Assembly (NCBI RefSeq): GCF_900141815.1 | Contig: NZ_FQYR01000002.1 | Location: forward strand, 783,091-847,090 | Length of the DNA: 64,000 nt | Direction: 5' to 3' | DNA from: Rubritalea squalenifaciens DSM 18772 | Lineage (GTDB): Bacteria; Verrucomicrobiota; Verrucomicrobiia; Verrucomicrobiales; Akkermansiaceae | In this document: in pieces, positions 1 to 64,000 of the stretch | Position numbering within the stretch: position 1 is the first letter of the stretch | How the letters are laid out: each line of letters begins with the position of its first letter | Translations under genes and position numbers: made by a program | Notes under the pieces: model-generated | Told to the model about the DNA's origin: nothing | The model's database searches: none | Seen by the model: the letters and a program-made list of their open reading frames with translations, nothing else

Positions 1-1329
1 CACGTCGAAGCCTGCAATCAGGGTGCCGGCATTGGTGGTGACCAAGGCGGGGATGCGGTAGCTGCTGGAGCCATCATCCCCACCTTTGCGGAGAACATGG
101 GCATAGACTCCTGAGCCTACAGTGAGGGCTCCATCGGGATCTGTGTTTACTGGGCTGTAGCTGCCCGCTTGAGGGCCTGTGATGGTGTAGCCGAGGATGC
201 GGCCGTCGATGAGATTACCCGTGCTGAGTGGAGTCTGGGTTTGTACGGCTACCCAGATGGCATTGGTGCCTTCACTCAGGGTGTGGCTCAGATCCACAGA
301 CAGGGTGGAATCCAAACCGCTGGTGATCACCGCATCCGCAGTTCCGCTGAAGTCTGGGTTTGATCCTGTGAAAATTTTGACTGCGGAGATGTTTTGCAGA
401 TCGGTTGTTCCAGCCAGGTCAAACTGGATGGATGTGAGGTTAAAGGGGGAGAGGGTGCCCGTAGTATTGAGCTCCAAAGCAACGAGTGGATAGGTGGCTG
501 CCTGGGTGGTGAGGACCATCTGGCTGTTCTGGATGGTATCCGCACTGGCGAGTGACATTGGCACGTCCGAGGGTTGTCCCCACTTGGTGGACAGGTAGGA
601 GTGAGCGTCGGACGCTTGAGTGCTTGTCAACGCGCTATCGTAGACGATGACTTCAGCGATGTCTGTGTTGAGGTTTCGTTGACCCGCTACATTGCCAGCA
701 AGAATGAGTCCGGCCAGGCCTGTGTTTGTTTCCGTGTCGTACTGATGCTCTAGTGTTCCATTGATGTAGTGGTAGACAGTGTGGTCATTGCTTGTGTTTC
801 CCGAGTTCCACCATTGGTTGAAGACAAAGGTGTGAGTCTGCCATTGGCCAGTCGTCACGGAGCCTGTGACGGTGTCTGCGCTGTCACCGTTCCCGCTGGG
901 CTGGATGCCAGCCTGCCACTGGTTGCTGCGGATCTGGGCGCGGCTCAGGCCGGCATTACTGGAACCGTCAAAAAGGAAACCGTCATTGGTGTCATTGATG
1001 CGGGCATAGACGACAATGGTGCGGTCGCCAGTGTAGCTGAGGGAGCTGCTGGCAATCCATAGAGAGTCGTTGCCATCAAATCTGAGCACGGGAGCTTCTG
1101 AGCTGGCCGTGGATTGGGTGAGGAAGGTCGGTGTGCCGATGACGCGATCCAGGTGCTTGCTGCCGATCTGGTCTTCCCAGCTGGTGACATTCGTGCCGTC
1201 GGTAACCAGGCCTTGGTCGGACTTGTACCAGGCTACCGGGGTTCCGGGAGGGCTGCTTTGGGCCGTAGCGAACTCGGCTGACAGCAGGATGAGTCCAGTG
1301 AATGTAGTGATGTTGTGTATGAGAGACAT
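1..1329 (-). CDS. Secreted sialidase (exo-alpha-sialidase), N-terminal part; continues beyond window start
   Basis: The reading frame is open from the ATG at 1329 to the window edge, giving 443 codons without a stop. Residues 1-23 are a signal peptide ending near ATAQ. Residues about 25-235 look like a LamG/concanavalin-type domain (AWYKSDQG at the start, a VYHYINGTLEH strand, then DIAEVIVYDSAL). Residues about 245-400 resemble the N-terminal domain often found before bacterial BNR sialidases. The last 36 residues contain YRIPAL (R425) followed by GTLIAGFDV, the start of a GH33 sialidase barrel; R425 would be the first arginine of the carboxylate-binding triad. The catalytic Asp, Asp-boxes and nucleophile Tyr lie outside the window. 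The enzyme would release terminal sialic acids outside the cell. The N-terminal LamG domain probably binds glycan. It lies downstream of carB on the same strand but behind a terminator, so it is probably its own unit. Confidence 0.82.
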   Translation of the reverse strand, partial: MSLIHNITTFTGLILLSAEFATAQSSPPGTPVAWYKSDQGLVTDGTNVTSWEDQIGSKHLDRVIGTPTFLTQSTASSEAPVLRFDGNDSLWIASSSLSYTGDRTIVVYARINDTNDGFLFDGSSNAGLSRAQIRSNQWQAGIQPSGNGDSADTVTGSVTTGQWQTHTFVFNQWWNSGNTSNDHTVYHYINGTLEHQYDTETNTGLAGLILAGNVAGQRNLNTDIAEVIVYDSALTSTQASDAHSYLSTKWGQPSDVPMSLASADTIQNSQMVLTTQAATYPLVALELNTTGTLSPFNLTSIQFDLAGTTDLQNISAVKIFTGSNPDFSGTADAVITSGLDSTLSVDLSHTLSEGTNAIWVAVQTQTPLSTGNLIDGRILGYTITGPQAGSYSPVNTDPDGALTVGSGVYAHVLRKGGDDGSSSYRIPALVTTNAGTLIAGFDV

Positions 1330-1332
1330 GCG

Positions 1333-1358
1333 TGTGTAAAGTGATCCTATTTTACACA
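1333..1358. promoter_or_regulatory. Inverted repeat just upstream of the sialidase start
   Basis: TGTGTAAA and TTTACACA form a perfect 8-bp inverted repeat separated by 10 bases, ending 3 bases before the sialidase start codon. The spacing and position suit a dimeric regulator site or a short 5' UTR hairpin that would cover the start. No regulator gene is adjacent, so its partner is unknown. Confidence 0.3.
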
Positions 1359-1396
1359 TAAACGCAGGAATGCCCAAAATGCATGGTGGTATCTAC

Positions 1397-1420
1397 TGGT
1401 CTGGTTTTACTGCCAGACCA
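1397..1420. repeat. Perfect 8-bp stem hairpin next to the carB terminator
   Basis: TGGTCTGG at 1397-1404 and CCAGACCA at 1413-1420 are exact reverse complements with an 8-base loop. It lies between the carB terminator and the sialidase gene, in the likely sialidase promoter region. It could be a second transcription barrier or part of a regulatory site. Confidence 0.35.
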
Positions 1421-1421
1421 T

Positions 1422-1452
1422 AAAAAAGGCGGCAGAATGATCTGCCGCCTTT
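1422..1452 (-). terminator. Rho-independent terminator of carB
   Basis: A 12-bp perfect stem (arms 1425-1436 and 1441-1452) with a 4-base loop is followed on the minus strand by a run of six T. It sits 25 bases after the carB stop codon and separates carB from the sialidase gene. Confidence 0.88.
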
Positions 1453-1476
1453 GAGGGAAAGTGTTGGTTCTGATGC

Positions 1477-4400
1477 TTAGATCAAGCCGTGGTACTTCTG
1501 GATAGGAGTCACGGTGAATTCCTTCTCCTTGAGTGAGCGGATGGCCTGAACGGAGGCCTTGGCCGCTGCGAGGTTGGTGCAGTGGGAGACCTTGTTGGTA
1601 ACCGCGCCGGAGCGGATAGTGACTTCGTCCTCGCGTGCCTCGTGGCCGGATGGGGTATTGATGACGAAGGAGATGTTTCCGTTCTTCATCATGTCCATGA
1701 CGTTCGGGCGCTTCTGCTCGGCGAGCTTGTAGAGGCGCTCTACTGGTACTCCCTCAGCCTTGAGGAACTTGTAGGTGCCGCCAGTGGAGTAGACGGTGAA
1801 GCCGAGGTCGACGAGCTCGCGGGCGATCTCGAGAGACTCAGGCTTGTCACGGTCATTGACGGAGAAGAAGACGTTTCCTTCGGTTGGCAGTGGGTTGAAG
1901 GCGGAGATCTGAGCCTTGGCGTAGGCGAGACCGAGATCAGCGTCGATACCCATCACTTCACCAGTGGACTTCATCTCAGGGCCTAGCACGATATCGATAC
2001 CTGGGAACTTAGGCCATGGGAAGACGGCTTCTTTCACGCAGTAGTGCTCAGGAAGAACTTCCTCGGTGAAGCCGAGCTCCTTGAGGGTCTTGCCGGCCAT
2101 GACTTTGGCGGCGAGCTTGGCGAGTGGGATGCCGATGGACTTGGAAACGAACGGCACGGTACGGGAGGCACGTGGGTTCACTTCGATCACGTAGAGTTCT
2201 TCGTCCTTCACCGCGAACTGGATGTTCATGAGGCCTTTGACGTCTAGCTCGCGAGCGAGGTCCTTGGCACCCTTGATGATCTGGGCGGTGATGTCCTCGG
2301 AGAGGGATGGAGCCGGGATCACACAGGCGGAGTCACCGGAGTGGATACCAGCCGCCTCGATGTGCTGCATGATGGCACCTACCACGGATGTTTCGCCGTC
2401 TGAGATACAGTCAACGTCCACCTCAACTGCTCCCTCGAGGAAGCGGTCAACGAGGATCGGGCGGTTTGGTGTCACGTCTGCGGCTTCGCGGATGTAGCGG
2501 CGGAGTTCTTCGTCATTGTAGACGATCATCATGCCGCGACCACCGAGAACGAAGGATGGACGGACGAGTACCGGGAAGCCGATGCGGTCCGCGATGGCAG
2601 ATGCTTCATCTTCGGAGACCGCTGTGCCAGCTTCCGCCTGCTTGAGGCCGATGCGGTCGAGCAGTGCGGAGAAGTACTTGCGGTCTTCTGCGAGTTCGAT
2701 GGACTTTGGTGAAGTACCGATAACAGGTACGCCGTGGCGCTCGAGGTCTGCTGCGAGGTTGAGCGGAGTCTGGCCACCGAACTGGACGATGACGCCGTCT
2801 GGCTTCTCCTGGTCGCAGATGTTGAGAACGTCCTCAAGGGTGAGAGGCTCGAAGTAGAGCTTGTCTGAGGTGTCGTAGTCTGTGGACACGGTCTCAGGGT
2901 TGGAGTTCACCATGATGGTCTCGTAACCCAGCTCTTTGAGTGCGAAGGAAGCGTGCACACAGCAGTAGTCGAACTCGATGCCTTGGCCGATACGGTTCGG
3001 GCCACCGCCGAGGATCATGATGCGCTTCTTGTCTCCGCCACGCGCTTCGTTTTCGTCGCCGTAGGTGGAGTAGTAGTAAGGTGTGTAGGCCTCGAACTCA
3101 GCCGCACAGGTGTCTACCAAGCGGTAAGTTGGGATGATGCCGTGCTGCTTGCGGGCGGCACGGACGTCGTCCGGATCCTTGTCGAGGAGGTGGCCGAGCT
3201 GAACGTCAGAGAAACCGAGTTTCTTGGCGCGGCGCAGGCTGTAGGCGTCCTCGAGAAGGTTTGGAGTCTCAGCGACTTTCTTGGCTTCATCGACGATGAT
3301 ATTGAGATGCTCCAGGAACCAGCGGTCGATGGCTGTCGCCTCGAAGACTTCTTCCACAGTCCAGCCGTTCTTGAAGGCGACTTGCAGCCAGAAGATACGC
3401 TCGGCGTTAGGAACGATAAGCTTACGTTCGATTTCCTCGCGGGTTGGCTCTTTAGGTCCTTTGCCGTCGAAGCCGAAGCCGAAGCGGCCGGTCTCGAGGG
3501 AGCGGAGTGCCTTCTGCATGGACTCCTTGAAGGTGCGGCCGATAGACATGGCCTCGCCGACTGCCTTCATCTGAGTGGTGAGGACTGGGTCAGCTGTGGT
3601 GAACTTTTCGAAAGTGAAGCGTGGGAGCTTGGTCACCACGTAGTCGATGGTCGGCTCGAAGGAGGCCGGGGTCTCACGGGTGATGTCGTTGGAAAGTTCG
3701 TCCAGGGTGTAGCCGACTGCGAGCTTGGCTGCGATCTTGGCGATCGGGAAGCCTGTCGCTTTGGAAGCGAGAGCAGAAGAACGGGATACACGTGGGTTCA
3801 TCTCGATCACGATGCAGCGGCCGTCTTCCGGGTTCACAGAGAACTGGATGTTGGAACCACCGGTCTCAACGCCGATCTCACGGATACAGGCGAAGGAGGC
3901 GTCACGCATGATCTGGTACTCACGGTCAGTGAGAGTCTGCGCAGGTGCTACGGTGATGGAGTCACCTGTGTGCACGCCCATCGGGTCAAAGTTTTCAATG
4001 GAGCAGATCACTACGCAGTTGTCGGCGCAGTCACGCATGACTTCCATTTCGTATTCCTTCCAGCCGAGGAGGGATTCTTCTACGAGAATCTCGTTCACTG
4101 GGGAGAGGTCGATACCGCGGTTACAGATGGTTTCGAATTCCTCGATGTTGTAGGCGATACCACCGCCAGTACCACCGAGGGTGAAGGCTGGGCGGATGAT
4201 CAGTGGGAAGGAGCCGATTTCCTCGCGGATGACGTGAGCTTCTTCCATGGTGTGGGCGACGCCTGACTGAGGGAGATCGAGGCCGATCTTCAGCATGGCT
4301 TCCTTGAAGCGGAGGCGGTCTTCACCTTTGTCGATCGCGTCAGCATTGGCGCCGATCATGCGCACGTTGTGCTTGTCCAAGGTGCCGGACTTGAAGAGCT

Positions 4401-4701
4401 CCATGGCTGTGTTAAGCGCTGTCTGGCCGCCGAGAGTCGGGAGCAGGGCATCTGGAGCCTCGTTGATGATGATCTTTTCGACGACTTCAGGAGTGATCGG
4501 CTCGATGTAGGTGCGGAAGGCGAACTCCGGGTCGGTCATGATGGTGGCCGGGTTGGAGTTGACGAGAACGACTTTGTAACCCTCTTCAGCCAGGGCCTTA
4601 CAGGCCTGAACACCTGAGTAATCGAATTCACAACCTTGACCGATAACAATTGGGCCGGAGCCAATCACGAGAATTTTCTTAATCGAAGTGTCCTTAGGCA
4701 T
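1477..4701 (-). CDS. carB: Carbamoyl-phosphate synthase large subunit
   Basis: This 1074-residue protein has the full length and duplicated architecture of CarB. It makes carbamoyl phosphate from bicarbonate, glutamine-derived ammonia and two ATP for pyrimidine and arginine synthesis. The N-terminal half opens with [15 protein letters not shown] and contains two ATP-grasp segments ([13 protein letters not shown] and [18 protein letters not shown]). The second half repeats this ([46 protein letters not shown]). The last 140 residues ([20 protein letters not shown]) form the MGS-like allosteric domain. carA is not in the window, so the subunits are not encoded side by side here. The ATG at 4701 fits the family N-terminus ([10 protein letters not shown]). 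A strong terminator follows. Confidence 0.97.
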
Positions 4702-4813
4702 GGAGTGTCTGCAGTAAATTTGTCGGTGTATGCCTACTAGGTGCGCGTTTGTAAAGGATTGCTTGTGTGTTTCTTTACGAAAAAAATTACAGGAATGTGA
4801 ATAACATGTGAGT

Positions 4814-4830
4814 AGTGCCCGTAGGGCACT
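4814..4830. repeat. Short perfect hairpin between carB and the PIN-TRAM gene
   Basis: AGTGCCC and GGGCACT pair perfectly around a 3-base loop, 60 bases past the stop of the PIN-TRAM gene on the minus strand. There is no T-tract on either strand, so a terminator role is uncertain. Confidence 0.3.
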
Positions 4831-4889
4831 GGAATCTAAGGAAAAGCAAGAGGTTCCGCGTGGTGCGGGAGAAAGCTGTTTGGGAACGG

Positions 4890-5942
4890 TTAGAGGTTTT
4901 CGTTCAGCTCGGCGAAGACCATGACCCCGGCAGAGGTATTCAGGGTGGAGATGACGGTCACGTCCTGGGTGGTTCCCATCTTGGAAATGGCGTTGTTCAC
5001 CACGATCATGGTGCCATCAGGCAGGTAGCCTACGCCCTGGTGCTCTTCCTTGCCCGTACGGACGATGGCGAGGCGTAGCTGGGCACCGACACTGACCTTC
5101 GGTTTGAGTGCTTCATTCAAATCATTGATGTTAAGCACATCGATGTTTTGAAGTCGGGCGACCTTGGTGAGATTTTCATCTGTGGTGAGCAGCTTGGCAT
5201 TCAACAGGCGGCTAATCTGCATAAGCAAGGAGTCGTGAGTCTCTTCGCTGTTTTTGGACTCCGAATCGTGGATGGTGATGCGGATGTGCTTGTCACTCTG
5301 CAGTTCTTCCAAGCAATCCAAGCCCCGCTGGCCACGCTGACGGCGGCCAGGTGATGGGGAGTTGGACATGACCTGCAGTTCGTCCAAGACAAAGCGAGGG
5401 ACGATGAGGTTGTTCTCCAGGAAGCCTGATTCCATGAGGGCTGGCAGGCGGCCATCGGTGATGACATCGCCATCGATCAAGAGTGGGCGTCCGGCGCGAT
5501 CTTCCTGGCGGAAGCGTACGTAGGGAATAATGAAGGCGAAATCGTCTTGGTTACTGCGTAGGGCGAGTACCGTTCCGATGAAGCCAAGAGTCGCGTAGAG
5601 GGTGACGTTAAAGGTCAGGATGAAGTCATCCGGGCGTTTGACCAACTCGTCGAAAGTGGAGGCAAAGAGGTTGGCGATTTTGACCGTGGTCAGCAACCAC
5701 GCGCAAAAGAGACCAATGACGAGGCCGAAGGTCGCGGTGGAGAAGCCACGAAGGGTGAATTGCTTCATCAGGCTCTCTACCATGATGAAGAAGGCACCCA
5801 CGGAGAGACCGATGATGATGCCGATCCACATGAGCTCCGGGCCGAAGCTTTGCAGGGCAATGGCCGTACCCGCCAGCTCGCATACCAAAAGGTAGAGCAT
5901 GCGGGTGACGTTGACTGATGTCTTGTTAGGTAGTCTAGCCAT
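4890..5942 (-). CDS. PIN and TRAM domain membrane protein (YacL-like)
   Basis: The 350-residue protein has the order typical of the YacL family. Four hydrophobic segments fill residues about 12-130. A PIN nuclease-fold domain follows (about 150-275) with acidic positions in [17 protein letters not shown] and TTDENL. A C-terminal TRAM-type RNA-binding domain (about 290-345) ends in [17 protein letters not shown] domains are metal-dependent ribonucleases. The cellular substrate of this membrane-anchored type is not established. It is divergently oriented to folA and is probably a single-gene unit. Confidence 0.85.
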
Positions 5943-6117
5943 TGTGCCTGTAGAACGAACGTACTAACATTGTATTAGTAGAATGAGAAGGCAAGTATGA
6001 ACAGATGTTTATGGTTAAAATTGCTGCCGTCCTATCGTCAGCGAGTTAGGGGGCGAACTGCCAAATAAAAATATTTTGTTATTTTCGCTTTTGTCTGGAT
6101 GTGGGCAAATTGGCGGC

Positions 6118-6591
6118 ATGTCTGCGAACAAACTGATTGGCATGGTTGCCATGACTTCAAACCGGGTGATTGGTAAAGGGAATGATCTCCCTTGGCATCT
6201 CCCAGAGGATTTGAAGCTCTTTAAGAAGACCACCAGCGGTCATCCCATTGTGATGGGGCGCAAGACTTATGATTCTATCGGCAGACCCCTGCCGAACAGG
6301 CAGAACATCGTGATTACCCGGGACAAGGGTTGGAGTGCCGAGGGAGTCGAGGTGATTCATGCGCCGGAGGATATTCACCAGCTCGAGCTGATGGCTTCAG
6401 AGGTGTACATCATCGGTGGCGCTCAGATCTATGAGGCCTTTTTGCCGCACTTGTCCGAGCTCTTGGTCTCCCGTGTCTTTGAAGACTATGAGGGAGATAC
6501 CTATTTCCCGGAGTTCGAAGGCTACTTTGTGGGCTACGACATCGAGCAGGTCTTTGAGGCGTTTGAACTGCGCCGCTATTATAAAGAGTAA
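6118..6591 (+). CDS. folA: Dihydrofolate reductase
   Basis: This 157-residue protein reduces dihydrofolate to tetrahydrofolate with NADPH in the cytoplasm. Family motifs are in order: IGMVAMTSNRVIGKGNDLPWHLPEDLKLFKK (broken here only by reading), with the active-site acidic residue in PEDLK, then the NADPH-binding VMGRKTYDSIGRPLP and the YIIGGAQIYE segment. I chose the ATG at 6118 (MSANKLIG) over an in-frame ATG at 6076, because the extra 14 residues do not resemble the family. The next gene begins 16 bases downstream, so folA may be co-transcribed with the metal-sensing module that follows. Confidence 0.95.
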   Translation: MSANKLIGMVAMTSNRVIGKGNDLPWHLPEDLKLFKKTTSGHPIVMGRKTYDSIGRPLPNRQNIVITRDKGWSAEGVEVIHAPEDIHQLELMASEVYIIGGAQIYEAFLPHLSELLVSRVFEDYEGDTYFPEFEGYFVGYDIEQVFEAFELRRYYKE

Positions 6592-6606
6592 GAAATAAGT
6601 ACGACC

Positions 6607-6879
6607 ATGGAGTCTTTGGATAGTCAACTGATCGATGCATATCGCGAGCACACGAGGGGTGGCCCAGCACGCAGCTGTGCTGATCGAGTCATGGCGGAGA
6701 TAGAGGCTAGTACAGATATGCCCTTGTCTATAACCAAGGGGCTTATGGTGGTAGCCTTAGTGACGGTAGGTCTCTCATTCATGGTTGTTTCTCGTTATGC
6801 AGAAAAGTCGCCCGGAGGCCAGATGCCCTCTTTTCAGGCAGGAGGTGAGCCCATGATTTTTAGTCAGCCGGCAGAATGA
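6607..6879 (+). CDS. Small single-TM protein, candidate CnrY-like anti-sigma factor
   Basis: This 90-residue protein has a hydrophilic N-terminal segment of about 42 residues, one membrane segment (about 43-61, GLMVVALVTVGLSFMVV) and a short outer tail. That size and topology match CnrY-type anti-sigma factors, in which the cytosolic N-terminus holds the ECF sigma factor and the TM segment connects to the periplasmic sensor. I do not recognise the sequence itself. The assignment rests on topology and on its position directly before a CnrX-like sensor and an ECF sigma gene. It overlaps the sensor gene by 4 bases (ATGA), which implies coupled translation. Confidence 0.6.
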   Translation: MESLDSQLIDAYREHTRGGPARSCADRVMAEIEASTDMPLSITKGLMVVALVTVGLSFMVVSRYAEKSPGGQMPSFQAGGEPMIFSQPAE

Positions 6880-7343
6880 TGAGAAAGCCGAGATTTATCA
6901 TTCTCGTGGCACTGGTTGCTTTTATAGCTGGTGCCTTAGGTTGTTGGTTTGCGCTTCATTGGCATGCGAGAAGTGAGCATGGACATGGTGCAGGTGGTGA
7001 GAACTTCCATGCTTGGATCCACGAGAACCTTGAACTCAGTGAGCAGCAGGAGAAGGAGATGCATGCGTCTGAGGCTGCTTTTCATAAGAAGGAGGCCCAG
7101 CTGCTGAAGGAGCAGGGAGAGGCTAAGGCCGCTTTGGCCCATGCTGTGTGGGAGCATGGCAAAGGGAGTCCGGAGCTAGAAACGGCGATCCAGAGGGTGA
7201 ATCATATCCAGGGGGAGATGCAGCGGGCTTCATTGGATCATTTCTTTGAGATGAAAGAGTACCTGGAGCCCGAGCAAGCGGAGAAGATGCTCCAGTGGTT
7301 ACACGATGGAATACAGCATGAGCATGAACAGCCACATCATTGA
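6876..7343 (+). CDS. CnrX-like periplasmic nickel/cobalt sensor
   Basis: A 155-residue protein with one N-terminal membrane anchor (residues 7-27) and a mostly helical, histidine-rich periplasmic domain. In Cupriavidus CnrX, Ni or Co is bound by H42, H46, E63, H119 and M123. Here H45, H49, E66, H122 and M126 stand in the same order with the same spacing (uniform offset of 3), within FHAWIH, HASEAAF and LDHFFEM. The C-terminus is also His-rich (HEHEQPHH). The expected role is to sense periplasmic metal and release the sigma factor through the anti-sigma partner encoded just before it. It lies between the candidate anti-sigma gene (4-base overlap) and the ECF sigma gene (overlap of tens of bases). 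A general CpxP/Spy-type metal-resistance protein is the alternative, but these lack this full ligand set. Confidence 0.8.
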   Translation: MMRKPRFIILVALVAFIAGALGCWFALHWHARSEHGHGAGGENFHAWIHENLELSEQQEKEMHASEAAFHKKEAQLLKEQGEAKAALAHAVWEHGKGSPELETAIQRVNHIQGEMQRASLDHFFEMKEYLEPEQAEKMLQWLHDGIQHEHEQPHH

Positions 7344-7950
7344 TTTTCCCGGTGGAGTGTACTCACCTGGCCTGAGAAGGGAAGATGAGGAGGGGGCACT
7401 ACTCAGTAAGGCACGGGAACAACAGTGTATTCAGTATGCACAACAAGGGCATGAACCGTCATTCCGGCTGCTGATGGAAATGCATGAGGAGCGGGTCTAT
7501 CAACTTTGTCGGCGGCTGCTTGGTTGTCCCGATGATGCGATGGAGGCCTGCCAAGACGTCTTTGTAAAAGCCTATCGTGCTCTGCCGGACTTTGATGGGA
7601 AGTCGAGCTTGTCGACCTGGCTCTATCGTATCGCCGTGAACCATTGCCGGGATGACTGGAAGAGTGCCGGGAGGCGGTTCCGGCAGAAGTGTTTGGCGTT
7701 TCTGATATCTCATGGGGGAAAGGAAGAGACCCAAGGGGCACGGCTGGACAGCAGAGATGATTTGAGGCTGCTGGAGGAGGGGATGCAAAGCTTGCCTTCA
7801 AAGTATCGGGCTGTCCTAATATTAACCAGTGTGGAAGGGATGAGTCACGAAGAGTGCGCTGAGTGCCTGGGGTGCTCGGTCAAGGCGGTTGAGGGGAGGC
7901 TCTATCGTGCACGCAAGCGCCTAGAGGTATGGTGGCAAAGTCAGCCATGA
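7306..7950 (+). CDS. ECF RNA polymerase sigma factor (candidate CnrH-like)
   Basis: The 214-residue protein carries sigma-70 region 2 (about 50-120, with DDAMEACQDVFVKAYR and STWLYRIAVNHCRDDWKS) and region 4 (about 155-205, with LPSKYRAVLIL, EGMSHEECAECLGCS and VEGRLYRARKRL). There is no region 3 and no C-terminal extension. It should direct RNA polymerase to a small regulon when freed from its anti-sigma factor. It begins inside the sensor gene; in-frame ATGs at 7306, 7318 and 7324 are all possible and no clear ribosome site decides between them. The TonB-dependent receptor gene begins 65 bases downstream and is the likeliest target or operon partner. Confidence 0.88.
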   Translation: MEYSMSMNSHIIDFPGGVYSPGLRREDEEGALLSKAREQQCIQYAQQGHEPSFRLLMEMHEERVYQLCRRLLGCPDDAMEACQDVFVKAYRALPDFDGKSSLSTWLYRIAVNHCRDDWKSAGRRFRQKCLAFLISHGGKEETQGARLDSRDDLRLLEEGMQSLPSKYRAVLILTSVEGMSHEECAECLGCSVKAVEGRLYRARKRLEVWWQSQP

Positions 7951-8014
7951 GGCGGGTTTCGGAAATTGAGCAGTTTTTTCGTGGGGCGTTTGCTGCAATG
8001 TCGTCTAAGGCAGT

Positions 8015-10084
8015 ATGCAGGAAACTAAAAACTTATCACATCTGGCAACAGGCGCTTTTGCCGCAGCGGGGATTTTGGGTTGCGGGATGGGCTATGCAGA
8101 TGAACAGGTGGAGACTCTGGCTCCATCAGTGGTCTACAGTAAGTCGGACTACCTAATAGGAGAAGTTGATGCAGCAAGCTCTGGTGTGGCAGGGCGTGAT
8201 GAACTGAGTCGTCGCCCCATATTGAGGCGGGGAGAGCTCTTGGAGGTGGTGCCAGGTATGATTGTTACCCAGCACGCAGGCGGGGGGAAGGCGAACCAGT
8301 ATTTCGTGAGAGGTTTTAATTTGGACCATGGTACGGACTTTCACGTCGGGCTTGATGGAATGCCTGCCAACTACCGGACTCACGGTCATGGACAAGGCTA
8401 CGCGGATATCAATTTCATCGTTCCAGAATTTGTCGAAAGACTGGACTACGGCAAAGGCCCGTTTGATACGAGGTTTGGTGATCTCTCTACGGCTGGTCAT
8501 GCTGAGTATCAGCTCTACGATGTACTGCCAGAGGGGATGCTCTCACTAAGCTACGGCTCCTATGACTACTATCGCTTCCTCTATGGTGATAGTTGGGCCT
8601 TGGGTCGAGGGCATCTTTCGTTTGGTATGGAGTACAGCCATGAGAACGGACCATGGAAGAAAGGTGATGATTTTGACCGTTACAATATTTTTGCCCGCTA
8701 CCATGTAGGGGATGCAGACAATTATTGGAACAGCACCTTTCTGGCGTATCAGGGACAGTGGGATTCTTCGGACCAAATTCCACTCCGGGCCGTTGAGGGT
8801 GGCTTGCTTGATCGCTATGACGCAGTGGATCCCACAACAGGAGGGGAAAGCTCACGCTACAGTTTGTCCTCTCAGTGGCAAATGAGCGAGGGGGGGACGA
8901 AGACTCACCTGGACACTTGGGTGGGATACTATGACATGGAGCTTTTCTCTAACTTCACTTATAACCTGAATGACCCGGTTAGAGGGGATCAGTTCGAGCA
9001 GAGTGATTCACGCATCTTTGCAGGCTTCGACTTATGGCACGAATGGGAGCACGAAGTGTTTGGGCGTGAGGCGAGAACGCGTGTAGGGCTGCAATCTCGA
9101 AATGATTGGATCAATGATATCGGCTTACATCTGACCGAAGCACGAGACCGCTATGAGACGATCCGTAAGGATGATGTCTATGTAGGGAGCTTGGGAGTCT
9201 ATGTGGACCACGAGACGAGAATCAATGATTGGCTGAAGGTCGGAGGAGGTCTCCGGGGAGATGGGTTCCGTTTCAAGGTGGATAGTGATTTGGAGGCTAA
9301 CTCCGGAAGTGAAACGGATGGTATTGTCAGTCCCAAATTCAGAGTGGTCATGGGACCATGGAATGAAACTGAATTTTATTTTAATGCAGGACTCGGGTTC
9401 CACAGTAACGATGCCCGTGGCGTTACTATTGAAGTCGATCCAACCGACGGGGTGACACCTCTGGACCAAGTGGATCCTTTGGTTAGGACTAAGGGGCTGG
9501 AATGGGGTGTTCGCAGTAATGCTGTGGAAAATCTCACCACAACATTGGCCCTGTGGTATTTGGAAAGCGACAGTGAACTGGTGTATGTGGGCGACGCTGG
9601 CACGAGTGAAGCTGGTGATGGCTCAGAACGCTGGGGTGTTGAACTGGCTGCATACTGGCATGCGAATGATTGGATCCATCTGGATGGGGAATATTCCTGG
9701 AGTCATGCCCAGTTCGTGGGCGTGCCTTCGGGAATGAAGGATATTCCAAATGCAGTCGAGCATGCGGTGTCTGCGGGCATCACGCTAGGTAGAGAAGAAG
9801 GCTATTTCGGTAGTCTGCGCGCCCGTTATTTCACGCCACGCCCACTGGAGGAGTCAGGCTCTGTGAAGTCGGATGAAAGTTTTATCGTCAATGCCAGGGT
9901 AGGCTATAGGAAGGAAAATTGGGAGGTTTCCTTGGATGTTCTTAACGTTCTCGACCGGAATGATAACGACATCGAGTATTATTATGAGAGCAGGTTGCCG
10001 AGCGAAATGAATGGTGTGGAAGGAAAGCACATTCATCCAGCAGAGCCTCGTCAGGTTAGGCTCAATGTGGTGTACCGTTTCTAG
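8015..10084 (+). CDS. TonB-dependent outer-membrane receptor, probably for metal complexes
   Basis: The 689-residue protein has a signal peptide (about 1-28, ending GYA), a TonB-box-like stretch just after it (ETLAPSVVYSK), a plug domain (about 60-165: RRGELLEVVPGMIVTQH, YFVRGFNLDHGTDF, VERLDYGKGPF) and a 22-strand-type beta barrel ending in an aromatic residue (LNVVYRF), as outer-membrane proteins do. The plug carries a His-rich patch (NYRTHGHGQGY). TonB-dependent receptors import siderophores, cobalamin, nickel chelates or sugars using the proton motive force. The position after a CnrYXH-like module suggests Ni, Co or a related metal complex as substrate, which is inference. The gene ends in a terminator shared with the opposing mrp operon. 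Confidence 0.88.
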   Translation: MQETKNLSHLATGAFAAAGILGCGMGYADEQVETLAPSVVYSKSDYLIGEVDAASSGVAGRDELSRRPILRRGELLEVVPGMIVTQHAGGGKANQYFVRGFNLDHGTDFHVGLDGMPANYRTHGHGQGYADINFIVPEFVERLDYGKGPFDTRFGDLSTAGHAEYQLYDVLPEGMLSLSYGSYDYYRFLYGDSWALGRGHLSFGMEYSHENGPWKKGDDFDRYNIFARYHVGDADNYWNSTFLAYQGQWDSSDQIPLRAVEGGLLDRYDAVDPTTGGESSRYSLSSQWQMSEGGTKTHLDTWVGYYDMELFSNFTYNLNDPVRGDQFEQSDSRIFAGFDLWHEWEHEVFGREARTRVGLQSRNDWINDIGLHLTEARDRYETIRKDDVYVGSLGVYVDHETRINDWLKVGGGLRGDGFRFKVDSDLEANSGSETDGIVSPKFRVVMGPWNETEFYFNAGLGFHSNDARGVTIEVDPTDGVTPLDQVDPLVRTKGLEWGVRSNAVENLTTTLALWYLESDSELVYVGDAGTSEAGDGSERWGVELAAYWHANDWIHLDGEYSWSHAQFVGVPSGMKDIPNAVEHAVSAGITLGREEGYFGSLRARYFTPRPLEESGSVKSDESFIVNARVGYRKENWEVSLDVLNVLDRNDNDIEYYYESRLPSEMNGVEGKHIHPAEPRQVRLNVVYRF

Positions 10085-10116
10085 CAAACGATTCAGCTTT
10101 TCCCCTCGAATATAAA

Positions 10117-10164
10117 TCAGCAGGGTTCACGTGTTAGGGGTATTGTGAATCCTGCTGAATGTTT
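10117..10164. terminator. Bidirectional terminator between the receptor gene and mrpG
   Basis: A 14-bp stem with one G:T pair (arms 10117-10130 and 10145-10158) has a 14-base loop. On the plus strand it is followed by TGTTTTCGTTT, and the minus strand reads into TTTATA. The stop codon of mrpG (10134-10136) lies inside the loop, so the two convergent genes share one compact terminator. Confidence 0.75.
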
Positions 10165-10484
10165 TCGTTTTTCTGGGTATTCACCCCTTTGGTCCCTTTG
10201 AAGAGGTGGACCCGTCTGCGGATGCCGGCGCGGCCGATCATCTGGGCTGCAACGGGGGCGGTGAGATAAAAGAAGATGATGATCAGTGAGGACTGAATCA
10301 GACTACGCGGGTTGGGGTTCGCGATGATGAAGGCCAGTAGCATGGTTCCCAGCCCAAAGGCTCCCGCTTTGGTCGCGGCGTGCATACGGCAGAAGAGGTC
10401 CGGCATGCGCATGACGCCTATCGAAGCCAAGAGCCCGAACAGAGAGCCGAGGATGAGAATGGTGCTGACGATGATGGTAGTCAT
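10134..10484 (-). CDS. mrpG: Mrp-type Na+/H+ antiporter subunit G
   Basis: A 116-residue membrane protein with three hydrophobic segments (starting ILILGSLFGLLASIGVMRMPD) and the family signature RMPDLFCRMHAATKAGAFG. It is the smallest-type MnhG/MrpG subunit of the hetero-oligomeric cation/proton antiporter. It is the last gene of the operon and overlaps mrpF by 4 bases. The tail after residue 90 is charged and variable, as in other MrpG proteins. Confidence 0.9.
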   Translation of the reverse strand: MTTIIVSTILILGSLFGLLASIGVMRMPDLFCRMHAATKAGAFGLGTMLLAFIIANPNPRSLIQSSLIIIFFYLTAPVAAQMIGRAGIRRRVHLFKGTKGVNTQKNENIQQDSQYP

Positions 10485-10771
10485 AGCGGGGCGTTTTTGT
10501 TTTCCAGATAGCGGGCGAAAGCCACGGTGGCCAAAAAGCTGATGATGGCAATGGCCGTGGCGATATCAAGATAAGACATGAAGCCAGTCTCCATGGTGTG
10601 GATCACGCATTGGCCCATGATGAGGGCAGCGAGCAGGTCCAGGGCGACGACCCTGTCCATGACGGTGGGGCCCAGCCACATGCGCCAGGCTGTGAATAGC
10701 ATGGCGAGGGTGAGCATGGATTTGGAGAGTATGTAGACCCAGGAGGGTAATTCTATGGGATCAAAATACAT
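10481..10771 (-). CDS. mrpF: Mrp-type Na+/H+ antiporter subunit F
   Basis: With the ATG at 10771 the protein is 96 residues (MYFDPIELPSW), the normal MrpF length, with three membrane segments and the family motif GPTVMDRVVALDLLAAL. A longer frame to 10867 exists, but its extra N-terminus is antisense-like, overlaps mrpE and lacks family resemblance. The chosen start overlaps the mrpE stop region by 11 bases. It forms part of the membrane complex with MrpA-G. Confidence 0.88.
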   Translation of the reverse strand: MYFDPIELPSWVYILSKSMLTLAMLFTAWRMWLGPTVMDRVVALDLLAALIMGQCVIHTMETGFMSYLDIATAIAIISFLATVAFARYLENKNAPL

Positions 10772-11105
10772 GGCAAACCTTGGTGAAGTATTTTTCTTGG
10801 AGTTCTTTGGCAGTCGCTTTGGGGTTCTCGACGTACATGCTGTGGATCTGCAAGTAGTGTTGGTCATCGGTCACGTTGAGGCTGAGCGTGCCCGGTGTCA
10901 TGGAGATCATGTTTGCGGCGACGAGAAGTTGGCGCTCGGTGAGCTTGGAGACATCCACGCTGATGATGGCCGGTTTCATGTGGTGGGTCGGAGTCAGGAT
11001 CTCGTAGGCGATGTTTAGATTACTCTTGAGCACTTCCCATAGATAGAAAGTGAACAGCCTGATAAAGTGTCCTGACCAGATAATGATGGAGAGAGGGGAT
11101 TTCAT
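10761..11105 (-). CDS. mrpE: Mrp-type Na+/H+ antiporter subunit E
   Basis: A 114-residue MrpE/MnhE protein. One hydrophobic N-terminal region is followed by the family features HHMKPAIISVDV and MISMTPGTLSLNV. It is shorter than the roughly 160 residues of Bacillus MrpE because it has a reduced N-terminal membrane part; this short form is common outside Bacilli. It overlaps mrpD by 4 bases and mrpF by 11 bases, so translation is probably coupled. Confidence 0.88.
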   Translation of the reverse strand: MKSPLSIIIWSGHFIRLFTFYLWEVLKSNLNIAYEILTPTHHMKPAIISVDVSKLTERQLLVAANMISMTPGTLSLNVTDDQHYLQIHSMYVENPKATAKELQEKYFTKVCHVF

Positions 11106-12607
11106 AGTGACTGTTTGAGGACATGTTGAATGTAGAGATCTGGAGACAGCAGCTGCTTGCTGGCCAGCTCGGCGAGCTCGAAGAGCGGTTCACTATAGAG
11201 CCCGATGGCGAGGGTCATTAGGGAAAGTACCACACATGGTGCCACAAGCGAGGGCTCCAGGGGGAGGTTCGGCTGTTGCTCCATGGTGTGGGGTTTATCG
11301 GCATCGGGATGATTTTTCCAGAAGGCCTCCGCCCAGATCTTCGTCATAGAGAAGAGCGTGAAGATACCCACGAGCAGAGAGGTGATGACGAGGGCGTAGT
11401 AGCCTGAGTCCACGCCAGCCTGGATGACACCCAGTTTGGCCCAGAAGCCGGATAGCGGTGGGATGCCTCCGAGTGAGAAGGCGGGAATGAGGAAGATCAG
11501 CGAAATCCACGGAGCCATGCGGTAGAGTCCTCCTATCAGGTAGAGGTGAGAGCTGCCTGATTTTCTCATGATCAGACCGCTTATCAGGAAGAGGTTCGTT
11601 TTCACAATGATGTGGTGAAGGATGTAGAAGATAGCAGCGGTGACGGCTAGAGAGGTGCCGATGGCCAAGCCCATCACCATGTAGCCAATCTGACTGATGA
11701 TGTGGAAGGAGAGGATTTTGCGGATATCGAAATGCGAGGCCGCACCCAATACGCCCGTGACCATGGTGGCGGCTGCTAGCCAGAGAAGCAGGTCTTGGAC
11801 GACGTGAAACTGGCTGTGATAAAAAAGTGTGTAGGCACGGATTAGGGCGTAGACTCCTACCTTGGTGAGAAGTCCGGCAAAGACTGCGGATACGGAGACT
11901 CGGGGGGTGTGGTAGGATGCTGGTAGCCAGAAGAAGAAGGGGAACAGGCCAGCTTTGATACCGAAGGCGACGAGCAGAAGCATGGCACTACTGTTCACAA
12001 AGAAGGCATCATCGGTGACGGCCAGTTTCTGAGCGATGTGAGCCATGTTCAGCGTTCCTAACTTGCCGTACTGAAGTCCCAGTCCTGCGAGGAAGAGTAC
12101 GGAGGAAATGATGTTGATGACGAGGTATTTGACGCCCCCCTCCAGCTGGTCTTTGGAGCCACCCAGAGTGACGAGCACGAAAGATGCCAGGAGCATGACT
12201 TCAAACCACACGTAGAGATTAAAAAGGTCTCCAGTGATGAAGGCTCCGCTCACTCCCATGATGAGGAAATGAAAGAGGGCGAAGAAATGTTTTTTTACCA
12301 GTGGGTCGTTGATGTCTTTGATCGAGTAAACGGCGACCGCCAAAGTCACCACTCCCGTGATGCAGACCATGGAGGCACTGAAGACATCCGCGATCAGTGT
12401 GATTCCTATCGGTGCGTCCCAACTCCCTCCTTGGAAACTGATATAGCCTTCCCGGATGGTGGCGTTCAGCAGTAGGATCGAGTTAAGGAAGGTCAGTGAA
12501 GCCCCTACTACCGACGCAATTCTGGCGAGTCGAGGGCGTTGTCCTAGAATCAGGCAGAGAAGAGCTGATAGAAAAGGGAGCAGGATCGTATTGAGGAGCC
12601 AGATCAT
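11102..12607 (-). CDS. mrpD: Mrp-type Na+/H+ antiporter subunit D
   Basis: This 501-residue polytopic protein belongs to the NuoM/NuoN-like proton-channel family. Visible signatures include the conserved Glu in the LYVWFEVMLLASFVLV helix, the lysine helix near GIKAGLFPFFFWLPASYHTPR and the HHIIVKTNLFLISG segment. Together with MrpA it forms the ion-translocating core. Length is normal for the family (about 490-500). It abuts mrpC by a one-base overlap at 12607. Confidence 0.94.
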   Translation of the reverse strand: MIWLLNTILLPFLSALLCLILGQRPRLARIASVVGASLTFLNSILLLNATIREGYISFQGGSWDAPIGITLIADVFSASMVCITGVVTLAVAVYSIKDINDPLVKKHFFALFHFLIMGVSGAFITGDLFNLYVWFEVMLLASFVLVTLGGSKDQLEGGVKYLVINIISSVLFLAGLGLQYGKLGTLNMAHIAQKLAVTDDAFFVNSSAMLLLVAFGIKAGLFPFFFWLPASYHTPRVSVSAVFAGLLTKVGVYALIRAYTLFYHSQFHVVQDLLLWLAAATMVTGVLGAASHFDIRKILSFHIISQIGYMVMGLAIGTSLAVTAAIFYILHHIIVKTNLFLISGLIMRKSGSSHLYLIGGLYRMAPWISLIFLIPAFSLGGIPPLSGFWAKLGVIQAGVDSGYYALVITSLLVGIFTLFSMTKIWAEAFWKNHPDADKPHTMEQQPNLPLEPSLVAPCVVLSLMTLAIGLYSEPLFELAELASKQLLSPDLYIQHVLKQSL

Positions 12608-12957
12608 TAGAGTCTATCCGTGTGGTTGAAGTCATTCAGGTCTTCGCTACCTACAGCACGGTGGGCTTTCAGGAGGAGAGAGATGGTGAAGATGACCAGG
12701 CCAAAGCTGATCACGATGGCGGTGAGAACCAGTGCTTGGGAGAGTGGGTCCGCATGGATAGCGGGTGGCTCTTTTGTCTCAGGGTCCACAAAGGCTGGGG
12801 TGCTTGAGTTCAGTCCGGCAGATGAGAAGACAAGCAGGTTGACGGCCTGGCTGAGAAGCATGGTGCCGACGATGAGCTTCATGATACTTCGCCGCAGCAG
12901 GCAATAAAGGCCGGCCGCAAACAAGGCTCCGATAAGTATGGCGATAAAAATATTCAT
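12607..12957 (-). CDS. mrpC: Mrp-type Na+/H+ antiporter subunit C
   Basis: The 116-residue protein is homologous in fold to NuoK, with three membrane segments (GALFAAGLYCLL, IVGTMLLSQAVNLLVF and QALVLTAIVISFGLVIF). It belongs to the antiporter membrane complex. It overlaps mrpB by 4 bases on the upstream side. Confidence 0.92.
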   Translation of the reverse strand: MNIFIAILIGALFAAGLYCLLRRSIMKLIVGTMLLSQAVNLLVFSSAGLNSSTPAFVDPETKEPPAIHADPLSQALVLTAIVISFGLVIFTISLLLKAHRAVGSEDLNDFNHTDRL

Positions 12958-13379
12958 GAGTCAGATTCTGTAGCGAGTGCGATGGCGCATTTGAGTGTAA
13001 AGCCGATTACCGTGAAGTAGACACCGACATCAAACAGCAGTGGGGTGCCGAGTTTGACATCGCCTAACAGTGGTACGGTGAAAGTTGGTAGCCAGCGTGA
13101 GGTGAGGAATGAGTCACCATCGATCAAGGCGGGAAGGCCGCTAGCCATGGCCAACATGAGTCCCACACTCATCAGCACGGTGGGAGGTAGAGGGATGGTT
13201 TTCTTGGCGGCATCCCACTTGATAGCTAGTGAGCGTAGTAAGACGGCAGAAGCTGCGATGAGGCCGCCAATGAAGCCACCGCCTGGCATGTTGTGACCGC
13301 GGTAGAGCACGATCAGGGAGAGGCCGATCAGAAGAGGGGCCAGGTAGCGGGTGGATAGGCTGAGAATGGTAGAGTGCAT
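12954..13379 (-). CDS. mrpB: Mrp-type Na+/H+ antiporter subunit B
   Basis: A 141-residue MnhB-family protein. It has four hydrophobic segments and the signature GHNMPGGGFIGGL, with a final helix FDVGVYFTVIGFTLK. It lies 3 bases after mrpA. Length is normal. Confidence 0.93.
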   Translation of the reverse strand: MHSTILSLSTRYLAPLLIGLSLIVLYRGHNMPGGGFIGGLIAASAVLLRSLAIKWDAAKKTIPLPPTVLMSVGLMLAMASGLPALIDGDSFLTSRWLPTFTVPLLGDVKLGTPLLFDVGVYFTVIGFTLKCAIALATESDS

Positions 13380-13382
13380 GGC

Positions 13383-15680
13383 TTATTTTTCCCGTTTTCT
13401 AATGCCTGTATTGAGGATGGATGCCGCGCCTAATGAAGCGATGGCGAGAACGCAGATTTCTCCCCAGGTATCTAGGGCCCGGAAGTCTACCAGAATGACG
13501 TTGACGATGTTGCTGCCCTTGCCTTCCGGATAGGAAAGTCTGGAAATGGCGTCCGAGATGCCATGGCCCAGATTCAGAGAGTTGGACTTGAGCACTAAGA
13601 GTGTGATCATGGTGCCGAAGGCGATGGAGAGCGTGAGATCGTAGATCTTGCTGCGTGTGCTCGAGAGTGGTTTGTGGTCGGGCAGTTTGCGTACCACGGA
13701 GGCGAAGAGAACCACTGTCAGGGTCTCCACGAGAATCTGCGTAATGGCTAGGTCTGGAGCACTGTACTCCATGAAGAGGAAGGCTACGCCATAGCCGATC
13801 AGGCCAAGAGCTACCAAGGTGGTGAGTCGTGATCTAGAGTTCACGGCTACCAGAATGGCTCCTAACATCAGAATCGTGATGACAACTACTGGGATGTTCC
13901 AGGGTAGTGCTGAATTAAAAATGTTAGAGACCCCAAAGGTGATGAGCTTCTGGTAGATCAGGACAAAGGTGGAGAGAATGATGATAATGATGTAATGGCG
14001 GAGGAAGCCGGATTGCAGGCCAGTGGTAAGCTTGCTGGCAAACTTCAGGATCGCGTTGAGCGTGCCTTCATAGAGGCTGTCGAAGGACTGCGGCTTGATG
14101 ATGGCCAAGGCGGGGGTGACCTTATCTCTAAAGGCGTATAGCGTGATGCCTAGTCCTATCGAAATAGTGCTCAAGAGGAGGGGAAGGTTGAAGCCGCTCC
14201 AGAGGTGGATGCCGTCCTTATAGGCACTCGTGCTGAGCTGATCCGTGCTGGAAATGACCAGTTGGGAAACTGTGAATGGCAGGAGACCGGTGAGGATACC
14301 CAGGCAGGAGAGGATGAGTGGTCCCAGCAGCATGCTCGTGGAGCTTTCATGAATGTCTTCCTTGGGGGCTTGTGGTGTGCCCCAGAATGGTTTGTAGGCG
14401 GCTTTGAGTGCTAGCCCTACAATAAGCATACTGCTCACGATGATGGTGCTCAGCAGGATGATTTTATCCGGACTGTAGAGGGCTGCCTTGAGTGCATATT
14501 CCTTGCCGATGAACCCCAAGAAGGGAGGGAGTCCTGACATGGAGAGACCTGCCAACGCGGCGGCTAGGGCTGTGAGTGGCATGGCTTTTTTGAGCCCGCC
14601 CAGCACCTGGATGTCACGGGTGCCGGTGGAGTGGTCTACACAGCCAGCGATCATAAACAGGCTGGCTTTGTAGAATGCGTGGGCTAGGAGAACGAGGACG
14701 GCTGCCAGGATGGCTTTTGAGCCGCCGATGCCGATCAAGAAGGTGATCATGCCGAGGATGGCGAGGGTGCTGCCTGCCAGGATCTTTTTCAGGTCGTTTT
14801 GAACAAAGCCAAAGGCGCCGCCGAGGAAGAAGGTAATGCCACCTGAGATGAGTAGTGCGGTGGACCAGGCGGTGGTCATGCCGAGAATGGGAGTCATCAA
14901 GAAGAGCAGGAAGACGCCGGCTTTCACCATGGTGGCAGAATGCAGGTAGGCGCTGACGGGAGTGGGGGCCGCCATGGCATTCGGAAGCCAGAAGTGGAAG
15001 GGGAACTGGGCTGACTTGGTGAATGCCCCCAAGAGGACCAAGGTTAATATCGCCGGATAAAATGAGGAGCTCACCAGCTGCGGCTGGAACGCGGAGATCT
15101 CACTGAGATGCCAGACTCCTGTGACCGAGGCCATCATGATAAAGCCCAGTAGGAGACTGACGCCGCCCAGGCCTGTGACCAAGAGAGCCTGTAGTGCATT
15201 TCTCCGGGAGATCTTGTCGGCGTGATTGAAGCCAATCAGCAGATAGGAGCTCACGCTGGTGATTTCCCAGAAAATGAAGAAGACAATCATGTGGTCTGCC
15301 AGGCATACGCCCGCCATGGCGAACATGAACAGGTAGAGCAGGATCGCCATGCGTTTGGTGGGCGAGGGGCCATGCATGTAGCCATAGGCATAGAGCTGGA
15401 TGAAGCCTCCTATGCCTGTGACCAAGAGAGCGAGGACCAAGCGTATGCCCGAGAGATGCAGGGAAAAGTCTACATTGAGTAGAGGAACCCAAGGGACACG
15501 GTACTCCACTGGCTGGCCATCCAGTATGCCGGGAGCGGCCTTGAGGAGCAGAAAGAACGCAGCAAAGGCTGGCAGGCACATGAGCCAGCCAAATCGACTA
15601 CTGCTAAAACTCCCCAACGCCGGAATGATGAAGCAGGGGAGTAATAGGAGAAGCAGTATGCAGGGGAGTAGTTCTGGCAT
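13383..15680 (-). CDS. mrpA: Mrp-type Na+/H+ antiporter subunit A
   Basis: This 765-residue protein is the large subunit, near the normal 770-800. The N-terminal two-thirds is NuoL-like, with the Glu in FFIFWEITSVSSYLLIGF, a lysine-bearing helix near GAFTKSAQFPFHFWLPNAMAAPTPVSAYLHSATMVKAG-type sequence (15026-14916) and HAFYKASLFM. The C-terminal part has the MrpA-specific extra helices (EYSAPDLAITQILVETLTVVLF) followed by an MrpB-like tail (VNVILVDFRALDTWGEICVL). The complex exports Na+ in exchange for protons, giving salt and alkali tolerance. The gene starts 20 bases after the universal stress protein gene. Confidence 0.95.
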   Translation of the reverse strand: MPELLPCILLLLLLPCFIIPALGSFSSSRFGWLMCLPAFAAFFLLLKAAPGILDGQPVEYRVPWVPLLNVDFSLHLSGIRLVLALLVTGIGGFIQLYAYGYMHGPSPTKRMAILLYLFMFAMAGVCLADHMIVFFIFWEITSVSSYLLIGFNHADKISRRNALQALLVTGLGGVSLLLGFIMMASVTGVWHLSEISAFQPQLVSSSFYPAILTLVLLGAFTKSAQFPFHFWLPNAMAAPTPVSAYLHSATMVKAGVFLLFLMTPILGMTTAWSTALLISGGITFFLGGAFGFVQNDLKKILAGSTLAILGMITFLIGIGGSKAILAAVLVLLAHAFYKASLFMIAGCVDHSTGTRDIQVLGGLKKAMPLTALAAALAGLSMSGLPPFLGFIGKEYALKAALYSPDKIILLSTIIVSSMLIVGLALKAAYKPFWGTPQAPKEDIHESSTSMLLGPLILSCLGILTGLLPFTVSQLVISSTDQLSTSAYKDGIHLWSGFNLPLLLSTISIGLGITLYAFRDKVTPALAIIKPQSFDSLYEGTLNAILKFASKLTTGLQSGFLRHYIIIIILSTFVLIYQKLITFGVSNIFNSALPWNIPVVVITILMLGAILVAVNSRSRLTTLVALGLIGYGVAFLFMEYSAPDLAITQILVETLTVVLFASVVRKLPDHKPLSSTRSKIYDLTLSIAFGTMITLLVLKSNSLNLGHGISDAISRLSYPEGKGSNIVNVILVDFRALDTWGEICVLAIASLGAASILNTGIRKREK

Positions 15681-15700
15681 GCTTGTCAGCGTCTTGTCAT

Positions 15701-16591
15701 CTAGTCACCTAGGAGGACGTTGAGGAAGTTCTGTCCGGTGCCTCTCATCTTTGCAGCGAGAACAGGGACATTGGCTTCCTTAAGAAGGTTTTCTGCCACA
15801 CTGCCAAGCAGCCAGGATGTGAGTGCGTTTTTGCCGCGGCAGCTGACGATGATCATGTCTGCGCCCAGTTCAGTGGTGGCAGCCTGAAGAGCATCGTAGA
15901 CATAGCGGTTGTTGTAATTGTGCATATTCACCTTCACGCCTTGCAGGTCTACGTCGTTGATGAATTCCTCGTGGCGCTCACGGGCAAAGTCCGCGGCGAT
16001 CTCCAGTTGGGTGGATTCCGGGATCGTGAGCTTGTGGGATTGCCGGCCCAGATTGTAGACGTGCACGCTCTCGATCTCCTTCAGGCCACGGCTTTGTGCT
16101 ACTTGCACGGCGATCTCCAGCGCCTCTTTAGCGTACTTGGAAAAATCGGTCGTCACCATGAGCTTGGTAAGCTTCGGCGGGCATTCCACTGGCACAGACA
16201 TGACTGAGCAGGGAGCCTGACGGGCGAGCCTCACTGGCATGGAAGAACCAAAAGAGTCTTTTCCGATAACAATTAGATCAGAGTCTTGTTCAGAGATGGC
16301 TTCCAGCAGGGAGGTGAGTTCACCTTTTCCTGTAACGACATCAAAGCGGAAATTAATCTCTTCACTGGAGCCGCAGTTCTCTGCGACGAGTTTTTTGATT
16401 TCTTCTAACAGTTCGTTGGTGAATGAATCATCACCTCGCAGAGATTCCGGCATGTCATGGTTATCATACGGGTGGATGAAGAGGATGTCGTCGGCATCAG
16501 TGTATCGGGCAATGCGGCATGCCCAAGCGATGGCTCCTGCGTCTTTATCCTGAAGGCCGATGGGAACGATGATTTTTTTGTAGTCTTGCAT
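15701..16591 (-). CDS. Tandem universal stress protein (UspA domains), first gene of the mrp operon
   Basis: With the ATG at 16591 (MQDYKKIIVPIGLQ) the protein is 296 residues and holds two UspA domains, about 1-140 and 145-290. The second ends with IIVSCRGKNALTSWLLGSVAENLLKEANVPVL, close to the nucleotide-binding G-2x-G-9x-G(S/T) pattern. The first has VIGKDSFGSSMPVRLARQAPCSVM. Usp proteins bind ATP or respond to stress and ion signals. Its place 20 bases upstream of mrpA suggests a role in controlling or supporting the antiporter (inference). An in-frame start at 16660 would add 23 poorly supported residues. Confidence 0.85.
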   Translation of the reverse strand: MQDYKKIIVPIGLQDKDAGAIAWACRIARYTDADDILFIHPYDNHDMPESLRGDDSFTNELLEEIKKLVAENCGSSEEINFRFDVVTGKGELTSLLEAISEQDSDLIVIGKDSFGSSMPVRLARQAPCSVMSVPVECPPKLTKLMVTTDFSKYAKEALEIAVQVAQSRGLKEIESVHVYNLGRQSHKLTIPESTQLEIAADFARERHEEFINDVDLQGVKVNMHNYNNRYVYDALQAATTELGADMIIVSCRGKNALTSWLLGSVAENLLKEANVPVLAAKMRGTGQNFLNVLLGD

Positions 16592-16732
16592 CTGTGAGTA
16601 ATCTCTGAGGTTGAAACGACACGCATGACACGCAGACTGATACGTCCTGAATGCGCGCACACATAATCAGGGTATTTATAGCCGATAAAAGCGGTTAGGT
16701 ACAAATGATAATTGCAATTTTTATGCAAAATA

Positions 16733-16755
16733 AGCCGAGTTTTTGAGGCTCGGCT
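16733..16755. repeat. Hairpin upstream of the usp-mrp operon and after the RND operon
   Basis: AGCCGAG (16733-16739) and CTCGGCT (16749-16755) pair around a 9-base loop. Reading plus, AACTTTTTGC follows; reading minus, TATTTTGC follows. It lies between the efflux terminator and the usp start. It could be an extra terminator or part of the usp leader. Confidence 0.45.
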
Positions 16756-16775
16756 AACTTTTTGCTAGGAAACAA

Positions 16776-16801
16776 AAAAGCGGGGAATATTCCCCGCTTT
16801 T
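16776..16801. terminator. Rho-independent terminator of the RND efflux operon
   Basis: A fully self-complementary 26-base sequence (AAAAGCGGGGA and its complement around ATAT) begins 18 bases after the RND gene stop. On the minus strand the stem is followed by a run of T, fitting a terminator for the tetR-OMF-adaptor-RND operon. It also works on the plus strand. Confidence 0.85.
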
Positions 16802-16818
16802 GTGAATCTAATGGTGTT

Positions 16819-19800
16819 TTACTGGGCTTCCAGAAGTTTTCTTTGGTCCTCTTTGGCCATGTCTGAGGCAATCTTGTCAGATTGCTGCAATCCGTGGGCA
16901 GATCCACTGCCAGTCATCTTGCGTTTCAACCAGTCAAAGAAGAGGTAGAACACAGGGATGACGAACAGGGTAAGCATAGCGGAGACGCCGACACCAATCA
17001 CCACCACGAAGCCCAGTGGGTTCCGTGTTTCCGCGCCCGCGCCAGTAGCGAAGGCAATCGGAGCCACGCCGCAGACCGTAGAGATGGCGGTCATCAGGAT
17101 CGGACGAAGGCGCATAACAGCTGCTTCGTAGGCTGCCTCGCGGGCAGTTTTTCCTTCCAGCTGAAGCTGGTTGGCGAATTCCACAATGAGAATTCCGTTC
17201 TTGGCAACCATGCCGATGAGCATGATGAAGCCAAACTTGGTAAAGAGGTTGTCGGTGAGTTGGCCAAAGCCGAAGAGGCCAGAGAACCATGGGAACTGGG
17301 TCGCCCAGATGGCGGTTACCCCTGCAGCGATCGCGATGATTACCCCGGTATAGATGGTGATCGGGTGGATCCAGCTTTCGAACTGGGCCGCCAGAATCAA
17401 GTAAGTGAACAGCAGAGCCAGTAAGAAGAGCATCATGGTGTCACTAGAGCTTTCCACGTACTCACGGGCTTCTCCGTCGAAGGTGTAGGAGTAGCCCTGT
17501 GGCAGGAGCTCGTCAGACTTTGCCTGCAGCCATTCAACACCGTCGCCCAAGCTGTTGCCTGGTAGGAGCTCTGCACTGATGATGTAAGCATTGAGGCGGT
17601 TGTAGCGCGGGAATTTTTCCGGAGCTACGCCTTCCTTTACGTCGACAAGGCTGGCAAGTGGAACCATGGAACCGCCTCTGGAGCGGACATAAACACGGGT
17701 CAGGTCTTTTGGGGTAGCACGCTCTTTATCGTCCAGCTGGACAATGACGTCGTACTGGCGGGCGTTCTTCTTGAAGCGGGTAGCTTCGGTGGAGCCAAAC
17801 ATTGTCTGCAGTGTCTCCGCGACCTCGGCTACCTCGACTCCGAGGTCGGCGCACTTGAGTCGGTTCGGGGTGACTTTCAGCTCGGGTTTGTTGGTCTTTG
17901 GTTCAGGACGGACGCTGGTGAAGATGCCGCTCTGGCGCATTTCCCCCATCATCTGGCCGCCGAGTTGCTCGAGTTTGTCGAAGTTGGACCCTTGCAGGAC
18001 AAACTGAAGGTTGGAGCCTAGGGATGAACCACCTAGTGGCTTGCGGGGAATGGCAAGAGCCATGCCGCCGGTCACTTGGTCGGCATAGTCAGCTGTGATC
18101 TCGCCCATGACCTCCTGAGTCTTGCGGTCGCGTTCCTCCCACGGTTTGAGCCTGGTGAACATCAGGCCCTGATCACCTGAGCCGGGGGTACCACGGCCTA
18201 AGGCTGTGACGGAGAAGTTAGAGGCGGTCTCTTCCTTGTCACGGACGATGCCATCCATGGTGCCTACATAGCGCTGTGTATAGTCTGAGGTGGAGCCTAA
18301 AGGAGCGAAGAACAGGGAGATGAATAGACCCCGGTCTTCTAGGGGCACGAGTTCGCGCTTGAGCTTGGGGTACAGAGTGGAGACTGCAAAGAAGGCTGCG
18401 ATGACTAGAATGAAGGCTACAAAGCCTACTTTCATGGCGCCACGCAGAACCTTGGCAAAGCCTTTGGTCATGCCTTCAAAAATGAACTCTGTTTTTTCGT
18501 AGAACCAGTTGTGCTTAGCGTGTCCATCCACCTGCTTGATGTTCAGAATACGGGAGCTGAGCATCGGCGCGAGTGTCAGGGCCACGAAGGAGGAGATCAC
18601 CACCGAGATTGCCATGGTGATACCAAACTCATAGAACAAGCGTCCCGTGGTGCCGGACTGGAAAGCCACGGGCAGGAATACGGCTACCAAGGTGAGAGTG
18701 GTTGCAATCACGGCGAAGGCCACTTGACGGGATCCGCGTACGGCACCACGGATCGGGTTTTCACCTTCCTCGATTCGGCGGTAGATGTTCTCAAGAACCA
18801 CGATGGAGTCATCGACTACTAGACCAACTGCCAGTACGAGAGCAAGCAGGGTAAGGACGTTGATGGTGAAGCCAAGTGCGGCCATTATCGCGAAGGTACC
18901 GATCAAGGATACCGGAATGGTGACCAGTGGGATGATGGTGGCGCGCCAGTCACGTAGGAAAAGGAAGATGACCAGTACCACTAGGCCAACAGCCTGTGCC
19001 AAGGTCACGTACACTTCGTCTACGGAGCGCTGTACGAAGATGGAGGAATCGTAGGCTAGCTCCAGATTGACGTCTGGTGGTAGCAAGCCCGCCTGGGTGA
19101 TTGTCTCCGCCTCCTTTTTTACACCCTCGGCTACCTCAAGTAGGTTTGCCTGTGATTGACGGACGATGCCGATACCGACGGTGGGGCTGCCATTGAAGAA
19201 GGTGCGGGTGCGGTAGTCCTCGGAGCCGAGTTCGGCGCGGCCGATATCTTCCAGGAAGACAGGCTGGCCGTTGCGGTGGGCTACGATGAGTTTGTTGAAC
19301 TCGCTCGCGCTTTTCATGTCTCCTTCGATACGGACAGTGAATTCACGGGTCAAAGCCTCGGTGCGGCCACCTGGGATGTCGACGTTCTGGTTGCGTAGTG
19401 CAGCTGTAATGTCATTGGAGGTCAGGTCATAGGCGGCAAGCTTTTCGGCTGAGAGCCAGACGCGCATGGCGAAGCGCTTCTCACCACCGATGATGATGTT
19501 ACCTACTCCGGGCACCGTTTGCATGCGCTGCTTGATGATGCGGTCGGCAAGATCGGAAAGCTCCAAGAGAGAGCGTTGGTCGGAGTTCACTGAGAACCAG
19601 ATGATCGGGGAAGCATCCGCTTCCTGCTTGGAAACTTGAGGCTCGTCAATCTCATCGGGTAGGCGGCCGCGAGCACGGGAGACCTTGTCTCTAACATCAT
19701 TGGCTGCTTCATCTACATCGCGGTCCAGGTTGAACTCGATGGTGATCTGTGAGACCTGTTCGCGGGATTCAGACTTGAGTAGCTTGATACCGTCGATAGT

Positions 19801-20016
19801 GGAAATCTGCTCTTCCAGAGGCTCGGTAATGGTGGACTCCACGGTGGCGGCGTCCGCACCCTGGAGTACCGTGGTCACAGAGACTACAGGAGCATCCGTG
19901 TTCGGGTATTCCCTGACTGGAAGTGATTTGAATGAAAGTACGCCAAGCAGGATGATTACGATGGATATCACCAGCGCAACCACCGGACGGCGGATGGAAA
20001 TGTCAGATAAAACCAT
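16819..20016 (-). CDS. RND efflux transporter, inner-membrane pump (AcrB/HAE1 type)
   Basis: The 1065-residue protein starts with LSDISIRRPVVALVISIVII and shows the duplicated RND plan: TM1, a large periplasmic loop (about 35-335), TM2-6, a second loop (about 560-870) and TM7-12. TM4 has ALVLAVGLVVDDSIVVLENI, with the paired Asp of the proton relay, and TM10 has MLIGMVAKNGILIVEFANQ. This is the drug/hydrophobe (HAE1) signature, not the heavy-metal (CzcA) one. The trimer takes substrates from the periplasm and membrane and passes them through the outer-membrane factor. It is the last gene of the tetR-led operon, 50 bases after the adaptor gene. Confidence 0.95.
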   Translation of the reverse strand: MVLSDISIRRPVVALVISIVIILLGVLSFKSLPVREYPNTDAPVVSVTTVLQGADAATVESTITEPLEEQISTIDGIKLLKSESREQVSQITIEFNLDRDVDEAANDVRDKVSRARGRLPDEIDEPQVSKQEADASPIIWFSVNSDQRSLLELSDLADRIIKQRMQTVPGVGNIIIGGEKRFAMRVWLSAEKLAAYDLTSNDITAALRNQNVDIPGGRTEALTREFTVRIEGDMKSASEFNKLIVAHRNGQPVFLEDIGRAELGSEDYRTRTFFNGSPTVGIGIVRQSQANLLEVAEGVKKEAETITQAGLLPPDVNLELAYDSSIFVQRSVDEVYVTLAQAVGLVVLVIFLFLRDWRATIIPLVTIPVSLIGTFAIMAALGFTINVLTLLALVLAVGLVVDDSIVVLENIYRRIEEGENPIRGAVRGSRQVAFAVIATTLTLVAVFLPVAFQSGTTGRLFYEFGITMAISVVISSFVALTLAPMLSSRILNIKQVDGHAKHNWFYEKTEFIFEGMTKGFAKVLRGAMKVGFVAFILVIAAFFAVSTLYPKLKRELVPLEDRGLFISLFFAPLGSTSDYTQRYVGTMDGIVRDKEETASNFSVTALGRGTPGSGDQGLMFTRLKPWEERDRKTQEVMGEITADYADQVTGGMALAIPRKPLGGSSLGSNLQFVLQGSNFDKLEQLGGQMMGEMRQSGIFTSVRPEPKTNKPELKVTPNRLKCADLGVEVAEVAETLQTMFGSTEATRFKKNARQYDVIVQLDDKERATPKDLTRVYVRSRGGSMVPLASLVDVKEGVAPEKFPRYNRLNAYIISAELLPGNSLGDGVEWLQAKSDELLPQGYSYTFDGEAREYVESSSDTMMLFLLALLFTYLILAAQFESWIHPITIYTGVIIAIAAGVTAIWATQFPWFSGLFGFGQLTDNLFTKFGFIMLIGMVAKNGILIVEFANQLQLEGKTAREAAYEAAVMRLRPILMTAISTVCGVAPIAFATGAGAETRNPLGFVVVIGVGVSAMLTLFVIPVFYLFFDWLKRKMTGSGSAHGLQQSDKIASDMAKEDQRKLLEAQ

Positions 20017-20065
20017 TTTGTTAGATTGTGTGAATTAGGTGAACAGGCTGTTCGGTCGCGGTGTC

Positions 20066-21256
20066 TTATTGTTTGGACTCAGGTTGGGCCTGTTCAGCTT
20101 TCTTGCCCTTCTTGTCGGGGGTGAGAATTTCATCATAGGAGCCCGTTTGTAGAGTAGAGCCAGTGCGGATCGGGTCGGGGCGCATCGGTACGGGGATGAC
20201 CCGCATGCCAGGGAATAAAGGAAGGCCACCTACGCCCGCAGCGACGATTTCGGTGCCCTCCTTGATGGAACCAGGTTTGACTGGCTCGATCTCGACTGTG
20301 CCGATTTCCCTGAGACCTGTCTTTACGGGTACGATAGAGATAGGATTGGAACCACCTTCGCTCGGACCGAGAACGATGACGGAGTCGCCGCGAGCGGAGG
20401 CAAGTAGAGCCTGCTCAGGTACGGTGAGTGTTTTCTCACGCACTTCGAGGATGAGGTCCACATTGGTGAACATGCCCGGGTAGAGAGTCTTTGGCGGGTT
20501 CTCGATCCAGGCTTTGACTTGAGCTGAGCGAGTGGCGCGTTCGACGACGGAGGAAATGAAGTAGACGGAACCTTTGGTTTTGGAACCGTTGGTGGTGGAG
20601 GTGCGGATATCGATGTCACCACCTACTCTCAGCTGGCCGTAGTATCTCTCCGGCACCTGGAAGCTGATCTTAAGCTTTGAAGTGTCCACCACTGTGGTGA
20701 TGGATTTTGACGGGTCTATGTAATCACCTGGGGATACATTACGCGCGCCTACTGTTCCATCAAAAGGGGCTTTGATGGATGTTTTAGAGAGGCGGACACG
20801 GAGGCGCTGCGCGGTGGCTTGCAGGGTAGAGAGTTGGGACTCGGCCTCATCCAAATCCGCTTGGGGGATGGACTTGGTGGCGATGAGTCGCTGGTAACGG
20901 TCTCTGGTCTGCTTGGCGAGTTTGAGCTGGGCTTCTGTCTCCTCAAGCTGGGCGACGATCTCTCGGTCATCGACCTTGGCGAGTACTTGGCCGGCTTTCA
21001 CCTGATCGCCCTCCTTGAAGTTGATGCTTTCAAGATTGCCGGAGATTTCAGCTCGGATGTCAGCGATCTCGTTGGCTTCAATCGAGCCTACGAGAGAAAG
21101 GATGCTGCGCATGTCTGTGCGCGAGACCGTGGTGGTTTCTACCTTCCGTGGGGCATTGGTCATAGCCTCGGCAGCTGGATCTTTCTCTTTGTCCGAGCAT
21201 GAGGTCAGCACAATGGCCGATGCCAAGGCGAGTGTGGAGATGGACTTGGTAAACAT
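20066..21256 (-). CDS. RND efflux periplasmic adaptor (membrane fusion protein)
   Basis: A 396-residue lipoprotein precursor: the signal peptide ends in the lipobox LTSC (Cys 20). The lipoyl/beta-barrel and hairpin architecture follows. The first half-lipoyl strand is GNLESINFKEGDQVKAGQVLAKVD. A coiled-coil hairpin with Q-rich heptads spans about 90-155. The second half-lipoyl segment is IKAPFDGTVGARNVSPGDYID. It bridges the RND pump to the outer-membrane factor. It sits between the OMF gene (31-base gap) and the pump gene. The C-terminal 40 residues are charged and low in complexity. Confidence 0.93.
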   Translation of the reverse strand: MFTKSISTLALASAIVLTSCSDKEKDPAAEAMTNAPRKVETTTVSRTDMRSILSLVGSIEANEIADIRAEISGNLESINFKEGDQVKAGQVLAKVDDREIVAQLEETEAQLKLAKQTRDRYQRLIATKSIPQADLDEAESQLSTLQATAQRLRVRLSKTSIKAPFDGTVGARNVSPGDYIDPSKSITTVVDTSKLKISFQVPERYYGQLRVGGDIDIRTSTTNGSKTKGSVYFISSVVERATRSAQVKAWIENPPKTLYPGMFTNVDLILEVREKTLTVPEQALLASARGDSVIVLGPSEGGSNPISIVPVKTGLREIGTVEIEPVKPGSIKEGTEIVAAGVGGLPLFPGMRVIPVPMRPDPIRTGSTLQTGSYDEILTPDKKGKKAEQAQPESKQ

Positions 21257-21286
21257 GATGTTCTGTTAGTTAGGAACGGGGTAGAA

Positions 21287-22711
21287 TTATTTGCTTGGGC
21301 TGTGGTAGCTGCCGCCAAGAGCTTTCATCAGCTGGATGGTGGCGGTGTAGCGTTCGTTGCGCACTTGAATCTGGGCACGTGAGGCCTGGAGCCGGGTACG
21401 TTCGGCATCAATCACCTCAAGGAGGGAGGTGAGACCTTCGAGGAATCTGGTGTTCGAGAGGTCGGCTGCTTTCTTGGAGGCTGCTGCCTGGCGGTCTACA
21501 GCGCTCTGCTGTCTGCCTAGCCACTTGATAGAGTTCAGGGAAACGTCGACTTCACGCAGGGCCGTGAGGACGGTCTGGCGGTATTCTTCGAGCAGTTCGT
21601 TGTACTTCTCTTCTGCCTGTTTGACGTCGGCCTTGAGGATGGTGCGGCGAAGGATGGGAACGGAGGCATCCAGCCCGTAGGACCAGGTCTTGCTAGAGGT
21701 TTCCAGAAGATCAGCGGCCCTGCGGCTGGCGAGCCCCAGTGAGGCATCGATGCCGATCTTCGGGAAGAGAGCGGCTTGGGTGGAACCGATGCGAGCCGAT
21801 GCTGCTGCGAGATTACGTTCGGCCTGGGAGATATCCGGACGGCGCTCCAGCACTTCGGAAGGAAGATTGATAGGTACGCGCGGTGGCTCAGAGTCCAGCG
21901 GGTAGTGGGCAATCTGGAAGCCTTGGGCAGGTTTGCCTAAAATGAGAGCGATACCGCTGACGAGTTCAGCACGGCGGCGGCGAAGGCTGGCGATGTCCGC
22001 CTCGGTGGAGGCGAGTTCTGCCTCACTGCGTGCGAGATCCAGGTCGCTTCCGGCGCCTTCCTTGACTCGGTTGGCGAGTAGATCTCGGGCGTTCTTGCGC
22101 AGTTTAAGTGTCTCGTTAAGTACTTCGATCTCACTGTCGGTGGCGCGTAGAGAGAACCAGGACTGGGCTAAGTCGGCCTGGAGACTGAGGATGACTCCTT
22201 TATAGGAGGCGATCACGCTTTGTTCACTGGCGAGGACCGCTTCTTGCTCTCTGCGAACACGTCCCCAGAGATCGATCTCCCAGGTCAGGTCGAATGGAAG
22301 TCTGAAGGAATCATTGGTGAGGCCTTGCTGATTGATCGCTTGAGGGGAGCGGAAGGTGTTTTCAGAACTGCGCGTGGAACCTGCACGACCATTAAGATTG
22401 AGAGCGGGTTGGAGGGCTACCCGAGAGGCTGCAGTTACGGCGCGGGACTGTCTCAGGCGGGCGAGTGCGGCCTGGGCATTCGGGTTGGCACTCTCTACCT
22501 GGCTCATGTAGCGGTTTAGCTTGGAGTCACCTAGGCGCTTCCACCAATCTCCTCTGTCCAGGTGGTCAGCTGGGGAGGCGGCTTTCCAGCCGCTCGGGAT
22601 CTTGTCAAACTTAGCCGGTAGGTCAGCTGTCTCAGGGGTCTTGTAGTCAGGTCCAAGGACGCAGCTGCTGAGGACGAGAGAGGAAGCTAGGGTGAGTGAT
22701 GCGTATTTCAT
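21287..22711 (-). CDS. Outer-membrane efflux factor (NodT family lipoprotein)
   Basis: Starting at the ATG at 22711 (MKYASLTLASSL), the 474-residue protein has a lipobox (LSSC) followed by VLGPDYKTPE, typical of NodT/OprM proteins. It has the duplicated helical repeats of TolC-like channels (for example LDLARSEAELASTEADIASL and DISQAERNLAAASARIGS). It forms the outer-membrane exit duct of the pump. Its ATG overlaps the tetR stop by 4 bases (ATGA), coupling the two genes. An upstream in-frame ATG at 22729 would spoil the signal peptide and is not preferred. Confidence 0.92.
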   Translation of the reverse strand: MKYASLTLASSLVLSSCVLGPDYKTPETADLPAKFDKIPSGWKAASPADHLDRGDWWKRLGDSKLNRYMSQVESANPNAQAALARLRQSRAVTAASRVALQPALNLNGRAGSTRSSENTFRSPQAINQQGLTNDSFRLPFDLTWEIDLWGRVRREQEAVLASEQSVIASYKGVILSLQADLAQSWFSLRATDSEIEVLNETLKLRKNARDLLANRVKEGAGSDLDLARSEAELASTEADIASLRRRRAELVSGIALILGKPAQGFQIAHYPLDSEPPRVPINLPSEVLERRPDISQAERNLAAASARIGSTQAALFPKIGIDASLGLASRRAADLLETSSKTWSYGLDASVPILRRTILKADVKQAEEKYNELLEEYRQTVLTALREVDVSLNSIKWLGRQQSAVDRQAAASKKAADLSNTRFLEGLTSLLEVIDAERTRLQASRAQIQVRNERYTATIQLMKALGGSYHSPSK

Positions 22712-23340
22712 TGGGTGATGCCTTTCCAAAAAAGTTCGAGAATGGGTTCGACCTCCGAGTCGAGGTCTTGGGTCTTGCGGCGGTTCACGGCCTCCGTGGC
22801 CATACCCCAGCAGAGGCTGCGGAGCGCACGTGCGAGGAATTTAGGAGAGAGAGTATTCGATATTTCTCCGCTTTTTTGCGCTCGTTCGAAGGCTCTGGTC
22901 TGACGAGTCAGGTAGCCCTCGCAGAGTTCTACGAGGCCGGTGAAGGGACCCGGGGCGGTAAAGTCGGGCTGACCCAGGGTCATGAGGAACTCGTAGAAGC
23001 CTTTGTGTGAGTGGATGAAACTCATGTGCAGGTTCACTACCAGGCGCAGCTTTTCCTTGAAGGGGGCGTCTGATTCCCACTCGGCTAGTGCTTCGTCAAA
23101 CAGAGGGGTGAGCTTGTTCACGAAAACTTCAAGGAAGAGGGCTTCCTTGCCCGGGAAGTAGTTGTAAAGCGTGCCTGCGGCCACATCGGCTTCTCGGGCA
23201 ATCTCTTCCATCGAGATGTGGGAGAGATCTTTCTCGTGGAATATCCGCTCGGCTGCAGCTATGATTGTCTGACGCTTTTCCTCTCGCTTGCGGGAGCGGC
23301 GGTCAGTGGCCTCTAGAGAAATTTCTGAATCGCGATTCAT
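22708..23340 (-). CDS. TetR-family repressor of the efflux operon
   Basis: The 210-residue protein has an N-terminal helix-turn-helix (about 18-70: RQTIIAAAERIFHEKD, ISMEEIAREADVAAGTLYNYFPGKEALF) and a helical ligand-binding domain. It is the first gene of the operon that encodes the three pump parts, so it most likely represses its own operon and is released by a pump substrate. Two tandem palindromes lie at and just upstream of its start codon. The N-terminal 15 residues are charged and precede the DNA-binding domain. Confidence 0.93.
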   Translation of the reverse strand: MNRDSEISLEATDRRSRKREEKRQTIIAAAERIFHEKDLSHISMEEIAREADVAAGTLYNYFPGKEALFLEVFVNKLTPLFDEALAEWESDAPFKEKLRLVVNLHMSFIHSHKGFYEFLMTLGQPDFTAPGPFTGLVELCEGYLTRQTRAFERAQKSGEISNTLSPKFLARALRSLCWGMATEAVNRRKTQDLDSEVEPILELFWKGITQ

Positions 23341-23358
23341 TTTTTGAACCGTAATTCA
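23326..23358. promoter_or_regulatory. Tandem TetR-type operator candidate
   Basis: A perfect 14-bp palindrome TGAATCGCGATTCA (23326-23339) covers codons 1-5 of tetR, and an imperfect copy TGAACCGTAATTCA (23345-23358) lies 5 bases further upstream. The copies match at 11 of 14 positions and their centres are 19 bp apart, close to two helical turns. This suits cooperative binding of two repressor dimers. Confidence 0.6.
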
Positions 23359-23523
23359 CTTTTTTGCTCCCGCAAGTGATATTTCCGCCATTGGCGGGGG
23401 CTAAATGGTCGGGGTCGAAATGCGTTTGGCGGGAAAAATCTCAGGTTTTTTGTAGGAGTATTAGCAAGGGAGCAGAGAATTTGCCTTGAGCTAGAGCGGG
23501 CAGTGAAATATTACAATATTTTC

Positions 23524-24423
23524 ATGAAGCGTATTATTCTGCCAGCAGCCCTGCTTAGCCTGCTTGTTTCCTGCGAACGGAAGGTTATTGAAAGTGTGAC
23601 TCCGGCGGGCGGTAAGGACAGTGCAGAGGCTATCGAAGCGGCATCCAAAGAGTATGTGCTAGCCAAAGAGGGAATGGAGCACCTAGTGGGGAACTCGGTG
23701 GATATGATCAAGAAGCAGCACATGTATGATGTGCAGATGGAGTTTATCTCTCAGGGCATCTCGAACTCAGGGGAGATGGAGATAGCGACTTCCAAACGGG
23801 AATGGCGCCAGTGTCTGGGCCCGGACAAATTCCGGGACACCATCTTGGTGGATAAAAAGAGGCAGTCGGTAGGTTTTGGTGGGAAAATGGTCCCCGGGAA
23901 AGAAGCTGATCCATCGCCTCTGCTGAATGTTCCCGTTCTTTACGAAAGAGTGGATGGTGCATGGGTTGCCAAGCTAGAGGATGAGAGCAAGCTGACTGAT
24001 GAAATCAGTGGTATGCTTGGGAAAATGGGCGAGTCCATCGGTGAAGATCTCAAAATCTATGGAGCGGACCCGAGGAGGCTGGGGGATGAGTGGGAAGTGG
24101 ATGTGAAGAAGGTTAAACTGCAGGACGCGAAGAGTGGCTTTGTAAAATTGATGTTCATGGGGGTGGAGGAATTCCAGGGGCAGGAATGCGCCGTGTTTTC
24201 CGTCCACTACAAAGTTGATGGTCAGCCTGATGGGGAAAATTTTACGATGAGCATGGAAATGAAGGGGACGATCAAGCGCTCCTTGAAGTATTATGTAGAT
24301 CTGGAGTCCAAGCTCTCAGGGACTGTCGTGCTGTCCGGCTCGCCTAACAAGAACCTCAGGGTGAAGGGGCAGGGTAAAGTGTCTATCGAAGAGACGGCCA
24401 AGGTGGTAGTGCCTGAATCCTAG
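23524..24423 (+). CDS. Lipoprotein of unknown function
   Basis: From the ATG at 23524 the protein has 299 residues, with a type II signal peptide (MKRIILPAALLSLLVSC) and a charged mature part rich in Glu and Lys. A GTG at 23503 could add 7 residues, but the signal peptide starts more naturally at 23524. I recognise no domain. The second half has alternating strands (LKIYGADPRRLGDEWEVDV, VEEFQGQECAVFSVHYKV), which suggests a beta-rich secreted fold resembling outer-membrane lipoprotein carriers. It is a lone gene, convergent with folC and divergent from the efflux operon. Confidence 0.75.
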   Translation: MKRIILPAALLSLLVSCERKVIESVTPAGGKDSAEAIEAASKEYVLAKEGMEHLVGNSVDMIKKQHMYDVQMEFISQGISNSGEMEIATSKREWRQCLGPDKFRDTILVDKKRQSVGFGGKMVPGKEADPSPLLNVPVLYERVDGAWVAKLEDESKLTDEISGMLGKMGESIGEDLKIYGADPRRLGDEWEVDVKKVKLQDAKSGFVKLMFMGVEEFQGQECAVFSVHYKVDGQPDGENFTMSMEMKGTIKRSLKYYVDLESKLSGTVVLSGSPNKNLRVKGQGKVSIEETAKVVVPES

Positions 24424-24433
24424 CGTGGACCGC

Positions 24434-25663
24434 CTACTGAGTGGAGGCTTGGAAAGACCCACCTTGCAGGATGGATTTGGCCTCGCCGATCAGGAAGAGT
24501 GAACCCGAGATGAGGATGGGTGTGCCGGATTCTACAGCCGCCGGGATGACAACATCAAGAGCTGACTGAAGGGAATCGTGCTCTGTGTGTGGCGGGCAGT
24601 CTTCAGGCAGAGCTTCTAGCAATGTTTCTGTGGGGAGGCCTCTGGCCGTGTTGATTTTGACCAGGTGTAGTTCGCTCGGGAGCTGGCAGAGGAGTTTGAG
24701 AGCGCCGGAGACGTCCTTGGATTCCACGGCGCCAAAAAGCATGATAGGCTTCTTGCTGCCGAATTGATGTTCCCAGGTCTGGAGGAGTGCTGCTGCAGCA
24801 TGCGGGTTGTGCGCACCATCGATGATGATGGTGGGGGAGTCTGAGACGGTCTCGAATCTGCCCGGCCAGTTCGTATGGGACATTGCGTACTGGACGCTGT
24901 CGAAGTTGAGTGGAATGCCTATGGCGTTGGCAGCTTCCAGCGCGAGATGGGCATTGTAAGCCTGATGTGGTCCGGCCAGTGAGAGGCTGTAGCCGGTGAG
25001 TGGCGCTTCGATCACGGTGAGCGGGGAACGCATTTCATTAGCCTGCTCGGCGATGACGATGGCGGCCTCTCGCTCTTGCTTGGCGGAGATGGTGGGTTTG
25101 TCCTCCAGAATGATGCCTGCTTTTTCAAAGGCGACCTTCTCTAAGGTGTCGCCCAGCCACTGGGAGTGGTCGAGGGCGATCGGGGTGATGACGGCGACGT
25201 CTGCGGGTACGGCGGTAGTCGCATCCAGTCTTCCACCCATGCCTGTTTCCAGGACAATGACTTCGCACTCAGTCTCTCGGAAGTGACGCATGGCGACGGC
25301 GAGGGTCAGCTCGAAAAAGGTGGGATGGTGTTCCCACTCGGCGACGAGTTCGCGGAGTTCTGTGAGGTATTCCGCAACGGTTTCCTCAGGAATCATTTCA
25401 CCGTTCACGCGGATGCGCTCACGATAGTCGACGAGATGGGGAGAAGTGAAAAGACCAGTACGGTGGGCAGAACTACGGCAAAGCGAGTCAATGAAGGCGC
25501 AGGTAGAGCCTTTACCATTGGTGCCAGCCACATGGATGACTTTGACTCCTGACTTGGGGAAGGCTAGAAACTGGCGCAGCAGCTTGCGTGGACCATCGAG
25601 GCCAAGCTTGATGCCAAAGGTCTGAGTGGAGTAGAGCCAGTCGAGAGCTTCCTGATAGGTCAT
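24434..25663 (-). CDS. folC: Dihydrofolate/folylpolyglutamate synthase
   Basis: A 409-residue Mur-ligase-fold enzyme that adds glutamate to dihydropteroate or folates using ATP. Motifs: the P-loop HVAGTNGKGSTCAF (about 44-57), the FTSPHL loop with YRERIRVNG, the metal/substrate region LETGMGGRLDATT and the C-terminal domain start IIIDGAHNPHA. Length is normal. It is the last gene of a likely accD - small membrane protein - folC unit; accD and folC are neighbours in many bacteria. Confidence 0.95.
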   Translation of the reverse strand: MTYQEALDWLYSTQTFGIKLGLDGPRKLLRQFLAFPKSGVKVIHVAGTNGKGSTCAFIDSLCRSSAHRTGLFTSPHLVDYRERIRVNGEMIPEETVAEYLTELRELVAEWEHHPTFFELTLAVAMRHFRETECEVIVLETGMGGRLDATTAVPADVAVITPIALDHSQWLGDTLEKVAFEKAGIILEDKPTISAKQEREAAIVIAEQANEMRSPLTVIEAPLTGYSLSLAGPHQAYNAHLALEAANAIGIPLNFDSVQYAMSHTNWPGRFETVSDSPTIIIDGAHNPHAAAALLQTWEHQFGSKKPIMLFGAVESKDVSGALKLLCQLPSELHLVKINTARGLPTETLLEALPEDCPPHTEHDSLQSALDVVIPAAVESGTPILISGSLFLIGEAKSILQGGSFQASTQ

Positions 25664-25716
25664 GCGGAGAACGTGTGTACGTTGTTAAGTTATACCAGAG
25701 TCGCTATTCTTTCAGA

Positions 25717-25953
25717 TCACCACGTGTCAAAAAGTGAGCCGCTCTTCTTCAGCATGTAGACAGTGAGAACTGCAATGATGACGTAGTGAATGTAGGCGAT
25801 GCCTATGTATGGTAGAATAAACGGGCGGCCCACATAGGCAGCGACGGCAATGATCAAGCATAGGATAGCTGTGCCTTTTGCCTGCTCAGCGAAGCAGCTG
25901 ATGAAGGCATAAAGGAAAAGGATGTGAAGTATCCAGATGCAAGCGGTGATCAT
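25717..25953 (-). CDS. Small membrane protein between accD and folC
   Basis: A 78-residue protein made almost entirely of two or three hydrophobic helices (ITACIWILHILFLYAFISC, ILCLIIAVAAYVG, YVIIAVLTVYMLKK) with a short polar C-terminus. I recognise no family. It starts 9 bases after the accD stop and ends 54 bases before folC, so it is likely co-transcribed with both. Confidence 0.65.
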   Translation of the reverse strand: MITACIWILHILFLYAFISCFAEQAKGTAILCLIIAVAAYVGRPFILPYIGIAYIHYVIIAVLTVYMLKKSGSLFDTW

Positions 25954-25961
25954 TCCTTCGG

Positions 25962-26789
25962 CTAAGCTGGCAGCATGTAGCGCAGGAGTTGGGCGATCTT
26001 CTTGCGAAGGTCCTTGCGCTTGACGATGGAGTCCACCAGGCCGTGCTCGAGCATGAATTCAGCAGTCTGGAAACCAGGAGGCAGGTCTTGGTGAGTGGTT
26101 TCCTTGACCACGCGAGGGCCGGCGAAACCGATCATGCACTTTGGTTCAGCCAGGTTGATATCGCCCACTGTGGCGAATGAGGCTGTCACACCACCAGTAG
26201 TCGGGTGGGTGAGAAGAGAGATGTAGGGAAGTCCTGCATCAGAAAGTTTAGCCAGTGCGCCACAGGTCTTGGCCATTTGCATGAGGGAGAGCATGCCTTC
26301 CTGCATGCGTGCACCGGAGGAGGCGGAGACGATGATCATACCGCGCTTTTCAGCGATGGCTGTCTCGACGGCGCGGGTAATTTTCTCACCGACGACGGAG
26401 CCCATGGAACCAGCGAAGAATTTGAAGTCCATCACAGCGATCATGGCAGGGGAGCCTTCGACTGTGATGCGGCCAGTAACCACAGCATCGTTGAGCTCTG
26501 TCTTGGCGCGCAGCATTTCGATCTTGGATTCGTACTTATCGAAGCCAAGTGGGTTCTTAGAGAAAAGACCGGCATTTGTTTCCTCGAAGCTGTTGGCATC
26601 TGCGATCATGGCGATGCGCTCACGGGAGCCGAGCAGGAAGTGGTGCTCGCAGTGGGTGCAGACTTGATCGTTCTGCTTGAGATCGAGGGTGTGGATCATG
26701 TTTCCGCACTCGGGACATTTGGTCCAAAGGTCATTTGGCATGTCCTTGCGCTTGTTGTTGCGGAGTCTTGGTCTTTCGAAAATACCCAT
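25962..26789 (-). CDS. accD: Acetyl-CoA carboxylase carboxyltransferase subunit beta
   Basis: With the ATG at 26789 (MGIFERPRLRNNKRKD) the protein has 275 residues. The N-terminal zinc ribbon is CPECG at about 27-31 with CTHCEHH. The crotonase-fold body has the signatures GSMGSVVGEKITRAVETAI, VSASSGARMQEGMLSLMQM, THPTTGGVTASFA and GFAGPRVVKET. It transfers carboxyl from biotin to acetyl-CoA in the first step of fatty acid synthesis. accA, accB and accC are not in the window. An open frame extends to 26894, but the family N-terminus supports 26789. Confidence 0.95.
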   Translation of the reverse strand: MGIFERPRLRNNKRKDMPNDLWTKCPECGNMIHTLDLKQNDQVCTHCEHHFLLGSRERIAMIADANSFEETNAGLFSKNPLGFDKYESKIEMLRAKTELNDAVVTGRITVEGSPAMIAVMDFKFFAGSMGSVVGEKITRAVETAIAEKRGMIIVSASSGARMQEGMLSLMQMAKTCGALAKLSDAGLPYISLLTHPTTGGVTASFATVGDINLAEPKCMIGFAGPRVVKETTHQDLPPGFQTAEFMLEHGLVDSIVKRKDLRKKIAQLLRYMLPA

Positions 26790-26920
26790 GGGACTAGATA
26801 GTGAATGTCTGATAGTCAGTGGTTCATGCATTTGGGAGCGTTTCCCGAAATGCGTCCATGGAGGGAGCCTAGCTGTCTTAAGCGCTAACGACAACCATTG
26901 TTTTTAGCAAAGCGTTACAA

Positions 26921-28354
26921 TTACAGGTCGATCACGAAGCCTCCTCCTCCGGAGACGGCGGTGGCAATATCCAAGTGAATCCAGCGCAGGGCGAAGCGGG
27001 GGCCCCAGGAGTCACTGACGGCGATTTCATTCGTTTTGGCGTTATAGCCAATGATCATGCAAGTGTGGTGGTTGCTGTTGTCTCTCAGCAAGGGGAGGGC
27101 TTTTTCGGCCTCTTCCTGAATGGCGGTTGCCCAGACGTCGAAGTCTTTGACTGACTCGCGCTCCTTGGTGCGTGAGTTGGCAATCTCGTTGTATTTGCTG
27201 AGGGAGCGCATGTTCCAGAGGATGGGGACGCCTTTGTCGATGTACTTCTGGACGAGTTTCATATCGAGCTCAGATCTGAGATCGAGGTCTTTGATGCGGC
27301 GGGCCTTGGAGCGGATGATGCGTTTGGCTTCATCTGCCAGGCGGGCGGGGTTGGTTCCACCGCCTTGCGCGGTGGCGATGGTGGCGAGCAGGTACATGTC
27401 TGCTGGCACTTGCATGTAGCGCATGGCACGCTCGAAAGTAGCCGGGGTGCAGTAGCCTTTGGGGCCCTGATTCACCATGGGGATGTTATCCAGATAGGTG
27501 TCGCCATTCTCTTTTCTGGCGATATTCTTACTGAGCATTTCGCGCAGGTCCTGATCCTTGATGAAGTCCTGTTTGCCCTCGTTGTCGGCTATGTCTGAGG
27601 GGACGATCAGGAGGTGGGTGTATTCATGGGAGCGTTCGGAAAGAATGAAGGCGTGGTCTAGGAAATCCCATCGGAGGGCATTTCTCCTGTCTTCTTTTTC
27701 TCCGTAACGTTGTTCGGTCGGCTCCCCGAGGATGGCTGTGAGCTGGGTGCTGATGCTTTTGGCATCCCTGGCAATGGCTTCGTTCAGGTTTGATGGGGAT
27801 GGTAGGTCGCCCTGAGGCTGGAAGTGATCTTGGCCGAATCCAACGGTGCTGCCGTAATCTCCTTTGTTCGCAAAGACGAGGGAGAGGTGGCTGACTTTGT
27901 TGTTTTCGTCGGCGTAGAGAGTGCAGCAATAGGGGTGCGCGTTCAGGAATCCGTATTTTGGAGACGGGTAGGAGCGGAAGCTGAGGACGCCTGTGTATGA
28001 CTCTGGACGCCAGTTCAAGCGTTTGGCGACAGTCTCGGCCTTTTCGTTCCAAAGGCTGCTGCGGGAGTTGAACAGCTCGTGCCCGATGGCTTGCTGGATG
28101 GCGCTGTATTTCTCCGCGTTGCGTTCGCGCTCATAGATGAACCAGCTGGCGATTTTCTGTCTGCTCTCAGGAGTCAGGGAGGAGGCCGGCAGGGAGAAGG
28201 TTTTGCCGCCTTGTTTGAAAGTGATGTTTTTGCCTCTGAAGGAGACTGGAGTGACTTCGAGAGTTTTGCCGGTGCCTGATTGAGTGATCTCAAGCGCGTG
28301 GAGCGTGGAGAATGGGAGCAGGCAGGAAGCTAGGAGTAGGAGTCTGGATGTCAT
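26921..28354 (-). CDS. Secreted C39-like cysteine peptidase domain protein
   Basis: Starting at the ATG at 28354 (MTSRLLLLASCLLPFSTLHA) the 477-residue protein has a signal peptide, a short N-terminal domain like those in SHD1-type proteins (VTPVSFRGKNITFKQGGKTFSLP, then the pattern LTPESRQKI), a middle domain of unknown type and a C-terminal papain-like domain. That domain shows NQGPKGYCTPATFERAMRY with the putative nucleophile Cys, NHHTCMIIGYN with the His and SDSWG with the Asp. A substrate cannot be inferred. Gene neighbours are accD (130-base gap) and comF (64-base gap); no bacteriocin transporter is nearby, so this is not a leader-processing C39 ABC peptidase. Confidence 0.75.
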   Translation of the reverse strand: MTSRLLLLASCLLPFSTLHALEITQSGTGKTLEVTPVSFRGKNITFKQGGKTFSLPASSLTPESRQKIASWFIYERERNAEKYSAIQQAIGHELFNSRSSLWNEKAETVAKRLNWRPESYTGVLSFRSYPSPKYGFLNAHPYCCTLYADENNKVSHLSLVFANKGDYGSTVGFGQDHFQPQGDLPSPSNLNEAIARDAKSISTQLTAILGEPTEQRYGEKEDRRNALRWDFLDHAFILSERSHEYTHLLIVPSDIADNEGKQDFIKDQDLREMLSKNIARKENGDTYLDNIPMVNQGPKGYCTPATFERAMRYMQVPADMYLLATIATAQGGGTNPARLADEAKRIIRSKARRIKDLDLRSELDMKLVQKYIDKGVPILWNMRSLSKYNEIANSRTKERESVKDFDVWATAIQEEAEKALPLLRDNSNHHTCMIIGYNAKTNEIAVSDSWGPRFALRWIHLDIATAVSGGGGFVIDL

Positions 28355-28417
28355 GATCGCAATGAAGGCTCTGGAGTGGTGATAGAATAGCTTATATGCG
28401 AAAGAGGGCAAAAGCTT

Positions 28418-29137
28418 CTATCCCCGTAGTGCCGTGACCACAATGATCTTTTTGAGGTGGGGTGAATTCTTCCTCAGGATTTGAGCGCAGGCGTTGGCGG
28501 TGGATCCTGTAGTGAAGACGTCATCCAGCAGGATGGCGGTCTGGAACTTGGTGGGCAGGCGGCCGCCGGCGAAGGCGTTCTTGAGATTTGCCATGCGCTG
28601 GCTTCGGGTAAGTCTGGTCTGGGTGCGTGTGTGGTGCTTTCTCCTGAGCGCTCTGGAGCAGGGGATTCCTGTTTCCTTGGAGAGGTGAATGGCGATTTCT
28701 TCCGACTGGTTGAAGCCGCGGCGGATACGTTTGGTCCAGTGCAGGGGGACTGGGAGAATGACTGGAGAGGTGAGTGAGCTTATCTCCGGGGTCTGGAGAA
28801 TGACCCGTGCGCAATAGCTGGCCAGTATGGGGGCCAAGTGTCTCTGCTTGTTGTATTTGAAGTCGATCACCAGCTGGTGGGAGCTCGTGGTGCGAGCCAG
28901 GGCGGAACGTGCAAAGTCGAATTGGAAGTGAAGGTCGTGGCAATTCGGGCAGGAGAACTCCGCGTCGATGGCTCCCTCAAAGGCTTCCGAGCAGATGCTG
29001 CAGAATGGGGCGGTGATTTCCTTGAGGTCTTGCCTGCATGCTGTGCAGAGGTATCTGCCTAGCTCCAGAGGCTCCTCGCAAAAGTGGCAGCTGGGAGGGT
29101 AGATGATATCTAGCAGTCTGGAGCCTAGCCGTTTCAC
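28418..29137 (-). CDS. comF: ComF-family phosphoribosyltransferase-like protein
   Basis: The 239-residue protein has the double zinc-ribbon N-terminus (CHFC, CTAC, CSIC, CPNC at about 16-65) followed by a phosphoribosyltransferase fold with the PRPP loop ILLDDVFTTGSTANACA near 200. ComF proteins assist DNA uptake during natural competence; the biochemical role is not settled. Its start overlaps the stop of the upstream CPBP protease gene by 4 bases, so the two are probably coupled. Confidence 0.9.
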   Translation of the reverse strand: MKRLGSRLLDIIYPPSCHFCEEPLELGRYLCTACRQDLKEITAPFCSICSEAFEGAIDAEFSCPNCHDLHFQFDFARSALARTTSSHQLVIDFKYNKQRHLAPILASYCARVILQTPEISSLTSPVILPVPLHWTKRIRRGFNQSEEIAIHLSKETGIPCSRALRRKHHTRTQTRLTRSQRMANLKNAFAGGRLPTKFQTAILLDDVFTTGSTANACAQILRKNSPHLKKIIVVTALRG

Positions 29138-30165
29138 AGCATGGGTTTCTTTTGTCTGAGATAGAGGTAAACCGCGCTACCAGTTAGAACCAGTGTGGCA
29201 AGCGGCAGGAGGCCGTCGGTGATATTTTCATTGAAGAGGATCTCCGGAGCTTCTCCAGTGGGGTCAGTGAGTTTGTTGAATGTCTTCAGGGAGAAGATCC
29301 AACCTGCGTGCAGGCCAATGGAGAGCCATAGGTAGCCCGTCTTGTGGCGTGTGTAGGCCAGGATTAGTCCTACGGTGAACAAAGTCAGAAAGACTCCAAA
29401 GAAGCTGGCGGGGTTGAGGAATTTGTGACCGATCAGGCCGAGCATTTCAAAACCGGCCAGAGCATTTCGCGGATCCACGACATCTACACCTTCAGGTGGT
29501 TTGAGGAAGTGCAGGGCGGCGAAAATCAGAGAGAGGGAGATGATAGTCTTTGCTGTGCTGAGTTTCCGCATCAGGATATCAAAGATCACGCCGCGGAAGA
29601 GCCACTCTTCCAGGATGGATACGATGATCGCCGGGGCAATGGCTTTGCGGATGGCTTTCCCCAGATTCCATTTTTCTTCCGGAGTGACCCAGCCGAGGTT
29701 CTGCAGGATGAAGCCGAGAAGGATCAGAAAGCCCATGGAGAGGCAGAGGCCCACGGCGATATCTTTCCAGCCTTGGGCCCGTGGATTGATCCTGTTCTTC
29801 AGAGGTGGCTTTACTTCTGTGGTGCCACTGCTGCGCAGAGAGCGGATCAAAGGATAGAGGAGCAGCAAGGCTGAGGCCATAAGTGCTCGGTTGAAGTAGC
29901 GAGAGAATTCGGCCGAGTCACATTTTTCGGCCAACCAGACGGTTGGGGAGGCGGAAAAGGGAGGGTCTTTCGGGAGGGGAGCATGGGCAGCTGCGAGGTC
30001 TTTACCAGCAGTGTAGAGGTGGGGAGCGATGATGGCTGCCGCGGTGAAGCTGAGTACGACAAAAAGGATCAGTTTGGTGAGTTCGTGGCTGAGAAGGCGT
30101 TTCACGGTGAGCTGTGTTAGGCAGTTGCGTCTGTGCAGGCAGAGTAGTCGAGCTCCGGGGTGCAT
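29134..30165 (-). CDS. CPBP-family intramembrane metalloprotease
   Basis: A polytopic protein of about 343 residues with the CPBP/Abi signatures: EEWLFRGVIFDIL (Glu-Glu and Arg) and, further on, FAALHF (His), together forming the metal site in the membrane. The family cleaves or handles prenylated or membrane substrates and also includes bacteriocin immunity proteins. The start is uncertain. The frame is open to 30297, but there it overlaps an oppositely oriented gene. I give the ATG at 30165; the GTG at 30105 (VKRLLSHELTKLILF) starts closer to the first membrane helix and is equally plausible. It is coupled to comF by a 4-base overlap. Confidence 0.8.
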   Translation of the reverse strand: MHPGARLLCLHRRNCLTQLTVKRLLSHELTKLILFVVLSFTAAAIIAPHLYTAGKDLAAAHAPLPKDPPFSASPTVWLAEKCDSAEFSRYFNRALMASALLLLYPLIRSLRSSGTTEVKPPLKNRINPRAQGWKDIAVGLCLSMGFLILLGFILQNLGWVTPEEKWNLGKAIRKAIAPAIIVSILEEWLFRGVIFDILMRKLSTAKTIISLSLIFAALHFLKPPEGVDVVDPRNALAGFEMLGLIGHKFLNPASFFGVFLTLFTVGLILAYTRHKTGYLWLSIGLHAGWIFSLKTFNKLTDPTGEAPEILFNENITDGLLPLATLVLTGSAVYLYLRQKKPML

Positions 30166-30248
30166 GCGAGGATTAACTGAGTGGGCGGGATGAATCTTGT
30201 CGCGGAAATGGCTTTGATTTTTTACCAGCTTACTCTCACACTCACGGC

Positions 30249-30527
30249 ATGCAGCGACAGAAACACGAATGGAAGGTGGAGACGGATGAAGGTACACGTT
30301 TGTACCGTGCGGTCCATCATGCCAAAGAATGGGTGTTCTTCACCGGAATGAAGGGGAGTCGCCGCGAGAAGACGGAACTGGAAAAAATGGAAGAAGTGGA
30401 TGAAGATGTCTGGGTGATGCTCAGAAACGTCCTGTTCCGTAAGTACCAGCGCCGCCGTTGTTCCTGGAAATTGATCGAGCAGATCGACAAGCGTTTGGGG
30501 CGCGAGCCTGAAGATTATGAGGAATAA
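30249..30527 (+). CDS. Small conserved-looking basic protein, function unknown
   Basis: A 92-residue soluble protein, highly charged, with aromatic and basic segments (HEWKVETDEGTRLYRAVHH, EWVFFTGMKGSRREK, LRNVLFRKYQRRRCSW). Codon use is consistent with neighbours. The protein starts divergently from the CPBP protease gene and shares the 30.2-kb promoter region with it. I do not recognise the family. Confidence 0.6.
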   Translation: MQRQKHEWKVETDEGTRLYRAVHHAKEWVFFTGMKGSRREKTELEKMEEVDEDVWVMLRNVLFRKYQRRRCSWKLIEQIDKRLGREPEDYEE

Positions 30528-30562
30528 GCCTGATGGGCACAGCTAACCGGCTGGTTGGCCAG

Positions 30563-31702
30563 TCATGGTTGTGTGCTATCGGCAGGGAAGTATGTACTTT
30601 CCAGTTCCGCAGTATCCCAGGGCCAGCGGGCATCCTTTTCCCAGGCTGTCGTGTCTCCCTTGATTCGGGTAATGAGAGGGTCCAGGAAACGGGAGATTTT
30701 TTGAGGCATGGATTCACCCTCTTTGCCTGTCGCTGATCGGCCAGATGAACGCTGGATCTTCACGTCTGCTCCGTCTTTGGTGAGTTTCCACATGAAGGGT
30801 GGGACCTTGACGGCTTTGGAGCCTATCTGGGCATGCATTTCCGTGAAGCGCATGTCTGCCAGGTAGACTGAATTCGGCTTGTCGGGATAAAAGTAGGCCT
30901 TCCAGTATCCGCTGGAAAACCAGTCGATTGTCTCAAATGCCTGGGATCCGCGGAATTCACTCACGGTTTCAGGTGCTCGCTGGATGTGGTCGATGCGGGG
31001 AACTGCGTCCTTGGGGTCGAAGATGGACCAGTAACAGACGTAGTAGCTGTCATCCGTGCGGGCGAGCATGCGCCAGAGGAAGATATTGGTGAGCGTGGGC
31101 GAGACGGTGAAGTCGTCTGGCGCTAGGTCGTTGGCCTCGAGGACTTGGCTGAAGTGCTGGCGTGCCTTCTGCTGGATGGCAAAGCTACAGGCGGTGTAGG
31201 TGCAGATCCAGGCTGTAATCAGGGTCACAAGGATGGTGCGCCCCCTGCTATCCTTCTTCCTGAAAAGGCAGATGATCAGACCGAAGAGCGTGGGCAAGGT
31301 GAAGAAGAGGTCGATGATGGCAATGTTGTTAAACGCGATCGGGCGATCCGAGAAAGGGGCGAAGAGCTGGGTGCCGTAGCTGTTGAAGCAATCTATCAGG
31401 ACGTGCGTGAGCCAAGTGAGCCAGAGGAAAAGATAGGCGCGCCTGTAGGAAACTTGCTTGTGGATTTTGGTGAATGGCCAGGCTAAGAGCAATGGCCCCA
31501 GAAAGACCGCTAACAAACCATGGGAGATTCCACGGTGAAAACGTAGCCACTCCAGACCATCTAGAAACGGGGCGGCGAGAATATCCAGATCAGGAAGAGT
31601 GCCGAAGAAAAGTCCCCAAGCCGCGCCTTTCCAGCCGAGCTGCTTGCGGAGAACGAGTTCGCCGCAAAGGGCGCCCAGAGTAGCTTGTGTGATAGAGTCC
31701 AC
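30563..31702 (-). CDS. YdjM-like membrane-bound hydrolase family protein
   Basis: The 379-residue protein begins with MDSITQATLGALCGE and holds the metal-binding-type motifs GTLPDLDIL and FHRGISHGLL, the signature of the YdjM/YbcI (DUF457) family of membrane-bound metal-dependent hydrolases. About six membrane segments lie in residues 20-175. The C-terminal half (about 185-379) is soluble and beta-rich and does not belong to the short E. coli versions. The substrate is unknown for the family. Confidence 0.8.
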   Translation of the reverse strand: MDSITQATLGALCGELVLRKQLGWKGAAWGLFFGTLPDLDILAAPFLDGLEWLRFHRGISHGLLAVFLGPLLLAWPFTKIHKQVSYRRAYLFLWLTWLTHVLIDCFNSYGTQLFAPFSDRPIAFNNIAIIDLFFTLPTLFGLIICLFRKKDSRGRTILVTLITAWICTYTACSFAIQQKARQHFSQVLEANDLAPDDFTVSPTLTNIFLWRMLARTDDSYYVCYWSIFDPKDAVPRIDHIQRAPETVSEFRGSQAFETIDWFSSGYWKAYFYPDKPNSVYLADMRFTEMHAQIGSKAVKVPPFMWKLTKDGADVKIQRSSGRSATGKEGESMPQKISRFLDPLITRIKGDTTAWEKDARWPWDTAELESTYFPADSTQP

Positions 31703-31777
31703 GTGCGAGTATTGATTTTCTCAGTTGCCACGTAAGGTGGATTACTTGCTGAGTATCGCAAGTGGACTTTTCAGGTC

Positions 31778-33529
31778 CTAGGGTTTTGGGATGGCTACGG
31801 CGGAGAGCATGATGGCTGGATTGGAGCCCGAATGGAACTCGTCTACCAGCAGCTCGATGGAGAAGTCATCACCTGGCTTGAGGTCATGGATGGTAGCCGT
31901 TACTTCCGAACTTACGTTCTGGCCGTGACACTTGAAGAGGTAGTCATCTTCCAGATATTTGCCGCTGGCAGTCTTGATCCTGAAGCGTACATCACACTTC
32001 CAGGCTACAAAATAGGTAGAAACTTTGAGAGGTCCGTCCAGCTTGGCTGGAGCTTTGAGCTTGATTATCCAGCCTTCCTTGGTGCTGAGACCGCTTTTGT
32101 TCGTATCCAGTCTAACGGCCGGATGGAGAGTCTTGCCATTGGAGATGGTGAACTTTTCTTGGGGCTGTGGATACGAGACGGGCTGCAGCTTGTTCGTGGG
32201 AGTGGTTTCCTTGATGATGCCTCCAGAGTAGCGGAGGATCATATTGTCCTTGATTGGCAGGCCTGTGAGGATGAGCCAGTCCAAGGTGTCCGCGTCTGCC
32301 ATGTTCACCTGGTTCTCCGGTGTCTGACCAATGCTCGGCTTGGCGTACATGGATGAGAAAGAGGCAAAGGGGAGTGATTCCTCTACTTGTTCCTGATCTT
32401 TCTTAAGCTTGTCAGCAGTCGTGGTGGTGTTGCCGCCGCGCATCACCATAAAGATGCCGCCAATGATGATGGCGAGTACTGCCGCAATGATGAGGAAGAC
32501 GATGTTGACAGACTTGTTACTGGCTTCAGCGGCAGGAAGTGCAGCGCTCTGAACGCTGGAGGAAACCGTGACCCGGTCACTAATGGCTTGAGGTATGGTT
32601 ACCTGAGGGCCGGTAATCGGTGTGACTGCCGTTGTTTTTCTGCTAGGGACGGAGCTAGTGACTAGCTTGACCCTTTGCTGTCTGGTCGTAGTGGTCTGTG
32701 GAGTGGTTTTTTCCACCTCCGGGAGTTCTTCCGCAGCGGCTTGGGCGGATTCCGGTCTCTGGTTAGGATCCGGGGAAATGAGTTTGTGGAGCCAATCCGC
32801 AAAGGCGGGGTCGAGCTCAGGCCTGTAATCGGTGATTCGTGGTAGATCACCAGCCTTATGTTTCGCAGCTGCCTCAGGGATGGAGAGGCCAGCAAGTGGG
32901 TGACCACCGGCCAGGGTGGTGTAGACGACCTGCCCTAGCATGTAGAGGTCAGATTGTTCCGTGGCGGATTCCCCATCAAAAAGCTCGGGTGCCATGAGGG
33001 CAGGATCAGCCATCATGGAGTTTTGTGAGTCAGATCCCTGAATGAGGGGGGCTAGCCTGCAGAGACCTAGGTCGAGAATCACGTAGAGGTGGCCTCCTCG
33101 TGCACGGTCTAGCATCATGATAGAGCCAGGAGTTAGAGCGCCATGGATAAAGCCAGCAGAGTGTGCTGCTTGAAGCGCGTCCAACATTTGGCTGGCTAGA
33201 TCACAGGCATCCCATGCATCAAGACAGGACTTGGCAACCTGATCTGCTAGGCTGGTGCCGTCGAGTAGTTGGGATACCATGTAGGCCCCGTCCTCATCAG
33301 TACCTGCATCAAAAATGGTGAGCAAGTTGGGATTCTGGAGATTGCAGAGGTTTTGCGCGATGTTGGCAAAGTCCTCGTTGAGCTTGGAATTGTCGTGTCC
33401 TCCTGTCTCCGAAAAGAATCGACGCAGTGCGACTTTACGGTTCAATACGGTATCTTCGGCTTCATAGACGCCGCCAGTCCTCCCTTTGCCAAGGAGTTTG
33501 AGTATTTCGTATCGTTCTTTGTCCGCCAT
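31778..33529 (-). CDS. Membrane-anchored protein-kinase fold, probable pseudokinase
   Basis: The 583-residue protein has a Hanks-type kinase fold (about 5-275), a linker rich in Thr/Val (275-345), one membrane segment (about 348-370, NIVFLIIAAVLAIIIGGIF) and an extracytoplasmic domain (about 385-583). The glycine loop is present (GKGRTGGVYEAED), as are the DLG (153-155) and APE (180-182) motifs. Catalytic residues are lost: the VAIK lysine is R36, and the HRDLKPxN loop reads HGALTPGS (129-136), so the catalytic Asp is Ala, the Lys is Thr and the Asn is Ser. It probably binds rather than phosphorylates. It stands alone between a YdjM-like gene and rdgB. Confidence 0.88.
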   Translation of the reverse strand: MADKERYEILKLLGKGRTGGVYEAEDTVLNRKVALRRFFSETGGHDNSKLNEDFANIAQNLCNLQNPNLLTIFDAGTDEDGAYMVSQLLDGTSLADQVAKSCLDAWDACDLASQMLDALQAAHSAGFIHGALTPGSIMMLDRARGGHLYVILDLGLCRLAPLIQGSDSQNSMMADPALMAPELFDGESATEQSDLYMLGQVVYTTLAGGHPLAGLSIPEAAAKHKAGDLPRITDYRPELDPAFADWLHKLISPDPNQRPESAQAAAEELPEVEKTTPQTTTTRQQRVKLVTSSVPSRKTTAVTPITGPQVTIPQAISDRVTVSSSVQSAALPAAEASNKSVNIVFLIIAAVLAIIIGGIFMVMRGGNTTTTADKLKKDQEQVEESLPFASFSSMYAKPSIGQTPENQVNMADADTLDWLILTGLPIKDNMILRYSGGIIKETTPTNKLQPVSYPQPQEKFTISNGKTLHPAVRLDTNKSGLSTKEGWIIKLKAPAKLDGPLKVSTYFVAWKCDVRFRIKTASGKYLEDDYLFKCHGQNVSSEVTATIHDLKPGDDFSIELLVDEFHSGSNPAIMLSAVAIPKP

Positions 33530-33771
33530 AGTGCTTAGCGTCCGTTTGAGTGTGAGAATTGGTGTGTTGAGAGATGGTAGTTGCAGTCTCAGTGGAGAGA
33601 GATAGGCTTTTCCTGCTTAGTGATGAGGAATTGCCCGGGAGGGATTCAAGTGCTCTACCATGCTCTTGGGATGGGCTTAGTCATAGCGATTGATCGGCAC
33701 ATGGCAACCACTCATTTGGAACCTTGTACTTTTAAGAGTATTGATGAAATAGCGCAAACCAGCATGCAAAG

Positions 33772-34362
33772 TCAGGCAGTTTGTGAGAGCCAGTCAACAA
33801 CCTGTGTGAGGGCTCTGGACCGGTGACTCAGGCTGTTCTTTATCTGTCCGTCTAGCTCAGCAAAGGTCTTTTCGTGCCCATCCGGGATGAAGAGGGGGTC
33901 GTAGCCAAAGCCGTGATCGCCGCGCTTTTCGTCAATGATTCGGCCCTCCACGCTGCCAGAGAAATGGGCGAGACGCTGCCCGTTCCTGGCGATAACCATG
34001 ACACAACGGAAGCGCGCACTGCGCTTCACGTCAGGTCTCAGCAGGGAGAGTTTCTCCATCAGTTTGGCGTTGTTCAGCTGGTCATTGCCGTCTTCACCTC
34101 CATAGCGGGAGGAATAGACTCCAGGTTCGCCATCCAGAGCATCCACTTCCAGACCGGAGTCGTCAGAGATGACGAGTTCATCGGTTTGCTTGCTGATTTC
34201 GACAGCCTTCAGAGTGGCATTTTCTAGGAAAGTGGTTCCAGTTTCTTCTACGGGAGGGAATTCCAGTCCATTGAGGTCGCTGACCTGGAACTGGTCTCCA
34301 AGCATCTCGCGGATTTCCTCTGTTTTGTGGGCGTTTCGGGTAGCGATGAGGATGGATTTCAT
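33772..34362 (-). CDS. rdgB: XTP/dITP diphosphatase (non-canonical purine NTPase)
   Basis: From the ATG at 34362 (MKSILIATRNAHKTEEI) the 196-residue protein is a full-length HAM1/RdgB enzyme that hydrolyses dITP and XTP to the monophosphates, cleaning the nucleotide pool. Motifs: ATRNAHK at the N-terminus, FLENATLKA, SDDSGLEVDALDGEPGVYSSRY, and GDHGFGYDPLFIPD near the C-terminus, ending SHRSRAL. An open frame continues upstream to 34884 but is antisense to the thioredoxin gene and is not part of the protein. Confidence 0.95.
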   Translation of the reverse strand: MKSILIATRNAHKTEEIREMLGDQFQVSDLNGLEFPPVEETGTTFLENATLKAVEISKQTDELVISDDSGLEVDALDGEPGVYSSRYGGEDGNDQLNNAKLMEKLSLLRPDVKRSARFRCVMVIARNGQRLAHFSGSVEGRIIDEKRGDHGFGYDPLFIPDGHEKTFAELDGQIKNSLSHRSRALTQVVDWLSQTA

Positions 34363-34441
34363 GATGTCTCTGAGTGAATTGATGGCATTGTCCGACGAAA
34401 AGATAGATAGGAAAAGCCATTTGTGACGATATAATGGGGAG

Positions 34442-34891
34442 ATGAAGAGAATGAATGCACTACTTGTTTTTATGCTGAGCTTGTTTGCTAGTGTCCAATT
34501 AATGGCTGGTGAAGGCTGGATGACTGATATCGACGAGGCTGTGAAGAAGGCCAAGGAGCTTGATAAAGCGGTGATGGTGGAATTCACGGGCTCGGACTGG
34601 TGTCCACCGTGTAAGATGATGGAGAAGGAAGTGTTTTCCAAGCCGGAGTTTGTCGAGGAAGCCTCCAAGAAATATGTCTTGGTGAAGATAGATATTCCCA
34701 ACTCAAATCCGGAGTTGAAGGCGCAGAATTCAAAGGTGATGAAAAAGTATAAAGTGAAGGGTGTGCCGACGGTTATTCTGTTTGACCAGGAGGGTGAAGA
34801 ATTCAATCGCTTCACTGCCTCCCAATTCAAAACGGTAGAAACATTTTTAGAAAACCTTGAGCACCAACTGAAACGCAAAGACATGTTTTAA
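34442..34891 (+). CDS. Secreted thioredoxin-fold protein
   Basis: This 149-residue protein has a signal peptide (about 1-22, ending LMA) and a thioredoxin-like domain with the active site WCPPCK at about 56-61 (GSDWCPPCKMMEKEVF). The cis-Pro segment VKGVPTVILFDQEG follows. It is of the DUF255/thioredoxin_7 type found outside the cytoplasm, and may reduce or isomerise disulfides in periplasmic proteins. It is divergent from rdgB. Confidence 0.87.
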   Translation: MKRMNALLVFMLSLFASVQLMAGEGWMTDIDEAVKKAKELDKAVMVEFTGSDWCPPCKMMEKEVFSKPEFVEEASKKYVLVKIDIPNSNPELKAQNSKVMKKYKVKGVPTVILFDQEGEEFNRFTASQFKTVETFLENLEHQLKRKDMF

Positions 34892-34978
34892 GCGATGGCC
34901 GCCTTGCGCGGTAAAGATTGCCGGGTGAAAAGCATTTTGCATTGTCATCTCTTGTTGGCGCCTTATAACTTCTGCTAG

Positions 34979-35881
34979 ATGTCAGCGGTTATTCAACAGG
35001 AGCACCCGGCAAAGTCAGTGTGGTACTATCGTCGTGTCGGAAGAGAGTATGGACCAGTCAATCTGGTGCATCTTAAGCAATTGGCAGAATCCGGGCGTTT
35101 AGATCCCAGATTGGATTTTATTCGGCACGATGGGAGCCAGGCTTGGCTCACGGTAGCGGAGCTGGATGCTATTTATGAGCATGTTCACCGTGCCAAGACC
35201 CAGGTGCGTCCTGAGGTGATTGCCAGAGAGGCCTGGAAAACTCAGGCTCCTATCATTGTGGTGGATGTGAAGAAGGCGCGTTTGGGGCAGTGGCTCAAGC
35301 CGACTCTCGCCGCCTTGGGGCTGATGATTCCAGTGCTTTGCATTCTCTACTGGTTTATTCCCTTTGGTGGACTGGCGCCAGAAGGTGGTGCTGTTACGGC
35401 GCAGGCGATTGCTTGGGTGGCATTGATGCTCAGTGTTCTGGCCTACGGGCGCTTTACCCGTTGGATTTACGATGGATGGCGAGTGACCAATCAATATGGT
35501 TCCAAAGTGCCTGCGTGGGTGGTTGCCCTGCTGATGTGGGTCCCTGGTGTGAATTATCTTTGGAATTTCATCAGCGTCTGGTGGTGGGCGAGGGACTTTA
35601 ATGTGATTATCTCCTCACATCCTCAGTACCGCTATATTGAAAGCCCGAGTGAGAAGTGGTTGATGGCATTTTGTATCTATCCCTTCCTGGCACCCATCAT
35701 TCATGGAATTCTCTTAATGTTGGCTGGAGATCTGGTGACTCAGTTCCCGCAGTTGGATCATTTCAAGACTCTGATGGCTGTGTCAGTCAATGCCCTGATC
35801 TACCTTTCCATTCTCTACAGAACAGCCAAAGATGTCTCTCTGGCTGTTGACGGGATCCACGATCTGAACCTCAGGCAGTAG
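34979..35881 (+). CDS. GYF_2-domain membrane protein with DUF4328-like region
   Basis: A 300-residue protein. Residues about 13-62 form a GYF_2-type domain (WYYRRVGREYGPVNLVHLKQL, DGSQAWLTVAEL). The rest has six hydrophobic segments with a loop motif RWIYDGWRVTNQYGSK, resembling the DUF4328 family of bacterial membrane proteins. The GYF_2 domain probably binds peptides. Function is unknown. The gene begins 87 bases after the thioredoxin gene on the same strand. Confidence 0.75.
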   Translation: MSAVIQQEHPAKSVWYYRRVGREYGPVNLVHLKQLAESGRLDPRLDFIRHDGSQAWLTVAELDAIYEHVHRAKTQVRPEVIAREAWKTQAPIIVVDVKKARLGQWLKPTLAALGLMIPVLCILYWFIPFGGLAPEGGAVTAQAIAWVALMLSVLAYGRFTRWIYDGWRVTNQYGSKVPAWVVALLMWVPGVNYLWNFISVWWWARDFNVIISSHPQYRYIESPSEKWLMAFCIYPFLAPIIHGILLMLAGDLVTQFPQLDHFKTLMAVSVNALIYLSILYRTAKDVSLAVDGIHDLNLRQ

Positions 35882-35886
35882 AATGT

Positions 35887-35913
35887 AAAACAGCCACCCA
35901 TCAGGGTGGCTGT
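35887..35913. terminator. Terminator hairpin between convergent genes
   Basis: A 10-bp perfect stem (35890-35899 and 35904-35913) with a 4-base loop. On the minus strand it runs into TTTT, so it best serves the gene at 35946-36302; it may also stop transcription from the GYF gene. Confidence 0.65.
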
Positions 35914-35945
35914 GCGTATCTATGAAATGGTTTGGTGAGCCAGCT

Positions 35946-36302
35946 TTAGGCTGGGCTTACCTCGGGAAGATCCCCGTCTAGCGCTTGAGCTTCAGGAGCC
36001 GGAGAGGTGACTTTCTCATGGACTTTCTGAGCAGCCTCTTTACCTGCTGCGGCCCCTTTGGCGAGTCCCTCTTTGAGGTTCTTCGGGATGAACTCATTGA
36101 TGAAGGCTCCGGCAAATACGGTCCCGTAGGCAGCTCCGTAGGCTACGTCAAAGGCGGCATTGGCAAGGGCATCCTTGATTTTAGGAGCAGCCTCTTGAGC
36201 TTTGGCTTTGGCGTCCTCGCTAGCGGATTTCATGGCGTCAGAGAAGGAGTCGTAATGCTTCTTCTCGGAGCATGATTCTTCGTGATTGGTTTCTTCGTTC
36301 AT
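35946..36302 (-). CDS. Small Ala/Lys-rich helical protein, function unknown
   Basis: The 118-residue protein has an acidic, His/Cys-containing N-terminus, a long amphipathic Ala/Lys-rich helix (about 24-48), a glycine-rich less polar stretch (AAYGAAYGTVFAGAFINEF) and another Ala/Lys helix. This resembles helical bundle or membrane-surface proteins but I cannot name a family. It lies downstream of the secreted helical protein at 36403-37098. Confidence 0.65.
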   Translation of the reverse strand: MNEETNHEESCSEKKHYDSFSDAMKSASEDAKAKAQEAAPKIKDALANAAFDVAYGAAYGTVFAGAFINEFIPKNLKEGLAKGAAAGKEAAQKVHEKVTSPAPEAQALDGDLPEVSPA

Positions 36303-36402
36303 GGGATGATTCTTGATTGGTTGAGATTTATGTCCGTCGACTTACTATATTAGAGCATAAATCTCAGAAATCATTCATTATAAACGCAAGTCGTGTTTGT
36401 AA

Positions 36403-37098
36403 TCAGTCCAGAAGTTGTTTGATGGTCTCTCTACGGAGTTCCCTGGCCTCTTCCATGAGCTTCTCTCTCTCTTTGTCGCTGACGTTTTTGTCTGATTTGG
36501 CTTTTTTCTCGTCACGGGAGAGGTTGTTCATTTTACGGCGGATGCTGCTGGCTTCACCAGAGCTGAGAATGTCCTCGTCTTGTCCGAATTTCACGAGCTC
36601 CTCCAGATTGATCTGGATGCGGTTAAGCTGAGGGGTGAGGATCTCAGGTTTCACGGTGTCTTCACGCTCGCTCTTGAGGTCATCACGGAGTTTGGTGAGT
36701 TTGGCTTTGATTTTCTTGGCCTGGTATTCTGGCAGGACATCTTTGTTGCCGCGCATTTTCTTGGCGTCCTCGGCGATGAGGAAAAGTTGCTCATTGTAGA
36801 AGAAGCCAGCGTCCTCACGAATGCGGTCCTCAATGAGTGAGTCACAGATGAGCAGATAGAGGCCGCGGTGGGCTGCGCGCAGGTCAATATCCTTATCTGT
36901 ATAGTAGTCGTTGCCTTCATAGACAGCGGTGCGGAAGGCGAGGAACTTGTCTTTGAGGGCTCCAAGTTCCGCATGGTCAGCGGCAGCAGCTTTGGCGACT
37001 GCTTTGCCTCGGTGATGGGGGCCGCGTTTACGTTGTGCGTCAGCCTGAGTGGAGATCGTGACGGCAGCGATGAGGCAGAGGTAGAATGGAGTTTTCAT
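36403..37098 (-). CDS. Secreted helical protein of unknown function
   Basis: From the ATG at 37098 (MKTPFYLCLIAAVTIS) the 231-residue protein has a signal peptide ending at ADA, then a basic His/Lys segment (QRKRGPHHRGKA) and a mostly helical charged body. The C-terminal 70 residues (DILSSGEASSIRRKMNNLSRDEKK) include a region with helix-loop repeats. An ATG at 37104 is an alternative start. No family recognised. Confidence 0.7.
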   Translation of the reverse strand: MKTPFYLCLIAAVTISTQADAQRKRGPHHRGKAVAKAAAADHAELGALKDKFLAFRTAVYEGNDYYTDKDIDLRAAHRGLYLLICDSLIEDRIREDAGFFYNEQLFLIAEDAKKMRGNKDVLPEYQAKKIKAKLTKLRDDLKSEREDTVKPEILTPQLNRIQINLEELVKFGQDEDILSSGEASSIRRKMNNLSRDEKKAKSDKNVSDKEREKLMEEARELRRETIKQLLD

Positions 37099-37258
37099 AA
37101 TCATATCAAGTATAGGTAATTCATAGGGATATAACAAGAAGTCTGAGGAGGAGTTGCGCAGCAATGTGAATTTAATGTTAGGAGCTTGGTGGATTTAGGG
37201 GGAATTTCGTTGTCAGTGTAGGAGTGAGAGGTAAGTTCTGACTTTACAGTTTCTGGGT

Positions 37259-38125
37259 ATGGAAAAAGCAAACGCCGTTGAAATCAGCCATTTGGTGAAG
37301 TGTTATCGCTCATCGTTCAAGCGACGGCTGTTTCGTGCCGTGGATGATGTGTCACTACAAATCGGGGAAGGGGAAGTTTACGGACTAATTGGCCCCAATG
37401 GCTCCGGTAAATCCACCACGATGAAGGCTTTGATCGGCCTGGTGACTCCCACTGAGGGGAGTTGCAAGGTTTTTGGAGCCGAGTCCATCAAGGTAGATTC
37501 GCGCCGTGAGATCGGTTTTCTTCCTGAGAATCCCTACTTCTACAAGCACCAGACGGTGGCCGAGACCTTGAAGTTTTATGGCAAGCTGTGCGGGATGCAC
37601 GGCAAGGAATTGACGAGCCGGGTTGATGAATTGATCGAGCTGGTGTCTCTGGAGAATGCGCGGAATCGTAGAATCGGCGGCTATTCCAAAGGGATGCTGC
37701 AGCGGGTAGGTTTGGCTCAGGCCTTGATCCAAAAGCCGCGCCTGCTGGTACTGGATGAACCTACTGCCGGGGTGGATCCGCTGGGGTCTCGTGAGATCCG
37801 GGATCTGATCCTCAAGCTGAAACATGAGGGTGTCACGATCTTCCTATGTTCCCATTTGCTGGAGCAGGTGCAGGAGGTCTGTGACCAAGTAGGTATCATT
37901 TTCGAGGGGAAGATTGTCCAGCAAGGCACCTTGAAGGAGCTGACGACCGTGGATGATCACGATGAAATCATCCTCAAGGGAGCCAGTGAGGAACTCTTGA
38001 CCAAGATCAAGCAGCTGGTGCAGCAGGATGCAGCGGCCGAGTGGGTGAGCCATGGCAAGCCGAAGACTACCCTGGAGAGGCTGTTCATTGAGACGGCGAG
38101 GAAACGAGGCAAATCATCGAAGTAA
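37259..38125 (+). CDS. ABC transporter ATP-binding protein
   Basis: The 288-residue ATPase has Walker A GPNGSGKST (about 43-51), the signature GGYSKGMLQRVGLAQ, Walker B LLVLDEPTAGVDP and the His loop FLCSHLL. It belongs to the single-domain exporter type with a C-terminal extension (about 230-288), like the NatA/CcmA group. It is followed after 14 bases by the permease and then by a TPR-like protein, forming a three-gene unit. Confidence 0.93.
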   Translation: MEKANAVEISHLVKCYRSSFKRRLFRAVDDVSLQIGEGEVYGLIGPNGSGKSTTMKALIGLVTPTEGSCKVFGAESIKVDSRREIGFLPENPYFYKHQTVAETLKFYGKLCGMHGKELTSRVDELIELVSLENARNRRIGGYSKGMLQRVGLAQALIQKPRLLVLDEPTAGVDPLGSREIRDLILKLKHEGVTIFLCSHLLEQVQEVCDQVGIIFEGKIVQQGTLKELTTVDDHDEIILKGASEELLTKIKQLVQQDAAAEWVSHGKPKTTLERLFIETARKRGKSSK

Positions 38126-38139
38126 AGGGAATCAGGAAC

Positions 38140-39057
38140 ATGGCTGGAAAGACCACATCATTTATATCGCTTCGCAGGATCACCACGATCTCAAGCCATA
38201 CCTTCACGCAGTTGGTGCGGATGAAGGTATTCTATCTGCTTTCTGTGTTTGCCGTCTTGCTGATCGGTGTACAGATGGTGGAGATGCCCTACTCGGTAAG
38301 TGGCGTCTCCAATATGAACCAGGATCTGCGCTTGCTGAAGAGCGCGGGATTTTTTGCGATGAATACCTTTGCCTTTATCCTGGCGCTCTCGGCGACAGCT
38401 TTGCTGCTGCCAAAGGATATCGAGGACCGGACTCTTTACACCATTCTCTGTAAGCCGGTGCCCCGGCTTGATTACCTGCTGGGCAAGCTGGGCGGCGTGT
38501 TGTGTCTGATCCTGGTCTCCCTTCTGGTGATGGATGGGCTATTCAGTGCCATCCTGCATTTCAAGGTAGAGGGTATTGTGGCTGAGACTCAGTCCATGCT
38601 GGGCGCCAGAGGCTTGTCGGCGGCCGTGATCGAGCGCCAGTCCGAAGAGATCTACAGCCAGGGAGTTACTTGGAATCTCCAGATCGGTGTGCTGGCGGTG
38701 TTTCTCAAGGCTGCCGTGATTGCCTCCATCGCCATGCTGGTCTCCACCTTCTCTACGTCGACGATTTTCACCATCATCATTACCGTGATCGTGGCGCTGA
38801 TCGGTACTATCCAGGCGGATGCCCGTGAGTATTTCATGCGCCAGGAAGACCTGGGGATCATCACGCCGATGTCTGAGGTGACCCGCTGGGTTGCCCTATT
38901 GTTCCCTGATTTCCAGCTGCTGGGAGTCGAGGATGGAGTTATTGATGGCAAGCAAGTTCCGGGCTCTATCCTAGGGCGCGTGTGCTGGGTGGCCTTTCTC
39001 TATTGTGCGGTGTATACCGTGCTCTCTTGGTTCGTATTTCGTAGAAAAGAAGTCTGA
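38140..39057 (+). CDS. ABC transporter permease
   Basis: This 305-residue protein has six membrane segments, with TM1 (VFYLLSVFAVLLIG) and TM2 (GFFAMNTFAFILALSATALLLPKD) followed by ERTLYTILCKPVPRLDYLLGK-type sequence (38435-38494) characteristic of ABC-2 permeases, and a final FLYCAVYTVLSWFVFRRKE. It forms the membrane part of the export complex with the preceding ATPase. Its stop codon overlaps the start of the next gene by one base. Confidence 0.9.
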   Translation: MAGKTTSFISLRRITTISSHTFTQLVRMKVFYLLSVFAVLLIGVQMVEMPYSVSGVSNMNQDLRLLKSAGFFAMNTFAFILALSATALLLPKDIEDRTLYTILCKPVPRLDYLLGKLGGVLCLILVSLLVMDGLFSAILHFKVEGIVAETQSMLGARGLSAAVIERQSEEIYSQGVTWNLQIGVLAVFLKAAVIASIAMLVSTFSTSTIFTIIITVIVALIGTIQADAREYFMRQEDLGIITPMSEVTRWVALLFPDFQLLGVEDGVIDGKQVPGSILGRVCWVAFLYCAVYTVLSWFVFRRKEV

Positions 39058-40001
39058 TGGCAAACAAGTGGCTCAATGCGGTGATCGTAATCTGCGTCCT
39101 GCTGGCCTTTGGCTGGTGGAGGATGGGCTATGAGAGTGCATTGTCCTCAGAGATGCGGGAGAGAGAGCTGCTGCCAGCGCCGATGAGTCTGGATACACGG
39201 GCCTCTCTGAAGCAGAAGGGGCTGGCCTCCACTTTCGGGAGTCTAAGGCCCACGCTGGCGGCGATCATGAGCCTGACTGCCACGCAGTATCATGTGGATA
39301 GTGACTGGGAAAATTTGGAGCGTGAGTACAAGGATATTGTGCTGCTGGATCCCGGTAACGTGAATTACTGGGACCTGGGATCCTGGCACATCGGGACCAA
39401 TGCCGCTGTCTCCAGTAAGGAGAACACGGATTACCCGCCCTTGAAGCGCCAGGCCATGTTCGAAGATTACGTTCACAAAGGCTCAGATTTTTTGGATCAA
39501 GGGATTTTGATGAGCCCGAAAGAGTGGCGCCTACCGTTCCTGAAGGCCCGCATGTGGGCTAATGTTCATCTCATACCTGACCATGAGCTGGTGCTGAAGA
39601 CTCTGCGCCAGGCGCTGGAGTACGACAATGTGCCACAAATGGAGCGTAAGATGATGGAGCGTATGGTGCTCTATACACTGGCCCGGATCCCCGGAAAATC
39701 CCAGGAAGCCTATGATCAGGCATACCAGCTTTGGAGTGAGGGGGACAGCCAGCACTACCCAAGTGTGCTAAGCCGGCTATTCATTCTGCAGAATAATCCT
39801 TCAGTAAAAATCAAGCGGCGCCTGAGTCTGGAAGAGCTTTATGGTGACAAGATGAACGCATACCGGAATTTGCGGAATTATTGGAAGGGAAAGGGCTCAG
39901 ACGACGTTCCTTATGGTGTAGAGGAAGCTTTGAAGAAGCTAGAGAGCGAATTAGGGGTTAGAAATGAGCAGCGCCTGTTCCCTTATGGACCGCTAAAATA
40001 A
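39057..40001 (+). CDS. Membrane-anchored TPR-like protein of the ABC unit
   Basis: A 314-residue protein with one N-terminal membrane anchor (about 5-22) and a helical outer part with tetratricopeptide-like spacing (LEREYKDIVLLDPGNVNYWDLGSWHI, LKTLRQALEYDNVPQMERKM). It is translated from a start that overlaps the permease stop, so it probably works with that transporter, for example as a substrate-capturing or assembly partner. The substrate is unknown. Confidence 0.75.
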   Translation: MANKWLNAVIVICVLLAFGWWRMGYESALSSEMRERELLPAPMSLDTRASLKQKGLASTFGSLRPTLAAIMSLTATQYHVDSDWENLEREYKDIVLLDPGNVNYWDLGSWHIGTNAAVSSKENTDYPPLKRQAMFEDYVHKGSDFLDQGILMSPKEWRLPFLKARMWANVHLIPDHELVLKTLRQALEYDNVPQMERKMMERMVLYTLARIPGKSQEAYDQAYQLWSEGDSQHYPSVLSRLFILQNNPSVKIKRRLSLEELYGDKMNAYRNLRNYWKGKGSDDVPYGVEEALKKLESELGVRNEQRLFPYGPLK

Positions 40002-40092
40002 TAGAAGTCACCGTGATCAAGGGCATTTTTTTCTTTTCCTTTTGTGGCCTAGCGTTCATTGCTTCTTTCCGTCTGCAAAACCACCTCATTAT

Positions 40093-40815
40093 ATGAAAAT
40101 AGCTTTATTTGGAGATATTCACGCTAACTGGGAAGCGCTAGAGACCGTCCTTGCTGATGCAGAGGTCCAGGGCTGCGACAGCTACGTGTGTCTTGGTGAC
40201 GTGGTGGGCTACAATGCGGATCCCGTCAAATGTTTGGAGAAAATTCGTGAAATGGGCTGCCCGGTTGTTAAGGGTAACCATGACGAAGATGCTGGAGGTG
40301 AACACTCCCTGGAAATGATGAACCCTACAGCGGCGGAAGCCCTGCAGTGGACTCGTGACCAACTCACCGCCGAACAACGTGAATGGCTGGCTCGCATGCG
40401 TATGGTCCGCCAAGTCGAGGATTTCACCATCGTCCACTCTACACTCGATCAACCTAACGTATGGAACTATGTGACCAACAAGTTCGATGCGATGTCCAAT
40501 TTCTCATACCAGTTCACTCAGGTGTGTTTCCATGGTCACACGCACGTGCCTCGCGTATTCGTGAGAGGTGCCCGTGTCCAGGAAGTCCAGCCAGAGGCAG
40601 TGGCTATCGAGGCCGGCATGAAGTACTTCATCAACGCCGGTTCCGTAGGCCAGCCTCGTGACGGCGAGTGGAAGGCCTCCTACTGCATCTATGACATGGA
40701 TGCCAAGGTCGTTACCTTCCGCCGCCTCGAGTACGATATCGAGACCACCCAGAAGAAGATCATCGAAGCTGGCCTGCCAAAGGTGCTCGCGGATCGTCTG
40801 GCCAATGGCCGATAA
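40093..40815 (+). CDS. Metallophosphoesterase (YfcE/MJ0936-like)
   Basis: From the ATG at 40093 (MKIALFGDIHANWEAL) the 240-residue protein has all metal-ligand motifs of the calcineurin fold: GDIHAN, CLGDVVGYNADP, KGNHDE, TIVHSTL and CFHGHTHVPRVF. It is a soluble phosphodiesterase or phosphatase of the YfcE/AQ_1956 type; the natural substrate cannot be inferred. A terminator follows. Confidence 0.93.
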   Translation: MKIALFGDIHANWEALETVLADAEVQGCDSYVCLGDVVGYNADPVKCLEKIREMGCPVVKGNHDEDAGGEHSLEMMNPTAAEALQWTRDQLTAEQREWLARMRMVRQVEDFTIVHSTLDQPNVWNYVTNKFDAMSNFSYQFTQVCFHGHTHVPRVFVRGARVQEVQPEAVAIEAGMKYFINAGSVGQPRDGEWKASYCIYDMDAKVVTFRRLEYDIETTQKKIIEAGLPKVLADRLANGR

Positions 40816-40843
40816 GCGAACCATTTCAATTTGGTTGTTTGAT

Positions 40844-40876
40844 AAGCCGGTGCCTGAGGGCGCCGGCTTTTCTTTT
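40844..40876 (+). terminator. Rho-independent terminator of the phosphoesterase gene
   Basis: An 11-bp GC-rich stem (AAGCCGGTGCC with its complement, one G:T pair) and a 4-base loop are followed by TTTTCTTTTT on the plus strand. Confidence 0.85.
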
Positions 40877-40885
40877 TCCTGGTGA

Positions 40886-41497
40886 TCAAGGATGCTCGAT
40901 ATTGAAGAGCTGATCGGTCAGGCAATACCAGTCTGGTGAAGCCATGCGCCCCACTGGGTGATAGTTTGCTTGGTCAAAGCGGAGTGATTCCGGGTCAAAC
41001 AGTCCCTCGCGGGCGTGGACGCGGTGCACGGTGCCAATCACGAGGCGATTGGTGCCTATCTCCATGGTCGTGTATTCCCGGCACTCCAGGGCGGCAGGAG
41101 CCTCGCTGATACGCGGTGGGGCTACCACGGAGCTCTTGCTCAGGCTGAGGCCTAGTCCGTCCAGCTCAGAGGTGCCGTAGGGCAGACTGGCGGAGGTGGC
41201 TACCATAGCCTCGGCCACCGGCTGGTCCACGAGGTTGATCACGAATTCACGGGATTGGCGGACGTTCTTGGCGGTGTCCTTCGGGAGGCCAGGTTCCTTG
41301 TTGCCCGGCGCGAAAGCCACGATCGGGGGATTGGAGCCGAAGACGTTGAAGAAGGAGAAGGGGGCTGCGTTGACATTACCCTCCGCATCGACCGTGGTGA
41401 CCCAGGCGATGGGGCGCGGGGTGACGAGTGACGCTAGAATGGGGTAGGCGTTCGGGCGGTGTTGTCCGTCGAGATCGAATTCAATGCTATTAGCCAT
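40886..41497 (-). CDS. Flavin reductase family protein
   Basis: The 203-residue protein shows the FMN-binding split-barrel pattern of flavin reductases and flavoproteins: TPRPIAWVTTVDAEGNVNAAPFSFFNVFGSNPP, then the AFAPGNKE and REFVINLVD segments. It would use FMN and NAD(P)H, either as a reductase or as part of an aromatic monooxygenase. No monooxygenase partner is nearby. Confidence 0.88.
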   Translation of the reverse strand: MANSIEFDLDGQHRPNAYPILASLVTPRPIAWVTTVDAEGNVNAAPFSFFNVFGSNPPIVAFAPGNKEPGLPKDTAKNVRQSREFVINLVDQPVAEAMVATSASLPYGTSELDGLGLSLSKSSVVAPPRISEAPAALECREYTTMEIGTNRLVIGTVHRVHAREGLFDPESLRFDQANYHPVGRMASPDWYCLTDQLFNIEHP

Positions 41498-41553
41498 GCG
41501 CGGATACTAGGACCGGCAGGGCTGGTATGCAAGGGAAGTGGAGCTTTGCGCCG

Positions 41554-42018
41554 CTAGCCCTCGTTTTTGGGAGCCAGCAGGTGGATGTTCTTGAAGCCAT
41601 TGGTGCGGAGTTCGGTCCAGTAGCGCTCTTCTTTGGATCGGGCCAGTTCACGGCGTTCCTCTTCACCCAGGCTCTTCCATTTCTTGGCCCCGTGGATGCG
41701 GATCATGTCGCGCTCGGCGAGCCTGATCATCAAATCTTCCCAAAAAGTAGCGTTGCGCATCTCATCATAGGACTGAAAGGCGTAGGATTTTTCCTCAAAC
41801 TCTTTGGTTAGGCGCGGGCGGTCACTGTTCGGGTCATGTTCGATCAATTTTCCCATGCCGAGCTGAGAAAGGCGCTCGAGCACGCGGTCGAGCATGGCTT
41901 CGTAGCGTTCCGCATTGAAGTCAGATCCTGGTAACTGGTTGAAAGAAGAGACCCAACAGGCGAGAGAGAGCATCTCAGCCAGGGTCAGCATTTCCTCATC
42001 GGTGAAGCGCATTTGCAT
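41554..42018 (-). CDS. Small cytosolic protein of unknown function
   Basis: A 154-residue, highly charged, helical protein with no signal peptide. Regions DEEMLTLAEMLSLACWVSSF and GEEERRELARSKEERYWTEL look like interacting helices. No family recognised. It is co-directional with the flavin reductase gene (57-base gap) and opposite to the tRNA gene downstream. Confidence 0.65.
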   Translation of the reverse strand: MQMRFTDEEMLTLAEMLSLACWVSSFNQLPGSDFNAERYEAMLDRVLERLSQLGMGKLIEHDPNSDRPRLTKEFEEKSYAFQSYDEMRNATFWEDLMIRLAERDMIRIHGAKKWKSLGEEERRELARSKEERYWTELRTNGFKNIHLLAPKNEG

Positions 42019-42127
42019 GTGGGCGGAAAGGTGTCTGGAAATTTTTTTTGATCAAGTAGCAATTTTTACTTGAACGCTCCGAGATACCGTGCATTTTTCG
42101 CGTCGCCCGAGCGGCTCACCAAAAAGT

Positions 42128-42203
42128 GCAGGGTTAGCTCAGTTGGTAGAGCAACTGGTTTACACCCAGTTGGTCGGGGGTTCAAGTCCCTCACCCTGCA
42201 CCA
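42128..42203 (+). tRNA. tRNA-Val (anticodon TAC)
   Basis: The 76-base sequence folds as a full cloverleaf. The acceptor stem is GCAGGGT/ACCCTGC, the D-arm contains GCTCAGTTGGTAGAGC, the anticodon stem ACTGG/CCAGT encloses the loop TTTACAC with anticodon TAC, and the T-arm contains GGTTCAAGTCC. The 3' CCA is encoded. It reads valine GTA-type codons. A strong terminator follows. Confidence 0.95.
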
Positions 42204-42215
42204 TTTTTTCTCTCT

Positions 42216-42246
42216 CCCAGTAAGGATCTCCCTACTGGGATTTTTT
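42216..42246 (+). terminator. Rho-independent terminator of the tRNA-Val gene
   Basis: CCCAGTA (42216-42222) and TACTGGG (42233-42239) pair around a 10-base loop, followed by ATTTTTTG. Confidence 0.85.
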
Positions 42247-42310
42247 GTGTCTGGGTGTTTTCTAAATCGAGAGCCTGACGAAGTAGCCAGTGAGGTGTGA
42301 AGGGTATTGT

Positions 42311-43282
42311 CTAGTTCACCACGTTTTGCGGGGAGCCTTCCAGGAAGGCTTTTATGTTTTGGTAGGACTCGTGGGCGAGACGTTCGCAGGCGGGTAGGCT
42401 ATTCCAGGCGATGTGCGGGGTGAGGATGCAGTTTGGGGCGCTGAGCAGCGGGCTCTCAGGCAGCGGGGGCTCGGGTGAGAGGACGTCCAGTGCGGCGCCT
42501 GCGAGCTGCTGGTTAGCCAGCGCGGTGGCGAGTGCCTGCTCGTCGACCAAGTTTCCGCGAGCGGTATTGATCAGCAGGCTGGTGGGTTTCATCAGAGCCA
42601 GCAGCTCAGCGGAGACGACCAGGTGGTTGGCTGGGCTGGATCTGGAATGGATGGAGAGAATATCTGAGCTGGCAAAGAGGGTTTCTAGATCGACCTTTTC
42701 CACACCTTGCTCCTGAAGTTCATTGGCAGAGCGCGAGGAAGAGGCGATGAAGCGCAGTTGGAATCCGGAGAGCATTTCCTGTACTCGTCTGGCGATGAGT
42801 CCATAACTCAGGAAGCCGAAGGTTTTTCCCTGGATCTCCTGGATCGGGAACTGCTCGATGATTCCGGCGCGGACGGCGGGCCATCCCTGGCTCTGGATGA
42901 GGTGATGCTGCTCGCCGATGCGGTGGGCGAGGGCGAAGAGGAGCGCCACGGTATGCTGGGCGACGTTTTCGGTGCCGTAGTTAGGGGTATTGCAGACGGT
43001 GATGCCATGGCGGCGCATGGCTTCCCGGTCGATGGTGTCGAATCCGGTGCCCAACAGGGAGATGAGCTTGAGCTCGGGGAAGTCTGGCAGATGGTCTTCT
43101 GTGAGTGGGACATCATCCATGACGATGCAGTCGGCCCCCGCCGCGTATTGCTTCAGTTTCTCCGGGGTTTCCGCGAGGAAGGGGAAGTAGCTGACCTTGC
43201 CAAGACTTGCGAGCTGCTCGCGCAGTGGTGCCAGCTCCGGAGTCGTGAAGCGGTCTGAGTGGAAGATGGCAATCTGGAGCAT
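42311..43282 (-). CDS. D-isomer-specific 2-hydroxyacid dehydrogenase family protein
   Basis: The 323-residue protein has the two-domain plan of the family. Catalytic residues are seen in INTARGNLVDE (Arg), SPEPPLPE (Glu) and TPHIAWNS (His). The nucleotide-binding loop, normally GLGRIG, reads SYGLIA in GKTFGFLSYGLIARRV, so the first and last glycines are replaced. NAD(P)H binding may be changed or weakened. The substrate is not predictable; glycerate, lactate and formate types are all possible. It is divergent from the small secreted gene patch. Confidence 0.85.
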   Translation of the reverse strand: MLQIAIFHSDRFTTPELAPLREQLASLGKVSYFPFLAETPEKLKQYAAGADCIVMDDVPLTEDHLPDFPELKLISLLGTGFDTIDREAMRRHGITVCNTPNYGTENVAQHTVALLFALAHRIGEQHHLIQSQGWPAVRAGIIEQFPIQEIQGKTFGFLSYGLIARRVQEMLSGFQLRFIASSSRSANELQEQGVEKVDLETLFASSDILSIHSRSSPANHLVVSAELLALMKPTSLLINTARGNLVDEQALATALANQQLAGAALDVLSPEPPLPESPLLSAPNCILTPHIAWNSLPACERLAHESYQNIKAFLEGSPQNVVN

Positions 43283-43470
43283 GATTCTGGTGGCTGGTAG
43301 TTAGTTTGGACTCTTCGGGCAAAGAAACTCTGCTGGATGAGTTTGCTGATTGCATGATCACGAGGCAACTGCGGTCTACCGGTACGCTGTGCCTACCGAG
43401 TAAGTGAATGACATAAGGAGGATGGTGTGTTAATCCTAGAGGGCAATTCTAGTTACGTGTGTGCTGACCA

Positions 43471-43769
43471 ATGAATACCATTCTAACATTATTGATGCTT
43501 TGTCTTGGGGCCACGCTAGGTCTTGGAGAAGAGAAGGCTTTTGAGGTGCTTCGGAAATACGCTACAGAGCATCAAGTCTCCAAAGAGAATATTGCGAGCG
43601 GCTTGAAAGGGGCGAAATGGAATAGCGACAAGTCCGCCGTTGCCTTCCCTCGACCAGAATCCTCTTTGTGTCTGGTAGCTTACAAAACTGAGGAGGGTTA
43701 GCCGATCAGAAACAGTTGAAAGCTCGGAAACAGTTTTGGAAAGATTATAAAAAACATTTAGGAGAATAA
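43471..43769 (+). pseudogene. Small secreted protein with apparent frameshift near its 3' end
   Basis: An ATG at 43471 gives a 76-residue protein with a signal peptide (MNTILTLLMLCLGATLGLG) that stops at 43701 after KTEEG. In the frame that starts at 43698, the next 69 bases encode LADQKQLKARKQFWKDYKKHLGE and end at the TAA at 43767-43769, directly before the ribosome site of the next gene. The overlap of good coding in both frames at the run GAGGAGGG suggests a one-base deletion in the G run, so the intact protein would be about 99 residues. It may be a real pseudogene, a phase-variable site or a sequencing error. No family recognised. Confidence 0.5.
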
Positions 43770-43770
43770 T

Positions 43771-44442
43771 ATGAGAACGAAGGTGAGGGTTTTGATGCCA
43801 ATTTTAATAGCTGTCTCTGGATTAATTTATTGTAGTGCAGAAGAAACTTTTGATTTAGAAGCGTTTGAGCTTCGCATCAAGGCTCTGAAGGGGTCATGGA
43901 ATACGCCCAGAGAGCTGACTAATGAGGACGCTGTGACGTGGGCTAAATTGGCCTATGAGCACCACGGCTCTGTGATGAAGTTTGAGTGGTGCGACAGGTC
44001 GGTTACCTATGAGCTTAAAACACCGACGGAAAAGAAGACGAAGACGATTACTCTCAATGATGCGCAGCTATATGTATTAAGTACAGTCGTTGGTAAATCT
44101 TATGATGCGAAGGAAGCGGAGCTCACGACAATTGGGGTTCCTCAAGAATCTTTGCTGGTGAGTGAGGTATTTGTTAAGGGGCATGGTGTGAAGACCAAGG
44201 TTTTGTATTCGCCTCTGGGTGTTCATAAATTCCTGGTGACCAAAGATGGTACCTTTGATGAGTTGGATTTTAATCAATCAGATTACGAATCGTCGCGTTC
44301 CCTGCTGTTGTTTGCGATGATCTGTGGCTTGAGTGAAGAGCTGATCGAGATCGACTTCAAGACGCGCGAGCAAGTGATAGAAGCGGAGAAGAAAAGGAAT
44401 CAGAAGAAGCATGAAGGTGGTGAGAAGCAGGAGGGAAAATAG
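43771..44442 (+). CDS. Secreted protein of unknown function
   Basis: The 223-residue protein has a signal peptide (about 1-23) and a mature part rich in Lys and Glu with a basic, low-complexity C-terminus (KKRNQKKHEGGEKQEGK). A clear ribosome site, AGGAG, lies 7 bases before the ATG, unusually strong for this window. Directly after the frameshifted gene, it belongs to the patch of small exported proteins at 43.4-46.1 kb. No family recognised. Confidence 0.65.
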   Translation: MRTKVRVLMPILIAVSGLIYCSAEETFDLEAFELRIKALKGSWNTPRELTNEDAVTWAKLAYEHHGSVMKFEWCDRSVTYELKTPTEKKTKTITLNDAQLYVLSTVVGKSYDAKEAELTTIGVPQESLLVSEVFVKGHGVKTKVLYSPLGVHKFLVTKDGTFDELDFNQSDYESSRSLLLFAMICGLSEELIEIDFKTREQVIEAEKKRNQKKHEGGEKQEGK

Positions 44443-44566
44443 ATAGGCGCGACCAGGTGGAGGACGTTCGATGATGGGACTTATGGGCAGCTTATGCTTG
44501 TGGTAGTCCTGACTTAATTGTAGAGATAAAGTTGCTTCTAACATTTACCCCATACCAAAACTAACG

Positions 44567-45061
44567 ATGAAAATTCTCTGTGTGTTGATGAGTCTGGCGC
44601 TCACCCTTTTTGCTAGCGGTCAAGAAACTGTCCAATATTCCAAAGACGGGTTGGAGGCTGTCATTCCCAAAGGCTTTGAATACGTTGATCTGAGTGAGCA
44701 GAATCCTACGGCGTCTGCTCGTGGTTATTTCCGTTCCCCGGACGATAGCATCCGTTTCTATCACGAGCGGGCGAGATCGATCAAACTGTTCCTGAGCGCG
44801 AAATCCGAGTACATCACCAGTGCGGATGCGCAGGTGCTCAAGCGCAAGCCTGATGGAACCCGCTTCATGAATTACCTCACGGTGAAGCCCGTGGATAATC
44901 CCAATGCTTACACTCGCTACCTGGCTTTTGGGTCTACGACCCAGACTGCTGGTGGTGTGACCCAGTTTGGAGTTCAAGCAAGCAGTGATAAACTCTACCA
45001 GAAGTGGAAATCCTTTTACGTGAAGTTCAAGCAATCCGTACAGGTCGACGAAGGTCACTGA
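44567..45061 (+). CDS. Small secreted protein of unknown function
   Basis: This 164-residue protein has a signal peptide (about 1-19, LALTLFASG) and a short mature domain of alternating strands and helices (GLEAVIPKGFEYVDLS, MNYLTVKPVDNPNAYTRYLAFGS). The Phe/Tyr-rich end KWKSFYVKFKQSVQ is followed in another frame by a stretch that also looks coding (encoding DYADSEEAYKNHYVRNA up to the next start), so the 3' end may also have decayed. No family recognised. Confidence 0.6.
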   Translation: MKILCVLMSLALTLFASGQETVQYSKDGLEAVIPKGFEYVDLSEQNPTASARGYFRSPDDSIRFYHERARSIKLFLSAKSEYITSADAQVLKRKPDGTRFMNYLTVKPVDNPNAYTRYLAFGSTTQTAGGVTQFGVQASSDKLYQKWKSFYVKFKQSVQVDEGH

Positions 45062-45126
45062 GTGACTAACCCATTTTCCAGACTACGCGGATTCTGAGGA
45101 AGCTTACAAAAACCATTACGTGAGAA

Positions 45127-45636
45127 ATGCGTGAGTACGAATATGTGGGTAGCCCAGACTTCATACCTAAAGGTGATTTTCCACCGCGCCTGAAGGTGGA
45201 AGAGGCGGAGGCACTTTTGCTCTGGATGCAGGATCATCGCAGTGACATGGATATCGAGGAGTGTATCCCTGCGACCTACGTGGTCGATGTGGATGGCCAG
45301 TTCTGGATTGCGGATCGTGGGTCCGAGCATGTCGCCTGTGCGCGGGTGGGTCGGGTACTTGCAGCGGGTGAGGCCTTTCTGAGTGGCATGGATGAAACTC
45401 CGTACATTCACCGCATCACGAACCAATCCACGGGTTATTGTCCTGAACCGGAATCATGGCAGGCAGTCGAGCGGGCTCTTGCTGGGACGGGGCTGGAATT
45501 CCCGTCAGGATTCGATCCTGCGTTTGAGTTTCGCATTTGTCCTAGTTGCCAGACTCTGGCGATCGTCAAAGATGGGTACTATACTTGTCTCATGTGCGGT
45601 GCTGATCTGCCTCTGGAATGGAATATTGAGGGATGA
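45127..45636 (+). CDS. Protein with C-terminal zinc ribbon, function unknown
   Basis: The 169-residue protein has no signal peptide. The last 30 residues carry two CxxC pairs (CPSC and CLMC) that would bind one zinc. The front part (EYVGSPDFIPKGDFPPRLKVEEAEALLLW) has no recognised domain, but has a core EECIPATYVVDVDGQFWIADRGSEHVACARVG of strands. A short ATGA overlap with a downstream in-frame start at 45633 is seen. It lies in the patch of unknown genes. Confidence 0.55.
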   Translation: MREYEYVGSPDFIPKGDFPPRLKVEEAEALLLWMQDHRSDMDIEECIPATYVVDVDGQFWIADRGSEHVACARVGRVLAAGEAFLSGMDETPYIHRITNQSTGYCPEPESWQAVERALAGTGLEFPSGFDPAFEFRICPSCQTLAIVKDGYYTCLMCGADLPLEWNIEG

Positions 45637-45707
45637 GTCCGCAGGGATTCTTTCTGCCCGCAGTCATTGTATTGCCATGTGCTCTCCATGGCGATAAGCT
45701 GAGAGCT

Positions 45708-46121
45708 ATGGTGAAAAACTTTGCTCTCGCTGTGTTGTGTCTGTTCATGCCTCTGGCCTTGCAGGCGGATGACTTGTCACTGGATCTCACTTGCAAGATT
45801 CCTGAGGCTAAAAAGTCGCTCAAAGACGTCACGGTGGTGGCGAGGCTCTATGAGTTTGACCCCTTACTTGCAGATGTGGCCGCCACTGAGGTGGATAAGG
45901 TCGTGATCAGCGGCATGGATATCCGGGCCGGGAAAACGCTGGAGTTCAGCTTGCCGCTGCATGCGGAGCGCGCCGAGCGGCGTTCGTACTACGTGACGGT
46001 ATTCATCCATCCCGATGCGGAAATGAAGGAACGGCTCTATTTCATCAATGGCTTTCAGAAAGTGTTCGAGGGGAAAGATGAGGAAAGCCTCAAAGTGGAG
46101 CTCAAAGCTGTCTCAAAATGA
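45708..46121 (+). CDS. Small secreted beta-rich protein, pilotin-like pattern
   Basis: From the ATG at 45708 (MVKNFALAVLCLFMPLALQA) the 137-residue protein has a signal peptide and a beta-rich domain (VTVVARLYEFDPLLADVAATEVD, KTLEFSLPLHAERAERRSYYVTVFIH). The strand order resembles the YscW/YbaY type lipoprotein-pilotin fold, but no lipobox is present, and I give this only as a suggestion. An in-frame start at 45633 overlaps the previous stop (ATGA), which is an alternative. Confidence 0.55.
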   Translation: MVKNFALAVLCLFMPLALQADDLSLDLTCKIPEAKKSLKDVTVVARLYEFDPLLADVAATEVDKVVISGMDIRAGKTLEFSLPLHAERAERRSYYVTVFIHPDAEMKERLYFINGFQKVFEGKDEESLKVELKAVSK

Positions 46122-46203
46122 GTAGGCGGAAAAATAATTCAGAAAATCTCTACACGTTTCAGGACTCGAAGACATGGGCATAGAGTAGAGGAATGTCAGT
46201 AAG

Positions 46204-46734
46204 GTGAAAGAGCATGATGTAGAAGAGTTTATCCGGGAGATTACCCGTCATCAGTCAGTGATGACGGCGTTTATCCGTTCCCTCTTGCCCGGATATTGCG
46301 ATCCCCGGGATGTCTTGCAGGAAGTGAACATTACGCTTTGGAAAAAGAAGGAGCAGTATGAGCCCGGATCTAATTTTAAGGCCTGGGCCTTCAAGGTCGC
46401 GAAGTATCATGTGCTAAACGAGCGCAGGAAACTCAAGCGCTCCCATGTAATCGTATTTGATGATGATCTGCTGGAAGCGTTTTCTGCTGAGGGTGAGAAT
46501 TTACTCAGTAATGAGATGCTCGACGATAGAATGGTGGCTCTCAGGCGCTGTCTTGAGGGGCTGAGCGAGCGGCACCGGTCTTTGCTGAAGCTCCGCTATA
46601 GCAAGGATGTTTCCATTGAGCAGTATGCCGAGTCACAGAATAGAAAGGCTGGTACGCTTAGGGCCACCTTAAGGCAAATCAGAATAAAGCTGAAGGATTG
46701 TGTCATGGGTAGATTAAGGGAGGTGACACCGTGA
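46204..46734 (+). CDS. ECF RNA polymerase sigma factor paired with a FecR-type regulator
   Basis: The 176-residue protein has sigma region 2 (PRDVLQEVNITLWKKKEQY, FKAWAFKVAKYHVLNERRK) and region 4 (LEGLSERHRSLLKLRYSKD, then a HTH around AGTLRATLRQIRIKLKDCV). It starts with GTG at 46204. The gene overlaps the FecR-like gene by 4 bases, the usual arrangement for a sigma/anti-sigma pair in Planctomycetota and Verrucomicrobiota. Its likely targets include the PEP-CTERM and esterase genes behind it. Confidence 0.9.
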   Translation: MKEHDVEEFIREITRHQSVMTAFIRSLLPGYCDPRDVLQEVNITLWKKKEQYEPGSNFKAWAFKVAKYHVLNERRKLKRSHVIVFDDDLLEAFSAEGENLLSNEMLDDRMVALRRCLEGLSERHRSLLKLRYSKDVSIEQYAESQNRKAGTLRATLRQIRIKLKDCVMGRLREVTP

Positions 46735-48104
46735 GCAATCATGCTGCCGAGGAACTCATGCTGAAACTATTCGATGGAGATATCTCCCATGCTGAGTTTG
46801 AGCGTCTACAGCAGATGATGCGTGAGGATGTCAGCTTGCGTGATTTGTATTTAGAGCACGCAGCGATGGAGCATGTGATGGATGATCTGGTGGGTACCCA
46901 GAGTGTCTCAAGCCATCGGAAGATACTGAGCATGGGGAGTTCAATGAGGAGGTCTGCGATGCGCTGGGCGGGAATCGCTGCGGTGGCGCTGCTGACGATG
47001 GGTGTATGGGTGGGCTGGAATATGATATCCGATATTTCTGTCCGTGCTGACATGCGTTTCAGTTACAGTAGTAAGTGGTCGGTAGACGGTGAAGCTGGTG
47101 TCCATTCACCGGAACTCAAGGTCGGGCAGAAGTTGAGGCTCGAGTATGGTGCGGTGGAGTTAAGTTTACCCAAGGGTGTTGTAGGTATCGTGGAGGGGCC
47201 GGCGACTGTGGAATTAGTGGAGGCAGATTTAGTGCGCATGGTAGAAGGAAGGGGTAGCTTCATGGTGCCTGAGGAAGGTCATGGGTTTGCCGTGGAGACG
47301 GAGCGTATGAAGGTGGTGGACCTCGGGACTGCTTTCACCGTGGTGACAGGTTGGGGTGAGCGTGATGAGGTGTACGTGAATCAGGGATCGGTCGAGGTGC
47401 ACGCTGCTGACAATTCGAGGTTGTTAGAGGTGGGGCAAGCTCTTCGTGTGAGTGCCTTGGGAGAGTTAGAAGATGCTGACTATGATAATGGGCAGTTCCT
47501 CGCTAAGCTGCCAGGCTCTGTTCAGCTGGTCTTTGCAGATGATTTCGAGAGTCATCCATACAAGGACGGCGAAGTGGGAGGTGGGGGCTTTCATGCATGG
47601 TCAGCGGTAGGAAAGACCAGTGGAGGCTATTTTAATCCACGTGGACATGGGGTCTACTATCGTAACAAAAATCTGGATGATACAGGTCCTAGTAGTGGAT
47701 TGTTAGATGGGATGAAGGGGGCAAATGTTGGCTTTCTCTATAGTGCCAAGCAGGTAGGTATTGAGAGAAAGATCGGTGTTCTTGCTGAACCCGGTACTTA
47801 TACCCTACAGCTGGCGCTGGGTGTTCGGGATAACCGATCGGCTACCTATGGTGGATATACGATCTCATTGATGAGTCATGGGAGGGTCTTGCAGGAGATT
47901 CGTTCTAATGAAGTTCCGGGGCCGAAGAATGCCTTTACCAAGGTGGTGTTGAGCTACGATGCGACGAATCTTCCTGAAGGGGTATCCTATGGGGATCCTC
48001 TTGAGGTGAGGATTATGTGTAATGCTGCCGGGGCTCCAAAGCGCTGCTATTTGGATTTTGATAATCTGCAGCTGAGTTTTATGGCGCGTTCCCTCGAAAA
48101 ATAA
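46731..48104 (+). CDS. FecR-domain membrane regulator with C-terminal sensor-like domain
   Basis: The 457-residue protein starts with GTG. Residues 1-70 form an N-terminal helical anti-sigma segment, a membrane segment spans about 78-99 (MRWAGIAAVALLTMGVWVGW), and a FecR domain spans about 125-240 (LRLEYGAVELSLPKGVVGIVEGPATVELVEADLVRM, FAVETERMKVVDLGTAFTV). A beta-rich C-terminal domain (about 265-455), with a PA14/carbohydrate-binding look (DDFESHPYKDGEVGGGGFHAW, DFDNLQLSF), follows. The outer domain may sense glycan or another signal and control the sigma factor encoded before it. Confidence 0.85.
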   Translation: MSNHAAEELMLKLFDGDISHAEFERLQQMMREDVSLRDLYLEHAAMEHVMDDLVGTQSVSSHRKILSMGSSMRRSAMRWAGIAAVALLTMGVWVGWNMISDISVRADMRFSYSSKWSVDGEAGVHSPELKVGQKLRLEYGAVELSLPKGVVGIVEGPATVELVEADLVRMVEGRGSFMVPEEGHGFAVETERMKVVDLGTAFTVVTGWGERDEVYVNQGSVEVHAADNSRLLEVGQALRVSALGELEDADYDNGQFLAKLPGSVQLVFADDFESHPYKDGEVGGGGFHAWSAVGKTSGGYFNPRGHGVYYRNKNLDDTGPSSGLLDGMKGANVGFLYSAKQVGIERKIGVLAEPGTYTLQLALGVRDNRSATYGGYTISLMSHGRVLQEIRSNEVPGPKNAFTKVVLSYDATNLPEGVSYGDPLEVRIMCNAAGAPKRCYLDFDNLQLSFMARSLEK

Positions 48105-48209
48105 AAAAGCGTCGATTTTTACTACACGAATTTTGATGGGTGGACATGTGCCTAGTAAGCCCTCTTGGACGCATTGTTTAGTTCATGAGGTCAACAGACA
48201 CATGGAATC

Positions 48210-48926
48210 ATGAAAAAACACGCTATCCTTAAAACAAGTATGCTGGCTGGAGCTATGGCTGCCAGTGTGACGGTCGCTCAGGCTGCAACAGTCAATGTGG
48301 ATCTAGGTCCCAACGGAGCTGGAACTTATGTCGGTACAGGCGCAGCTCCTGATGCTGGAACCATCTGGAATAACGTAAGCTTTGCAGCATCAGGTGTCAG
48401 CATCACGGTGCCCACTGCGGAGGTGACAGGCCTTGTGGACTCAACAGGCGTAGCCACAGGTATGGGGTTCCGTTTGGAAAGCATTTCACCCTCCACTTCT
48501 ACCACACAATTTCGCTCCTTTGGTAATGGAGGTACCACAGATCTACAGGGGGATCGTCTATTCTCAAGGAATGGAGCGCTCGGTACGGTGGTAATCAGCG
48601 GTCTGGATGATGCCAAGACCTACGACATTTATCTTTATACAGCAGGCTTCAATACGAACTACACCATTGGTGGCATTACCAAAAATGCTGATGCCAGCTC
48701 TACTAGTAATGGTACCTTTGTGGAGGGGGAAGACTATGTTCTCTTTAGCGGGATTTCCTCCACCTCTAATGAGATCTCTATTGGTGTTCAGGACGGTGTA
48801 GGCGCTCTTGATAGTTTTGGGGTGCTCAGTGGCTTCCAGGTTGTTTCCGTTCCAGAGCCATCCAGTACTGTGATGATCGGCGCAGGATTGGCTTTCTTGG
48901 GTCTACGTCGAAAGCGTCATGCCTAA
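48210..48926 (+). CDS. PEP-CTERM protein
   Basis: A 238-residue exported protein: signal peptide (about 1-25, ending AQA), a beta-rich Ser/Thr/Gly-rich body and a C-terminal sorting tag VPEPSSTVMIGAGLAFLGLRRKRHA (PEP motif, hydrophobic helix, Arg/Lys-rich tail). The tag is recognised and cut by an exosortase (EpsH/XrtA type), encoded elsewhere. Such proteins are exported to the cell surface or the exopolysaccharide layer. Its stop overlaps the next start by 8 bases, so translation with the esterase is coupled. Confidence 0.9.
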   Translation: MKKHAILKTSMLAGAMAASVTVAQAATVNVDLGPNGAGTYVGTGAAPDAGTIWNNVSFAASGVSITVPTAEVTGLVDSTGVATGMGFRLESISPSTSTTQFRSFGNGGTTDLQGDRLFSRNGALGTVVISGLDDAKTYDIYLYTAGFNTNYTIGGITKNADASSTSNGTFVEGEDYVLFSGISSTSNEISIGVQDGVGALDSFGVLSGFQVVSVPEPSSTVMIGAGLAFLGLRRKRHA

Positions 48927-50997
48927 TCGGTATTTAACAAAAGTTTGCCAGCTAGCCATGTGCTTGCTGGCAATCTTCAGCTCTGTGAGTTCAGGTGCTG
49001 CGGGGTTTATCTATCCTGACAGCGCGAGCTCTAGTGGTGGTCAGTTTAGTGCCAGTTATGCTCCGTCTAACCTGATGAATGGCGGTTTCACTGGGCCTGG
49101 TGATGTCATTGATACCACCGTGAACTACATCGCCTCGGGCAATAACTATGCCTCCGCGTCTGGAACGACTTCAGGTTTCTCCATCACCTTTGAGTTTGAT
49201 GAAGCGGTAGAGCTGGATGGGATGTATGTCTGGAACTACGTCTATCGGAATAATGGCAATGGTTCTGGATCTCCCAGTGCCGGGGTGAATGCCTACACCC
49301 TGACCTTCTATGATGGAGCTAACGGAGGTGGTAATCAAATCGGAGAAGTCTATTCCTCCAACTTGGCCCAAGCAGTTTATAATGCGCAAAATACGGCTCA
49401 AACGGTGAGCTTTGGAGTGAGCTACACGGGTGTTAGATCCGTAGTCATGCAGGTGGTTTCCAATCATGGGGGGACAAGCTTTACTGGAATGAGTGAGTTG
49501 GCGTTTAGTGATGTGCAAAATGGAGGCAACGGAATTACTTCTTTCACTGCCTCGGAGAGTTTCGTGCAAAAGCCGGCACAGATTCAGCTTGGCTGGCAGG
49601 TGGAGGAGCCGATCAGCTCTCTGGAGATTCAGCCGGATGTAGGAGATGTTCTTAGTCTTACTTCAGGAGGTCTTGGAAGTGTGTTGGTTTCTCCGATCGG
49701 CAAAACGAAGTACACTCTGATTTTAAATGGGACTGAAGAGCAATCAGTCGAAGTCGTTGGATTACCCGAGAAGGAGAAGGTGCATCTCTATCTGATGATT
49801 GGTCAGTCTAACATGCAGGGCGCGGGACGTGATCGTGATGCGGAATTGGATGCAGGCGTAGGCCGGGTTTTACAGTTTGGCAGTCGCGATGGGATGAAGT
49901 CGCAATGGTTACAGGCGGAGCATCCGCTGACAGCTCTGAGTGTCGATGGCAATGTGATTGGCATGGGGCTTGAGTTTGGCAAGACGCTACTCGCCAGCCA
50001 GTCGGACCCCGAGGTGGTGGTGGGAATTATCAACCATGCCATGGGATCGACCGCGATCCAGTGGTGGGCTCCTGGAGCTCCGCATTCAAAAAAGAATCGT
50101 CCAGGAACCAGTGAGCCTTACTATCTCTACGATGAGGCCATCCAGCGAGTCAATGCGGCCAAGCAGTACGGAGTGCTCAAGGGCGTGCTCTGGCATCAAG
50201 GCGAGTATAACTCGAACCCTAGCCAGTCGAATCCTGCCGCTGAATGGGATCTCTATGATGAGCGTATCCAGGCTCTCGTCGATAACTTGCGCAGTGATAC
50301 AGGTGTGGCATGGTTGCCCTTTGTGTGCGGCAAGCTGGTGCCATCCAGCTGGGTGAATGATAGCGGCCAGACGATCAACTACAACAGGCCCTCACAGCGT
50401 GACATCGTGGAGGCTGCCATGGCTGATCTGCCAAACCACCGCAGCAATACGGCTTGTGTAGAGAACATTGGACTACGCGGCATGGATAATGAAATGATTC
50501 ACTTTGATGCCTGGTCTCAGCGTGAGCTTGGTCAGCGCTATGCTGCGGCGATGCAGCAGATTTACAGCAATCCTTTTCTGATGTACATGGGTGGATACTA
50601 TGATCCGTCAGAGCTTCAGGATTCTGAGATCATTGATCCCGATGGAGACAATGACGGGGATGGGAGGAGTAATTTTTTAGAGAATGCTTTCCTAACAAAT
50701 CCTAGACTGCCGGACGTCTTCAGTGTGCTTTCATCACCAGTCATCATCAATGACGGAGCAGAGGATTTCGCCGAGCTTAGCTTTATCCGCCGCTATGATA
50801 GTGAGGCCCCCAATTACTGGGTCGAAGTCTCCGAGGACTTGGTGTCCTGGGTTTCGAATCAGGATAGCGGTGGAGTTACTGAAGAGATGGGATCTCCCCA
50901 AAGCAATGGAAATGGTACGTGGACAACGACCGTGCGTCATGCCCTGCCAGAATCCGGGAAAGAGCATTTGTTTTTCCGAGTCAAAGTCTCGGAGTAG
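48919..50997 (+). CDS. Sialate O-acetylesterase-like SGNH carbohydrate esterase
   Basis: The 692-residue secreted protein has a signal peptide (about 1-27), a discoidin-like domain (about 30-200, GFIYPDSASSSGG), a small linker domain and an SGNH-type SASA domain (about 285-565). The nucleophile is S297 in LMIGQSNMQ; WHQGEYN is the GxxN-like block, and the His lies in IHFDAWSQRELG. The C-terminal module (about 570-692) starts with a calcium-type DPDGDNDGDG and ends in FFRVKVSE. It should remove O-acetyl groups from sialic acid or other acetylated sugars. It is coupled to the PEP-CTERM gene by an 8-base overlap. Confidence 0.88.
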   Translation: MPNRYLTKVCQLAMCLLAIFSSVSSGAAGFIYPDSASSSGGQFSASYAPSNLMNGGFTGPGDVIDTTVNYIASGNNYASASGTTSGFSITFEFDEAVELDGMYVWNYVYRNNGNGSGSPSAGVNAYTLTFYDGANGGGNQIGEVYSSNLAQAVYNAQNTAQTVSFGVSYTGVRSVVMQVVSNHGGTSFTGMSELAFSDVQNGGNGITSFTASESFVQKPAQIQLGWQVEEPISSLEIQPDVGDVLSLTSGGLGSVLVSPIGKTKYTLILNGTEEQSVEVVGLPEKEKVHLYLMIGQSNMQGAGRDRDAELDAGVGRVLQFGSRDGMKSQWLQAEHPLTALSVDGNVIGMGLEFGKTLLASQSDPEVVVGIINHAMGSTAIQWWAPGAPHSKKNRPGTSEPYYLYDEAIQRVNAAKQYGVLKGVLWHQGEYNSNPSQSNPAAEWDLYDERIQALVDNLRSDTGVAWLPFVCGKLVPSSWVNDSGQTINYNRPSQRDIVEAAMADLPNHRSNTACVENIGLRGMDNEMIHFDAWSQRELGQRYAAAMQQIYSNPFLMYMGGYYDPSELQDSEIIDPDGDNDGDGRSNFLENAFLTNPRLPDVFSVLSSPVIINDGAEDFAELSFIRRYDSEAPNYWVEVSEDLVSWVSNQDSGGVTEEMGSPQSNGNGTWTTTVRHALPESGKEHLFFRVKVSE

Positions 50998-51001
50998 TGT
51001 G

Positions 51002-51030
51002 CTGGCCTATCTCGTGGCGAGATAGGCCAG
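51002..51030. terminator. Convergent hairpin between the esterase and the sulfatase
   Basis: CTGGCCTATCTCG and its perfect complement enclose a TGG loop (13-bp stem). It lies 4 bases after the esterase stop and 9 bases from the sulfatase stop. There is no T-tract on either strand, but its position between two convergent ends suits a bidirectional transcription stop. Confidence 0.6.
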
Positions 51031-51039
51031 AATCATAGA

Positions 51040-54000
51040 TTACTCGCTGGCCTCGACCTTGAAGAAGAGTTTTGGCTTTTGCAGTGTGGTTGAGTCTGAC
51101 TCGGTGGTGACTTGCTGGAATCCGGAGCCGAGCAGCGGGTGGCTGATGGCTTGGGTCTCGGTGGAGGGGAGGAGCCAGGTGCTGAGGTCGTCTGATACGA
51201 GGACTTGGTAGCTGAGTGAGTGGGTTCCCGGTGTGCGGCGGGTGTAGACGATTTCAGCTTTGTTTGTGGATGGGTTGATGACGATGGACGGAAGGGTGGA
51301 GCGGGCATCCTTGTAGAGCGGGTTAGCTCCGAAGGCGTATTCCTGTAGTAGGTTGATGCCGTCTCCATCTCCATCGGAGCTGAAGTCCGGGCTGGTGCTG
51401 CCGGTGTTACGGTAGGCCCAGGCGGCTTTCGCCTGATTGGTGAGTAGGTAGTGATTGCTAACCGCAGTAGCGTCAAAGGCGCTGTTGTAGATGTGGACTT
51501 CATCAATGGCTCCCAGGAAGTTGTATCCTGTGGCGTGGCTGGCGCCTCCGATAACAGCGGATCCGTCAACCGTAGTATTCATGCTCTGGCTGCTGGAGGT
51601 GAGGTTGGTTTCTAACACTCCGTCAACATAGAGCTTGGCCTCGGTGACATTGAGGGTGGAATCCGTATTAAAGTCGTCGATCACGATGGCGACATGGTGC
51701 CACTGGCCGTCATTTATCTTGGTGCTGCCGTAGATGTATCCGCCTTGTACTTCGAGGCGGAGAGTCTGGTCGTTGCCAGAGGGGTTGAGTCGGCAGGTGA
51801 CACGTTGGCCGTTGCTGTTAGGGCCGTAGGCAAAGAAGGTTTGGTTTTCCGTAGGGCTGCCGTCCGGGACTTTGAGCCAAGCAGTGATGGTGCGGGCAGA
51901 TTTTCCAGAGGGAAGGGTGAGTCCGCTGAGGTTGACTTGGTCGTCATCACCGTCGAAGTCCAGGGCGTAGCCGTGCTTGCCCAGAATATGGGCGGCATTG
52001 AGATCGGTGAAACCAGAGAGGGCGCCCGCATAAGCCCCACTGGCTTCATAGACCAGGCTGCCTTCGGTTTCATTCAGCGGGAACCAGAGATCGGTGGAAG
52101 GCACGATGACGTTTACCGTGACGGTGGCGGTGACTTCATTCTCTCCGTCGGTGACGGTATAGTCGAAGACGTGCTGGCCGTAGGCTCCTGCATTGGCGGT
52201 GAAATCGATGTTAGACCCATTGATCACAGCACTGCCGAAGGGTGGCTGGCCTACAGAGGCGATGCTCAGTGCGGACGGAGCTCCATCATCAAGGTCGTTG
52301 GCCAGTACGGGAATGGAGACGGATTGGGTACCCTGAGTCTGAGCCTGGTCGTTCTCGGGAGCTGGGATGGGAGAGGGAGGGGTGGCGCGGTAGAGCTCAG
52401 AATCCGGGATGATGGCCTTAGCCGTGCTCGGGCCGGACCAGGAAAGGCTGAGTGCAGGGGTGTCGGCAGCCGTACGGTAGTAAAGGCGGAATGGATGAAG
52501 GCCTGCTTTCAGTTTGATGGTGCCGGAAGCCTCCGAGCCGGAATGGCTAAAGTCATCGTCGATCACGAGGCTGTCATGGATGCGCAGGATGGTGCCCTCA
52601 TCAGAAGTGGTGTAGAAGGTCCAGGTGCCGTCTTCCGGGATATCGATGTATCCGGTGTAGAGGAGACCTGCATCCGTATCCGTTGTGAGGTGAGATGTGG
52701 AAATGGTGGTAGTGTCCACGGTGCTCAGCGGAGTCATCGCTTGGAACTCTGGCACCCAGGCCCAGCTGCCCTCGAACTTGGAGACCTCAATCCCGCTCTC
52801 GGCGGCGGTGTTGACTGCCGGGACGAGTTCACTGTCATAAGCGCGGCTGGCGGATGAGTTTGGCTGGCGGATTTGCAGGACACGGTCCTTCATGCGTTGC
52901 TGCAGCGTGGTGAAATAGGCGGAGCTACTCGCGAGGTTGACGGCCTCAGGCTCATCGCTGAGGGTGTCGTAAATACGGAAGTCCTGGGAGTGGGAGGTGA
53001 CGTTGTTGCGGATGCCCTTGTAGCCATCCAGGTAGATGACTTGGGACTGGTTGCGGGAGGTGCCGCCATGGTTCGTGTAGTATCCTGGAGTGGAACCGCC
53101 TACAGAGTATTCCACATAGGTGATGGGCTCCCTCTGAGAGCCTGAACCGGTGAGGGTGGGAACCAGGGAAACTCCATCGCTGCGGGCCGGAGCGTCGATA
53201 CCGGCAAAGTCGCAGAAGGTGGGGAGCCAGTCGTGAAACTGGGAGAGCTGGTTGGTGATGGTATTTGCCTGCACGCGGGTAGGGCCCCAGGCTAGAGTGG
53301 GCATGCGGATGCCGCCCTCATGCGTGTCGCGCTTTTCTCCTTCGAAGGGGCCATAGGACTGGAACGCGGTCGGGCTGTGGCCTATACCGCTGATGTAGCT
53401 TTCGCTGTGTGGACCGTTGTCCGAGGTGAAGACGATGATGGTATTGTCATCGATGTTCAGGTCTTTGAGAGTCTGAACAAGGTCGCCAACGCAGTCATCG
53501 ATACGGGTGACCATGGTGGCAAAGCGCTCGTCACCATCGGACCAGCCATTCCCGGTATAGAGTGGGTTACGGTAGGAATCGATGGTTCCCGTGGCAGTAT
53601 TGATCATGCTGCCAGCGGTGCCATTCCACTGGAGGCCACCAGTAAGGCCCTTGCCGCTCGGGTAGGCTACGGTTGGCAGCTGAAGGGCTGCGTGTGGAGT
53701 ATCATAGGCGAGGTAGAGGAAAAAGGGACGGTTCGGATTGTTGTTTGTTTCATCAATGATGAGTTTCTTGGCGCGGGCAGTGAAGAGGTCGGTAGTGTAG
53801 CACTTGTCGAGGTCGTCCGAGATTTCGTTGTTGTTTTCCCAGACTTCTTTGGTGCCACGGGACGCGGTGACGTGATCCGGGTAGTGGGTGTGGCCGTCTC
53901 CGTGGCGGACATACCCGTAAAAGTAGTCGAAGCCGCGCTTGGTCGGGTAAGCTGGCCAGCCGGTGGGATTGGAACCAGAACCTTGGAGGCCGTATTTGCC

Positions 54001-54369
54001 GATGATGGCGGTGTAGTAGCCAGCCGCTTGTAAGGTGGAAGCCAGGGTGTGGTTGTCTTCCAGCGCTTTATCAAATTGGTTGTCCCGGACGTTTGAGTGG
54101 CCTTGATGCACGCCGAGCAACAGAGAGGCGCGTGCAGGGGCACAGACGGGCGCCGGAGTGTAGTGACGGTTGAGGATCATCCCTTCACCAGCCATCGCAT
54201 CCAGCTCAGGAGTAGACATTTTCTTGGTCCCCGCCTTGTTGTTCTGGAACAAGACTCCGAGGTCGCCGTAGCCGAGGTCATCCGTGAGAATGAAGATGAT
54301 GTTCGGTGCGGCGGAGCAGGTGAGGATTGTGGATACAATAAGGGTGAGGATGCGTGTGAGGACCTTCAT
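51040..54369 (-). CDS. Secreted multidomain sulfatase
   Basis: This 1109-residue protein has a signal peptide (1-21), an arylsulfatase domain (about 22-470), a PA14-like domain (about 530-650), an Ig/cadherin-like repeat (about 663-760), a LamG domain (about 765-975) and a C-terminal module (about 980-1109). The active-site CxPxR is C76-A-P-A-R80, to be converted to formylglycine; metal ligands include D30, D31 and the later FTSDNG. A formylglycine-generating enzyme is not in the window. The substrate should be a sulfated polysaccharide or glycan, which the extra domains would bind. The last module resembles that of the esterase. Confidence 0.92.
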   Translation of the reverse strand: MKVLTRILTLIVSTILTCSAAPNIIFILTDDLGYGDLGVLFQNNKAGTKKMSTPELDAMAGEGMILNRHYTPAPVCAPARASLLLGVHQGHSNVRDNQFDKALEDNHTLASTLQAAGYYTAIIGKYGLQGSGSNPTGWPAYPTKRGFDYFYGYVRHGDGHTHYPDHVTASRGTKEVWENNNEISDDLDKCYTTDLFTARAKKLIIDETNNNPNRPFFLYLAYDTPHAALQLPTVAYPSGKGLTGGLQWNGTAGSMINTATGTIDSYRNPLYTGNGWSDGDERFATMVTRIDDCVGDLVQTLKDLNIDDNTIIVFTSDNGPHSESYISGIGHSPTAFQSYGPFEGEKRDTHEGGIRMPTLAWGPTRVQANTITNQLSQFHDWLPTFCDFAGIDAPARSDGVSLVPTLTGSGSQREPITYVEYSVGGSTPGYYTNHGGTSRNQSQVIYLDGYKGIRNNVTSHSQDFRIYDTLSDEPEAVNLASSSAYFTTLQQRMKDRVLQIRQPNSSASRAYDSELVPAVNTAAESGIEVSKFEGSWAWVPEFQAMTPLSTVDTTTISTSHLTTDTDAGLLYTGYIDIPEDGTWTFYTTSDEGTILRIHDSLVIDDDFSHSGSEASGTIKLKAGLHPFRLYYRTAADTPALSLSWSGPSTAKAIIPDSELYRATPPSPIPAPENDQAQTQGTQSVSIPVLANDLDDGAPSALSIASVGQPPFGSAVINGSNIDFTANAGAYGQHVFDYTVTDGENEVTATVTVNVIVPSTDLWFPLNETEGSLVYEASGAYAGALSGFTDLNAAHILGKHGYALDFDGDDDQVNLSGLTLPSGKSARTITAWLKVPDGSPTENQTFFAYGPNSNGQRVTCRLNPSGNDQTLRLEVQGGYIYGSTKINDGQWHHVAIVIDDFNTDSTLNVTEAKLYVDGVLETNLTSSSQSMNTTVDGSAVIGGASHATGYNFLGAIDEVHIYNSAFDATAVSNHYLLTNQAKAAWAYRNTGSTSPDFSSDGDGDGINLLQEYAFGANPLYKDARSTLPSIVINPSTNKAEIVYTRRTPGTHSLSYQVLVSDDLSTWLLPSTETQAISHPLLGSGFQQVTTESDSTTLQKPKLFFKVEASE

Positions 54370-54515
54370 GCTGATGAGTTGCGTGTGAAGTACGAAAATC
54401 CCGAAATAAGAGACTATTACGCGATAATGTACGTCTATTAATGAGAATCAGCAAAGAAGAGTTAACAGTCGTGGATGTAGATTTTTTCAAACGAACGCTT
54501 ACAAAGCGGGGTGCC

Positions 54516-54533
54516 CAGGGGACCGGTCCCCTG
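54516..54533. repeat. Perfect 18-base palindrome
   Basis: CAGGGGACCGGTCCCCTG is its own reverse complement. It lies 28 bases past the methyltransferase stop on the minus strand and about 150 bases upstream of the sulfatase start. It could form a 7-bp hairpin with a CCGG loop or be a dimeric protein site; there is no T-tract. Confidence 0.4.
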
Positions 54534-54561
54534 CTCTTTGGAGGGTCTCAATCACTGCCTT

Positions 54562-55611
54562 TTAGGGGCGAGCTTCGAGCACCATATTGAATGGAGTCTC
54601 GGTAATTCTGCGGAAGTGCTTGTAGCCGGCCTTATCCACAACGACTTCGCGAAGTTTCTTCTCTCCGGCCTGAGCGCCCAGAGCCGCGCCTACTTCCTGA
54701 GAAAGGGAGGTTGGTACGCAAACCATGGTGGAAGCGCAGAAGTAGAGTCTGCTGACAGGGTTGATGTTTTCCTCCAGCGAGTCTCCAGCCATGGGTTCTA
54801 CAATCATGCAGGCGCCCTCCTCGTTGAGGGATTTCTTGAGGTGCTTCATGGCTCCGGCTGGGTCGCCCATGTCGTGGAGGCAGTCGAAGATGGTGATGAG
54901 GTCGAACTTGCCGTGTGAGTCTTTGGCGCAGGCGATCTCGAAATGGAGGTTGTGCAGCTTGTGCTCCGCCGCATGTTCGCGGGCGCAGAGGATGGAGGGC
55001 TCATGGTAGTCCAGACCGATGAATTCGGAATTCGGGAAGGCTTTGGCCATGAGGATGGTGGTGATGCCGTGACCGCAGCCGATATCGGCGACTCGAGCAC
55101 CTTTTTCGAGTTTCTCAGCCATGCCTTCCACGGCGGGAAGCCATTCCTGAACGAGATGGTTCTGGTAGCCGGGGCGGAAGAACTGGGCGACAGCACAGGA
55201 AAGGCACTGGGTCTGGTCTCCCCAAGGGATGCCCTCGCCGGTTTTGAAGGCGTCTCGGATAATGGGTTCGTTGTGCTGGAAGGCGGCAGCGGCGCCGAAG
55301 GCCGGAGCCAGGTAGAAGGGGCTGTCGGTGTTGGAGAGAAGGAAGGCCTGCTCGTCACTGAGTGAGAATTTATGGCTCGCGGCATCATAGCTCACGTAAC
55401 CGGAGGCAGCCTGGGCACTGAGCCACTCGCGTAGGTAGCGCTCGTCTAGTCCGGTGGCGGTAGCGAGTTCTGCGGAGGTGCAGGGACCCATCTTTTCGAT
55501 GGACTTGTAGAGGCCGAGCTTCTCGCCGATTTGGACGAGAGGGACACTAAAGGCTCCGCCGAGATCCTGGAGAAATTGGCCGACCAACTGATGCAATTTA
55601 TCTTCATTCAT
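54562..55611 (-). CDS. Class I SAM-dependent methyltransferase with N-terminal winged-helix domain
   Basis: The 349-residue protein begins with a winged-helix-type dimerisation domain (about 1-95: LVQIGEKLGLYKSIE, TSAELATATGLDERYLREWL), then a Rossmann methyltransferase (about 165-300) with motif I VADIGCGHGITTILMAKAF, motif II FIGLDYHE, and FDLITIFDCLHDMGDPAGAM. It resembles the O-methyltransferase/Rv2258c type. The substrate cannot be inferred. It is not part of an obvious pathway here. Confidence 0.82.
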   Translation of the reverse strand: MNEDKLHQLVGQFLQDLGGAFSVPLVQIGEKLGLYKSIEKMGPCTSAELATATGLDERYLREWLSAQAASGYVSYDAASHKFSLSDEQAFLLSNTDSPFYLAPAFGAAAAFQHNEPIIRDAFKTGEGIPWGDQTQCLSCAVAQFFRPGYQNHLVQEWLPAVEGMAEKLEKGARVADIGCGHGITTILMAKAFPNSEFIGLDYHEPSILCAREHAAEHKLHNLHFEIACAKDSHGKFDLITIFDCLHDMGDPAGAMKHLKKSLNEEGACMIVEPMAGDSLEENINPVSRLYFCASTMVCVPTSLSQEVGAALGAQAGEKKLREVVVDKAGYKHFRRITETPFNMVLEARP

Positions 55612-55824
55612 GATTTCAAGGGATAGGTTGAATGTGCTGGCAAACGACTTAAGCAGCGTTGCAGTCTGGTTGAATAAGTCCTTGAAGTCGAGTTCTTTTC
55701 GTTAGGTGTGAGGGTGGAGCGGAGAAGTAAGGCAGAATGAATGTTTTTGGGACTTTTCTTTTTGCCCGGTTTGTTGATGGTGGGGCTCCCGCGCGGGGCG
55801 ATCCCGGCGGCCAGCTATTCATTT

Positions 55825-56409
55825 ATGAAAAACGACACGCTCAAACTCGGAGTTCTCGGATCAGGTTCAGGTTCAAACATGCAGGCCATCATGGATGCCA
55901 TTGATGCCGGTACTTTGAATGCCGAGATCGTTCTGGTTCTCAGTGACAACGAGGACGCCTATATTCTGGAGCGTGCACGTAAGGCTGGCTTGAGAGCGGA
56001 AGTGATCGACTGTGGTGGCTTCAAGACCAAGTTCCCGGATGACAAGCAGGCCGAGGTGGCTCGTAGGCTCAAAGAAGCTGGCGTGGAGCTGGTGTGCTTG
56101 GCGGGATTCATGCGCTTGGTAAAACAGCCGATGCTGGATGCTTACCCGGAGCGTATTCTGAATATCCACCCGTCCTTGCTGCCGAATTATCCGGGCCTGA
56201 TGGCCTGGAAGCAGGCGGTGGAAGATGGTGCTGCTGAGAGTGGCTGTACCGTGCACTACGTGGATGCTGGCATGGATACTGGTCCGATCATCGAGCAGGC
56301 GAAGGTGCCTGTTCTTGCTGATGATACCGCAGAGACCCTGCATGCGCGTATCCAGGTGGAGGAGCACCGCCTCTATCCTGAGGTGATTTCCCAGTTTGTG
56401 GGGAAATAG
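55825..56409 (+). CDS. purN: Phosphoribosylglycinamide formyltransferase
   Basis: From the ATG at 55825 (MKNDTLKLGVLGSGSGSN) the 194-residue enzyme transfers formyl from 10-formyltetrahydrofolate to GAR in purine synthesis. Motifs: GSGSGSNMQAIMD at the N-terminus, the AGFMRLVK segment, NIHPSLLPNYPGL with the catalytic Asn-His pair, and CTVHYVDAGMDTGPII with the catalytic Asp. A longer frame to 55741 is not supported by the family N-terminus. metX follows after 53 bases. Confidence 0.95.
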   Translation: MKNDTLKLGVLGSGSGSNMQAIMDAIDAGTLNAEIVLVLSDNEDAYILERARKAGLRAEVIDCGGFKTKFPDDKQAEVARRLKEAGVELVCLAGFMRLVKQPMLDAYPERILNIHPSLLPNYPGLMAWKQAVEDGAAESGCTVHYVDAGMDTGPIIEQAKVPVLADDTAETLHARIQVEEHRLYPEVISQFVGK

Positions 56410-56462
56410 CACAGCCTGAATGAGGGCTTGGCATTTCCTGAGTTATTACTACGGTTTGCGGC

Positions 56463-57650
56463 GTGGCAGATTTGACCAACAGAGTAGAAACGAAGTTCCT
56501 GGAGTTCGGCAGCGCCGAGCAGCCCTACGAGCTGGCGTTCGGTGAGAGTCTTCCCGGTATCCGGGTTGCCTACGAGACGTGGGGTGAGCTGAATGAAGAC
56601 AAGTCAAACGCGATCCTGCTGTGCCATGCCCTTTCCGGTTCCCATCATGCGTGGGGCTACAACCCGGAGATCGAGGGTGTAGGTGAGCTGTGGCAGGAGG
56701 AGATGCACCAGGGATGGTGGGAAGAATTCATGGGCCCCGGAAAGGCCATTGATACCAATAAATATTTCGTCGTCTGTGCGAATTACCTCGGCGGGTGCTA
56801 CGGCACCACAGGTCCGCGCAGTATCAATCCAGTGACAGGCAAGCCCTACGGCAGCCAGTTCCCGCACCTTACGATCGCCGACCAGGCAGACATGATGGCG
56901 CGCGTGATCGGAGCGCTTGGTATCGAGCAGCTGCATGCAGCGATCGGTCCGTCCGTGGGTGGTCTGATCACCCTGACCTTTGCGACCCGCCATGCGGAGA
57001 AGGTGCGTACGGTGATCCCGCTCTGCAGTGGATTCAAGACCACGGTTCTCAACAGGCTAATCTTGTTCGAGCAGATCTTGGCGATCGAGAACGACCGTAA
57101 TTTCAATGGTGGTGATTACTACGAGGGCACGGCACCGGACTATGGGCTGGCGCTGGCACGTATGATCTCTCACAAGACCTTTGTGCATCTGGATGCCATC
57201 GAGCGCCGTGCGCGCAATGACGTGCGCCAGGACACAGAGACGCTTGCCTGGTATCAAGTCAGGGATACTTTCCAGAGCTATATGCTGCACCAGGGTAAGA
57301 AGTTCGTGAAGCGCTTCGATGCTAATACCTATCTGCGTATCATTGATATGTGGTCCCGCTACGATGCGGTTGAGACAGGTAAGGCGAGTAGTGTGGAAGC
57401 GCTGCTGAAGCCCTGCCGTGAGCATAATCACAAGTTTCTGGTATTCAGTATTGATTCTGATTTCTGCTTCTATCCAGAAGAGCAGGCTGAGCTGGTGGGT
57501 CACTTGGAGAAGAATGACGTCGAGTGCATGCACATCACGGTTCATTCCGACAAGGGGCATGATTCCTTCCTGCTAGAGCCGCACCTCTATGCGCCGCACC
57601 TCGCCTATGTTTTGGGGCAGGATGCCAGCAGTGTATCCCAGCTGGGTTAA
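56463..57650 (+). CDS. metX: Homoserine O-acyltransferase (MetX-like)
   Basis: A 395-residue alpha/beta-hydrolase-fold enzyme (GTG start) that acylates L-homoserine for methionine synthesis. Motifs: AILLCHALSGSHHAWG, NYLGGCYGTTGPRSINPVTGKPYG, the nucleophile elbow AIGPSVGGLITL, and the catalytic Asp and His in FSIDSDFCFYPE and DKGHDSFLLE. The elbow reads GPSVGG instead of the common GGSMGG; the nucleophile Ser is kept. Whether acetyl- or succinyl-CoA is used cannot be read here. Length is normal. Confidence 0.9.
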   Translation: MADLTNRVETKFLEFGSAEQPYELAFGESLPGIRVAYETWGELNEDKSNAILLCHALSGSHHAWGYNPEIEGVGELWQEEMHQGWWEEFMGPGKAIDTNKYFVVCANYLGGCYGTTGPRSINPVTGKPYGSQFPHLTIADQADMMARVIGALGIEQLHAAIGPSVGGLITLTFATRHAEKVRTVIPLCSGFKTTVLNRLILFEQILAIENDRNFNGGDYYEGTAPDYGLALARMISHKTFVHLDAIERRARNDVRQDTETLAWYQVRDTFQSYMLHQGKKFVKRFDANTYLRIIDMWSRYDAVETGKASSVEALLKPCREHNHKFLVFSIDSDFCFYPEEQAELVGHLEKNDVECMHITVHSDKGHDSFLLEPHLYAPHLAYVLGQDASSVSQLG

Positions 57651-57704
57651 ATTCATCGTATCCAGAAGGAGCGAAAGTCGCTATGAAAGGTGCTGGAAAA
57701 CGCG

Positions 57705-59369
57705 ATGTTAGAAGCACCTACCACAGCTGATTTGGTTAAACGGAGGCATGATCTGGACGCTCTCCGCTCCGGAGCCATGTTGCTGGGAATCGCGCTGCAT
57801 GCAGGGGTGGCCTATACCACGGCCCGGTGGTTGGTGAATGACAGTCATCAGAGTGAGCTGTTCGATATCTTTGCGAATCTGGTGCATGGATTCCGGATGC
57901 AGCTTTTCTTCCTGCTGAGTGGCTTCTTCACGGCCATGCTCTACCAGAAGCGTGGTTTGAAGGCGCTGGTCGCGCATAGATTCAAACGGATCTTCTTACC
58001 GCTGGTTTTGTTTGGTGCGTTTCTTTGTCCATTGGTCTCGTGGCTGGCAGACAAGTCTGCCGAGACGGAGGCCGCGGTGCCGGTGAGAGATTATCATGAT
58101 GAGGCCAAGGATGAGTGGTATGCGGTGCTGAATGGGGAGGTGGAGATCTTGAGGTCTTATCTGGAGCAAGGTGGTGATGTGAATGCTCTGCATCCTGAGA
58201 AATCGGCTAGCCTCCTGTCCATTGCGGCAATGACCGGAAACACGGAGTGTGTTGATTATTTGTTAGGTGAAGGTGCCAAGCTGGATACCTTGGATAGTGA
58301 TGGCGGTACGCCCTTGCATTCGGCGGCTTTGTTCGGGCGCGAAGATGTGGTGTCACTCTTGCTGGAGGCTGGGGCAGATCCAAAGGCTCAGAACAAGTAC
58401 GGTTATACACCGCTGGATTCTGCCTACCATCCCTGGGGTGTGGTGCAGTGGCTGGCGGGTGAGTACCGTATTGTGCTAGACCAGCCGTCTGTGGAGTCCG
58501 ATAGAGTGAAGGTGAGGTCTCTGCTGGAGGGGGCTGGAGCTGTTCAGAACATTGAAATCAAAGAGGAGAAGGTCACGAAAGTGGATGAGGCGCTACAGTG
58601 GCTGATGCATGGACCCTCACTTCATCATCTGTGGTTTCTCTGGTTCCTGTGTTGGTTCCTCGGAGGATTCGCTCTGGTGGTCTGGCTACTGAGAAGGTTT
58701 GGGTTTCTTGCGAGGACTCTGCCGGAGTGGATGCTGAGCTTTCCAGGGTGTTATGTCTGGTTGGTGCCGCTGCCGCTGCTTGGTCAGTACTTCATGTCCC
58801 GGGGTTACGGGTTCATTGGCCCGGATACCTCCACAGGTTTGCTACCAATGCCCAGAGTCTTGGGTTACTATGCGGTGTTCTTTGCCTTTGGTGCTTTGTT
58901 GTACACCCATGGCGGGGAGAAGAGGCTAGGCAGACGCTGGAAACTGGGGCTGGTGATCGGTCTGCTGGTATTGGCTCCAGTCGTGTTAGAGCTGGAATTT
59001 CACTACACAGGGATACTTGAGGGGCTGACCTGGGGGCGGGAGACGATTTCCGATATTCTGCAGGTGCTTTATGCCTGGGTTATGGTGTTTGCCTGCATGG
59101 GGATGTTCCGGCAGCTGATGAAGCATGAATCCAGCAAGGTTCGGTATATGTCTGATGCCTCCTACTGGCTCTATCTGATGCATCTGCCGTTATCCATGAG
59201 TGTCCAGATGGGGATGAGAAGCTGGGATGCGCCCGCGTGGTTGAAGTTTCTCATTGTCTGTGCCGTCGTGATGATTGTGTTACTGCCTGTCTATCAGTGG
59301 GTGGTTCGCTATGGTTGGATTGGGGCTTTGCTGAATGGCCGTAAAAATCCTGCTGATGAGCGGTGTTAA
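57705..59369 (+). CDS. Acyltransferase-3 family membrane protein with inserted ankyrin repeats
   Basis: From the ATG at 57705 (MLEAPTTADLVKRRHDLDALR) the 554-residue protein has the acyltransferase-3/OpgC pattern: RRHDLDALRSGAMLLGIALHAG with the probable catalytic His (32), FRMQLFFLLSGFFTAM, and HRFKRIFLPLVLFG. After the third helix, residues about 135-250 are a soluble ankyrin-repeat block (LEQGGDVNALHPEK, GNTECVDYLLGEGAKLDT, DGGTPLHSAALFGREDVVSLLLEAGAD). The membrane enzyme resumes with SLHHLWFLWFLCWFLGG and about seven more helices. The family O-acylates sugars or glucans. The ankyrin block probably binds a protein partner. GTG at 57690 is an alternative start. Confidence 0.85.
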   Translation: MLEAPTTADLVKRRHDLDALRSGAMLLGIALHAGVAYTTARWLVNDSHQSELFDIFANLVHGFRMQLFFLLSGFFTAMLYQKRGLKALVAHRFKRIFLPLVLFGAFLCPLVSWLADKSAETEAAVPVRDYHDEAKDEWYAVLNGEVEILRSYLEQGGDVNALHPEKSASLLSIAAMTGNTECVDYLLGEGAKLDTLDSDGGTPLHSAALFGREDVVSLLLEAGADPKAQNKYGYTPLDSAYHPWGVVQWLAGEYRIVLDQPSVESDRVKVRSLLEGAGAVQNIEIKEEKVTKVDEALQWLMHGPSLHHLWFLWFLCWFLGGFALVVWLLRRFGFLARTLPEWMLSFPGCYVWLVPLPLLGQYFMSRGYGFIGPDTSTGLLPMPRVLGYYAVFFAFGALLYTHGGEKRLGRRWKLGLVIGLLVLAPVVLELEFHYTGILEGLTWGRETISDILQVLYAWVMVFACMGMFRQLMKHESSKVRYMSDASYWLYLMHLPLSMSVQMGMRSWDAPAWLKFLIVCAVVMIVLLPVYQWVVRYGWIGALLNGRKNPADERC

Positions 59370-59431
59370 TTTACGTCATGAGGTGATCTCATTCTCGACA
59401 TGCAGTGGCTTTCTGATGTTGGATGCGTGTC

Positions 59432-61114
59432 ATGGCCTATAGTATTGGTGTTGATTTCGGAACCAACAGCTGCAGAGCGTTGGTTCTCCGTTTGAAGGAT
59501 GGTTGCGAACTGGGGACTTCTGTTTTTCCCTATCCCTCTGGCGAGGCTGGCATTCTGACTTGTCCTGAAAATGTGCATGTAGCGCGCCAGAATCCTCAGG
59601 ATTACCTGGATGGGCTGGTGCACACAATCACTGAGGCGGTGGCTCATGCGCATCAGGCGGATACAGATTTCGACAAGACCAAGGTGATCGGTATTGGGAT
59701 CGATACTACCGGGAGTACGGTGATTCCGGTGGATGGCAACTGTCAGCCCTTGGCCTTTGATGAGCGCTTCAAGGACAGGCTCAGTGCCAAGGTCTGGCTG
59801 TGGAAGGATCACACGGCCCACAAGGAGGCGACTGAAATCACCGAGCTGGCGCGTCATTTGCGTCCTGAATATCTGGATTATTGCGGTGGCGTGTACTCCT
59901 CTGAGTGGTTCTGGAGTAAAGTGCTGCACCTTAAGCGTACTGACGAAGAGGTGTTTGATGCGGCTGCGAGCTTTGTAGAGCATTGTGATTGGCTTCCGGC
60001 GGTAATTACTGGCCAGCAGGATCCTGGATCCATCAAGCGAGGTGTTTGCTCTGCCGGGCATAAGGCCATGTACCACAAGAAATGGGGAGGCCTGCCGGAC
60101 AAAGAGTTTCTTGGGCGTCTAGATTCCAAGCTGGCTGACTTGAGAGACAGGCTTTTTGAAGAAGTGCACACGGCCGATGAAGCTGCAGGCACCCTCAGTG
60201 CGGAATGGGCGGAAAAGCTCGGTCTTACTGAGCGCTGTGTGGTGTCTGTGGGGGCGTTTGATGCGCACATGGGAGCCGTAGGGGCTGGTGTTCGTGAGGG
60301 AGTGCTGACCAAGGTCGTGGGTACGAGTACCTGCGATATCATGGTGGCTCCTCAGGATCCGGGCGTGATTCCGGGGGTCTGTGGGGTGGTGGATGGCTCG
60401 GTGTTGCCGGGCAATTTCGGTATCGAGGCAGGTCAGTCAGCAGTCGGTGATCTGTTTCTGTGGCTTGTGAATCAGCTGGTGCCTGAGAAGTACGGTAGCG
60501 ACCTGGGGGAGAAATTTGCAAAGCTTGGGGAAGAGATCGCCAGCTTGAAACCCGGCAAGAGTGGTTTGTTAGCCTTGGATTGGAACAACGGGAACAGGAC
60601 GATCCTGGTTGACCAGCAATTGACTGGCCTCGTGCTAGGACAAACGCTGCACACGACGGCTGGTGAGCTCTACCGTGCTTACATCGAGGCCACGGCATTT
60701 GGGGCGCTGAAGATCATCGACCGTATCGAAGAGTGCGGGGTGAAGATAGATAAGGTGGTTTGTACGGGAGGGTTGAGCCTGAAAAATCCAGTGATGATGC
60801 AGATCTATGCGGATGTGATTGGCCGGCCTATCGAAGTCTCAGTCTGTGAGCAGACCTGCGCGATGGGGGCGGCGCTGTTCGGTGCTATGGCGGCAGGTAC
60901 GGAGACCTGTGGCTACGCTAGCCTAGAGGCCATGCAGGATGTCATGTGTCAGGTCCATGACAAAGTCTATCAGCCAGACGCGTACAGTCAGGTGATCTAT
61001 CAGAAGCTGTATACACTCTATAGTACACTCCATGATGCCTTTGGTACTCCTGACTGGCAGGGGAACTTGGGGCATGTTATGAAAGAACTACTCAGCATCA
61101 AAACCTCCTCCTAA
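59432..61114 (+). CDS. araB: L-ribulokinase
   Basis: The 560-residue FGGY-family kinase phosphorylates L-ribulose for the L-arabinose pathway. It begins with YSIGVDFGTNSCRALVL, continues with GIDTTGSTVIPVD and WKDHTAHKEA, and has the GAFDAHMGAVGAGVREGVLTKVVGTSTCDIM-type block (60253-60342) characteristic of AraB, with a C-terminal VVCTGGLSLKNPVMMQIYADV. An ATG at 59423 would add three residues. It lies 3 bases before araD. araA, the isomerase, is not in the window. Confidence 0.93.
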   Translation: MAYSIGVDFGTNSCRALVLRLKDGCELGTSVFPYPSGEAGILTCPENVHVARQNPQDYLDGLVHTITEAVAHAHQADTDFDKTKVIGIGIDTTGSTVIPVDGNCQPLAFDERFKDRLSAKVWLWKDHTAHKEATEITELARHLRPEYLDYCGGVYSSEWFWSKVLHLKRTDEEVFDAAASFVEHCDWLPAVITGQQDPGSIKRGVCSAGHKAMYHKKWGGLPDKEFLGRLDSKLADLRDRLFEEVHTADEAAGTLSAEWAEKLGLTERCVVSVGAFDAHMGAVGAGVREGVLTKVVGTSTCDIMVAPQDPGVIPGVCGVVDGSVLPGNFGIEAGQSAVGDLFLWLVNQLVPEKYGSDLGEKFAKLGEEIASLKPGKSGLLALDWNNGNRTILVDQQLTGLVLGQTLHTTAGELYRAYIEATAFGALKIIDRIEECGVKIDKVVCTGGLSLKNPVMMQIYADVIGRPIEVSVCEQTCAMGAALFGAMAAGTETCGYASLEAMQDVMCQVHDKVYQPDAYSQVIYQKLYTLYSTLHDAFGTPDWQGNLGHVMKELLSIKTSS

Positions 61115-61117
61115 CAA

Positions 61118-61819
61118 ATGTATTTTTCCAAACAACTCCTCGAAGAGGTCGTCGCCGCTAACAAGGCCTTGGCGGCAAGTGGACTCGCCCCCCTGACTTG
61201 GGGTAACGCCAGTGGCTATGATCACGTGCGGGGCTTTGTAGCCATCAAGCCCAGTGGAGTGCCCTATGATGAGCTCACGCCTGAAAGTATGGTGGTAGTG
61301 GATCTGGACGGCAAGAAAGTGGAGGGGGATCTGAAGCCCTCCATGGACTTGAAAACCCATCTGGAGATCTACAAAGCATTCCCTCACGTCCGCGGGGTGG
61401 TACACACCCACAGCAAGTACGCCACTTCATTTGCCCAGGCTGGGCAGGGGCTGGAATGTTACGGAACGACGCATGCCGACTATTTCAATGGAACAGTGCC
61501 TTGTGTGCCATCTCCCTCAGTGGACGTGGTGAATGAAGACTATGAGTTGGGAACGGGCTGCAGTATCGTCAGTTATTTCCAGTTCCATGATATCGACTCC
61601 AAGCAGGTCCCTGCGGCTCTGGTGAAGAATCACGGACCCTTTGCCTGGGGTAAGGGGCCGATGGATGCGTATCAGAATGCCCTTGTGCTGGAACTTTGCG
61701 CTGAGATGGCGATTCATAGCCTGGCATTGCAGCCGGACTTGGAGGCGATCCCCAATTACTTGCTCAAGAAGCATCAGACGCGCAAGCACGGGCCTGACGC
61801 GTATTACGGCCAGAAGTAG
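61118..61819 (+). CDS. araD: L-ribulose-5-phosphate 4-epimerase
   Basis: A class II aldolase-fold enzyme of 233 residues that converts L-ribulose 5-phosphate to D-xylulose 5-phosphate. Motifs: LTWGNASGYD at the start, AIKPSGVPYDEL, the metal-binding GVVHTHSKYATSFAQAG, TTHADYFNGTVPC and a third metal His in VKNHGPFAWGKG. It follows araB by 3 bases, so both are one transcription unit. Confidence 0.94.
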   Translation: MYFSKQLLEEVVAANKALAASGLAPLTWGNASGYDHVRGFVAIKPSGVPYDELTPESMVVVDLDGKKVEGDLKPSMDLKTHLEIYKAFPHVRGVVHTHSKYATSFAQAGQGLECYGTTHADYFNGTVPCVPSPSVDVVNEDYELGTGCSIVSYFQFHDIDSKQVPAALVKNHGPFAWGKGPMDAYQNALVLELCAEMAIHSLALQPDLEAIPNYLLKKHQTRKHGPDAYYGQK

Positions 61820-61834
61820 GGCGCTGATTAGCGC
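61819..61834. repeat. Small hairpin at the araD/smpB convergent junction
   Basis: GGCGCT and AGCGCC pair around GATT, between and partly within the ends of the convergent araD and smpB genes. The stem is only 6 bp and there is no T-tract, so it is at best a weak transcription stop. Confidence 0.35.
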
Positions 61835-62286
61835 CTGTTGAAGCGGGACATCTCACGCTGGGCCTCACGCAGTTCGACCTTCTTCTTGAGGTCATGGCGT
61901 TGGTCAGTGTGGGTCTTGCCTTTGGCGACGCCGATTTCCACCTTCACCTTGCGGTTTTTCCAATACATCCGCAGGCAGACGAGCGTGCAGCCTTTCTGGG
62001 CGGTTTGCTGCTCGAGCTTGAGAATTTCGCTCTTGTGCACCAGAAGTCGACGCGGACGGCGTGACTGGTGCTGAAACCAAGTGCCAGCAGTCTCCCATGG
62101 CTGAATGTCACAGCCGTAGAGAAAGAGCTGGCCTTTGTCGATGCGGGCGAATGAGTCGGCAATGTTGACTTTGCCCGCGCGAATAGACTTCACCTCGGTA
62201 CCTTTCAGCTCGATACCGGCCTCATAGGTTTCAAGGATGTGGTAATCATGGCGTGCTTTTCTATTCTTGGATATTTCAGCACTCAT
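61828..62286 (-). CDS. smpB: SsrA-binding protein
   Basis: The 152-residue protein binds tmRNA and delivers it to stalled ribosomes. Motifs: NRKARHDYHILETYEAGIELKGTEVKSIR-type N-terminus (62265-62179), ADSFARIDKGQLFLYGCDI, and the C-terminal basic tail KGKTHTDQRHDLKKKVE. Length is normal. It is 36 bases after rpoZ and probably co-transcribed. The ssrA RNA gene itself is not seen in the window. Confidence 0.95.
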   Translation of the reverse strand: MSAEISKNRKARHDYHILETYEAGIELKGTEVKSIRAGKVNIADSFARIDKGQLFLYGCDIQPWETAGTWFQHQSRRPRRLLVHKSEILKLEQQTAQKGCTLVCLRMYWKNRKVKVEIGVAKGKTHTDQRHDLKKKVELREAQREMSRFNRR

Positions 62287-62322
62287 GACTAGAGAATGAG
62301 AGAACGCTCTTCAGAGAGAAGA

Positions 62323-62595
62323 TTACGCTTCTTCCTCTTCTTTGGTAACTTTGATCTTACCCTCGATGATCTCGATTAGGGCAATATCAGCGGCTCCCAT
62401 GCTTGGAAGTGTGTCGACAAGCGGTGCGCGGCCGTTATTCAGCTGACGTACACGTTGGGAGACTACGTTGATGAGAACTTGAGGATCTGGTAAGATCTCT
62501 GCTGCTTTGTCGACAAGGTCGCTTTTCATAGGTGTTCCTGGAAATCTGCTGACCGGTTTAGGTTGTTCAAACGGGATGATGTTTGATTCTTCCAT
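62323..62595 (-). CDS. rpoZ: RNA polymerase omega subunit
   Basis: The 90-residue protein contains the omega core (about 23-83): MKSDLVDKAAEILPDP, VLINVVSQRVRQLNNGRAP and AADIALIEIIEGKI, which helps fold and assemble the beta' subunit. The first 22 residues are extra; an internal ATG at 62529 (MKSDL) would give the classical length. It is followed by smpB on the same strand. Confidence 0.85.
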   Translation of the reverse strand: MEESNIIPFEQPKPVSRFPGTPMKSDLVDKAAEILPDPQVLINVVSQRVRQLNNGRAPLVDTLPSMGAADIALIEIIEGKIKVTKEEEEA

Positions 62596-62675
62596 GTTCC
62601 AGTCGTTCTGTTTGTGGTGATTCAGTATGGGTCGCTTACCGATATGCGGAGAAGGTGGAAACCATGGTTCCGCAT

Positions 62676-62715
62676 AAAAAGCAAGCCCAATCTGCCTTAG
62701 TTGGCCTGATTGGGC
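62676..62715 (-). terminator. Terminator-like hairpin upstream of rpoZ
   Basis: GCCCAATC (62685-62692) and GATTGGGC (62708-62715) pair around a 15-base loop. On the minus strand the stem is followed by TTGCTTTTT. It could end a small minus-strand RNA, or act as a leader hairpin 21 bases before the small plus-strand ORF at 62737. Confidence 0.45.
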
Positions 62716-62736
62716 AAGATTTGATTGGTGAAAAAG

Positions 62737-62853
62737 ATGTCGGCACGAGGGCGGAAAATTCCCCCCGAAATACCACCCTCGGCCGTTGCGACTGGCGAAC
62801 CAGCCACACAGGGAATGTGGCGTGAACTCACCGAAATGGCAAGGAAATGTTGA
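62737..62853 (+). CDS. Short ORF of 38 codons, possible small protein
   Basis: Within the 468-base gap between rpoZ and ilvE, an ATG preceded by GGTGAAAAAG opens a 38-codon frame that begins MSARGRKIPPEIPPSAVATG and ends with MWRELTEMARKC. The protein would be basic, Pro-rich and then helical, with normal codons. The same bases also fold into hairpins on both strands, so a structured RNA is an alternative. The rest of the gap holds the hairpin at 62676-62715 and the ilvE terminator, and I see no other gene in it. No family recognised. Confidence 0.4.
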   Translation: MSARGRKIPPEIPPSAVATGEPATQGMWRELTEMARKC

Positions 62854-63001
62854 ATAGAAATTAACAAATTGTTTTCTTCTCTGGTTGTAACTTTCTATTC
62901 CGCAATAGGATGTGGGTTAATCTAGCGGATTTCTAAATGTGAGTTTTTGTTCATTTAAGTGTAACAGTTAGTCGGATAACCCGGCAGCTAGTGGCAGCAC
63001 G

Positions 63002-63031
63002 AAAAAAGCGAAGCCCGTAATCGAGCTTCGC
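63002..63031 (-). terminator. Rho-independent terminator of ilvE
   Basis: GCGAAGC (63008-63014) and GCTTCGC (63025-63031) pair around a 10-base loop. On the minus strand they are followed by six T. It lies 33 bases after the ilvE stop. Confidence 0.8.
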
Positions 63032-63063
63032 CTGGAATCGAATCACTTGATGGTAAAGATATT

Positions 63064-63945
63064 TTAAGTGCAGGGAGTTCCTTCACTATTCGCGAGTTCG
63101 CGGAAGTCTTTGATCAGGCGCTGAGTGATCTTGCCTGGATTGCCGTCTCCAATCGGGCGTTGGTCAAGCTTGACGAACGGGATGACTTCAGCGGCCGTAC
63201 CGGTGAGGAAGGCTTCGTCAGCGGTGTAGAGATCGTAACGGGTCATGGACTTCTCCTTGATCTCGATACCAGCGTTGGCGCAAAGCTCGAAGATGACCTG
63301 GCGGGTGATGCCGTCCAGGGATCCGTCAGAAACCGGAGGAGTGTAGACGACGCCGTTTTTGAGGACGAACACGTTATCACCTGTGCTCTCCGCGACATAG
63401 CCTTGCTCGTTGAGCATGATACCCTCCATGACGCCAGCCTGGATGCACTCGATCTTGGCCATGACGTTGTTGAGGTAGTTGAGGGACTTGATTTGCGGGC
63501 TAAGTGAAGCAGGAGTCGGTCTGCGGGTGGCACAGGTGATGAGCTCCAGGCCATTCACGTAGTTCTCTTCCGGGTAGAGCTGGATAGCTGCCGCGATGAT
63601 GAACATGGATGGCTTCGGGCAAAGGTATGGGTTGAGCCCCAGTCCTCCCTCGCCACGGGTGATCACGAGGCGGATATAGCCGTCTGTGAGACCGTTGGCT
63701 TTCACAGTATCGACGGTAGCCTGGCAGATTTCCTCCTTGGTCCATGGGAGGTCGAGCAAGATGGCCTTGGCAGAGAGAAGAAGACGGTCAATGTGTTCCT
63801 CGAGTCTGAAGACGCGTCCGCTGTAGAAGCGGATGCCTTCGAAAATGCCGTCTCCGTAGAGGAGGCCGTGGTCAAATACTGAGATGGTGGCTGCGGACTT
63901 GTCGACCAGTTGTCCGTCGAGCCAGATTTTTGAGTTGTCGCTCAT
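63064..63945 (-). CDS. ilvE: Branched-chain amino acid aminotransferase
   Basis: The 293-residue class IV PLP aminotransferase catalyses the last step of Val, Leu and Ile synthesis, or the first of their breakdown. It starts MSDNSKIWLDGQLV, has ISVFDHGLLYGDGIFEGIRFY, the PLP-lysine segment IKSLNYLNNVMAKIE, and the EAFLTGTAAEVIPF loop near the C-terminus. Length is normal for the shorter IlvE type. D-amino acid transaminase or aminodeoxychorismate lyase are related families, but the motifs fit IlvE best. A terminator follows. Confidence 0.9.
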   Translation of the reverse strand: MSDNSKIWLDGQLVDKSAATISVFDHGLLYGDGIFEGIRFYSGRVFRLEEHIDRLLLSAKAILLDLPWTKEEICQATVDTVKANGLTDGYIRLVITRGEGGLGLNPYLCPKPSMFIIAAAIQLYPEENYVNGLELITCATRRPTPASLSPQIKSLNYLNNVMAKIECIQAGVMEGIMLNEQGYVAESTGDNVFVLKNGVVYTPPVSDGSLDGITRQVIFELCANAGIEIKEKSMTRYDLYTADEAFLTGTAAEVIPFVKLDQRPIGDGNPGKITQRLIKDFRELANSEGTPCT

Positions 63946-64000
63946 AGGTAAACGTTGTGGTTGGGATTTCTTAGGAGAATACGCCTGAAATGCAAACCAG

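Follow-up and report, generated by a model that had tools for sequence, protein, structure and literature searches.

A CnrYXH-type sigma factor switch in front of a TonB-dependent receptor gene in Verrucomicrobiales

Introduction

As a periplasmic sensor of nickel and cobalt that switches on an export pump, CnrYXH of a well-studied soil bacterium is a textbook case. What does such a switch control when the gene behind it encodes a receptor for import? The question is raised by a locus of Rubritalea squalenifaciens DSM 18772, located in a DNA stretch of 64,000 nucleotides which is called the window throughout. In the best explanation, to which we assign a probability of roughly 0.68, the YXH switch acts through the sigma factor H on the promoter of the receptor gene R and adjusts uptake to periplasmic metal. 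The target in relatives of Akkermansia appears to be an import receptor of the outer membrane, not an export pump. What newly supports this is a promoter, TGGG-N16-CGT, which precedes R and links H to R across many genomes.

Results and discussion

Organization of the locus

The CnrYXH-type module spans window positions 6607-7950. The features of the locus, in window coordinates, are:

6607..6879, + strand: Y, CnrY-like candidate anti-sigma factor, 90 aa (ORF position)
6876..7343, + strand: X, CnrX-like periplasmic metal sensor, 155 aa (Metal_resist, CnrX match, fold)
7008-7010, 7020-7022, 7071-7073, 7239-7241 and 7251-7253, + strand: codons of the X ligands H45, H49, E66, H122 and M126
7306..7950, + strand: H, ECF sigma factor, CnrH homolog (Sigma70_r2 and r4_2, CnrH identity); the real start is perhaps some codons 3' of 7306
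7978..8005, + strand: putative CnrH-type promoter for R with the sequence TTCGTGGG-N16-CGTC, separated by 9 nt from the receptor's start codon
8015..10084, + strand: R, TonB-dependent outer-membrane receptor, 689 aa (Plug domain, TBDR fold)
8369-8401, + strand: His-rich plug patch NYRTHGHGQGY of R

The genes are located where an earlier sequence-only reading of this DNA had placed them. RND heavy-metal efflux genes CBA were not found after H; R stands there instead, followed by genes on the opposite strand, one of which is MNHE. An RND permease encoded at 16822-20016 (- strand) obtained its best score as a multidrug type and stayed below the cut-off for CusA/CzcA (380 versus 701 bits).

X is a CnrX homolog

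X consists of an N-terminal transmembrane segment and a helical domain. It matched the Pfam family Metal_resist above the cut-off (E = 9.5e-11) and the sequence of CnrX (3zg1) with E = 1.9e-12; in the 3zg1 alignment, residues H45, H49, E66, H122 and M126 coincided with CnrX positions 42, 46, 63, 119 and 123, exactly the correspondence that the sequence-only reading had proposed. Comparison of 22 X sequences, that of the window among them, gave 10 invariant columns, and all five residues are found in these. An AlphaFold model of X (pLDDT 84) was obtained, and the best 15 Foldseek matches were all CnrX or NccX. X is therefore a true CnrX homolog. A weak match to the family LTXXQ would fit an envelope chaperone of the CpxP/Spy type with no role in metal sensing, but this reading is scarcely credible: the match (18.9 bits) lies under the cut-off of 24.3, the fold matches reach E = 1.6e-5 to 2.2e-4 for CnrX/NccX and only about 1 for CpxP and Spy, and the ligands of X are invariant. 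The CpxP/Spy identity, which had been named in advance as the case against the sensor, was hence rejected. CnrX relatives located near copper-resistance genes, too, have all five ligands invariant; the set is thus a mark of the CnrX family and not of nickel/cobalt, and it was rejected as proof of these metals.

A CnrY-like candidate and a CnrH homolog adjoin X

The topology of Y, as read by eye, comprises an N-terminal part of about 43 residues, one hydrophobic stretch and a short tail. Y had no Pfam or NCBIfam match, and it is 10% identical to CnrY; conserved are its position and its overlap with X. At 23 of 28 X loci, or 22 of 27 if L040 and L065, which are identical, are counted once, an ORF was present whose TGA stop shares 4 nt with the start of X; at the five remaining loci X lies at the extreme end of the fetched stretch. 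The claim that an ECF sigma factor follows the sensor held as well: H contains Sigma70_r2 and r4_2 and is 36% identical to CnrH over 175 positions (E = 1e-26). The CnrH structure 4cxf was its fifth PDB match (E = 1.2e-19), with other ECF sigma factors scoring higher.

R is a TonB-dependent receptor which accompanies X

A TonB receptor with a His-rich plug patch had been predicted as the next gene, and R indeed has a Plug domain (E = 1.5e-12) and a TBDR fold; in 22 R sequences, H125 of the patch is invariant and H123 is at least 90% conserved. The Pfam barrel model PF00593 had no match in R, and residues 1-68 showed no family match and no recognised N-terminal signalling domain.

The genomes of the order were searched for X and R. 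R was present in 94 of 189 genomes, namely in 62 of the 64 with a strong X as compared to 32 of the 125 without, which takes the finding beyond the window. In 39 genomes, X is the immediate upstream neighbour of R. The 32 genomes with R and without X include the closest relative found (G134, 62-64% identity).

A CnrH-type promoter precedes R

Inspection by eye first showed the motif in the window and in seven X-bearing loci among the nine R loci located at the start; it was then counted in 92 genomes, with one R locus in each. G145 and G188 are omitted, as their receptor start or upstream region is missing, while two receptors with stops (G163, G106) are included here and left out of the tree described below. 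The strict form TGGG-N16-CGT[TCA] occurred upstream of R in 50 of 62 genomes with X and in 0 of 30 without X, and a relaxed form in 55 of 62 and 1 of 30, respectively; among 2760 shuffled upstream regions the strict form appeared three times. Leaving aside the eight loci in which the motif was discovered, the relaxed promoter was found in 47 and the core in 43 of 54. Furthermore, the promoter does not depend on an adjacent sensor gene: its relaxed form was present in 22 of 23 genomes whose X gene does not immediately precede R. With X more than 5 kb from R or on another contig, it was found in 19 of 20. A genome-wide scan of 27 members of one genus gave 41 strict matches, of which 22 precede R; a reversed control pattern gave 38 matches.

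The layout is that of known CnrH targets. The two known CnrH-dependent promoters cnrYp and cnrCp both read GGGG-N16-CGTA, and their start sites are known (PMC9045368). A GGG-N16-CGT element followed H in all five cnr and copper modules, with 0.15 expected by shuffling. Since the promoter before R tracks X and has this layout, H very probably drives R, as far as can be judged from sequence.

Seven genomes with X had not even the relaxed promoter before R, and the second R copy of one such genome (L069, G117) had no such promoter. A tree of 63 R proteins (60 of the 94 receptors plus three outgroups, as rows needed a long locus) left only five independent contrasts. On average the promoter followed X in 3.8 of these, and the opposite direction was seen in one of 200 pairings; the median P-value of 0.125 is not significant. 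The genomes are related, and shared ancestry thus weakens the statistics of X and promoter. Together with the existence of R in 32 genomes without X, and with related modules elsewhere preceding resistance genes, the tree result could favour a mere adjacency of YXH and R by chance or shared ancestry, H running resistance genes and another regulator running R. This is very unlikely, because the promoter before R matches CnrH promoters and tracks X even when the two are unlinked. The proposed tie of the receptor to a CnrYXH-type module has strong support from conserved gene order, co-occurrence and a CnrH-type promoter that follows even a distant sensor.

Additionally, the upstream regions of Y were inspected. 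An H promoter was found before Y in 2 of 63 upstreams, as compared to 2.3 in shuffles, and in 3 of 65 in another count, both sets holding some places twice. Self-regulation of Y was rejected, as no matching promoter was found before it, and hence no self-amplifying loop as in cnr was seen. A larger regulon of H was rejected as well: in the window's genome, the strict pattern occurred at three places (R and two others) and the reversed control at six, so that no further H target can be claimed there.

Nickel/cobalt is the likely cargo

R is 36-45% identical to 11 plasmid-borne proteobacterial members with the same conserved plug, among them relatives encoded near nikR or hoxN. The plasmid loci were hand-picked (14 of 53 records for R, one of them unannotated, and 6 of 74 for X). 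NikR or HoxN was encoded near R at 9 of the 13 annotated proteobacterial loci examined, and NikR at 6 of the 13. Because relatives of R are so often found near NikR or HoxN, these genomic neighbourhoods make import of nickel/cobalt by R likely. Moreover, NikR was detected in 40 of 94 genomes with R as compared to 14 of 95 without, and in five genomes lacking a strong X the gene directly after R encodes a HupE/UreJ permease. FrpB4 and Bll6948 are both listed among nickel receptors in PMC11247825, and it is our guess that Bll6948 belongs to the family of R. The nickel/cobalt specificity assumed in the sequence-only reading is thus likely from the NikR/HoxN neighbours and NikR co-occurrence, and does not follow from the ligand set.

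Nickel enzymes were rejected as a marker of R. Strong matches to urease, nickel superoxide dismutase (NiSOD) or NiFe hydrogenase, taken together, showed no association (43 of 94 genomes with R, 48 of 95 without). Urease was enriched with R (31/94 versus 12/95, P = 9e-4), NiSOD was not (16/94 versus 24/95), and strong NiFe hydrogenase matches reversed the trend (0/94 versus 14/95); weak or partial matches had been dropped in 3 of 46 genomes for urease, 1 of 41 for NiSOD and 9 of 23 for hydrogenase, and several of the latter nine have R. The window's genome (96.7% complete) encodes NiSOD, a point for nickel; no NikR, no urease and no NiFe hydrogenase were found in it at E ≤ 0.001, which counts against.

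Neighbour genes were called by codon scoring, because a clustering of longest ORFs had been dominated by shadow ORFs. They also point to zinc: two genomes with X (L066, L070) have a gene for a ZnuA-type binding protein after R, an annotated zinc-binding protein is encoded near R in L045, and the genes for the sensor and R lie on either side of a DabA/DabB-like block in one genus, DabA being a zinc enzyme. With the ligands shared by copper-linked homologs of X, these loci speak for the same circuit serving zinc or copper. We consider this unlikely, given the NikR/HoxN neighbours at the plasmid loci, the HupE/UreJ permease after R and the co-occurrence of NikR with R in the order; furthermore, Zn-loaded CnrX is described as non-functional in PMC7689651.

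Proposed circuit and its sign

Y, X and H would form a transmembrane switch of the CnrYXH type, with X bearing the periplasmic CnrX site. By homology, Y would keep H at the inner membrane until a metal signal on X releases it; free H would then transcribe R from the CnrH-type promoter directly upstream, a strongly supported step. R would act as an outer-membrane TonB-dependent importer. As its family is tied to nickel, the circuit would most likely adjust nickel (or nickel/cobalt) uptake to periplasmic metal, the inner-membrane sensor replacing a signalling domain of the receptor itself. In one large genus, YXH may stand in for NikR, which was found in 0 of 27 genomes with YXH and 2 of 9 without, counts too small to show it.

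Least certain of all is the sign. If X behaves like CnrX, metal bound to it should turn R on, resulting in substrate-induced uptake. NikR, in contrast, represses uptake when nickel is plentiful. Importers are usually wanted in scarcity, NikR is a frequent neighbour of R, and the self-amplifying loop of cnr is missing; all this would suit the reversed sign, with metal on X keeping H bound and scarcity freeing it for more receptor. This alternative is rather doubtful, as no sequence feature indicates a reversed coupling and X keeps all CnrX ligands, including the methionine required for activation of CnrX by nickel/cobalt according to PMC7689651. That a CnrX sensor in the inner membrane responds to periplasmic nickel and raises an outer-membrane importer via an ECF sigma factor is a tentative proposal, somewhat short of an even chance.

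Comparison with known systems

Among the titles and abstract openings listed by searches of open-licence PMC papers, none was noted that connects a sensor of the CnrX type with a TonB receptor. The module resembles CnrYXH of Cupriavidus metallidurans pMOL28 in the gene order Y-X-H, the overlapping Y/X genes, the CnrX fold with its five ligands, the homologous sigma factor and a separate promoter of GGG-N16-CGT layout after H. It differs in its output, which is a predicted TonB-dependent importer and not CnrCBA efflux, in that no matching promoter was found before Y, and in its Verrucomicrobiales-like host. Sphingomonad YXH modules before copper-resistance genes (L098, L099, L101, L102) share the trio, the ligands and a GGG-N16-CGTA promoter after H, whereas their output is a multicopper oxidase, accompanied in three of the four by copper resistance protein B. 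Occurrence of the same switch, ligands and promoter code before an importer in another phylum suggests a portable regulator with reversible output, and poses the question of how one sensor serves both metal disposal and metal acquisition. The GGG-N16-CGT rule may allow regulons of CnrH-type sigma factors to be predicted from sequence.

The NikR- or HoxN-linked TonB receptors of Pseudomonadota resemble R in sequence and in the conserved plug; the regulator near them is often cytoplasmic NikR, whereas a transmembrane sigma switch is found here. In FecI-FecR-FecA, a membrane-held ECF sigma factor drives the gene of a TonB-dependent receptor, as proposed here for H and R; unlike in that system, the receptor here shows no recognised signalling domain at its N-terminus, and no FecR family of Pfam or NCBIfam matched Y. 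If the proposed circuit is true, its substrate-induced uptake would represent Fec logic made of resistance-module parts.

Gene layout and proposed circuit

The window covers 64 kb of a 4.3 Mb genome assembled into 17 contigs; its trio and receptor gene are arranged as follows.

6607-6879, + strand: Y, CnrY-like candidate anti-sigma (gene call)
6876-7343, + strand: X, CnrX-like sensor (Metal_resist, CnrX match)
7306-7950, + strand: H, CnrH-homologous ECF sigma factor (gene call)
7978-8005, + strand: predicted H-type promoter of R (motif match)
8015-10084, + strand: R, TonB-dependent outer-membrane receptor (gene call)

The circuit is based on homology, conservation, co-occurrence and promoter code. 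Y would hold H, and metal binding to X would release it by analogy with CnrX, which is activated by Ni or Co binding with Met123 and is reported not to be activated by Zn (PMC7689651). A dihydrofolate reductase gene within 6118-6606 ends 15 nt before Y and may be co-transcribed with YXH; a separate promoter for YXH was not identified in the window. Additionally, an RND permease is encoded on the opposite strand (16822-20016, -), 6.7 kb from R; its best NCBIfam match is of the multidrug type with a score under the family cut-off. A similar permease is located near R in locus L070 (12340-15408, -).

Sensor X

X matched the Metal_resist family (E 9.5e-11) and CnrX (E 1.9e-12); its residues H45, H49, E66, H122 and M126 aligned with the ligand positions of CnrX. 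All five were among the ten invariant columns of a 22-sequence alignment, in agreement with the ligand match proposed in the sequence-only reading. The 15 best PDB fold matches of a predicted X model (mean pLDDT 84) were all CnrX or NccX (E 1.6e-5 to 2.2e-4), followed by a Salmonella VirG-like protein (E 0.011). Identity with CpxP or Spy was rejected, as these were matched only at E about 1, far behind CnrX/NccX.

The ligands of X and CnrX were also compared with those of five X homologs on alphaproteobacterial plasmids (six of 74 plasmid records with X homologs were examined, CnrX included). Copper-resistance genes were found within about 5 kb of every one of the five, and all five CnrX ligands were invariant there as well. 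Judged from this alignment, the five-ligand set is a mark of the CnrX family and no nickel signature, because the copper-linked homologs keep it entirely. Of the nickel/cobalt sensing deduced earlier from the ligands, the CnrX set thus stood, but not its specificity for nickel.

Conservation across the order

Receptor-level matches to R were present in 94 of 189 Verrucomicrobiales genomes (98 at E <= 0.001, four of them weak). With an X profile, 82 genomes had a match at E <= 0.001, and in 64 the match was strong (over 120 bits; X+). R was present in 62 of these 64 versus 32 of the 125 others, so sensor and receptor recur together in other genomes. X immediately precedes R in 39 genomes; in another 23 it lies elsewhere. 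An ORF corresponding to Y, its end overlapping the start of X by 4 nt, was located at 23 of 28 X loci (22 of 27 distinct); L026, L032, L033, L034 and L036 are the exceptions, with X at the edge of the retrieved sequence. Y is conserved; a set of 65 loci was chosen for the Y/X overlap and is not an independent count of this.

R copies broken by stop codons occur in two X-less genomes (L010 in G163, L095 in G106), the G163 copy being one of the nearest relatives of R in the window. Six loci (e.g. L091:7222-7638) encode, 0.4-0.8 kb before R, a 139-aa hydrophobic protein matching no Pfam family, possibly another regulator or partner. In four loci of the large genus g17 (L133, L134, L135, L136), YXH and R lie on either side of DabA and DabB-like (Proton_antipo_M) genes for inorganic-carbon uptake; a regulator gene as well as kinase-like and SulP-like genes were also assigned there by eye.

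Promoter upstream of R

The motif TTC[AG]TGGG-N16-CGT[TC] was first spotted by eye in front of R at several loci. It was then tested on 92 genomes (62 X+, 30 without strong X), with one R locus per genome.

Motif before R in X+ genomes versus genomes without strong X
Strict: 43/62 versus 0/30
Core, TGGG-N16-CGT[TCA]: 50/62 versus 0/30 (Fisher 7e-15, kinship ignored)
Relaxed, spacer 15-17: 55/62 versus 1/30 (Fisher 3e-16, kinship ignored)

Seven X+ genomes lacked a relaxed site before R. Dinucleotide-shuffled upstream regions contained the strict motif in 3 of 2760 cases, and omission of the eight motif-discovery loci left 43/54 (core) and 47/54 (relaxed) in X+ genomes. Among the 23 genomes in which X does not immediately precede R, the site was also common (relaxed 22, core 19). 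Here, X was located on another contig in eleven genomes, which in drafts is no proof of distance, and 5-23 kb away in nine; these 20 gave 19 relaxed and 18 core sites. Second R copies occurred without the site in G117 (L069) and with it in G093 (L086). Since the genomes are related and independent contrasts few, the Fisher values overstate the promoter evidence: a tree of 63 R proteins left five such contrasts, with the promoter following X in 3.8 on average; a single pairing out of 200 showed the opposite (median p 0.125).

The window's predicted promoter ends 9 nt before the R start, which would leave the transcript with almost no leader unless the true start codon lies further in. For g17, 15 of the 18 R loci listed have a gap of 24-30 nt and the remaining three one of 3-15 nt.

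Genome-wide, the strict pattern matched three times in the window's genome (R and two others) versus six times for the reversed control. A similar pattern gave 41 matches versus 38 for the control in 27 g17 genomes, 22 of the 41 before R. Four others of the g17 matches, in four genomes, lie 31-32 nt before a gene for a 236-244 aa protein:

L225:2282-2995, - strand
L226:2012-2719, + strand
L227:2154-2873, + strand
L228:2232-2963, - strand

This protein, a possible second target of H, carries HPLPD/EIPV after a signal-like start and a hydrophobic C-terminus, with no Pfam family over cut-off.

Receptor R and its metal

The R model (pLDDT 80) showed a TonB-receptor fold, confirming the assignment of the gene after the trio. 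Its best PDB fold matches were PqqU/YncD, FoxA and FecA at 14-17% identity; a PDB sequence search gave no match below E 0.5, and no signalling domain was recognised in R. Several Sphingobium TonB receptors are reported to be upregulated in nickel-rich medium (PMC5557971), a case indicating that TonB receptors can rise with metal and making no claim on the R family.

Fourteen of 53 plasmid records with R homologs were examined, 13 annotated and one (L046) without annotation. NikR or a HoxN-type permease was encoded within the retrieved stretch in nine of the 13 (L041, 4.4 kb away; L044, L045, L153, L154, L155, L157, L158, L160) and neither in L042, L043, L156 and L159; cobalamin genes are near the R homolog in L043. 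On the Methylocystis rosea plasmid L160, NikR, the R homolog and CzcA-type efflux genes lie in a row, a further case of this receptor family next to metal genes. Among genomes of the order without strong X, HupE/UreJ is encoded directly after R in five (L068, L080, L088, L089, L093) and ExbB/ExbD after R in one (L087). A ZnuA-type protein gene begins at the R end in two X+ genomes (L066, L070); H would therefore drive an uptake operon there, but with this gene order zinc is also a possible metal.

NikR was present in 40 of 94 genomes with R versus 14 of 95 without, and among the former in 23/62 with X versus 17/32 without X (p 0.19). Pooled nickel enzymes showed no association with R. The window's genome contains NiSOD, NicO-type and HupE-type matches and none for urease, NiFe hydrogenase or NikR.

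Comparison with cnr and copper modules

On pMOL28, transcription is reported to start 24 nt before cnrY and 25 nt before cnrC (PMC9045368), and GGGG-N16-CGTA is found at fitting distance in both promoters. GGG-N16-CGTA directly follows H in four copper-linked sphingomonad modules (L098, L099, L101, L102) and also precedes Y in all of these except L099. Together with cnr, five of five stretches after H carry the site versus 0.15 expected (0/2000 shuffles reach five). In a fifth copper-linked module (L100), Y is not preceded by the site, and downstream of H the first match comes only after 425 nt.

The Verrucomicrobiales motif TGGG-N16-CGT[TC] shares its G-run, spacer and CGT with the cnr promoters. 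Whereas cnr has a site before cnrY, in Verrucomicrobiales Y upstream regions it is no commoner than expected by shuffling (2/63 versus 2.3). The sphingomonad copper modules share all CnrX ligands, as X does, and the promoter; CnrH-type regulons may hence be predictable by a GGG-N16-CGT rule.
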